Shown: positions 1 to 32,150 of the stretch, piece after piece
Layout: the number at the start of each line of letters is the position of its first letter
How positions within the stretch are numbered: the stretch's first letter is position 1
DNA from: Candidatus Dormiibacterota bacterium
Lineage (GTDB): Bacteria; Chloroflexota; Dormibacteria; Aeolococcales; Aeolococcaceae
DNA length: 32,150 bases
NCBI GenBank assembly: GCA_003132525.1
Contig: PKXZ01000084.1
Span: forward strand, 1 to 32,150
Direction: 5' to 3'
Translations under genes and position numbers: made by a program
Notes under the pieces: generated by a model
The model's database searches: none
Seen by the model: only the letters and a program-made list of their open reading frames with translations
What the model was told of the DNA's origin: nothing

Positions 1-83
1 AAGAAGAGACCCGTGACGGCGATGTGATCGCCCTCAACGTGAACTTCGCAACCGAGGGTGATTGGTTCCACCTTCCTGAGCAT
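1..83 (-). CDS. 5' end of an unidentified gene, truncated by the window edge (reads MLRKVEPITLGCEVHVEGDHIAVTGLFF...)
   Basis: ATG at 83 on the minus strand preceded by GAGGAGAAGCG (strong Shine-Dalgarno); frame open to the window edge; not in the supplied ORF track because it is short and truncated. Confidence 0.6.
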   Translation of the reverse strand, partial: MLRKVEPITLGCEVHVEGDHIAVTGLF

Positions 84-331
84 CGCTTCTCCTCAACTCG
101 TACCCCGCCACGGATCTCCGGCGGAGAGCGTCTCGTAGCCAGACGACAGGTGCCTGTCGCGGCTCACGTCGCACGCGCCAATCGCCTCGAAAGCGCGTGA
201 GCACGCTTTGACTGGCAATCTGTGACTGCTCCCTGGCACTCCGATTCCCGCGCCAACCCCGCTTCGGTGCCCGGGCGAATCGAACCGCCGCAGCATCGCG
301 TCTGCTTGGCCGGGACTTCAACCCCGAATCG

Positions 332-721
332 TCAGGCGCGAATCTTCCCGCGCAGCCGCTCCACTGCCTCGGCCAGATCCCACACGGTCTCGAGCGCGAT
401 GGTGAGCTCACTCGCTGTCGGGGGGAGTTCGTAGACCCTGTGATGGCAGGCGCTGGAAAGCGATCGCCAGGTCAGCATCGTGCGGCCCCCGAGCTCGCGG
501 TCGTTGAGCATGTCGCCGACGCAGAGCAGCTGACAGCGCGTCGAGGTCCTCTCCAGCCCGGGAGCCGTCACCTCCCAAAGGCGCGCCATGGCGAGCTCCA
601 GTCCTTGTCGCGCGAGCAACGCCGCCGCACGTGGCCAGAGGCCGGCCGTGGTTGCGTCATCATCGCGGATGAGGTCACGCGCGGCCGAGACCAGCGCGTG
701 CGCGTCCGTGGTCGTGGTCAT
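332..721 (-). CDS. small HEPN-like protein (about 129 aa), probable partner of the upstream ATPase
   Basis: ORF 332..817 with likely start at MTTTTDAHALV, 7 nt after the ATPase stop; helical protein with R-x6-H (WRSLSSACHHRVYELPPTASEL) resembling a HEPN-type motif. Confidence 0.65.
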   Translation of the reverse strand: MTTTTDAHALVSAARDLIRDDDATTAGLWPRAAALLARQGLELAMARLWEVTAPGLERTSTRCQLLCVGDMLNDRELGGRTMLTWRSLSSACHHRVYELPPTASELTIALETVWDLAEAVERLRGKIRA

Positions 722-728
722 CGCGACA

Positions 729-3161
729 TCAACGCTCGAGCATCTTCTTGGAGAGCTGCTCGACACCGCGGATGAAGTCGCGCGCGTCACCGTACAGCTT
801 GCCGCTGTGCGTTCCACGGTTGCATTCCTTGACTGCTTCGACGGCCCAGGGATACTGCTTCTGCAGGAATCCGGTGACGTCGCCGCCTCGCTCGGGATCG
901 TTGAGCAGCGCCAGCGCCAGCCACATGTTCAGCGTCGTCGGCTTCGCCAGCACGTCCTGCACCTCCGAGTATGTCCTGCCCTGATGAAGCAGGCGTCGCG
1001 TCGTTGCGAGTGATGCGGCAGCCTCGAGCGCCAGTCTGCAGAAACCGGGGATGACACGAAGCGCCTCCACAGGAACGTCGCGTGTCATCGCGACCGCAAA
1101 CGCATCGTCGATGTAGCGCTGCACGGGATCCTGGATGCGTCGCAACTCCACGATGGACTGCTCACGGCGGACCACCTCGATGACGGTGGCCCCGATGTCG
1201 AGCGCGTTCATGGCATCCCCGAGACGCGTGTCGTGCGTGAGCACGATGACCTGGCGATCCTTCGCGGCCCGAGCGAGCACGGTCGCGAGCCCCGCCACTT
1301 TCGCCGGATCCATCGCCTGCACCGGGTCGTCGATCACGACAAATCGGAACGGCGACTCGGGCATCGAAGCTCGCGGCAGGAACAGCGACAGGGCGAGGCA
1401 GTTGAGCTCGCCTTGGCTCATGACTCCGAGCGCGGATCCGTCCTCGCCGTCAACCTTCACGTCGAGCGCGAGGCGCCGCTGGTTCGATGCGCCGAGCAAT
1501 CGCAGCTCGCCGAGCGAGACGTTGCTGTCCTGGCGCAGCTCGGTCCAGTTCTCCTGCACGGCGCCGGCGATGGGACGGAAGCGTTCATCGCGGAGCTCAT
1601 CGTGCGCGTCCTTGAGCCACCGTTCTGCTTCCTTGATCCGGACGGCCTCGCGCTCGGCCTTCTGCGCCCTGCGTCCCAGCGGCAGCCACAAGGCGATCGC
1701 GTCCGCGGCGGGCCGCCATGCTCGCTCCAGCCGCTCGAGCTCGGCCGCTGCTGCCCGGCGCAGGTCGGCGACCGCGGCGATGAGTGGTGGCCCGTGGGTT
1801 TCGAGGTGCGTGGCCAGCGAGATTGCGTCATCATCGGCAGCAACCTCGGCCCACCGTTCCCAGAGGTCGACCACCGGTGCGATGTCGATGCCGGCGCCGG
1901 CACCGTCACGGAGCGCGACGGGCGTTGCCGTCACGAGCTGCCGGGCCTGGCGCATCGCGTCACCCAGCATGTCGCGAGCCTTGCGTACGGCCTCGGCGTC
2001 CGCTCGGAGCCGGACAACCTCGTCGCGTGCCTGGATCCGCCACTGGTAGGTCAGCACGCCTTCGGTCCCGCAGACCGGGCAGCGTTCCCCCTCGGCATGT
2101 GCGTGCACGTCGAGTGCCTGCTGGAGCAGCGACGTAACCTCGTGCGCTTTCCCCGCATCCGTGCCGCGAAGCCGGTCGGCAGCCGCATGCGCTTCACGCA
2201 GTTCGGTCGTTGTCCCGTTGAGCCGCTCGCGATCCAGCACCGGCAGACCTGCCAGGTCGCGCAGCTTGCGTAGCACACTGCGCTCGTCGCTCTGCGCGTC
2301 GCCGCCAACCGCGCTCGCGACGAGATCGAGATCCCAGGTTTTCGACGCGAGCACCGCACGTACCATGGCCGCGCGCTCGTCAGAAGTGCGGTCGAGAAGT
2401 CCGCGCAGGGACGGGAGTGTGTCGCGCGCTTCCTTGGCATCGTGCTCACGGCTCAGACGCGCCTTCTGCAGCTCCTGCTGCGCCGCGGCAAGGTCACCCA
2501 GTCCAAGGATGGCCGCGAGTGCGTCGTACAGCTTCGATTGCTCGCGGTCGAGCGCGTGCTCGAGCTCGTTGTGCGAGAGCAGCGGCGGGTATCCTGCGAG
2601 CTGCGCCGCCCACCCGAGCGCGGCCGGCGACGCGGCCTTTCCGTCCACCGTCAGCGTCGAGCCGTCGACGCCGTCGCCTTCCTTCCACACACGGGCGACA
2701 TCGAGCGGCTGCTTGCGCCCATCGACGGTGAACCGCGCAGCCACTCGCGTGTGCCGGTGATGCAGGTTCTGCCATCCGTCGCGCCAGACCTTGACGCGTT
2801 GCTCCCAGCGCTGATTCGTGCCCAGCAACACCATTTCAAGGGCTTCAGAGAAGGACGATTTCCCAGAGCCGTTGCGGCCGACGACCAGCGTGAGCCCGGG
2901 TCCAGGATCGATGTTCAACATGGTCGGTGGACCGATGCCGCGGAAGCCCTCGACCATGATGGCGGCGAGGTACACGGCTGACGGAGGCTTGACCGAGCCC
3001 TGCGCGACAGAGGTCGACGCCACGGAGGATGCGCCCTGGAGCGCTGCGTCAACGGCGTCGGGACCTTGAAATGCCGCGAGGATCAGATCGGACGCTCCGT
3101 CCGCTGGGGCATGCGTCTCGAGCCGATCGACCACGAGGCCGAGCAGGGCGGCGTCAGCCAT
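729..3161 (-). CDS. Rad50/SMC-like AAA ATPase with zinc hook and about 150-aa C-terminal extension
   Basis: Walker A GRNGSGKSS, CPVC hook, SQGEL signature-like motif, Walker B FRFVVIDDPVQAMD, H-loop IVLTHDTRL. Confidence 0.9.
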   Translation of the reverse strand: MADAALLGLVVDRLETHAPADGASDLILAAFQGPDAVDAALQGASSVASTSVAQGSVKPPSAVYLAAIMVEGFRGIGPPTMLNIDPGPGLTLVVGRNGSGKSSFSEALEMVLLGTNQRWEQRVKVWRDGWQNLHHRHTRVAARFTVDGRKQPLDVARVWKEGDGVDGSTLTVDGKAASPAALGWAAQLAGYPPLLSHNELEHALDREQSKLYDALAAILGLGDLAAAQQELQKARLSREHDAKEARDTLPSLRGLLDRTSDERAAMVRAVLASKTWDLDLVASAVGGDAQSDERSVLRKLRDLAGLPVLDRERLNGTTTELREAHAAADRLRGTDAGKAHEVTSLLQQALDVHAHAEGERCPVCGTEGVLTYQWRIQARDEVVRLRADAEAVRKARDMLGDAMRQARQLVTATPVALRDGAGAGIDIAPVVDLWERWAEVAADDDAISLATHLETHGPPLIAAVADLRRAAAAELERLERAWRPAADAIALWLPLGRRAQKAEREAVRIKEAERWLKDAHDELRDERFRPIAGAVQENWTELRQDSNVSLGELRLLGASNQRRLALDVKVDGEDGSALGVMSQGELNCLALSLFLPRASMPESPFRFVVIDDPVQAMDPAKVAGLATVLARAAKDRQVIVLTHDTRLGDAMNALDIGATVIEVVRREQSIVELRRIQDPVQRYIDDAFAVAMTRDVPVEALRVIPGFCRLALEAAASLATTRRLLHQGRTYSEVQDVLAKPTTLNMWLALALLNDPERGGDVTGFLQKQYPWAVEAVKECNRGTHSGKLYGDARDFIRGVEQLSKKMLER

Positions 3162-3660
3162 CGGGGCCGGCTGGCGTGGTGGTGACGCGCTTGAGAACGA
3201 TCTCGTCCGGCGTCCGCCCGTGGTCGACGAAGTACGTGGCCCGCCGACCGTCCTTCTCGAGGTGGACGAGCGAGCCGACCTTGAACGTGTCGGCGGGCAT
3301 GGTCAAGGGCGGCGTGCTCCCGGATGGGCGTGGGAGAGGTGGCGAGGCGACCGGCGCTGCAGGCATCGCCAGCGGCGCTGGAGCAAGGGCAGGCGCGCTC
3401 ACGGCCGGATGCGTGCGGTGGACGTGCTGTCGATGCACGGTGATGCCGACTGCGATCGCCGTGAGTACGAGCACGGGAACGCTGATGTACCAGTAGGCGA
3501 TACCGAGAGCAAGGATCACCGCCAGGACGACGAAGCCGACGCACCCAATGCCGCCGGTCGCGTGTGCAGCCTGGCGGACAGCGCGGTGTGGCTGGCGCGC
3601 GTATGTCGAAACGCCTCCCCAGAAACCTCCTGGCAGGCGGTGGCCGAGATAGAAACGCAC
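3154..3660 (-). CDS. small membrane protein with C-terminal soluble domain
   Basis: GTG start at 3660; hydrophobic segment GCVGFVVLAVILALGIAYWYISVPVLVLTAIAVGI; 3' end overlaps the ATPase start by 8 nt. Confidence 0.7.
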   Translation of the reverse strand: MRFYLGHRLPGGFWGGVSTYARQPHRAVRQAAHATGGIGCVGFVVLAVILALGIAYWYISVPVLVLTAIAVGITVHRQHVHRTHPAVSAPALAPAPLAMPAAPVASPPLPRPSGSTPPLTMPADTFKVGSLVHLEKDGRRATYFVDHGRTPDEIVLKRVTTTPAGPDG

Positions 3661-3719
3661 GCGACATTCTGGCGCTCGCGCAGTGGGCGCTTCGCCCGGT
3701 GCCCGGCTTTACCCACAAT

Positions 3720-4334
3720 GTGGCGGTGCCAGAACGGACTCAGACTGCGCCGCCGCTGACGGGGCGGTTCGCCTCGGGGTTCGCCCTGGCATGGGCGGTC
3801 CACGGCACTCAGATGCGCAAGAAGACCGGCATCCCTTACATGGCCCATGTCATGACGGTGTGCGCACTCGCCCTCGAGAACGGCGCCGACGAGGATGTCG
3901 CCATCGCGGCGCTGCTCCATGACGCAGTCGAGGACTCCGAGGACGGCGAGGTCACCCACCGCCTGATCGAGGACCAGTTCGGCGAACGGGTGGCGCGGAT
4001 CGTGATGGCCTGCAGCGATGCGGTCGCCGTCCCCGGCCGGCCCAAGCCCGAGTGGCGGGAGCGGAAGGAAACCTACCTCCGTCACCTCGAGGCCGACGCC
4101 GACACCGACGTGCTGCTCGTCTCAGCGTGCGACAAGCTTCACAACACGAGGTCGATCCTCACCGATCTGCGCACCGAGGGCGACGTCGTCTGGCAGCGAT
4201 TCACCGTCCCGGATCCCGCAGCCCAGCTCTGGTACTACACGAGCGTGCTGGAGATCCTCGAGCGCCGCCTGCCGGGCCCCCTGACCGACGAGCTCGCCTC
4301 CACGGTCAAGGAGATCGCCGCACTCGTCCGCTGA
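3720..4334 (+). CDS. HD-domain phosphohydrolase, MESH1/SpoT-hydrolase-like (possible small alarmone hydrolase)
   Basis: IPYMAHVM ... ALLHDAVEDSEDGEVT ... ACDKLHNTRSIL pattern; GTG start at 3720 chosen within ORF 3564..4334 (exact start uncertain; GTG 3726 possible). Confidence 0.8.
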   Translation: MAVPERTQTAPPLTGRFASGFALAWAVHGTQMRKKTGIPYMAHVMTVCALALENGADEDVAIAALLHDAVEDSEDGEVTHRLIEDQFGERVARIVMACSDAVAVPGRPKPEWRERKETYLRHLEADADTDVLLVSACDKLHNTRSILTDLRTEGDVVWQRFTVPDPAAQLWYYTSVLEILERRLPGPLTDELASTVKEIAALVR

Positions 4335-4352
4335 CCCGCCGGCGTTGGCGCC

Positions 4353-5168
4353 TCAGATCGAGTCGAGGATGCGCTTGCGCTGGGCCGCGTACTCGTCGTC
4401 GTTGAGCACGCCCTGCTCCTTGAGCGCTTCGAGCTCCTGGAGGCGGCCCGACGCATCGTCCGGGGCCTGCTGCGTCCCCGGCAGGCCCGTTACGGCATCT
4501 CGGGCGAGGATCGCTTCGGCTGACATCGGCGGCGGTGCGGCGCCGGGAAGTGCGAAGCCGGGGCCGCCCGACACCGCAGTCGAACCCCCGATCTGCATCG
4601 CGGCCGAACCCGGGGGTACATTCGCCGGAACCGCATAGCCGTGACTGCGTAAGAGGTCAAGCGTCGCGTCGCGCGCGGCGGCGGGATTGGCACTGTTCTC
4701 CTGGCGCACCTTGAGCAACTGCGCGACCAGGTCTGAGCTCGCACCAGGTCCCATCATCGCGGCAGGTGGGGAAGCGATCGACCCGCTCGACAGCGACCCC
4801 AGCGTCAGCCCCGGTGCGCCGGTGGTGCCATAGGCGCGGCTCATGTTCGTGAACGAGTTCTGGCCGAATTGCGCGCGCCACTGCTGCACACGGGCGTGGG
4901 TGCGCGCAGCACCCATCAGGATGAATCCTCCGATCGACACCCAGATGCCCGCGAAGAGTCCGACGAAGCCGAGGTCATCCGCGGGCGGGCATGGCGGCCC
5001 CGAGCAGAAGCCGTCCGAGTTGCAGCCGCAGTTGCCGTTGGAGATCAGCACCGTCAAGCCATAGATGAAGGCGATGATCCCGCCAACACCAAGCAGCAGC
5101 CCAATCCAGGTCAGCACGCCCTTGACCACGCCGGCCGTCCCTCCGAAACCCCAGTGCCTTGCGGCCAT
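4353..5168 (-). CDS. membrane protein with C-terminal SHOCT domain
   Basis: two TM segments, Cys-rich loop NGNCGCNSDGFCSGPPCPP, C-terminal LQELEALKEQGVLNDDEYAAQRKRILDSI typical of SHOCT; start at MAARHWGF. Confidence 0.8.
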   Translation of the reverse strand: MAARHWGFGGTAGVVKGVLTWIGLLLGVGGIIAFIYGLTVLISNGNCGCNSDGFCSGPPCPPADDLGFVGLFAGIWVSIGGFILMGAARTHARVQQWRAQFGQNSFTNMSRAYGTTGAPGLTLGSLSSGSIASPPAAMMGPGASSDLVAQLLKVRQENSANPAAARDATLDLLRSHGYAVPANVPPGSAAMQIGGSTAVSGGPGFALPGAAPPPMSAEAILARDAVTGLPGTQQAPDDASGRLQELEALKEQGVLNDDEYAAQRKRILDSI

Positions 5169-5180
5169 CGCCGCGGCGCA

Positions 5181-5186
5181 TATGAT
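5181..5186 (+). promoter_or_regulatory. putative -10 element TATGAT for the SDR gene (near-leaderless)
   Basis: TATGAT 8 nt upstream of ATG 5195, no Shine-Dalgarno. Confidence 0.45.
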
Positions 5187-5194
5187 GCGCGCCG

Positions 5195-6040
5195 ATGAGC
5201 GCCCAACGTCCACTCGACGGCCGTGTGGCGGTGGTGACCGGATCGAGCCGGGGGATCGGCCGCGCCATGGTGCTCCGCCTCGCCCGTGAGGGCGCGTCGG
5301 TGGTGGTCACCGGCAAGTCGGAGACCGGCACCGAGAAGCTGCCGGGAAGCATCCACACCGTCGCCGAGGAGGTCGAGGCCGCCGGCGGATCGGCGCTCGC
5401 GGTTCGCGTCGACGTGCGTCACGAGGACGATGTCAAGGCGATGGTCGACGCCACCATCGAGCGCTTCGGCCGGCTCGACATCCTCATCAACAATGCGGGA
5501 GCGCTCTGGTGGCAGCCGGTGCTCGAAACGCCGCCCAAACGCTATGACCTCATGTGGGAGATCAACGTTCGCGCCGCGTTTCTCTGCGCCTACTACGCAC
5601 TGCCGCACATGGTGGCGAACCACTGGGGGCACGTCATCAACTGCTCGCCGCCCATCACCACAACGCCGAGCCCGGGGCACGTCGCCTACATGACGACCAA
5701 GATGGGAATGACCCGGCTCGCCATCGGCATCGCCGCCGAGCACGCGGACGACGGCATCGCCGGCAACTCACTCTGGCCCGTCACCATCATCGAGAGTCTC
5801 GCGAGCATCAACTGGGGGCTCGGCGATCGCAGCCAGTGGCGGTCGCCGGAGATCCTCTGCGACGCGATGATGGAGATCGTCAGCACCGAGCCGCCCACCC
5901 TCACCGGGCAGCAGATCCTCGACGAACCGTTCCTCCGCGAGCGCGGCTGGACCGATGAGCGCCTCGACGCGTACTGGCTCGAGGGCAAGCCTCCGGAGCA
6001 CCCGGTGTACATCGACGGGCGGTCGGGCTCCGCGATGTAG
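5195..6040 (+). CDS. short-chain dehydrogenase/reductase (SDR), HSDL2-like
   Basis: VVTGSSRGIGRAM, LINNAGALWW, YMTTKMGMT (YxxxK). Confidence 0.9.
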   Translation: MSAQRPLDGRVAVVTGSSRGIGRAMVLRLAREGASVVVTGKSETGTEKLPGSIHTVAEEVEAAGGSALAVRVDVRHEDDVKAMVDATIERFGRLDILINNAGALWWQPVLETPPKRYDLMWEINVRAAFLCAYYALPHMVANHWGHVINCSPPITTTPSPGHVAYMTTKMGMTRLAIGIAAEHADDGIAGNSLWPVTIIESLASINWGLGDRSQWRSPEILCDAMMEIVSTEPPTLTGQQILDEPFLRERGWTDERLDAYWLEGKPPEHPVYIDGRSGSAM

Positions 6041-6066
6041 GTTCCGATCGGTCGGGGGTCCACCCG

Positions 6067-6072
6067 TATGAT
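6067..6072 (+). promoter_or_regulatory. putative -10 element TATGAT, leaderless
   Basis: TATGAT-N6-ATG(6079). Confidence 0.5.
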
Positions 6073-6078
6073 CGATCC

Positions 6079-7203
6079 ATGAGCCCCGCCACTCGAAGCG
6101 ACAAGATCCGGCGCACGCTCGCGGTGGGGGCCATCGGCGCCGGTGCCATCCTCTCCGCGCGAGTCCTCCTCCGTCCGCAGCTTCAGACGCCGCGACGACT
6201 GGTGGACTGGGACGACGTCCGGCGGCTCGCGGTGGCGCGCAGTGGTGAGTCCCGAGGCGGGGTCGGGATCAACGCCGAGGCCCTCGAGGCGGCATACACC
6301 GAGATGGCGACCAGGGTCGCGCCGCTGCTCACCGAGGTGTGCCAGGTGCCGCTCACGGCCTATCCACGATTCATCGCTCTGGACCGGCGCGGCTTCATCG
6401 ACGCCAATCTCGGGATGGTCCAGCGGCTGCTCGCCCCGGTCGAGCGAATCAGGGCCAGCGTGCCCGAGTCGCTGGCAACTGGCATGAGCAGGCGGATGCT
6501 CGATCGCTATGTCGGCGAGCTCTTCGGGTTGATGTCGCGACGCGTGCTCGGTCAGTACGACCCGGTCCTTGCCCTCGAGGACGTCCCGGGCACGGCACGG
6601 CAGGCGAGCGCGCTCTATCTCATCGAGCCCAACATCGCCGGCATCGAGCGCGACCTCTCGCTCACTGGCACCGATCTCCGGACCTGGCTCATCCTCCACG
6701 AGCTGACCCATGCCTGGCAGTTCGAGGTCCATCCGTGGCTCGGCGAGCACCTCGAGAGCGTGATGCGCGGCCTGATGCTCGACGCGCTCTCCGCGGATGG
6801 CCAGACGCTCCTCCCCTCCAGCCAGATGGTGCGACGGCTGCCGGACACGGTGCGCACCCAGGTGCAGACGATCCGCCACGTCCAGGCGGTGATGAGTGTG
6901 CTCGAGGGCTACAGCAACTTCGTCATGCACCGCGCCGGCCGGGGTGCGATTCGGGGAGCGGACCGGCTCGAGGCGGCCATGCAGCAGCGCCGGCGTCAGC
7001 GCGGCCCCATTGAGCGCCTCGTGCTGACGATCACCGGCCTGGAGATGAAGATGCGGCAGTACGAGGTGGGCGAGCACTTCGCCGTGGGCGTCGTCGACCG
7101 TGCCGGGCTGACCACGCTGAACCGGGTCTGGGAATCCGCGGAGATGATGCCGACGCTCGACGAGCTTCGCAATCCCGAGCGATGGTTGCGGCGGGCGGCC
7201 TAG
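6079..7203 (+). CDS. zinc-dependent metalloprotease-like protein, DUF2342/F420-associated family
   Basis: HEXXH motif LILHELTHAWQFEVHPWLGEHL and family-like flanking sequence. Confidence 0.8.
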   Translation: MSPATRSDKIRRTLAVGAIGAGAILSARVLLRPQLQTPRRLVDWDDVRRLAVARSGESRGGVGINAEALEAAYTEMATRVAPLLTEVCQVPLTAYPRFIALDRRGFIDANLGMVQRLLAPVERIRASVPESLATGMSRRMLDRYVGELFGLMSRRVLGQYDPVLALEDVPGTARQASALYLIEPNIAGIERDLSLTGTDLRTWLILHELTHAWQFEVHPWLGEHLESVMRGLMLDALSADGQTLLPSSQMVRRLPDTVRTQVQTIRHVQAVMSVLEGYSNFVMHRAGRGAIRGADRLEAAMQQRRRQRGPIERLVLTITGLEMKMRQYEVGEHFAVGVVDRAGLTTLNRVWESAEMMPTLDELRNPERWLRRAA

Positions 7204-7207
7204 AGCG

Positions 7208-7651
7208 ATGCCGGCAGCATCCACACCGACTGTCAAGGACCGTCTCGCGGCCCAGGGACATCGTCTGACCCTCCAGCGGATGCTCGTGGCGAGTGCGCTG
7301 GCTCGCGCCCGACGGACCGTCAGCGCCCAGGAGCTCTATGACTCACTGCGGGGCGACCACCCGCTCCTCGGCCGCGCGACCGTGTTCCGGACCCTCGATT
7401 TCCTCGTCGAGAACGGGCTTGCCCAGCGATTCGAGGCCGAGGGACACGTCCATGTCTACACCTCGTGCGCGGCCAACCACCACCACCACCTCGTGTGCCG
7501 CCTCTGCGGGTCGACCACGGAGATCGACGACACCGCCGTCAACCAGCTCATCGACGCGGTGCGCGGTGCGTACGGCTTCGCCCTCGACCACGCCGCCCTC
7601 GACTTCTACGGGACGTGCTCGGCCTGCGCGGCTTCGATCACCCGGGCCTGA
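7208..7651 (+). CDS. Fur family transcriptional regulator
   Basis: QELYDSLRGDHPLLGRATVFRTLDFLVENGL winged helix, NHHHHLVCRLCG and CSAC zinc/metal motifs; 4 nt after the preceding gene. Confidence 0.9.
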   Translation: MPAASTPTVKDRLAAQGHRLTLQRMLVASALARARRTVSAQELYDSLRGDHPLLGRATVFRTLDFLVENGLAQRFEAEGHVHVYTSCAANHHHHLVCRLCGSTTEIDDTAVNQLIDAVRGAYGFALDHAALDFYGTCSACAASITRA

Positions 7652-7683
7652 CGTTCCGCTCCTCAGGACGAAGGCCAGGAAGG

Positions 7684-8643
7684 TCAGTAGATGGGTGTGA
7701 GCCAGGCCGCGTACTTGGGATCGCGACCGGTGACCACCTTCAGGTAGGTGTCCTGGACGCGGTTGGTGAGCGGCCCCGGTTCGCCGTCGCCGATACGCCG
7801 GCGGTCGATCTCGATGACCGGTGCGACCTGCGCTCCGGTCCCGACCAGAAACACCTCGTCCGCGATGTAGAGCTCGGAACGGTCGATCGAGCGTTCGCGC
7901 ACCTCGAGTCCGAGCTCCTCGCGAGCCAGGTGCATCACCTTCGCGCGTGTGATCCCCTCGAGGATGTTGTCCGACGGCGGCGGCGTGATGATCTCGCCAT
8001 TGCGCACGATGAAGATGTTCTCGGCACTGCCCTCGCAGACATGACCGTCACCGGAAAGCATGATCGCCTCGTCGAATCCGTTTTGCAGGGCCTCGCTTTT
8101 GGCCAGCGCGGAGTTGACGTACAAGCCCGTGCACTTGGTGCGCACCGGGGCCATCGAGTCGTCGATGCGCCGCCATGACGACACCATGCAGCGGATGCCG
8201 CCATTGCCGACGTAGAGGCCCATCGGCGCGGTGACGATCGCGAAACTGTCGGGGACGTCGTGCAGCTTTACCCCGATGATCTCGGCCGACTTGAAGGAGA
8301 GCGGCCGGACGTAGGTGTCCTCGCGGTATTCGTTGCGGCGCAGCAGATCCATGGTGAGGGCGACGAGCTCCTCAACGCTATAGGGAATCGTCATCTGGAG
8401 GGCGCGCGTGTTCTGGTGCATGCGCTCGAAGTGCTCCGGAAGGCTCAGCGCGTAGAGCTGTTCGCGCTCCGCATTCCAGTAGGCGCGAATGCCCTCGAAA
8501 ACGCCCGTCCCATAGTTGAGGCCGTGGGTGAGCAAGCCGACCTTGGCGTCCGCGTAGTGAACGATCTCACCGTTGAAGAACACCCAGGACTTCTCGCGGA
8601 GCGACGTTGCCTCCGCAATTGGAACCGGAGCGGTCTGAGTCAT
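7684..8643 (-). CDS. ilvE: branched-chain amino acid aminotransferase
   Basis: VFFNGEIVHYADAKVGLLTHGLNYGTGVFEGIRAYW; AKSEALQNGFDEAIMLSGDGHVCEGSAENIFIV; start MTQTAPVP at 8643. Confidence 0.92.
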   Translation of the reverse strand: MTQTAPVPIAEATSLREKSWVFFNGEIVHYADAKVGLLTHGLNYGTGVFEGIRAYWNAEREQLYALSLPEHFERMHQNTRALQMTIPYSVEELVALTMDLLRRNEYREDTYVRPLSFKSAEIIGVKLHDVPDSFAIVTAPMGLYVGNGGIRCMVSSWRRIDDSMAPVRTKCTGLYVNSALAKSEALQNGFDEAIMLSGDGHVCEGSAENIFIVRNGEIITPPPSDNILEGITRAKVMHLAREELGLEVRERSIDRSELYIADEVFLVGTGAQVAPVIEIDRRRIGDGEPGPLTNRVQDTYLKVVTGRDPKYAAWLTPIY

Positions 8644-8709
8644 CAGCCACAGCCTACAACTGTCGGCGGCGGACGCCGTTACTTCGGCCCACCTCGCGGG
8701 ACCCTTTGC

Positions 8710-8715
8710 TATGCT
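8710..8715 (+). promoter_or_regulatory. possible -10 element (TATGCT) of pckA, giving a roughly 70-nt leader
   Basis: TATGCT about 77 nt upstream of the start; no clear -35. Confidence 0.25.
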
Positions 8716-8792
8716 CGCGAGGTCCGGAAAGCCTGCCTGGAATGACGATCGTGGTCGAGCGGGGGGATCGTGCCCAGGCAATTGGAGGAGTC

Positions 8793-10352
8793 ATGACCGA
8801 CGTCATCAAAGCCCATGCGAGCGCCCTTCCGGCTGCTCGCAACATCCGCTGGAACCCTTCCCCCGCGGAGCTGCGCGAGTTGACGTCGCAGATGCCCAAC
8901 GCGAGGCACACGGAATTTGACAACTACAACGTGCAGACGAAGGTCGTCTCGAGGAGCAAGGCGAGCACCTACGTCGTCACGGACCGGCCCGAGGAGCACA
9001 GCGACCAGACCATGAGCCGCGCCGACGGCGCGAAGATCGCCGAGCGCCAGGATGCGTACATCCGCGAGCAGGACATGCTGGTGATCGACGGTTACATCGG
9101 CAACGATCCCGAGCACCGCGTCACCGCCCGCCTGTACATCGAGGCGGCCAACGCGAACATTGCCGGCATGCAGCACTGGCTGTACTTCGAGGCCGAAGAG
9201 CCCGGCCCAGATTTCGAACCCGTGCTCACGGTGATCTACACGCCAAACCTCGACGCCCCCGGTTATCCGAGCGATCGCGTGATCGCGGTCGACCTCGAGG
9301 CGGGCGTCACGCGCATCCTCAACAGCGACTACTTCGGTGAGTCGAAGAAGGGCGGTTTGCGCATGTGGAACAAGCTCACCTACGACCGCGGTGGGCTCTC
9401 TTTGCATGCGGGATGCAAGGTGGTCCCCACCGCCCGCGGAGACCAGGCCCTGCTGATCATCGGCCTGTCGGGTACCGGTAAGACAACCACGACATTTACT
9501 CGCCAGAACGACAGCAAGCCGGTGCAGGACGACTTCGTCGCTCTCTACCCGGGTGGACATGTGGTGGCCACCGAGAACGGATGCTTCGCGAAAACGTTCG
9601 CGCTGGATCCGCGTTTCGAGCCGAGCATCTACGGCGCGGTCTGCAAGCCGGAGGCGTACCTCGAGAACGTGTCGCAAAACGACTCGGGCGTCGTCGACTT
9701 CTTCGACACCGGATACACACCGAATGGCCGCGCCGTCTTCCGCATGGACGCGCTCGGTTGGCACGAGGATGCGCGGGATGTGAAGGCGGTCGACCACTTC
9801 CTGATCCTCAACCGCAACGACAACCTCATCCCCGGTGTGGCGCGCCTCAATCGCGAGCATGCGGCGCTCTATTTCATGCTCGGCGAGACGCGCGGGACCT
9901 CGGCGGGTGGCAAGGAGGAGGCCGGCAAATTCCTGCGCGTTCCCGGCACGAACCCGTTCTTCCCGCTCCGCCATGAGCAGCAGGGGAACCGATTCCTCGA
10001 GCTCATGGACAGCAGCAACTTCCAGGTCTACCTGCTCAACACCGGCCGTGTCGGTGGCACCGACGACGACGAGCGCGGCAAGAAGGTGACCATCCTGTAT
10101 TCGAGTGCCATCGTCAAGGCGATCTCGGAGCGAACCATCGAGTGGGAGCCGGACCCCGATTTCGGGTACGAGGTTGCGTCATCGCTTCCCGGTATCGACG
10201 ACCCGGAGATCCTCCAGCCGCGGAAGCTGTATGAGCGCCAGGGCCGCATGGACGAGTATCGCGCCCTGGTCGAGCAGCTCAAGAACGAGCGGCGCGCGTA
10301 TCTCGCCACCTTCCCCGGTCTGAACCAGGAGATCATCGACGCCGTCGCCTGA
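8793..10352 (+). CDS. pckA: phosphoenolpyruvate carboxykinase (ATP)
   Basis: GLSGTGKTTTTF P-loop; GCFAKTFALDPRFEPSIYGAV; RNDNLIPGVARL; start MTDVIKAH preceded by TTGGAGGAG. Confidence 0.9.
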   Translation: MTDVIKAHASALPAARNIRWNPSPAELRELTSQMPNARHTEFDNYNVQTKVVSRSKASTYVVTDRPEEHSDQTMSRADGAKIAERQDAYIREQDMLVIDGYIGNDPEHRVTARLYIEAANANIAGMQHWLYFEAEEPGPDFEPVLTVIYTPNLDAPGYPSDRVIAVDLEAGVTRILNSDYFGESKKGGLRMWNKLTYDRGGLSLHAGCKVVPTARGDQALLIIGLSGTGKTTTTFTRQNDSKPVQDDFVALYPGGHVVATENGCFAKTFALDPRFEPSIYGAVCKPEAYLENVSQNDSGVVDFFDTGYTPNGRAVFRMDALGWHEDARDVKAVDHFLILNRNDNLIPGVARLNREHAALYFMLGETRGTSAGGKEEAGKFLRVPGTNPFFPLRHEQQGNRFLELMDSSNFQVYLLNTGRVGGTDDDERGKKVTILYSSAIVKAISERTIEWEPDPDFGYEVASSLPGIDDPEILQPRKLYERQGRMDEYRALVEQLKNERRAYLATFPGLNQEIIDAVA

Positions 10353-10447
10353 CGCTGCGACCGAGGCGTTGGGCGCCGCCGCCGGCATGGTGGCAACACG
10401 CGACCGCGATTGGACGTATCCGAGGCCTGATCGCCCTGCCGGCCCCT

Positions 10448-11086
10448 TCAGCCGTCGTGGCAGAAGTGCAACCTCTGCGGCTCGAGGGCTTTGAGGTCGG
10501 TCAGGGTTCCGCGCCACGCGTCGAGGTCGGCCGCCTGACCGTCGGGTAGGTTCCCCATACCCGAGCTCTCATAGATCCTTCGCGTGTACGCCGCATCGCC
10601 GATGAACAGTTCGATGCCAAGCTCCGTCGTCGCGACAACCGACTGATGTCCTGACGTGTGGCCGGGCGAGGTCACGATGCGAAGGTCGTCCGCGAGCTCG
10701 GTGCTGCCATCGATCAGCTCGAACTGCATCCCGGACGCCTCGATCCACTCGGTGACCTCATCTCGCTCGCGCAGCATGCGTTCGTGCTCGGTGCGCTGCA
10801 CCATGAGCGGCGCGTGCTCGAACGCAGGGTTCTGGCCGCAGTGATCGAAGTGCAGATGCGTGTTGATGACCAGGTTCACGTCAATCGGTGCGAGATCGTG
10901 ATCGGCGAGCGCGTCCGCAACCGTGCGGTTGACCACCTCGAAGTAGCGAAGCACCTCGTCCGGGCCGCCGCATCCGGTGTCGACGAGCACCACGCCGAGC
11001 CGGTCATGGAGGATGACGTAGCCGTGCACGGGCCACTGCTCTTTCCTGATGAACAGGTGCCCAAGGTCGAGGCGCTTGATCTCCAT
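10448..11086 (-). CDS. MBL-fold metallo-hydrolase (AHL-lactonase-like)
   Basis: NTHLHFDHCGQN (HxHxDH), SPGHTSGH, FIGDAAYT; start MEIKRLDLG at 11086 overlapping the upstream stop (TGATG). Confidence 0.88.
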   Translation of the reverse strand: MEIKRLDLGHLFIRKEQWPVHGYVILHDRLGVVLVDTGCGGPDEVLRYFEVVNRTVADALADHDLAPIDVNLVINTHLHFDHCGQNPAFEHAPLMVQRTEHERMLRERDEVTEWIEASGMQFELIDGSTELADDLRIVTSPGHTSGHQSVVATTELGIELFIGDAAYTRRIYESSGMGNLPDGQAADLDAWRGTLTDLKALEPQRLHFCHDG

Positions 11087-11868
11087 CAGTCTGGGCGCCG
11101 TCCCCACAACAGAATGCGCTTGAACGGGTAGAAGTACGGACGCTGATCGCCGAGTGCCGCGTTGAGCCGGGCACGATACCGCGCCACGAACTCCTCGTAG
11201 AGGGGTTGCGGCATGCGTGATTCGTAATCGGTCAGGAGCGTGCCGCGAACCCATTCCACAACTGCATCCGGCGACTCGAGCACGTGTCCGTAGACCTGCA
11301 GGCGCACTGTCTGTGCAACGAAGCCGAGATCGAACAGCAAGGTGGCGTAGTCCTCAGGCGGCAGGACCGAGAAGACCCTGATGTATCCGTCAATCGCAGT
11401 GGCAAACGGCTCCTCCCCAGCGATGTCAGCGGCGAGCGTGTGCGACACGTGGTCGAAATTGGCCGGGACCTGCACGGCGAGCTCGCCTCGCGGAGCCAGC
11501 ATCGCAGTCAGTCGCGCAAAGAGCGCGCGATGATCGCCGACCCACTGCAGCGCCGCGTTGGAGAAGACGACATCGAACAACGCCTCTGGCTGCCAGTCAC
11601 TGATATTGCCGCGCGCAAACCGCAGGCCGTCGCGCTCGAGCGAACGAGCCCGCTCGAGCATCGCGTCCGAAGAATCGATGCCAAGAGTATCGGCGGCCTG
11701 CAGCTCGCGATGCAGTTCGGCGGTGAGCAGCCCGGTTCCGCATCCGAGATCGACCACGCTTCCGGCCTGGCGTTTGGTGATCAGCGCCACCAGGTCGTGA
11801 AACGGTTGCTCACGCTCTGCGCGAAAACGCTCGTACTGCGCCGGATTCCAGGTGTCGCGCACGCTCAT
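11086..11868 (-). CDS. tam: trans-aconitate 2-methyltransferase-like SAM methyltransferase
   Basis: VVDLGCGTGLLTAEL, FDVVFSNAALQWVGDH, start MSVRDTWNPAQYERF. Confidence 0.85.
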   Translation of the reverse strand: MSVRDTWNPAQYERFRAEREQPFHDLVALITKRQAGSVVDLGCGTGLLTAELHRELQAADTLGIDSSDAMLERARSLERDGLRFARGNISDWQPEALFDVVFSNAALQWVGDHRALFARLTAMLAPRGELAVQVPANFDHVSHTLAADIAGEEPFATAIDGYIRVFSVLPPEDYATLLFDLGFVAQTVRLQVYGHVLESPDAVVEWVRGTLLTDYESRMPQPLYEEFVARYRARLNAALGDQRPYFYPFKRILLWGRRPD

Positions 11869-11918
11869 GCGGTACCCGGAGCGAGATCGATGGGCAGCCT
11901 GAACATCGGCCGACAGGA

Positions 11919-11924
11919 TAGCGT
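11919..11924 (+). promoter_or_regulatory. putative -10 element TAGCGT, leaderless
   Basis: TAGCGT-N6-GTG(11931). Confidence 0.4.
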
Positions 11925-11930
11925 TGCCCG

Positions 11931-13463
11931 GTGCGATCCAGAGTGTGGAGCGGGCTTGCCATCGTGATGATGGTGTCTGCCGCCTCGGGCTGCAGCTCGA
12001 CATCCACTTCCAGGTCGCCGACACCGGCTCTGCCAACCCTGGGTCGGCGCGTCACACCGCTCACCCTTCCAGAGCCGCCGCCGGTGTCCCTCCCGACCGT
12101 GGCACCGCTCGTGTTCAAAGCCTGTGCCGGAATGCCCGGCATGCAGTGCTCGACCATGACAGTGCCCCTGGATTACGCGGATCCGAGCGGGACGACAATC
12201 GCGATTGCTGTCGCGCGGCTCCCCGCGATGACCGCACACCCGAGTGGTTCGATCATCGTGAATCCTGGGGGACCGGGGGAATCCGGCATCGACTACATCG
12301 AGGAGGTGGCGAGCCGATTCGCCGCGCTGCGCGCCTCGTACGACATTGTGTCGTTCGACCCTCGGGGCACGGGACGGAGCGAGCCGGCTCGCTGCCTCGC
12401 GCCGGCGGACCTCGACGCCTACTTCGCGCTCGACCCGATCAACATGTCGCCGGCGAATCAGCAGACGATCGCGGCACTCTCCCAGCGGTTCGCCGCGGGT
12501 TGCCTCGCCAGAAATGGCCGCCGGCTGCTCTTTCTCGGGACCCAGTACGTGGCGCGGGATCTCGAGGAGTTGCGACGCGCGCTCGGCGGAGCGAAGTTGA
12601 CGTACCTCGGCCTGAGCTACGGCACCTACCTGGGCGAGGTGTACGCGTCGCTCTACCCGGGGAACATTCGCGCGATGGTGCTCGACGGTGTGGTGAACCC
12701 GACGCTCCCACTCCTCACCGAGAGCGAGCAACAGGCGACCGCTTTCGAGGGCGACCTCGAGGACTTCGAGACCGGATGCGCAAAAGGCTGCGGCTTCCCG
12801 TCCACGCCCGCCTCAACGATCACGCAGGTGCTCGCGAAGTCTGCCGGCGATCCACTCCGCGTCAACGGGCGGCCGCTGACGCGCGGCGAGGCGCTCACCG
12901 GCATCCTCACCTACCTGTACGAGCCGGCCGAGGACCGTGATCTCGAGAGCGCGCTTGCCAATGCCCTGACCGAGGCCGCGAACGGCAATGGGAGCCTGCT
13001 CCTCGGCTTCGCAGACGACTACGTCGGTCGTCAACGCAATGGCACATACTCTCCAGCCGCGGAGGCCAACATCGCGATTGCCTGCGGCGACAACACCGTG
13101 CCGGCGGCGCTTTCGACATACGTCAGCGAGGCGCAGCGCATGAACGAAATCGACCCGGTCTTCGGGGCGGACGTCGTGTTGGGACTGCTCGTGTGCGCGT
13201 ATTGGCCCTACCATCCGATCCGGACGCCGTTCCCCACCGTCGACACGGCGCCTCTGCTGCTCGTGGGCGCGACCGGCGATCCCGCGACACCGTATGCGTG
13301 GGCTCAAGGGGCGCTCCCGTTTTTCCCCGGCTCCGTGCTCCTCACCCGTCGTGGTGACGGCCACGTCTCGTTCGGCAAGAGCGATTGCGCCGACAGCTAC
13401 GAGGCGGCGTACCTGACGCATCTCTCGCTGCCACCACCAGGAACGGTATGTCCGACGGACTGA
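11931..13463 (+). CDS. secreted lipoprotein alpha/beta hydrolase (tripeptidyl-aminopeptidase-like)
   Basis: lipobox-like VSAASGC; GGPGESGIDYIE; FDPRGTGRSEPARC; GLSYGTYLGEVYASLYP nucleophile elbow; C-terminal GDGHVSF. Confidence 0.88.
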   Translation: MRSRVWSGLAIVMMVSAASGCSSTSTSRSPTPALPTLGRRVTPLTLPEPPPVSLPTVAPLVFKACAGMPGMQCSTMTVPLDYADPSGTTIAIAVARLPAMTAHPSGSIIVNPGGPGESGIDYIEEVASRFAALRASYDIVSFDPRGTGRSEPARCLAPADLDAYFALDPINMSPANQQTIAALSQRFAAGCLARNGRRLLFLGTQYVARDLEELRRALGGAKLTYLGLSYGTYLGEVYASLYPGNIRAMVLDGVVNPTLPLLTESEQQATAFEGDLEDFETGCAKGCGFPSTPASTITQVLAKSAGDPLRVNGRPLTRGEALTGILTYLYEPAEDRDLESALANALTEAANGNGSLLLGFADDYVGRQRNGTYSPAAEANIAIACGDNTVPAALSTYVSEAQRMNEIDPVFGADVVLGLLVCAYWPYHPIRTPFPTVDTAPLLLVGATGDPATPYAWAQGALPFFPGSVLLTRRGDGHVSFGKSDCADSYEAAYLTHLSLPPPGTVCPTD

Positions 13464-14776
13464 CACCCGAGCCGGGCCTGACCGAGCCCGGCTCCATTCC
13501 CGAGGGAGGACTCTCGACCGAGCCCGCGCGCCGGCCCATCGCCAGCCGCGTCTTCCGGACGCTGGCCGTGGACGCACGGTCGCTGCGCGAGTCGCAGCCA
13601 TTTCGCCGGCTCTGGGTGGGGCAGCTCATCTCGCTGGTCGGGCGCCAGATCACCCTGGTCGCGGTGCCGTTCCAAGTCTACGCGCTGACCCGTTCAGCGC
13701 TGGACGTTGGTCTCTTGGGGATCGTGCAGGCGGTGCCGCTGATCTGTGGCTCGCTCGGAGGCGGAGCGATCGCCGACCGCTTCGACCGCCGCCGGGTGCT
13801 GATCGTGACCCAGCTCTGTCTCGCCACGTGTTCGGGGCTGCTCGCGCTGGGCGCCTTCATCGGCCATCCGGCGCTTCTCGAGATCTACGCGGTGGTGGCG
13901 CTCGCAGCGCTGGTCGGCGCCGTGGATGCCCCCACCCGTACCGCGATCATCCCGAACCTGGTCGGCGTCGACCGGCTGCCCGGTGCGCTCTCGCTGAACA
14001 TCGTGCTGTTTCAGACCACCCTCGTCGCGGGCCCGGCGATCGGCGGGCTGGTGATCGCCCACCTGGGGCTGCCTGCGGCGTACTCGGTGGACGTGGTGAC
14101 GTTCAGCGCAGCGCTCATCGCGGTTTGGCTCCTGCCCCCGCAGGGCCGGTCTTCGACCGAGCGCGAGCGACCGGTTGCGGCCATCATGCGCGGCCTCAGC
14201 TTTGCACGCCGTCAGCCCGTGATCCTCGGTGGCTTCGCGATGGACCTCGCGGCGATGATCTTCGGGCTGCCGCGCGCAGTGTTCCCGGTCCTCGCTGCAA
14301 CGACCTTCCACGCCGGCCCGCAAGGTCTCGGGCTGCTCTACGCTGCTCCGGGATTCGGAGCGGTGATCGCCGCGCTCGCCAGTGGCAGCGTCGCGCGGTC
14401 GAAGCGACTCGGGCGGATCATCGTCGTCGCGATCGTCGCCTGGGGCCTGGCGATCATCGCCTTCGGATTCGCCACGTCCATCTGGGTCGCGCTGATCCTG
14501 CTTGCAGTCGCCGGTGCAGCTGACAGCTTCAGTGCGGTGTGCCGCACGACGATCATGCAGCGCATCGCGCCCGATGAACTGCGCGGCCGGCTCACGTCGT
14601 TGTATTTCATGGTGGTCACGGGCGGACCGAACCTCGGGGACGTCGAGACCGGTGTGGTGGCGAACGCTTTCGGCGCGGAGGTGGCGATCGTCACCGGCGG
14701 GGCACTCTGCCTTGTCGGACTCGGCGCGGCAGCGATTGCGTTCCCTTCGGTCTGGCGCTACCGCACCGACGCCTAG
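13448..14776 (+). CDS. MFS transporter (EntS-like exporter)
   Basis: multi-TM; FRRLWVGQLISLVGRQITLVAVPFQVYALTRSALDVGLL; RFDRRRVLI; ATG at 13448 overlaps the preceding stop. Confidence 0.85.
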   Translation: MSDGLTPEPGLTEPGSIPEGGLSTEPARRPIASRVFRTLAVDARSLRESQPFRRLWVGQLISLVGRQITLVAVPFQVYALTRSALDVGLLGIVQAVPLICGSLGGGAIADRFDRRRVLIVTQLCLATCSGLLALGAFIGHPALLEIYAVVALAALVGAVDAPTRTAIIPNLVGVDRLPGALSLNIVLFQTTLVAGPAIGGLVIAHLGLPAAYSVDVVTFSAALIAVWLLPPQGRSSTERERPVAAIMRGLSFARRQPVILGGFAMDLAAMIFGLPRAVFPVLAATTFHAGPQGLGLLYAAPGFGAVIAALASGSVARSKRLGRIIVVAIVAWGLAIIAFGFATSIWVALILLAVAGAADSFSAVCRTTIMQRIAPDELRGRLTSLYFMVVTGGPNLGDVETGVVANAFGAEVAIVTGGALCLVGLGAAAIAFPSVWRYRTDA

Positions 14777-15765
14777 GTCGTCGGGGCGGCGTTGCTGAAG
14801 GTCGTCTGCGTGAACAGCGTGGAGGGGACGCTGTTCGAGAAGGATTGATAGTCGTTTGTCGGGGCGAAGATCTCCACCCAGATGGCCTCCAGGCTCCCGG
14901 TTGACGTGGTGGCGACCGCGTCGATGAAGCCGTCGACAGCCGCGTACGCAGGTCCGCCGGTCGGCGTGACGTTCTCGCAGATCGAGATCACGTCGGCGGT
15001 GATCGCCCCGTCGGAGCCGATCAGTTGCGTGTGAGTCGGCGCCTTGGTCGTGCAGAACTTGGCGCTGGGATCACCGTTCTGCTGATCGCCTGCGAGGAGA
15101 TCCTGGTCCAGCTCCGCGTTGGTCTTCGTGGAAGTCAGCGGCTCGCTCTGCAGTCCGACCGCACCGTTGTCGTCGTTGTCGGGCGTGAGAACGATGTAGT
15201 CGGATCCCTGGTCATTGATCGAGAAGCCCGGCGGCACGAACACCTTCGCGAAGGGCGTGGTTGTGATCCCTCCGTTGGTTGACGTCTGTGTCGTCGAGCC
15301 ACCGGACCCCGTGTTCGGGGGCACGTTGGCGGGAGCCGCCACCCCAGACGGTGGCGTCGTCGCTCCCGTGCGCACCGCCGCCGCGATCGCGCCCGCTCCC
15401 CCGAACACAATGCTGATCACACCGACGATCGCGATGACACTGAGACCGCCGGTGCGGTGCAGTGGCGCCGCCCCCGATGCAGGTGCCGCCAGGTACGGGC
15501 TCGCCCCAGGAACGTAGCCGGGAGGGAGGTAGTTCGTCTCGTTCGTCGGACTCGCCTGCACGGGCGGCGAAGACGACGTGCCGGCCGGCACGGCCAGCGG
15601 CTCATCGAGCACGGGGAGTGCGACTCCGGGAAGATCGGGAGCTGAAGCGCTCGGATTGGATGCTGCCGCGTCCACGGGCACGGGACCAAGCGGCATGCCG
15701 CACGACATGCAGATCGTGTTGCCGTCGGGGTTGACCGTGGCGCAGTGGGTGCAGGTGACCGCCAC
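14773..15765 (-). CDS. zinc-ribbon membrane-anchored protein with extracytoplasmic domain
   Basis: N-terminal CTHCATVNPDGNTICMSCG ribbon, Pro/Ala-rich linker, single TM, C-terminal domain. Confidence 0.8.
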   Translation of the reverse strand: MAVTCTHCATVNPDGNTICMSCGMPLGPVPVDAAASNPSASAPDLPGVALPVLDEPLAVPAGTSSSPPVQASPTNETNYLPPGYVPGASPYLAAPASGAAPLHRTGGLSVIAIVGVISIVFGGAGAIAAAVRTGATTPPSGVAAPANVPPNTGSGGSTTQTSTNGGITTTPFAKVFVPPGFSINDQGSDYIVLTPDNDDNGAVGLQSEPLTSTKTNAELDQDLLAGDQQNGDPSAKFCTTKAPTHTQLIGSDGAITADVISICENVTPTGGPAYAAVDGFIDAVATTSTGSLEAIWVEIFAPTNDYQSFSNSVPSTLFTQTTFSNAAPTT

Positions 15766-16893
15766 CTACTGGCCCTCCGGTTCGGCTTGTGCACCGACCG
15801 GTGCCGTGAGGAGACCCGTCTCACGACGAGGCGACGCGCTCAGCGCCACCCCACAGCTCGGACAGAACCCGGCCGCCATCACGTGGTGATGGCAGTACGG
15901 GCACACGATCGGCCGGTACTCCTGGCCGAGCCCCTCCTCGAGCAACGAGTGATGGACGAGCTGGCGGATGTACAGCACCACGAGCAGCGCCAGGGCTGTC
16001 TGATAGAAGAGGACGATCAGCTGGCCGACACCGTGGTTGTCCAGGATCAGGCCGCCGGCGTAAAAGGCGACGACCGCGACCAGCACGATGGGTACGCCGA
16101 AAAGCGCTATCCAGCGGCCACTTCCCGTGCGCGACGGGCGCCACAGGGTCGCCGCGACCGCTCCGGCGGTACTCCCATGAAGCAGCGGTATGAGGAGCGC
16201 CAGCGACGTGATCGGATAGATCCAGTCCGCCGAGACCGGCTGGAGTGGGGGGTACGTGAGGATGCTCCAGTAGCCGACCAGGCCTTCTGCGAGTGCGAAG
16301 CCCAGCCCGGCGGTCACACCGAAAACGAGGCCGTCGATCGTCGACCCGAACTGCGGCAGCACACGCAAAAGCAGTGCCGGGATTGGCATCACGATGAGTT
16401 GAATGACCGGGAGGATGACCCCGTAGCTGACGATCGGCAGGCCGGTAGAGCCCAGGCTCCCGCCGATGACCCGTTCCGAAATGATCGTGACCGCGATCCC
16501 CAGGACGATGCCGCCGCCGAGCGTCGCTCCGAGCACCAACGCCGGTTCCTTGCGATACACCTCCGCCTCGTAGAGATAGACGACGTACAGCGTCGGCACC
16601 AGGAAGACAGAGACCAGCACGGCTGCGGTGATGAGACCGGTTGCGGTGAGCACCACGACGAGGGCGAACCCCAGCAGGAGCGCCCAGCGGAATTCCTGGA
16701 GCTTCCGCTGCCCGAGGTGCGGGAAGAGTGTCGTGAAGATCGACGGCTGCGCGACGTGCTCACCCGGGTGCGCCGCGAAATGATGGGGACGCTCCTGAGC
16801 CGCTATGCCGTGGTCAGCCAGCCCCTGATGCGCACCGCAGTTGGTGCAGAAGACCGCGTCGGGCACCTGCTTGCCGCAGTGGTCGCACGTCAC
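15766..16893 (-). CDS. PrsW-like intramembrane metalloprotease with N- and C-terminal zinc ribbons
   Basis: GTG at 16893 with GAGGA Shine-Dalgarno; CDHCGKQVPDAVFCTNCG; EAEVYRKEPALVL; FALAEGLVGYW; LLHGSTAGAVAA; CPYCHHHVMAAGFCPSCG. Confidence 0.78.
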   Translation of the reverse strand: MTCDHCGKQVPDAVFCTNCGAHQGLADHGIAAQERPHHFAAHPGEHVAQPSIFTTLFPHLGQRKLQEFRWALLLGFALVVVLTATGLITAAVLVSVFLVPTLYVVYLYEAEVYRKEPALVLGATLGGGIVLGIAVTIISERVIGGSLGSTGLPIVSYGVILPVIQLIVMPIPALLLRVLPQFGSTIDGLVFGVTAGLGFALAEGLVGYWSILTYPPLQPVSADWIYPITSLALLIPLLHGSTAGAVAATLWRPSRTGSGRWIALFGVPIVLVAVVAFYAGGLILDNHGVGQLIVLFYQTALALLVVLYIRQLVHHSLLEEGLGQEYRPIVCPYCHHHVMAAGFCPSCGVALSASPRRETGLLTAPVGAQAEPEGQ

Positions 16894-17020
16894 CGGCTGA
16901 TCCTCGTGTACTGACTTCCGTTGAGCGTCGGTGAGTGTAGCCGACGCTCTGTGCGGAGAAAATCTCAGCTCCGGGCATGTTCCACCCGGTGCGGTCCCCC
17001 CGTGTATCGTCCGAGGCCGC

Positions 17021-18262
17021 ATGGCAACCCAGGATCTGACCGACGTCGGCTCGATGCCGCGCCTTGGTGACGTCCCCGCGCGGATGCACGCGCAGGTCAT
17101 CCGACCCGAGCGCTACGGGGAACCCCAGACCGCATTCGTGGGCGAAACCGTGTCAACGCCGAAGCCCGGGCCGGGACAGGCGCTCGTGTACGTGATGGCC
17201 GCCGGCATCAACTACAACAACGTCTGGGCGGCATTGGGGAGACCGGTCGATGTCATTGCCGCGCGTCGCAAGGCGGGAGAAGCCGAGAGCTTCCACATCG
17301 GCGGCAGTGATGCGTCGGGAATCGTCTGGGCTGTCGGCGATGGCGTCGACAGCGTGCGCGTCGGCGACCACGTGGTGGCGCATTGCGGGATGTGGGATCC
17401 CGCCGACCCATGGATCACCGGCGGCGGCGACCCGATCATCGCGCCGAGCGCGCGGATCTGGGGATACGAGACCAACTGGGGGAGTTTCGCGCAGTACACC
17501 CTTGTCCAGGCGCATCAACTGCTCCCCAAAGCTCCTCGGCTGACCTGGGCTGCTGCTGCCGCGTGCACGCTGGTCGGCGCGACCGCGTACCGCATGCTCT
17601 GCTCGTGGCATCCGCACACCGTCGCTGAGAATGACGTCGTGCTCGTCTGGGGCGGATCGGGCGGACTTGGCTCGCAGGCGATCCAGATCGCCAAGGCAAA
17701 GGGGGCGATACCGATCGCCGTGACATCCGGGCCGGAACGTGGTCAGTACTGCGTTGACCTCGGTGCACGCGGATATATCGACAGGCGCGAGTTCTCGCAC
17801 TGGGGCGTGATCCCCGATTGGCGCGACGACGCGGCATTCGCCACCTGGACCGAGGGCGCGCGCGCATTCGGCAAGGCCCTGTGGGACGTTCTCGGAGAGC
17901 GCCGCAACCCGCGGATCGTCTTCGAACACCCTGGGGAAGACACCATTCCAACATCGATCTTCGTCTGCGACAACGGAGGCATGGTGGTCATCTGCGCGGG
18001 GACGACCGGGTATCACGCGGCGGTGGACCTGCGCTACCTCTGGATGCGCCAGAAACGGCTTCAGGGCTCACACTTCGCCAATGACGAGGAGAGCGCGGCG
18101 TACAACGCGATGGTGACCCGCGGCGAGGTCGATCCATGTCTCTCGCGCACGTTCGCCTTCACCGAGGTGGGCGTCGCGCATCAGCTCATGCACGAGAACC
18201 GGCATCCCATGGGCAACATGTCGATCCTGGTCGGCGCGCGAGACGCGGACCAGCGCGACTGA
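17021..18262 (+). CDS. ccr: crotonyl-CoA carboxylase/reductase
   Basis: [69 protein letters not shown]. Confidence 0.9.
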
Positions 18263-18263
18263 T

Positions 18264-18929
18264 CTACTGCTGCGCCGCGAGGTAGACGAGCGCAGCTTTG
18301 ACGCGACGGTGCACGTCCGGTTCCTCCGAGAGGTCGAGCTTCGAGAAGATGGCATTGATGTGCTTCTCGACGGCGCGCTCGGTGAGAAAGAGCGCAGCCG
18401 CGATGCCGGCGTTGTTCTTGCCCATCGCAACCTGCTGGAGCACATCGCGCTCGCGAGGTGTCAGTTGCGCGATCGGCGAGTCGCGCACTGCACTGCGTGC
18501 GGCGACGAGCACCTCGACGACTCGAGGGTCAATCACGGAGCCGCCGCGTGCCACCTCGCGGACGGCGCCCACGAGCTGATCGATGTCGGACACGCGCTCC
18601 TTGAGCAGGTAGGCACGACCGCCGGCGCCTTTCTCGAGCAACGCGAGCGCGTACTCCGGTTCGGCGTACTGGCTCAGCACAACAACGCCGACGTCGGGAC
18701 GCTCGGTGCGCAGGCGCTCGGCGGCCCGCAGCCCCTCGTCGGTCCCTGACGGTGGCATCCGGATGTCGGTGATCACCACCGCCGGGTTGTGTTCCTCGAT
18801 GGCACGCTCGAGGCCGGGGAGGTCAGCGCAGCTGGCGAGCAACTCGATCTCATCCGAGGTTTCCAGCAGCTGCCGGATCCCCTCACGCAGCAGGTAGTTG
18901 TCCTCGGCGAGGACGACGCGGATCGGCAC
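18264..18929 (-). CDS. NarL/FixJ-type response regulator (REC + LuxR HTH)
   Basis: VVITDIRMPP phosphoacceptor; LTPRERDVLQQVAMGKNNAGIAAALFLTERAVEKHINAIFSKL; GTG start at 18929. Confidence 0.92.
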   Translation of the reverse strand: MPIRVVLAEDNYLLREGIRQLLETSDEIELLASCADLPGLERAIEEHNPAVVITDIRMPPSGTDEGLRAAERLRTERPDVGVVVLSQYAEPEYALALLEKGAGGRAYLLKERVSDIDQLVGAVREVARGGSVIDPRVVEVLVAARSAVRDSPIAQLTPRERDVLQQVAMGKNNAGIAAALFLTERAVEKHINAIFSKLDLSEEPDVHRRVKAALVYLAAQQ

Positions 18930-18935
18930 GCCATG

Positions 18936-18941
18936 AGGATA
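18936..18941 (-). promoter_or_regulatory. putative -10 element TATCCT, leaderless
   Basis: TATCCT-N6-GTG(18929) on the minus strand. Confidence 0.45.
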
Positions 18942-18981
18942 GGGGAACGGACGCCGGGTGCTGGTATCACCGCGGATGTGG

Positions 18982-18997
18982 GGCAAGTACGCTTGCC
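18982..18997. promoter_or_regulatory. inverted repeat GGCAAG-TACG-CTTGCC between divergent response regulators
   Basis: 6-bp dyad in the 105-bp intergenic region; a -35-like TTGCCA (18993-18998) lies inside it. Confidence 0.35.
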
Positions 18998-19034
18998 ACT
19001 TCTTGCGTATCGGGCTACCGTTCGAGATGTTCTT

Positions 19035-19415
19035 ATGAGTGTGCGAGTGTTGATCGTCGACGACCAGGCGCCGTTCCGCGACGTTGCAAGGACGGTTGTC
19101 GAGCTCACCGACGGCTTCGAGGTGGTTGGTGAGGTCGAGACCGGCGAGGCTTCGGTCACCTCGGCTCGCGATCTCCGTCCCGACCTCGTTCTCATGGATG
19201 TCCACCTGCCCGGCATCAGCGGGCTCGACGCCACCCGCCAGATCCTCGCCGGCGTGGAGGAAGCCAAGCCGGTGGTGGTCCTCGTCCTCTCGACGTATGA
19301 GGCCGATGAGTACGCACCCCGCGCGGCCGAAGCGGGAGCGGCTGGATTCATCTCCAAGGCCGAGTTCAGCCCTGATCGGCTCACGGAGGCGTGGGCCTCA
19401 GCCAACTCCGCGTAG
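19035..19415 (+). CDS. single-domain response regulator (REC only)
   Basis: VLIVDDQAPFRDV; LVLMDVHLPGISG; AAGFISKAEF; no output domain. Confidence 0.88.
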   Translation: MSVRVLIVDDQAPFRDVARTVVELTDGFEVVGEVETGEASVTSARDLRPDLVLMDVHLPGISGLDATRQILAGVEEAKPVVVLVLSTYEADEYAPRAAEAGAAGFISKAEFSPDRLTEAWASANSA

Positions 19416-19540
19416 CTGAAGGTTGGGCGACGACCGCTGAGCGAACAGGCGCAGGGACGTCCACTGATATACGAGTCCCCACGCCTGGCGCGGATGTGAC
19501 TTCGACGCGTCCGCCCAGAGCCGCGACGCGCTCCGCTCGT

Positions 19541-21694
19541 TCAGACCGCCACCGCGCCGACGGACGCCGACTTGACGGGCAGCGTGGCCCGAACGTGCGT
19601 CCCGCTCCCTGGTTGCGAACTCACCTCGACGCTCCCGCCGAGTGCGTCCACGCGGTCGGCCATGTTGGTGAGGCCGGCGCCCTTCTTCGAATGCTCCGTG
19701 TCAAAGCCAGTCCCGTTGTCCTCAACCTCGAAGTGCAGCGTCCCATCATCCTCTCGAAGGTGGACCACGACCTCGGTGGCGTGCGCATATTTCTGCACGT
19801 TCTGGAGTGCCTCGAGCACGCAGAAGTACACGGTCGCCTCCACGTCCTGGGCATATCGCTCAACCGCCTCGGCGTCCACGTGCACCGGGACCGTCGCCTT
19901 GCGGGCCTGTGATTCCAGCGCGACCACCAACCCCTTGTCAGCGAGCAGCGGCGGATAGATCCCTCTTGCCAGGTCACGCAATGTCTCGAGGGCCTCATCG
20001 GCATCGCCTTTGAGCTGCTCCAGCGTCGCCGCAGCCTTGGCCGGGTCGCGCACGAGCAGCATCTCGGCGAGACCGAGCTTCACCTTCAACGCGACGAGGT
20101 GTTGCTGCGCTCCGTCGTGGAGGTTGCGCTCGAGACGGCGGCGCTCCAGGTCCTGTGCGTGCACCAGCCGCTGTCGTGACGCACGTAGCTCGTCGAGCCG
20201 CACATGAAGATCTGCGCTCAATCGGACGTTCTTGAGCACGAGGCCCGCCTGGTGGGCGAGGTCGTCCACCAGCTTCTGCTCGATCGGTGTCAGCGCCTCG
20301 CCTCCCCGCTTATTGACACTGAGGGCACCGAGCAGCTCCCCCTGATGGCGCACCTCAACCAACTTCGTCGCATCCGACATCGCGGGCAGCGACCCGTTGC
20401 TCATCGGCAGGGATGGTCGCTCCCCATCCATATTCGGGTATGTGGCCGCGGAGCGCAGCTCGGCTGTCCCACGCAACCAGACCGTCGCCGACTCCGCGCC
20501 GGTTCCCTCCTGGAGCACTTGCGCCATGCGGGGCAGAACCGCGTCCGCAGCGTATGTCTCAGCAACGCGTCCCGAGAACTCGCTCAACACCTCATACGGA
20601 GTCGCCCGTTTCCCGTAGACAAGCAGGTTGGCCAGCTTTTGCAGACGTTCTCGCACCGGCTGGAAGCCGATCGCGACGATGGCGGTGGCCAGGATTGACA
20701 GTGCGAGATTCGGCTTGCCACCGCTGCCCACCAGCTCTCCGATCCCCACCGCGATGCCGACGTACACCGCCGTGATGAACACCGCCAGCGACCCGTACAC
20801 CAGCGTTCGGCTGATGATGAGGTCGATGTCGTACAGCCGATACTTGAATACTGCAAAGCCGATTGCTATCGGGAGTGCAGCGCCGAACCCGACGACGTTG
20901 ACGACCAACCACAGCTCGTTCGTCAACACGGCAGCGTCAGGAAATGCCAGGCCGGCAAAGAAATCCAGCAACGTCGCCACCGCCGTGGTCACCACGACAA
21001 ATGCGATCCACCGCAACTGCTCGCGTTCCTCGCCCCGGGCGCGACGCAACCGCACCAACGGAGCCGCCGCCGCCGCCAGCAACACCACGAGTCCCGCAAA
21101 CCACACCAGGCCGAGCGGCCCGCTGCCAAGCGTCTCGAGAGCCTTGACACCTATCGGGTTGGGGAGCTGCGGCCGATTGTCCGGGCCTGGCAGCGGCGAC
21201 GTGCCGAGCGCCTCGAGGACAACCGCGATAAACAGGGTGGCGATCGCCCCCGTTGGAATCACGAAGCGCCACCGGCGGGAGGGAAGCCTACCGTTGGGGA
21301 TCAGCAACAGAGTCGCCGCCGCTGCGCCGGACGGATAGACAAGCGCCTCCACCCAACCGTAGATCCAGAGTGCCCACGGCGCGCCAGGAAGACCGGGGTG
21401 GGTGATCGAGGCGAGGACGGCATACTGGCCCCCCAGCCCACCCAATCCCATCACGACGGACATGAACAGGAAGAGCCAACCGACGGGATTCCGCTGCCGT
21501 TGCGAGGCGATCAGTCCGCCGACCAACGCGAATGTCAGCGACATGACGATCTCGGTCGGGGTGGTGGCGGCGAGCGAATGAATCGAGGCGGCGTTCAAGA
21601 GCACGAGTGCGATGGTTGCCGCGCCGAGTACGACGCCCACCGCGGCGATGCTCCATGCCAGACGCACCCGGCCTCGAGTGTTCTCCTTGCTCAT
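19541..21694 (-). CDS. membrane histidine kinase (multi-TM, GAF, HisKA_3, HATPase_c)
   Basis: LERRRLERNLHDGAQQHLVALKVKLGLAEML; EVEDNGTGFDTEHSKKGAGLTNMADRV. Confidence 0.92.
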   Translation of the reverse strand: MSKENTRGRVRLAWSIAAVGVVLGAATIALVLLNAASIHSLAATTPTEIVMSLTFALVGGLIASQRQRNPVGWLFLFMSVVMGLGGLGGQYAVLASITHPGLPGAPWALWIYGWVEALVYPSGAAAATLLLIPNGRLPSRRWRFVIPTGAIATLFIAVVLEALGTSPLPGPDNRPQLPNPIGVKALETLGSGPLGLVWFAGLVVLLAAAAAPLVRLRRARGEEREQLRWIAFVVVTTAVATLLDFFAGLAFPDAAVLTNELWLVVNVVGFGAALPIAIGFAVFKYRLYDIDLIISRTLVYGSLAVFITAVYVGIAVGIGELVGSGGKPNLALSILATAIVAIGFQPVRERLQKLANLLVYGKRATPYEVLSEFSGRVAETYAADAVLPRMAQVLQEGTGAESATVWLRGTAELRSAATYPNMDGERPSLPMSNGSLPAMSDATKLVEVRHQGELLGALSVNKRGGEALTPIEQKLVDDLAHQAGLVLKNVRLSADLHVRLDELRASRQRLVHAQDLERRRLERNLHDGAQQHLVALKVKLGLAEMLLVRDPAKAAATLEQLKGDADEALETLRDLARGIYPPLLADKGLVVALESQARKATVPVHVDAEAVERYAQDVEATVYFCVLEALQNVQKYAHATEVVVHLREDDGTLHFEVEDNGTGFDTEHSKKGAGLTNMADRVDALGGSVEVSSQPGSGTHVRATLPVKSASVGAVAV

Positions 21695-21764
21695 CGCGAG
21701 AATGCCTCAGTGGCACGAGCATGCGCATGCCGCTCGCGGTCGATTCGTTGGCTCACGCTCGCGT

Positions 21765-23069
21765 TCACCCCACGCGGTAAGCGCCGACGGGCGTGTGCCG
21801 ACCCTTCACCAGCGCCGGCTCGATACGCTCCGCATCGGGCCTGTCCACGAGTGCGTCGTAGGTTGGTTCGCTGAGCACCGTCTGGCCGCTCTCACCCCAT
21901 TGCTGCAGGCGTTGCGCGAGGTTCACGGCATCGCCGACCAGTGAGTACTCGAGCCGCTCCTCCGAGCCGAGCAAGGCTGCGGCGACGTCACCGGTCGAGA
22001 GTCCGATGCCGAGGAAAAATGGCGGCAGGCCCTGGGTCTTCCAGCCGTCATTGACCTCGCGCTGCGCGGCATGCATGGCGAGCGCGGCGGACAGCGCACG
22101 CTGCGCGTGGTCGGGCTGAGAAAAGGGTGCACCGAAGACGGCCATCACCGCGTCGCCGACGAACTGCATCACGGTGCCGCCCTCAGACAGAACCGCATGA
22201 TTCATCGCGGCGCGATGCTCATTGAGCTGACCCGCGAGCACCGACGGATCCGATGACTCCGCGATCGTCGAGTACGCGCGAATGTCCGACATCAGCACGG
22301 TCACCGTCAGGCGCTCGGTCCGGCCGGGCTGCACTCCGTTCTCACGCATCTGCTGCGCGATGCCGCCCGGGAGCATCCGGCTGAGGCTCTCCCCCTGCTC
22401 CTCGCGGTCGATGATCACCTTGTGGAGCAGGCGCAACCGATCGAGCGCGCCCTGCGTGCCCGCGCTCGCCTGTTGCGCGAGCTTGAGGAAGAGCTGCTCG
22501 ATGTCGTCGCCGACAGACGTCGCGGTCGCATGCAGTGACGCGGCAATTGCCTTGATGGGCTTGCCCTCGGCAACCATGCGGAGCAGTCGCTCCTCGTCTT
22601 CGGTCAAACCGCCGGCGTCGCTCACGGGGCGGGTGAGCGCATCGACGATGCGCGGGTCGAGCATCGATCCGCCGGTGCTCACCTCGCGAACGGCTCGCGC
22701 AAGCTGATCGCCCTCGGCCACGCGATCCTTGAGCAGGTAGGCGTATCCGGCCGCACCCTCGCTGAGCAGTGATATTGCGTACTCGGGCTCGTCGTACTGA
22801 GAAAGGATCACGACGCCGGTCCCGGGATGGCGCTTGCGGACGATTCGGGCCGCCCGGATTCCCTCATCGGTGAAATCGGGTGGCATGCGGATGTCGGTGA
22901 CCACCACCTGGGGCAGGTGCTCGGCCGCTCCAGCAAGCAACTCGTCGTAGTCGCCGGCAACCCCAACCACGTTGACGTCTCCGGAGATGGAGAGCAGGGC
23001 GCGAACCCCCTCCCGCACGATCAGGTTGTCGTCCGCGAGCACGACGCGGATGGACTGCTCGAGTGGCAT
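21765..23069 (-). CDS. response regulator-class III adenylate/guanylate cyclase fusion (REC + degenerate HTH-like + CYC)
   Basis: VVVTDIRMPPDFTDEG REC; VTVLMSDIRAYSTIAES, VMQFVGDAVMAVFGAP, YSLVGDAVNLAQRLQQW cyclase motifs; ATG at 23069. Confidence 0.9.
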   Translation of the reverse strand: MPLEQSIRVVLADDNLIVREGVRALLSISGDVNVVGVAGDYDELLAGAAEHLPQVVVTDIRMPPDFTDEGIRAARIVRKRHPGTGVVILSQYDEPEYAISLLSEGAAGYAYLLKDRVAEGDQLARAVREVSTGGSMLDPRIVDALTRPVSDAGGLTEDEERLLRMVAEGKPIKAIAASLHATATSVGDDIEQLFLKLAQQASAGTQGALDRLRLLHKVIIDREEQGESLSRMLPGGIAQQMRENGVQPGRTERLTVTVLMSDIRAYSTIAESSDPSVLAGQLNEHRAAMNHAVLSEGGTVMQFVGDAVMAVFGAPFSQPDHAQRALSAALAMHAAQREVNDGWKTQGLPPFFLGIGLSTGDVAAALLGSEERLEYSLVGDAVNLAQRLQQWGESGQTVLSEPTYDALVDRPDAERIEPALVKGRHTPVGAYRVG

Positions 23070-23075
23070 AGGCCA

Positions 23076-23081
23076 ACTGTA
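23076..23081 (-). promoter_or_regulatory. putative -10 element TACAGT, leaderless
   Basis: TACAGT-N6-ATG(23069) on the minus strand. Confidence 0.4.
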
Positions 23082-23125
23082 GTCAGCGCGGCGCGCATCG
23101 AAATGGGGCTGCCACCACGGTATGA

Positions 23126-23144
23126 CGGGGTGATCCCCACCCCG
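23126..23144. promoter_or_regulatory. 7-bp inverted repeat CGGGGTG-ATCCC-CACCCCG
   Basis: perfect dyad in the divergent intergenic region between the cyclase and CNB genes. Confidence 0.4.
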
Positions 23145-23163
23145 ACATGTGGTCCGTGCACCC

Positions 23164-23192
23164 TCGACCTCCTCTGTCGCGCGATCGATAAT
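23164..23192 (+). promoter_or_regulatory. possible promoter TCGACC-N17-GATAAT
   Basis: spacing 17 nt; followed by AAGGAGGT Shine-Dalgarno and ATG 23213. Confidence 0.35.
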
Positions 23193-23212
23193 CGACACCA
23201 AGGAGGTACGAC

Positions 23213-24214
23213 ATGCGTCTCGAATCATCAGTCACATCCATCTCGTGGATCCCGTCCGAGGCAGTACCCGGCGTCACCAAGGTCCCGTTCGAAATCGGCT
23301 TCTCCCACTACGACGACCCGCCTCCTGATCACATCGAATCGCTCGAAGCGCTGCTTGCGGAGGATCGCTTTCGATTCGCCAACCAACTGAGCGCGTGGAT
23401 CGATGTCGTCGACGGGCGCATCGTCCGACACGGTCAGGCGGGTGGCGGGCAGATCGGCGTGACGAAGCTGCGGCTCGGTGGCCGCGGCATGACCTTCGCC
23501 GCGGTTGCCTTTCCAGACAAGCGGGAGGACCCCGTCGCCGGCGATGGCTGGGTCCGTTTCGCGCAGACCTGCGGCGGAAGGACCGGGGTGCCGGCGCCTC
23601 GCAGAGTCAATCGACCTCCATTCATCCAGGTCGCCGCTCCGTTGGCCTGGACGACCCTGACCCTGACCCTTTTCGCCGACGGAACCTCGGTGCACGAACT
23701 GACCGGCGCCAGTCCGTTCCCGCGCCATTGGGTCTACGACGGTGACCAGAACCTGACTCACAAATCGGGCCTCGTCGACTTCAAGCGCTGGTACCAGCAC
23801 GCCTTCGGAAGTCATACGCCCTGGGGCGACGAGGATTCGCCGGCGCTGGTGACAGAGGTCGAGACGGCGACCGAGCGGGAGCTCTCGCTCCGCATCATGC
23901 GAGGCGGCGTCAAACCCCGCATTCAGGTGGTCAAAGAGGGCGGGACGCTCGTGGAGCAGGGCGAGGAGGGAGGTGACCTCTACCTCCTCCTGGACGGAGT
24001 CCTCTCGGTCGAAGTCGATGGCGTGCCGGTTGCACAGGTCGGACCTGGGGCCGTGCTCGGCGAGCGTGCGCTGCTCGAGGACGGCCTGCGCACCGCCACG
24101 CTCCGCGCGTTGACGCCGTGCAAGGTGGCGGCGGCGACCGGCGCCGAGCTTGCCCCGGAACTGCTCAGCGAGCTGGCTGCCGGGCACCGTCGTGAAGGGG
24201 ATCGAGCCGGCTGA
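23213..24214 (+). CDS. cyclic-nucleotide-binding domain protein with uncharacterised N-terminal domain
   Basis: C-terminal GGTLVEQGEEGGDLYLLLDGVLSVEVDGVPVAQVGPGAVLGERALLEDGLRTATLRAL (CNB fold; Gly-Glu and Arg of phosphate-binding cassette present); AGGAGG Shine-Dalgarno. Confidence 0.85.
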   Translation: MRLESSVTSISWIPSEAVPGVTKVPFEIGFSHYDDPPPDHIESLEALLAEDRFRFANQLSAWIDVVDGRIVRHGQAGGGQIGVTKLRLGGRGMTFAAVAFPDKREDPVAGDGWVRFAQTCGGRTGVPAPRRVNRPPFIQVAAPLAWTTLTLTLFADGTSVHELTGASPFPRHWVYDGDQNLTHKSGLVDFKRWYQHAFGSHTPWGDEDSPALVTEVETATERELSLRIMRGGVKPRIQVVKEGGTLVEQGEEGGDLYLLLDGVLSVEVDGVPVAQVGPGAVLGERALLEDGLRTATLRALTPCKVAAATGAELAPELLSELAAGHRREGDRAG

Positions 24215-25013
24215 TCGCCGCCCGGACTCGATCCATGGCGACCTCGGGGGGCAGCGTCGCCAGCTCGACGCGCCGTCCGCTGAGGAGCCAGTCGAGCTCG
24301 GGGCGCTCCAGCAGTGCGCTGAGATCGCGCGGAAGGCGCGCGGGTGCGCCCTCGATCACCTGCTGTGACGGCCCGTCGACATCGCGAGGGCGCAGGCCGC
24401 CGTCGAGGACATCCACACCTTGGTCGCGAAGGTCCTGGACCAGCGCACAGCCACGCGGTGAGGCGTCGTGGAGCAGGATCACGCGGGTTGCCGGAGGCGG
24501 TTTCCACGCGTCACTCGCCACCACCACTTCGACGGCACCAAGCTCCGCACGCTCTGCGTTGCCTGCAACCATGGCTGCGGTTTCGGGCGAATCGGTGGCG
24601 ATGGTGATCGGCGCCGCATTGGTCGCCGCCTCGACGGCGGGCGTGGTACCGGGGGGAATCAAGCCCTCGAGCTCGAGCGCCCCGAAACGGCTGCGGAATT
24701 CGTCGAACGAGAGTGCAAGCAGCCGTCCGGTCAGCTTCGGCTTGCGCATCCGTCCAAGGATGCCCGCGAGGATGAGCGCAACGCCGAGCGTCACGAAAAG
24801 CGCGAACAGGACCTTGATGCCGATGAGGATCAATCCGACGAGGATCATCAGCACGCCGAGACCGATCTCGCCGTTGGCCGCGGTATCGGAAGGAGTGGTT
24901 TCGGCGCGCGCGCAGGTGGCGTAGTACAGCTGACGCTGCGTATATCGCCACCCACCGGCCGCGAGACCGGCGCCCGAATCCTCCACGAGCAACGTGTTCA
25001 CCGGAAGTGCCAT
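24165..25013 (-). CDS. uncharacterised protein with central TM hairpin
   Basis: start MALPVNTLLVEDSG; GEIGLGVLMILVGLILIGIKVLFALFVTLGVALILAGIL; convergent overlap with the CNB gene 3' end. Confidence 0.65.
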   Translation of the reverse strand: MALPVNTLLVEDSGAGLAAGGWRYTQRQLYYATCARAETTPSDTAANGEIGLGVLMILVGLILIGIKVLFALFVTLGVALILAGILGRMRKPKLTGRLLALSFDEFRSRFGALELEGLIPPGTTPAVEAATNAAPITIATDSPETAAMVAGNAERAELGAVEVVVASDAWKPPPATRVILLHDASPRGCALVQDLRDQGVDVLDGGLRPRDVDGPSQQVIEGAPARLPRDLSALLERPELDWLLSGRRVELATLPPEVAMDRVRAAISRLDPLHDGARQPAR

Positions 25014-25078
25014 CGCGGCCGAGTGTTGCACAGCTTCCGGACGCCGACCACCGAGTTCGCGGGCTCGTGACACAGCGA

Positions 25079-25084
25079 TATGCT
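25079..25084 (+). promoter_or_regulatory. putative -10 element TATGCT, leaderless
   Basis: TATGCT-N6-ATG(25091). Confidence 0.45.
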
Positions 25085-25090
25085 GCGGCG

Positions 25091-26800
25091 ATGGTCACCG
25101 AACCGGATGCTTCGTCGTCCGTCACGGTGGAGGAAGGAGAACCGGACTTCGTCGAAGCGCTCCTCGAGTGGCAGGACACGGTCCTCGACCCGGCCCGGGA
25201 GCGGGGGGAGCGCAAGGACCCGTTCCTGACCGGCAGCGGCATCCCGGTGGATCCGCTCTACACGCCGGCCGACCTGAACGAGCACGATCCGCTCCGCCAT
25301 GAGGGGTTTCCCGGGGTGCCTCCGTTCACCCGCGGGATCCAGCCGACCATGTATCGCGGACGCCTCTGGAGCATCCGCCAGTACGCCGGCTACGGGACCG
25401 CGAGCGACGCCAACGCCCGGTTCCGCTACCTGCTCGCCCAGGGCCAGCCCGGGCTCTCGGTCGCCTTTGACCTGCCGACCCAGATGGGCCTGGACAGCGA
25501 CGATCCGCGCAGCGCGGGCGAGGTGGGGCAGGTCGGAGTCGCCATCGACTCGGTGCGCGACATGGAGGACCTGTTCGAAAGCATCCCACTCAGCGCGGTG
25601 AGCACCTCGATGACCATCAACGCGCCGGCGCCGGTGCTGGTGGCGATGTACGTGGTCGCAGCGGAACGTCAGGGCCTCGATGCGGCATCGATCATGGGGA
25701 CTGTCCAGAACGATGTGCTCAAGGAGTACGTCGCCCGGGGCACCTTCATCTATCCGCCGCGCCCATCGCTGCGTCTCGCGGCGGATCTGATCGTGTGGTG
25801 CACACGCAACGCGCCGAAATTCAATCCGATCTCGCTGTCCGGATACCACATCCGCGAGGCGGGAAGCACCGCCGCGCAGGAGATGGCATTCGCGATCGCC
25901 AACGCATGCGCGTACGTGCAGGCGTCGATCGCCCGCGGCATCGGCGTCGACGACTTCGCTCCCAAGCTCTCCTGGATCTTCAACACGCACATCGATTTTT
26001 TCGAGGAGATCGCCAAGTACCGAGCGCTCCGACGGATGTGGTCGCGGATCATGGCCGAGCGGTTCCATGCACACGATCCGCGCTCGCTCATGCTCCGAAC
26101 GCACACGCAGACGGGTGGTTCAACGTTGACCGCGCAGCAGCCGGAGAACAACATCGTTCGAGCCGCCATCGAAGCGCTCGCCGCCGTGCTCGGAGGTGTC
26201 CAGTCGCTGGCGCTGTCCTGCTACGACGAGGCGCTCTCAATCCCGACCGAGAAAGCGCAGCGCATCGCGGTGCGCACCCAGCAGATCATCGCCGAGGAAA
26301 CCGGTGTGACCAACACCGTCGACCCGCTGGGTGGGTCGTATTACGTCGAGTGGCTCACCGATGAGCTCGAACGCGAGGCTCGCAAGCTGCTCGACGAGAT
26401 TGATGACCGCGGCGGCGCGGTGGCGTGCATCGAGGCAGGGTGGATGCAGCAGCTCATCCAGGACGAGGCGTATCGCACGGAGCGGGCAATCGCGGTGGGC
26501 GACAAGGTGATCGTGGGTGTCAACCGATACACCGAGAGCGAGGAGGGTGGCGCGCCGCTGCTATTCCGGCCGGACGAACGCGCGATGGCCGGCCAGGCGG
26601 CGCGACTCGCAGCGCATCGCGCCGGTCGCGATCGGAGTGCGGTCGACATCGCGCTCGCCGCGGTGAAGCAGGCGGCCACGACCGACGAAACGCTAATGCC
26701 ACGCATCCTCGTCGCCGTCCGCGTGGAGGCAACGCTCGGCGAGATCTGCGGCGCGCTGCGGAGCGTCTTCGGCGAATATCAGCCACCGGCGACGATCTGA
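25091..26800 (+). CDS. methylmalonyl-CoA mutase large (substrate-binding) subunit, no B12-binding domain
   Basis: PTMYRGRLWSIRQYAGYGTASDAN; TMTINAPAPVLVAMYV; GTVQNDVLKEYVARGTFIYPP; RTHTQTGGSTLTAQQPENNIVR; NTVDPLGGSYYVE; ends without a DxHxxG B12 module. Confidence 0.92.
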   Translation: MVTEPDASSSVTVEEGEPDFVEALLEWQDTVLDPARERGERKDPFLTGSGIPVDPLYTPADLNEHDPLRHEGFPGVPPFTRGIQPTMYRGRLWSIRQYAGYGTASDANARFRYLLAQGQPGLSVAFDLPTQMGLDSDDPRSAGEVGQVGVAIDSVRDMEDLFESIPLSAVSTSMTINAPAPVLVAMYVVAAERQGLDAASIMGTVQNDVLKEYVARGTFIYPPRPSLRLAADLIVWCTRNAPKFNPISLSGYHIREAGSTAAQEMAFAIANACAYVQASIARGIGVDDFAPKLSWIFNTHIDFFEEIAKYRALRRMWSRIMAERFHAHDPRSLMLRTHTQTGGSTLTAQQPENNIVRAAIEALAAVLGGVQSLALSCYDEALSIPTEKAQRIAVRTQQIIAEETGVTNTVDPLGGSYYVEWLTDELEREARKLLDEIDDRGGAVACIEAGWMQQLIQDEAYRTERAIAVGDKVIVGVNRYTESEEGGAPLLFRPDERAMAGQAARLAAHRAGRDRSAVDIALAAVKQAATTDETLMPRILVAVRVEATLGEICGALRSVFGEYQPPATI

Positions 26801-26810
26801 CTGAGGGGTA

Positions 26811-27299
26811 GTGGGTTCCATCAAGCGCTGGTTCAAGGACAATCCCCGAACGGTCTTCCTGGTCGTGGTTGGCGCCGTGCTCCTCGGCCTCTTCCTCGGG
26901 GTCATCGCACCGCTCTTCGCCACGGCGGGCCCCGCGATGGCGGATATCAGCGGCGTGATTCCGACCACCGCGCCTGCCGACAAGCGGCTTGAGGTGGACG
27001 TCTCCATCGACAACGTCGGTGACCCGGTTGTCGGACAGCTGTGCATCGGCGCCCTTGTCTCGGGCTCGCTGACGCCAGTTGATGTCATCTTTCAGAACAT
27101 CGACAGGGAGCCCTTCGTCGACGATCTGGGGACGTGGACGGCATGCGGCGGTGAGCTGACCAGCCAGTCCAGCGCCCCGGTGCAGGTGTTCCTCGAGGTT
27201 GGGGCGCCCGGGGCCGCACAGCTCGTCCTCTCACCGATGAACGGGAAACACACGATCGGACAGGCGCTCACAGGGTCGCTGTCCGTGCAAAACCCCTGA
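26811..27299 (+). CDS. small membrane-anchored protein of unknown function
   Basis: GTG at 26811 after GAGGGG; N-terminal TM VFLVVVGAVLLGLFLGVIAPLF; 10 nt after the mutase stop. Confidence 0.65.
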   Translation: MGSIKRWFKDNPRTVFLVVVGAVLLGLFLGVIAPLFATAGPAMADISGVIPTTAPADKRLEVDVSIDNVGDPVVGQLCIGALVSGSLTPVDVIFQNIDREPFVDDLGTWTACGGELTSQSSAPVQVFLEVGAPGAAQLVLSPMNGKHTIGQALTGSLSVQNP

Positions 27300-27378
27300 C
27301 CTCTGAGGAACCGGATACAAGGCTGTCACGCGCATCTCTCGCGGCATCGCTGCCTCTACGCTCTGTGTCGAGAGGGTT

Positions 27379-29697
27379 ATGCGAAACGAGAGCGCCGCCC
27401 GGCGCTGGCTACCGATCTTCGCGACGGCTGTACTGCTTGGCATCACCAGCTGGCAACTGGTCGATTCCTCGCTGCCGCCGCGGATCATGCTCGTGGAGAT
27501 CGAGGTCGTCGTTGTCGCGGCGGTGATGCTCGAGATCACGATTCGGTTGCGTCGTGCCTCCCGGGTGAGTCCTTCGGTCGCGGCACTCGTGCAGGGTCTC
27601 ACCAGCGTCGGGCTGTGCACGCTCGTCCTCGGTCTCTCCGCACCGCGCCTGGATCATCCGGTGCCGCTGATCGTGCTCGGCTTCGTCGCGGTCCTGCTGA
27701 CCGTCGATCCGTCGGCTCGCGCGCCGGCGCTCTGGAGCGTGCTTCTGGCGTCATGCGCAGGGCTCGCCGGGGTCTGGTGGTGGTCGGGTCTGATTCCCGA
27801 CAACGGGGTCAACCAGTTGATTCAGATCGAGGCGCTGGTTGTTGGTGTCGTCGTGCTCGCCTATTCGAACTGGTCGCTGACCAACCGCCACTACCAGGCG
27901 CAGACCCGGAGGTTGCGAGCGGTTGCCGACGTGGCCCGCAAGCTCGGGCTCACAACCGACTCGGGTGAGGTCGCAGCCGCCGTCCTGGGTGGTTGTCATG
28001 AGACCTACCCGGACGCGACCTGGGGACGCGTCCTGCTCTTCGAAGCTGGCTCCGGAGGGCTCGCAACGTTGCCGTTGATCCTCGGTCCCGCGGGGGTGTC
28101 TCCGGCGAGTGGTCCGATGGTGACCATGGCGCCCGGCGACGGCGTCATCGGTCGCGTGTACTCGTCGGGCGAGGCGTGCCTGCTCCGGACCCCTCGCGAC
28201 ATCAAGCAGGCGTATGCGGCGATGCCGCACTCAAGTCTCGACGAGCTCGAGAAGCTCGGCGGCGGACGGCGTTCGAGAAGCGTTGTCGCGGCCCCGCTCC
28301 GTGCTGCCGGCGGTCGCGTGATCGGCGTGCTCGTCCTGATCTCGCACGCGCGTCGCGGGACCTGGGACTTCGACGATCTCACCGTCGTCCAGGCAATCGC
28401 CGATGAGGCGGCTGTGGCCGTCGCGCGCGCCGGTCTCTTCGAGGAGAAGGCGCTCCACGCCACCACCGATCCGTTGACCAAAGTCGGCAACCGTCGCGCC
28501 TTCGAGGAGCGCCTCGGTGAGCTGACCGGCGCCACCGCCGTGATCGCGATCGATGTCGACCACCTCAAGCCCATCAACGACGAGTTTGGCCACGAGGCCG
28601 GCGACATGCTGCTCATCGAAGTTGCGCGAACGCTGCGCGCCCAGCTCCGCGCCGGTGACCAGCTGCTCCGCATTGGTGGCGACGAGTTCGTGTCAATCAT
28701 GGACGCAACGATGGAAGAGGAGGCCGTGGCGATCGCCGAGCGCATGCGCGTCTCGCTCCATGGCGTCGCGCTGCCGCATGGCAAGGCACGGATCAGCGCG
28801 GGCGTCGCTGCCGGCGCCGGCGGCGTGCACGCGCTCTGGCTCGCCGCGGACGAGGCGCTCTCGAAAGCAAAGAAAGACGGCCGCGATCGCGTCGTGGTCG
28901 CGGACGATCGGTCACTGCCGAGCCTGGTTCGGGGTGGCGGCGACGCCGGCGAGATGCTCGATGCGATTCTCAGCAAGCGCCGTGTCATCCAGGCGATGTT
29001 CCAGCCGATCGTGCTGCTGAGCGACCACCGCGCCATCGGATGGGAGGCGCTCGCGCGGGTGCCGGGCCTCCGCGATCCCGTCGACGGTGTCGAGGATGTG
29101 TTTGCGCTGGCGCACCGTCGCGGCGTCACCAAGGAGATCGACTGGATCTGCCGGAGGATCGCCATGTCGGCGGCGTCGGCGTTGCCCGTGACCGATCCGC
29201 TGTTCCTCAACGTCTCCGCCGCGATGCTGCTCGACCCGCTCCACCCCGTCGACCACATGCTGCTGCTCGCCCGCTGGGCCGAGCGTGAGCCCGAGACCAT
29301 CGTCCTGGAGATCACCGAGCGCGAGTCGATCGCCGACCAGCAGCGCCTCCGCCTCGTCCTGGCCAGCTATCGCGAGCACGGCTTTCAGTTCGCGCTCGAC
29401 GACATCGGCGAGGGCCACTCCACGCTCGAGTTGCTTGCCGCGGCGGTCCCGGAGTTCGTCAAGATCGCCAAGAGCATCACCCAGGGCTGCGTGGAACGGG
29501 GACCCCGCGCGGTCATCGAAGCCACCGTCGCCTATGCCCGCAGTTCGGGATCGACGGTCATCGCGGAGGGCATCGAGGACGAGGAGACGGCCAACCGCCT
29601 GGCAGCACTCGGGGTCACCGCCGGCCAGGGGTACTGGCTCGGCCGCCCCCGCCAGATGGCGCTCGATTCCGAAGCGCGAGGTGAGGCGACCGCCTGA
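27379..29697 (+). CDS. membrane GAF-GGDEF-EAL cyclic-di-GMP turnover protein
   Basis: GGDEF (LLRIGGDEFV) with RAGD I-site; EAL (IGWEALARVP), LNVSAAM, LEITERES, DDIGEGHSTLELL, AEGIEDEE, GQGYWLGRP. Confidence 0.93.
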   Translation: MRNESAARRWLPIFATAVLLGITSWQLVDSSLPPRIMLVEIEVVVVAAVMLEITIRLRRASRVSPSVAALVQGLTSVGLCTLVLGLSAPRLDHPVPLIVLGFVAVLLTVDPSARAPALWSVLLASCAGLAGVWWWSGLIPDNGVNQLIQIEALVVGVVVLAYSNWSLTNRHYQAQTRRLRAVADVARKLGLTTDSGEVAAAVLGGCHETYPDATWGRVLLFEAGSGGLATLPLILGPAGVSPASGPMVTMAPGDGVIGRVYSSGEACLLRTPRDIKQAYAAMPHSSLDELEKLGGGRRSRSVVAAPLRAAGGRVIGVLVLISHARRGTWDFDDLTVVQAIADEAAVAVARAGLFEEKALHATTDPLTKVGNRRAFEERLGELTGATAVIAIDVDHLKPINDEFGHEAGDMLLIEVARTLRAQLRAGDQLLRIGGDEFVSIMDATMEEEAVAIAERMRVSLHGVALPHGKARISAGVAAGAGGVHALWLAADEALSKAKKDGRDRVVVADDRSLPSLVRGGGDAGEMLDAILSKRRVIQAMFQPIVLLSDHRAIGWEALARVPGLRDPVDGVEDVFALAHRRGVTKEIDWICRRIAMSAASALPVTDPLFLNVSAAMLLDPLHPVDHMLLLARWAEREPETIVLEITERESIADQQRLRLVLASYREHGFQFALDDIGEGHSTLELLAAAVPEFVKIAKSITQGCVERGPRAVIEATVAYARSSGSTVIAEGIEDEETANRLAALGVTAGQGYWLGRPRQMALDSEARGEATA

Positions 29698-29703
29698 CCA
29701 GGG

Positions 29704-31005
29704 TCAGACAGCCGGCGCCGCGGCGAGGTCCCAGGTGGAACCGTCAGGGGTGTCGTGCACCTCGATACCCGCGTCCACCAGCGCGTCGCGCAGCTTGTCC
29801 GCGAGCGCGTACTCCCCCGCACCGCGCATCTCCACACGCAGGCTGAGGACCCTATCGACCACGGGTCCGAGGAGCTCGCGCGGGTCGTCCACGCCAGTGC
29901 GCGCGAGGTCGCCGAGCCGCACGACATAACGTCGGAGGGTCTCGCGCGCACGGTCCTGCTCGTCGGAGTCGAGCGTGTCCGCAGCCCATTCGTGAATCTG
30001 CGAGTCGATCGCCAGGACAGCGCCGACCGCGCCGTCGACATCGCGCGAAGCGAGCGCGCCATCGGCGGCCCCGGACTGCCGGGTGACCTCCTCGAGAAAG
30101 GGCGAGACGCCTGGGGCTGGAAGCGATTCCACCTGACCCGCATCGGCGTCCGAGGCGTCGGGAGCCAGCGCGTCGGCACCGGCCAGGACCGGCTCGGCGG
30201 CGAGCGCGCTGACCGGTACGGTCGTGCCGTTCTCGAACCGCTGCGATACCCCCTTGCGGCGCCACGTCAGCCCACCGCGTCCGCGGATGCTGACCGTCCC
30301 GGCGTCGATGTCGAAGATCGCCGCGGTGTGCTCGTCGACACCGAGCACGTCGACGCCGCCCGGGAGCAGTTCCTCGAGGACGCGCAGTCGGCGCTCGCCC
30401 ATGTAGCAGTACCGGGTGTCGTGTGTCCCGCCCTCGGCGTTGTTGTAATGCGGGATCACCGCCACGCGAAGACCGATGGCGCCGAGCAGGTCAAGACCGT
30501 CGAGCCAGCGCGGCTCCTCGCCGACCTTGTACACCTCATACACCGGGAGTGAGCAGACCCCGAGCCCGACTGCGGCCGCGCTCGCAAAGGTCACGCAGCC
30601 GCCGTCGCGCAGCTTGGTGGCGAGCAGCTCGGGAACTGCCGTGCCGATCCACTGGCGGAGCGCGTAGGTCGGGCTGCCCGGGCCCGCGAACACATACCGC
30701 GCTTCCGCGACGCGCGCCAGCATGGTCTCGTACTCGAGCGCGGACGCCAGCTCCTTGTTCCGAAAGGTCGCAACGCTGATCGGAAAGCCAACGCGGTCGC
30801 GAAAGTACGCGACGGTGCGCTCGCTGATGTCCGCCGCGTTCTCCTGGAACCCGAACGGCGTGTCGAGGAGCACGGCCGGCACCGGGCGCGGTTCGAGGCG
30901 CGAGAGCAGATCGGCATGCACCGACACCATGGTCGGGGTGGTCTCCCCGGACCCCATGATGCAGAGCAGGCGCGGCAGACGAGCGCCTCCGCCGTTGGTG
31001 TTCAT
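29704..31005 (-). CDS. peptidase S51/cyanophycinase-like (type 1 glutamine amidotransferase fold) protein fused to a CysS C-terminal-like domain
   Basis: LLCIMGSGETTPTM; YVFAGPGSPTYALRQW; VTFASAAAVGLGV; VLGVDEHTAAIFD; C-terminal LSLRVEMRGAGEYALADKLRDALVDAGIEVHDTPDGSTWDL. Confidence 0.8.
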   Translation of the reverse strand: MNTNGGGARLPRLLCIMGSGETTPTMVSVHADLLSRLEPRPVPAVLLDTPFGFQENAADISERTVAYFRDRVGFPISVATFRNKELASALEYETMLARVAEARYVFAGPGSPTYALRQWIGTAVPELLATKLRDGGCVTFASAAAVGLGVCSLPVYEVYKVGEEPRWLDGLDLLGAIGLRVAVIPHYNNAEGGTHDTRYCYMGERRLRVLEELLPGGVDVLGVDEHTAAIFDIDAGTVSIRGRGGLTWRRKGVSQRFENGTTVPVSALAAEPVLAGADALAPDASDADAGQVESLPAPGVSPFLEEVTRQSGAADGALASRDVDGAVGAVLAIDSQIHEWAADTLDSDEQDRARETLRRYVVRLGDLARTGVDDPRELLGPVVDRVLSLRVEMRGAGEYALADKLRDALVDAGIEVHDTPDGSTWDLAAAPAV

Positions 31006-31011
31006 GCATCG

Positions 31012-31017
31012 ATCGTA
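31012..31017 (-). promoter_or_regulatory. putative -10 element TACGAT, leaderless
   Basis: TACGAT-N6-ATG(31005) on the minus strand. Confidence 0.45.
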
Positions 31018-31062
31018 CGGTGTGCGGCCCGTGCGACCATCGCTGGAGGAGGTCGCGCGACC

Positions 31063-32145
31063 ATGGACATGGTGGACGTCAAGGCGGGGCTGGCCGATGA
31101 GGCGCGCCGCCTCGGCTTCGCCGCATGCGGGGTCACCTCGGTGCGGCCGTTCACCGAGGCACGCACCAGGGCGCTCGCCGCGATCGACGCCGGCCGCATG
31201 GACGGCATGGCCTGGTACACGCGCGACCGCGTCGAGGCGTCGGCGGACATCGGCGGACGCTACCCGTGGGCGCGATCGATCATCGCGCTCGCCTGGCCAT
31301 ATCGACCCGCGAGACCGGAGCCTTCCAGCGGTGGCCCGGCCGGGACCGTTCGGGGTCGCTTCTCCGCCTACGCATGCACGGAGGACGGCGGCGGCGCGGT
31401 CGACTACCACGACCTCCTCGCACAACGCTGCGACGCGCTGGTCGCCTGGCTGCGCGAGCGGGTCGACGGCGTCCGAGCCAAGCGTTTCGTGGATCACGGC
31501 TGGGCGCTCGATCGCGCGATCGCCGAGCGAGCCGGGGTCGGATTCGCCGGGAAGCACGCATCGGTGATCACGGTCGCGGCCGGCTCATACGTGCTCCTGG
31601 CGTCCGTCGCCGTGTCAGTCGCGCTTCCGGTCGACGCACCCTCACGGCGTGGGTGCGGCCACTGCACCGCCTGCATCCCGTCCTGTCCGACCGGGGCGAT
31701 CGTCGCGCCCGGTGTCATCGATGCCCGGCGGTGCATCTCGTACCTCACCATCGAACACCGGGGTCCGATCCCGGGTGAGCTGCGCCGGTTGATGGGGACG
31801 TGGGCGTTCGGATGCGACCTCTGTCAGGAGGCGTGTCCCATCAACGAGCGCCTCGCCCCCGACCCGCTCGACGTCGACACGGCAAGCACCGCGCGCGGCC
31901 CGGTGCCGCACCCCGACCTGGTGGAGTGCCTCGAGCTCAGCGATGCCGAGTTCACCGCACGCTTTGAGGGTACTGCAGTCTCCAGGACTGGACGTGCCGG
32001 GCTGGCGCGCAACTGCGCCATCGCGCTCGGCAATGCGGGGGACGGATCAGCGCTCCCAGCGCTACAACGAGCCGCGGCATCGGACCCGGACGCGGTGGTC
32101 CGTGAGGCAGCTCGCTGGGGAATCGCACAACTGACCGGCCGCTGA
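31063..32145 (+). CDS. queG: epoxyqueuosine reductase
   Basis: two Fe-S motifs CGHCTACIPSCPTGAI and CDLCQEACPINE; DHGWALDRAIAERAGVGFAGKHASVIT; GGAGGAGG upstream of ATG 31063. Confidence 0.92.
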   Translation: MDMVDVKAGLADEARRLGFAACGVTSVRPFTEARTRALAAIDAGRMDGMAWYTRDRVEASADIGGRYPWARSIIALAWPYRPARPEPSSGGPAGTVRGRFSAYACTEDGGGAVDYHDLLAQRCDALVAWLRERVDGVRAKRFVDHGWALDRAIAERAGVGFAGKHASVITVAAGSYVLLASVAVSVALPVDAPSRRGCGHCTACIPSCPTGAIVAPGVIDARRCISYLTIEHRGPIPGELRRLMGTWAFGCDLCQEACPINERLAPDPLDVDTASTARGPVPHPDLVECLELSDAEFTARFEGTAVSRTGRAGLARNCAIALGNAGDGSALPALQRAAASDPDAVVREAARWGIAQLTGR

Positions 32146-32150
32146 ACGCA

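Follow-up and report, generated by a model that had tools for sequence, protein, structure and literature searches.

The window analysed here, a stretch of 32,150 nt, is part of a 3.2-Mb metagenome-assembled genome. Three ORFs near its start lie on the minus strand: an upstream membrane-type ORF with two TM segments (3154..3660), a Rad50/SMC-like ABC ATPase of 810 aa with a zinc hook and a putative C-terminal HEPN-like domain (729..3161), and a small, likely HEPN-like partner of 129 aa (332..721, ATG at 721). The membrane-type ORF overlaps the ATPase by 8 nt (3154-3161), and a gap of 7 nt (722-728) separates the ATPase from the small ORF, an arrangement that the initial annotation had given correctly. 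In a codon comparison within the genus, all three ORFs were found to be under purifying selection (dN/dS about 0.08-0.15; 0.10-0.15 for the membrane-type ORF).

The Walker A, CPVC hook, Walker B and H-loop that had been noticed in the middle gene are all present and nearly all invariant in 78 homologues. Walker A (GRNGSGKSS, residues 95-103, 2853..2879, minus strand, as for all following features) is invariant or nearly so. Both cysteines of the zinc-hook CPVC (residues 361-364, 2070..2081), the ABC signature-type MSQGE (residues 581-585, 1407..1421) and the switch histidine His643 of the H-loop, located in LTHD (1233..1235), are found in 78/78 sequences. The same applies to D611, D612, M617 and D618 of the Walker B/D-loop FVVIDDPVQAMD (residues 607-618, 1308..1343), a stretch that reads VVIDDPVQAMD. 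The best Pfam match is SMC_N (E 3.4e-18), followed by AAA_21 (5.6e-13) and AAA_13 (1.2e-7), and there are further weak Rad50/SMC matches. Against AAA_13 (PF13166) the ATPase scores 31.3 bits, which is below the curated cut-off of 36, and against PDC-S06 it scores 54 bits, compared with 881 bits for an RloC-type control (L120). In a PADLOC check, suggested at the outset, the top model for the ATPase was LmuB with 75 bits, and other matches were Mad3, HEC-01A and AriA. The genome has a second ATPase fragment on contig C97, which is cut short and lies directly against a peptidase-like start; this contig is probably chimeric and the fragment was not used.

To place the ATPase among its relatives, 84,980 species genomes were scanned. 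This yielded 326 candidate loci, the best 80 of which were fetched; these belong to Dormibacterota, Actinomycetota, Acidobacteriota, Chloroflexota and Myxococcota, plus one MAG labelled Bacillota. In 80/80 of these best loci, and thus in at least five phyla, the small gene lies directly downstream of the ATPase, a recurrence far beyond chance. The reverse search with the small protein found the ATPase upstream in about 32 of 33 matches: all 12 from the window's phylum (400 genomes) and about 20 of the 21 from Actinomycetota (397 genomes), where the sole exception (L143) is a marginal match. The small gene starts no more than 20 nt from the ATPase stop in 66 of the 73 loci measured, and in 45 of these 66 the stop and start codons overlap as ATGA. 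Pairwise distances of the ATPase and the small protein are correlated (Mantel r 0.87, a value reached by none of 999 permutations), although part of this correlation is mere shared ancestry. Among 60 relatives of the window's genome, every complete ATPase locus has the small gene adjoining; the ATPase is present in 7/7 genomes of the window's genus and sporadic elsewhere in the family. Due to the strict pairing in both search directions, the closeness of stop and start and the correlated distances, we conclude that the conserved unit is a two-gene operon of ATPase and small protein, and not the three-gene cassette that was originally described.

The membrane-type ORF is a real gene, but it is genus-restricted. 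In the same 60 relatives its homologues are confined to loci L004-L009 of the window's genus (g1), and an HD-domain gene and a SHOCT gene likewise occur only within this genus. Outside it, none of the relatives' loci was found to have a homologue, and the wider locus set contains no recurrent upstream cluster that matches this ORF. Its genus-only occurrence rules it out as a core component.

Pfam and NCBIfam assign the small protein to no family above cut-off, no PADLOC model matches it (LmuA and LmuC included), and a comparison of its profile with the sequences of solved structures gave chance matches only. Its AlphaFold2 model is a five-helix bundle (pLDDT 90.3). The best matches by TM-score and probability in a Foldseek search of the PDB include the HEPN structures 2hsb (AF_0298), 1wol, 1ufb and sacsin 3o10 as well as 2q00, with TM 0.4-0.6 (about 0.6 at probabilities of 0.99-1.00 for HEPN matches), but with E values of at least 0.13, which are not significant. 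For 2hsb, TM is 0.60/0.61 at a probability of 0.99, with E above 0.1. A viral Foldseek search likewise gave non-significant matches only. Judged by the predicted model, the small protein likely has a HEPN-like fold, as the initial annotation had supposed.

Its conserved site differs from the one proposed earlier. The letters of the R-x6-H motif (RSLSSACHH) are present, as is the YELPPTASEL that follows, and the histidine, His93 (443..445), is invariant in 81/81 small proteins. However, R86 varies across the family (S, H, A, N or Q), and R-x6-H was thus rejected as the catalytic motif. The canonical HEPN R-x4-6-H is missing altogether, in that none of the positions 4-6 residues before H93 holds a conserved arginine in the 81 sequences. 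What is conserved is the set R38-x3-E42-x49–51-H93 plus R31, i.e. R31 in 81/81 sequences, Arg38 (608..610) in 79/81, Glu42 (596..598) in 78/81 with Asp in the other three, and H93; the complete RREH or RRDH set is found in 79/81. The small protein hence contains an Arg-x3-Glu...His set of the RloC/PrrC type, with a spacing of 49-51.

A similar set occurs in the ATPase itself. The ATPase core ends at about residue 655, and the conserved region beyond it, a domain of about residues 680-810 (732..1124), carries R709-x3-E713-x71-H785. This triad is intact in 76/78 homologues, with an E-to-H spacing of 69–75 across the family. The AlphaFold2 model of the domain (pLDDT 88.9) has its main helices in an order like that of the small-protein model, and in both models R and E lie on the long second helix and the histidine ends the penultimate one. 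An unconstrained profile alignment of the small protein with the C-terminal domain brings R, E and H into register (P about 0.003-0.02). An alignment of an RloC-type protein (L122) to the ATPase extends into the domain and places its R-x3-E over R709/E713, but in global alignment the C-terminal profile failed to align with single RloC-type C-termini. Foldseek returns HEPN toxins among its matches to the domain, though not significantly (TM up to 0.46, probability up to 0.57), and no PADLOC model matches the domain taken alone. Because the ATPase C-terminus has both R-x3-E...H and a similar helix order, the system probably comprises two HEPN domains, one at the ATPase C-terminus and one in the small protein. 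The original proposal of an ATPase sensor with a separate HEPN effector foresaw the partner but missed the ATPase's own R-x3-E...H domain.

The neighbourhood of the pair was surveyed in 47 loci with 93 nearest neighbours; as several of the loci are close relatives, the counts are not independent. Six of the 93 neighbours are GmrSD restriction enzymes, for which the baseline is about 2 per genome (25 such genomes). ResIII, SWI2/SNF2, HsdR, N6-MTase, UvrD and PIN proteins also recur. The Actinomycetota copies of the pair lie among restriction genes, and two copies on Streptomyces plasmids have type I restriction or methyltransferase genes nearby, along with a UvrD-like helicase and TPR or NB-ARC proteins. 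In the window's genus, the pair sits in a stable neighbourhood with conserved flanks in 7/7 genomes; a roaming defence system is seldom so universal and syntenic, which counts against the reading favoured below. Searches for phage records with the ATPase and for a DNA-repair operon that matches the pair found none. The absence of such an operon, the strict pairing and the likely HEPN-like fold leave intact those parts of the initial annotation that it had itself named as open to refutation.

We favour the reading that the pair is a two-component RloC-like toxin/defence module, an abortive-infection RNase, to which we assign a probability of roughly 0.55. It is suggested by the strict pairing, the stop-start overlap, the co-variation of the partners, the presence of R-x3-E...H in both, their similar predicted helical topology and the defence-gene neighbourhood in Actinomycetota. 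Several observations count against it, namely the Foldseek E values of the small protein (0.13 or more), the weak match of the C-terminal domain, the 69-75 spacing in the ATPase, which exceeds the 36-52 of RloC, and the low AAA_13 (31 bits) and PDC-S06 (54 bits) scores. That the two proteins form a complex, cleave RNA, act on tRNA, respond to a trigger and protect against phages is inferred along the following lines. The Rad50-like ATPase would dimerise via its heads and the Zn hook and, by analogy with RloC, would detect damaged or invading DNA. The HEPN-like domain at its C-terminus and the separate HEPN-like subunit would be held together and kept inactive until a change in the ATP, DNA or Zn state frees a metal-independent RNase activity, whose target, most likely tRNA, would be cut so that translation stops and infection is aborted. 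HEPN RNases act as dimers, and here two HEPN-like domains come from two genes; the simplest assembly would thus be a composite HEPN site to which the ATPase C-terminus and the small protein both contribute. We advance only tentatively the stronger claim that this is an undescribed ABC-HEPN defence whose nuclease is a heterodimer of the two, with neither gene active alone. Our main doubt concerns whether the fold calls and triads denote active RNases, and which of three roles, co-nuclease, sole effector or inhibitor, the small protein plays.

If it is an inhibitor, the pair would be a toxin-antitoxin variant in which the HEPN-like domain at the ATPase C-terminus acts as toxin, with the small protein as a pseudo-dimer blocker that provides immunity or silencing. 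A small adjacent gene, obligate pairing and stop-start overlap would all suit this arrangement, and the HEPN-like similarity suggests that the small protein could fill the dimer interface. However, R38, E42 and H93 are kept almost without exception in at least five phyla, which a purely inhibitory decoy would not need, and the small gene lies downstream of the ATPase, whereas antitoxin genes are often upstream; we consider this alternative unlikely. Somewhat less probable still is an ATPase that serves as sensor-scaffold, as in Septu, PARIS or Lamassu, with the small protein as sole effector and the C-terminal R-x3-E...H as a structural feature. The PADLOC matches, with LmuB at the top, point in this direction, as does the RloC spacing, which fits the motif of the small protein better than that of the ATPase C-terminus. 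At one locus (L129) the ATPase frame stops within the C-terminal domain although its small gene is complete, but this may be an assembly error, and R709, E713 and H785 are as well conserved as the triad of the small protein. That the pair is a Rad50/SbcC-like DNA maintenance complex with a structural or nuclease accessory, without RNA target or defence role, would agree with SMC_N as the best Pfam match, the weak Rad50/SMC matches and the universal, syntenic presence in the window's genus. We regard it as improbable to much the same degree, since carriers are scarce (12/400 genomes of the window's phylum, 21/397 in Actinomycetota), copies occur on plasmids and beside restriction genes, the partner is not of the SbcD/Mre11 type, and an RNase-type R-x3-E...H set is found in both C-terminus and partner. 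A cassette of three genes, with the membrane protein as anchor or regulator of the complex, can practically be discounted, because the relatives' loci outside the genus have no homologue of it and the wider set shows no such recurrent upstream cluster, even though the membrane gene overlaps the ATPase by 8 nt and is conserved under purifying selection within the genus.

RloC and PrrC are classic tRNA-cutting phage defences, each made of one polypeptide. If the pair is an RloC-like module, it would represent a widespread split form with a second HEPN-like subunit, and putting the nuclease together could itself act as the switch. A probable role could then also be assigned to the hundreds of gene pairs that are annotated as "AAA family ATPase" and "hypothetical protein" in Streptomyces, Nocardia, Pseudonocardia, soil Dormibacterota, Acidobacteriota and other groups. 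The direct question raised by the pair is whether an RNase depends on both proteins. Searches of a library of open-access papers yielded no description of a two-gene ABC ATPase and HEPN pair of this kind, which is weak evidence of novelty.

Among known systems, Lamassu shares the SMC-like ATPase core, as its LmuB model was the top PADLOC match. However, this model stops close to where the ATPase core ends, the small protein matches neither the LmuA nor the LmuC model, and Lamassu models are absent from the 25 PADLOC families seen most often in flanking genes. Septu (PtuA/PtuB) and PARIS (AriA/AriB) are also composed of two genes, an ABC-type ATPase and a smaller nuclease, and AriA is a partial PADLOC match to the window's ATPase. 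Their effectors are HNH or TOPRIM proteins, unlike the HEPN-like small protein, and no Septu or PARIS ATPase is known to have a C-terminal R-x3-E...H domain. In contrast to SbcCD and Mre11-Rad50, the partner here is a 129-aa helical protein and not a phosphoesterase of the Mre11/SbcD type. The HEPN RNase of the type IX retron-Kva2 also lacks the canonical R-phi-xxx-H; its active site is formed by distant His and Arg residues at a dimer interface, and it causes tRNA depletion (PMC13405049). That system, however, uses an RT-msDNA sensor instead of a Rad50-like ATPase, and its HEPN protein is a homodimer.

PrrC resembles the pair in that an ABC ATPase is joined with a HEPN triad (R320-E324-H356; PMC2610378). 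It differs in having no zinc-hook insert and in its link to a type I R-M operon, and it is not among the 25 PADLOC matches listed for the window's ATPase. RloC, a Rad50-like protein of 804 aa with a CX2C hook and the motif Arg-x3-Glu-x36-52-His, loses its activity when the triad residues are changed to alanine and is hyperactive when the hook is mutated (Davidov & Kaufmann 2008, PMC2610378). The window's ATPase resembles it in length (about 800 aa), Rad50-like core, CX2C hook, C-terminal R-x3-E...H and some links to restriction genes, and has all ATPase hallmarks of RloC and PrrC, i.e. Walker A and B, signature and switch His. Seven AAA_13/RloC-type controls from the window's phylum and Actinomycetota have a C-terminal R-x3-E with a downstream His and one C-x2-C hook each, at a position like that of the window's ATPase, and none was found to have the small gene beside it. 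RloC is a single gene, whereas an obligate second HEPN-like protein is added here. The E-to-H spacing of the ATPase C-terminus lies outside the RloC range, which the separate small protein fits with its 49-51. Given its scores against AAA_13 and PDC-S06, the ATPase is, as far as its sequence goes, RloC-like in build but outside the RloC family as currently modelled. The suspected kinship with RloC and PrrC thus holds for the zinc-hook ATPase and its obligate HEPN-like partner, though not for the R-x6-H motif or the membrane protein, and the pair is most likely an RloC form to which a partner subunit has been added.

Just 3' of the small HEPN-like gene, at the contig edge, lies the start of an additional gene (window positions 1-83, minus strand). 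A relative's copy occupies positions 10965-12236 of locus L024 (plus strand), and further copies are present in loci L010 and L030. In relatives, the gene encodes a product of 424 aa, for which no Pfam match was found; judged by eye, its sequence contains a possible PD-(D/E)XK-like core (GDFLI...VAVEAKSG). The gene was found in 4 of the 7 genomes of the window's genus, and in G009, a genome of a different genus, it sits on the opposite side of the ATPase gene. The remainder of the window's own copy is probably located on another contig of the same genome (G000:C61:12955-13779).

The window's genome also holds another ATPase fragment, 43% identical, at the end of contig C97 (G000:C97:1-1400; locus L002). 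This fragment abuts a prolyl-oligopeptidase-like start, and the contig looks chimeric or like a contaminant.

Variants of the ATPase reading frame were observed at three other loci. At L129, the frame stops within the C-terminal HEPN-like domain, after ...FCRAALEAAGC, and is followed by an intact small gene; either this copy has naturally lost its C-terminal domain or the assembly is in error. At L117:11899-14776, a plasmid locus of Streptomyces anthocyanicus, two ORFs are annotated for the ATPase, the second of which (73 aa) contains the end of the C-terminal domain, with the small gene after them. Either a frameshift or a true split would account for this arrangement. The open frame of the ATPase at L033:7047-10445 carries an N-terminal extension of approximately 280 codons; this stretch may be open by chance or may encode a fused domain.

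Among the neighbouring genes, window positions 4353-5213 (minus strand) encode a membrane-type protein with a SHOCT-like domain at its C-terminus (E 3e-5, below the cut-off). Divergent from the cassette and syntenic within the genus is a gene at 3720-4334 (plus strand) for a small HD-domain protein (HD_4, E 8e-21), which is similar to the hydrolase part of RelA/SpoT.

Follow-up and report, generated by a model that had tools for sequence, protein, structure and literature searches.

A putative two-component, cyclic-mononucleotide signalling cassette in Candidatus Dormibacterota and Actinomycetota

The window, by which is meant the whole stretch of DNA that was analysed (32,150 nucleotides; G000:C25, G000 being the genome that contains it), carries a cluster of signalling genes which is laid out in Table 1. 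Genes for a histidine kinase and for a response regulator with cyclase output lie on one strand, 70 nt apart, and a gene for a CNB-domain protein starts 143 nt from the cyclase gene on the opposite strand. Pfam and ORF positions agree in this with the three-gene arrangement, gaps included, from which a preliminary description of this DNA had started. Two further response regulators adjoin the kinase, i.e., a NarL-type regulator and a REC-only protein, the latter, lone REC being a conserved neighbour in REC-cyclase loci. Near-identical gene order is seen as well in other Candidatus Dormibacterota genomes.

Table 1. Features of the locus, with coordinates counted from the first letter of the window
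Feature	Coordinates	Strand	Basis
NarL-type response regulator, intact LuxR HTH	18264..18929	-	Response_reg 3e-15, GerE 2.5e-13
Palindromic motif, second and weak copy (GGTGCTGGTATCACCGCG), between NarL-type regulator and lone REC	18957..18974		Score 7.7
Stand-alone REC domain (CheY-like), start codon uncertain	~19035..19415	+	Response_reg 3.7e-22
HisKA_3/HATPase_c histidine kinase, 717 aa	19541..21694	-	Pfam; H-box ...ERNLHDGAQQ; homologues adjoin REC-cyclase in related genomes
Response regulator with class III nucleotide cyclase output	21765..23069	-	Pfam; invariant residues
Divergent promoter region of cyclase and CNB genes	23070..23212		Promoter-like box; AAGGAGGT
Candidate operator, window copy of the palindromic motif (AATGGGGCTGCCACCACG)	23102..23119		Best motif match in window
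Candidate cNMP receptor/effector, 333 aa	23213..24214	+	Pfam; AlphaFold2 model; family alignment

Two nearby metabolic genes, CCR (16931-18262) and methylmalonyl-CoA mutase (25007-26800), were considered as members of the module and rejected, as one congener (G005) keeps both while having lost the module and, in other families, the module occurs without them. What remains of the module in that congener (L221 7726-11947; also L089) is only the last third of the CNB gene, which sits between CCR and mutase, both still in place. A conserved ORF of approximately 300 aa (window 24165-25073, minus strand) overlaps the CNB gene at its end and the mutase gene at its start; it is 76-80% identical in congeners and is without a Pfam or NCBIfam match.

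The kinase matches HisKA_3 (9e-16) and HATPase_c (5e-14) in Pfam. It is of membrane type, with a hydrophobic N-terminal half, and a GAF-like region can be seen by eye, for which Pfam gave no hit. The product of the cyclase gene in turn matches Response_reg (2.5e-14) and Guanylate_cyc (1.8e-21), and is made up of REC (residues 9-109), a decayed LuxR HTH (155-197), a linker (approximately 215-240) and a cyclase domain (255-426). Its PF00211 score of 77 bits, against a gathering cut-off of 21.9, makes it a class III nucleotide cyclase. The preliminary description held that both metal-binding Asp residues and the transition-state Asn are retained, and this extends well beyond the window: D262, D306 and N383, along with the Arg R387, are invariant across 38 full-length homologues. 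Equally invariant in these homologues are the REC residues D13, D14, S90 and K114 as well as the phospho-acceptor, D59. With REC phosphorylation residues and a cyclase fused in one protein, it belongs by sequence among response regulators with cyclase output (CheY-AC).

The LuxR/GerE HTH that lies between REC and cyclase is recognizable only as a remnant (E=0.005; 16.8 bits versus a cut-off of 23.5), and weak matches to this HTH are found in 17 of the 38 family members (best, 4e-4). The REC-HTH part as a whole, moreover, is 51% identical to the NarL-type regulator of the same cluster. Given that decay and that identity, the cyclase protein looks like a NarL-type regulator which traded its DNA binding for a cyclase domain. 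A TACAGT box is present a few bases ahead of the cyclase ATG (minus strand, window 23067-23085), with similar boxes in relatives (TGTAAT in Streptosporangiaceae), the closeness of TACAGT to the ATG hinting at a leaderless cyclase transcript.

In most adenylate cyclases, the base-selecting position is Lys. Here that position is Gln (Q302, within TVMQFVGD) in 38 of 38 homologues, i.e., with Lys absent, and position 376 is either Ser or Thr. The window cyclase consequently falls outside of the ordinary adenylate-cyclase subtype, as that subtype is recognized by its Lys, and this loss leaves substrate specificity ambiguous. By sequence the product may be cAMP, cGMP or another nucleotide. Homologues of the CNB protein which adjoin cyclases possessing the canonical Lys would favour cAMP.

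The CNB protein matches cNMP_binding (5.7e-14) over residues 239-311 and, with 52.3 bits for PF00027 against a cut-off of 27.5, is readily classified as such. It had been characterized as a divergent CNB protein possessing an intact Gly-Glu...Arg cassette. The second half of that characterization is accurate, with the phosphate-binding cassette (G283-E284-R285-A286...R293-T294) intact in 61-62 of 62 homologues, and 'divergent' for this reason is a poor description of the ligand cassette; the unfamiliar part of the protein is instead its N-terminal domain. The CNB domain ends at about residue 311 of 333, with neither Pfam nor NCBIfam finding a CRP/FNR-type HTH following it. The receptor family is 51-84% identical across large distances and occurs in culturable strains of Streptosporangium, Microbispora, Streptacidiphilus and Actinotalea.

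The N-terminal domain, spanning about residues 1-232, is conserved, with 29 residues invariant across the family. A Pfam search found no domain in the protein other than cNMP_binding, a sequence search of the N-terminal domain against solved structures yielded no credible match, and other sequence searches were likewise empty. AlphaFold2 modelled the full-length protein with a pLDDT of 85 and a pTM of 0.84 and, taken alone, the N-terminal domain as a beta-rich globular fold (pTM 0.82). Foldseek returned only CNB domains for the full-length model. For the N-terminal domain alone it returned a sole match, 3c5p (BAS0735; E 1e-4, TM 0.46/0.53, rmsd 9 over 233 columns), which is a protein without assigned function and a match too loose for naming the function of the N-terminal domain. 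An SRPBCC-type fold, an idea that came from secondary structure, went unsupported by the Foldseek search. The charged and aromatic residues among those that are invariant would fit with an enzyme or ligand pocket. Stand-alone copies of this domain, i.e., lacking CNB, exist in two genomes (L229 5797-6495 and L220 9327-10205; genomes G074 and G084), where they adjoin a histidine kinase and a LuxR-type response regulator.

Co-conservation of the trio, a check which the preliminary description had itself proposed, was looked for in 101 related genomes, ranging from same genus to same class (cyclase threshold of >300 bits, with some matches partial or fragments). The cyclase is present in 25 of these genomes, and all 25 possess the CNB family as well: 22 with the two genes head-to-head, two with the genes approximately 11 kb apart, and one with them on different contigs. 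Head-to-head pairs are found also in Streptosporangium, Microbispora, Acrocarpospora, Streptacidiphilus, Acidimicrobiia, Nitriliruptorales and Egibacter. A broader sample consisted of 397 Actinomycetota genomes drawn evenly; of these, 30 possess the CNB family, as against 17 of the 19 which have a high-scoring cyclase (p=6e-20, shared ancestry ignored). In Dormibacterota and in several classes of Actinomycetota, cyclase and CNB protein are co-conserved and in most cases head-to-head, an arrangement well outside what chance would give. The lack of co-conservation that would have refuted the preliminary reading was not seen. The kinase follows the REC-type cyclase only.

A palindromic motif with the family consensus GGTGGTGCtaGCACCACC is shared by 22 dissimilar cyclase-CNB gaps (score 355 versus 193 +/- 6 in shuffles; the motif was trained on these gaps, using intergenic DNA only). 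The window copy scores 14.8, which is the best of the whole window, the next being 10.4. In the same gap, a promoter-like TCGACC-17-GATAAT lies on the plus strand (23164-23192), and AAGGAGGT precedes the CNB start. Beyond the DNA used for training, further copies stand between the NarL-type regulator and the lone REC, scoring at least 11 in 11 of 12 relatives from outside the genus of the window, and at least 15 in eight of those 11. At this second position the motif is weak in the window and in congeners (empirical p of approximately 0.025 for the region with the window copy). Where the genes instead lie apart, as in L052 (motif at 1731, 3663 and 7369) and L059 (2314, 4219 and 7905), copies stand before the cyclase gene, before the CNB gene, and before the NarL-type regulator/lone REC pair. 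The NarL-type regulator would be the obvious candidate binder of the palindrome. In L076, L078, L080 and L082 the motif also precedes a FAD-linked oxidase gene.

A shared operator raises the question of what the pairing of cyclase and CNB genes signifies. The CNB protein might simply read a general cAMP pool, with the genes co-inherited via a common promoter and regulator. The 15 PF00211 cyclase matches in the window's genome make a global pool likely, and a shared operator-like motif could, on its own, account for a lasting divergent arrangement. The CNB gene, however, also adjoins unrelated cyclases without this operator, and most loci whose cyclase is of another type lack the motif ahead of the CNB gene. 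In the Actinomycetota draw, 25 of 36 CNB loci include a class III cyclase domain at a distance of no more than 2.6 kb, as compared with 0.49 expected given the number of cyclases per genome. Just 11 of those 25 neighbours are of the REC type; the other 14 are cyclase-ATPase or other non-REC types, mostly cyclase-ATPase proteins of 600-1,400 residues, which may be upstream or downstream and on either strand. Among the 11 loci without a cyclase that near, six end at a contig end and five, which count against the pairing, have both flanks, with one of the five (G295) having a REC-cyclase 6.6 kb off. The sole PF00211 cyclase of the genome, furthermore, is kept beside the CNB gene in five genomes (G115, G199, G312, G396 and G451), which speaks against a general pool, and probably also in G424, for which the position of the cyclase is unlisted. 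In G119, and likewise in G134, there are three CNB genes, every one of which adjoins a cyclase.

The CNB gene stays with a class III cyclase, in other words, even though the type of cyclase changes: partners are swapped and the pairing is kept. Orthologous gene order may persist without function, but swapped partners speak against that here, ruling out old gene order alone as the explanation, and a functional tie between CNB protein and cyclase would explain the pairing. We consider it unlikely that the CNB protein merely reads a general pool.

The same 397 genomes include a second, lower-scoring group of REC-HTH-cyclases, found in 16 genomes, none of which possesses the CNB family. These sister cyclases have the canonical Lys in all six examples read. 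Their loci (L232, L233, L234, L235, L236 and L237) are beside HisKA_3 kinases, NarL-type regulators or FtsX-type ABC transporters. Of the two genomes which have the high-scoring cyclase without the CNB family, one (G253) has Asp replacing Gln and the other (G301) has its cyclase on a 4-kb contig. This distribution suggests, without proving, that Gln at the base-selecting position and a CNB partner belong together.

Turning to the input side, a related HisKA_3 kinase is present at 30 of 37 REC-cyclase loci versus one of 17 other-cyclase loci (p=1.6e-7, shared ancestry ignored). Kinase and cyclase reading frames overlap by approximately 4 nt in L047 and L235; in Streptosporangiaceae the two genes are separated by an ABC transporter of the same strand (an ATPase with an FtsX-type permease). 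Each cluster contains three REC proteins along with several kinases, so that which kinase pairs with which REC is ambiguous. The kinase could serve the NarL-type regulator, an intact DNA-binding paralogue in the same cluster, rather than the cyclase, whose REC then would be a constitutive dimerisation unit, and the 70 nt separating cyclase and kinase in the window are in keeping with that arrangement. A merely structural REC nevertheless is difficult to square with phosphorylation residues that are all invariant in 38 homologues, and a kinase devoted to the NarL-type regulator is difficult to square with its near absence where the cyclase lacks REC, or with the overlapping of kinase and cyclase reading frames in relatives. 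We accordingly view such an arrangement as quite improbable, and prefer a kinase which acts on the REC of the cyclase.

The kinase linkage bears also on whether the locus might be an antiphage system of the Pycsar kind, in which the cyclase would make a cyclic pyrimidine and the CNB protein would be the killing effector. PADLOC PycC models do match the cyclase (2e-20), and PycTIR-type models the CNB domain (4e-10), in both cases via a general shared domain only; the nearest CNB structures include PycTIR 8jsk; and the base-selecting residue, Q302, differs from the canonical Lys. Pyrimidine cyclases, however, are reported with other residues (PMC11224242; the comparison is by description rather than by residue alignment), and CNB homologues pair as well with canonical-Lys cyclases. 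The N-terminal part of the CNB protein, moreover, has no TIR, transmembrane or other Pfam effector domain, and the module goes with a two-component kinase and keeps its position from one related genome to the next. A killing system seems very improbable indeed.

In relatives, the gene that directly follows the CNB gene often encodes an MBL-fold protein (PF12706, THLHWDH; e.g., L057 8996-9916 and L228 9363-10196). Its THLHWDH matches the signature [T/S]HXHXDH of atypical class II cNMP phosphodiesterases, i.e., those of the Rv1339 type (PMC9293780). The NCBIfam model for that family aligns over the whole length, albeit below its cut-off, and RNase Z is similar as well. It is possible that this protein is a cNMP phosphodiesterase and, as such, an off-switch in these relatives. 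The window's genome, approximately 88% complete, gave no match to it.

The preliminary description envisaged a self-contained unit running from signal through synthesis to effector. For the core of cyclase, CNB protein and kinase, the genomic evidence strengthens this reading. As a delimitation of the unit it was too narrow, as the NarL-type regulator, the lone REC and the shared candidate operator also belong to the neighbourhood, and many relatives add the MBL-fold, phosphodiesterase-like protein or the FtsX-type ABC transporter. The following chain can be proposed. The kinase would sense a signal and phosphorylate D59 of the adjacent REC-HTH-cyclase. By way of REC, the HTH remnant and a linker helix, this would reach the class III cyclase dimer and alter, whether up or down, how much of a cyclic mononucleotide is made, with cAMP the likeliest candidate. 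The CNB protein would bind that product in its C-terminal CNB domain, and binding presumably would switch the N-terminal domain, which would be the actual output. Both divergent genes probably are controlled by the NarL-type regulator via the shared palindromic operator. On genomic grounds, i.e., domain content, intact active-site residues, co-conservation, the swapping of partners, the linkage of the kinase and the conserved motif, we give a probability of roughly 0.7 that kinase, REC-cyclase, cNMP and CNB protein form one signalling chain.

A broader proposal, for which we would offer even odds, is that of a widespread cyclic-mononucleotide cassette of Dormibacterota and Actinomycetota in which a new effector family is served by interchangeable class III cyclases. 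In its two-component version, REC-HTH-cyclase, effector and NarL-type regulator would share an operator, and the change from Lys to Gln would track the effector, such that messenger or selectivity may be non-standard. To our knowledge, there are few bacterial cAMP-type pathways for which input, synthase and a matched non-transcriptional receptor are identified. The receptor family here is defined, conserved and available in culturable hosts and, because five genomes have a single PF00211 cyclase which is beside the CNB gene, ligand and function are directly testable. The N-terminal domain, with its 29 invariant residues and, as sole structural neighbour, a protein that itself lacks an assigned function, is a good target in the search for a new cNMP-regulated activity.

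The open-licence PMC literature describes CheY-AC regulators, mycobacterial CHD-LuxR proteins and Pycsar, and no description of this cassette was found there. Closest in terms of input are the CheY-AC response regulators, in which REC is fused to a class III cyclase (PMC1183210); the likeness is that of a REC-cyclase fusion converting a two-component signal into a cyclic nucleotide. Unlike CheY-AC, the protein here has a decayed NarL/LuxR HTH between REC and cyclase, Gln for Lys, and a head-to-head CNB gene. The CHD+LuxR proteins of mycobacteria have the order cyclase-ATPase-LuxR, without REC, whereas that of the window protein is REC-HTH-cyclase, with the HTH degenerate. What these share with the window protein is cyclase and LuxR-type HTH in a single protein, as for example in Rv0386 of Mycobacterium (PMC3466318). 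A novel mode of substrate selection has been reported for Rv0386, in work cited in PMC3466318, and may be a precedent for Gln-type base selection.

With Pycsar (PMC11224242) there is in common the adjoining of a class III-type cyclase gene and a CNB-domain effector gene. The present system differs in having kinase and REC input and in lacking TIR or a known effector domain. The mycobacterial acetyltransferase Pat similarly places one CNB domain on a non-DNA-binding domain, and the CNB part of the window protein has a hit to the NCBIfam Pat model (5.5e-5). Unlike in Pat, the attached domain is without a GNAT or Pfam match, and the CNB domain of the window protein is at its C-terminus. The cassette, then, is of a known kind, i.e., two-component control of a class III cyclase with CNB readout, and unfamiliar in its putative output domain.
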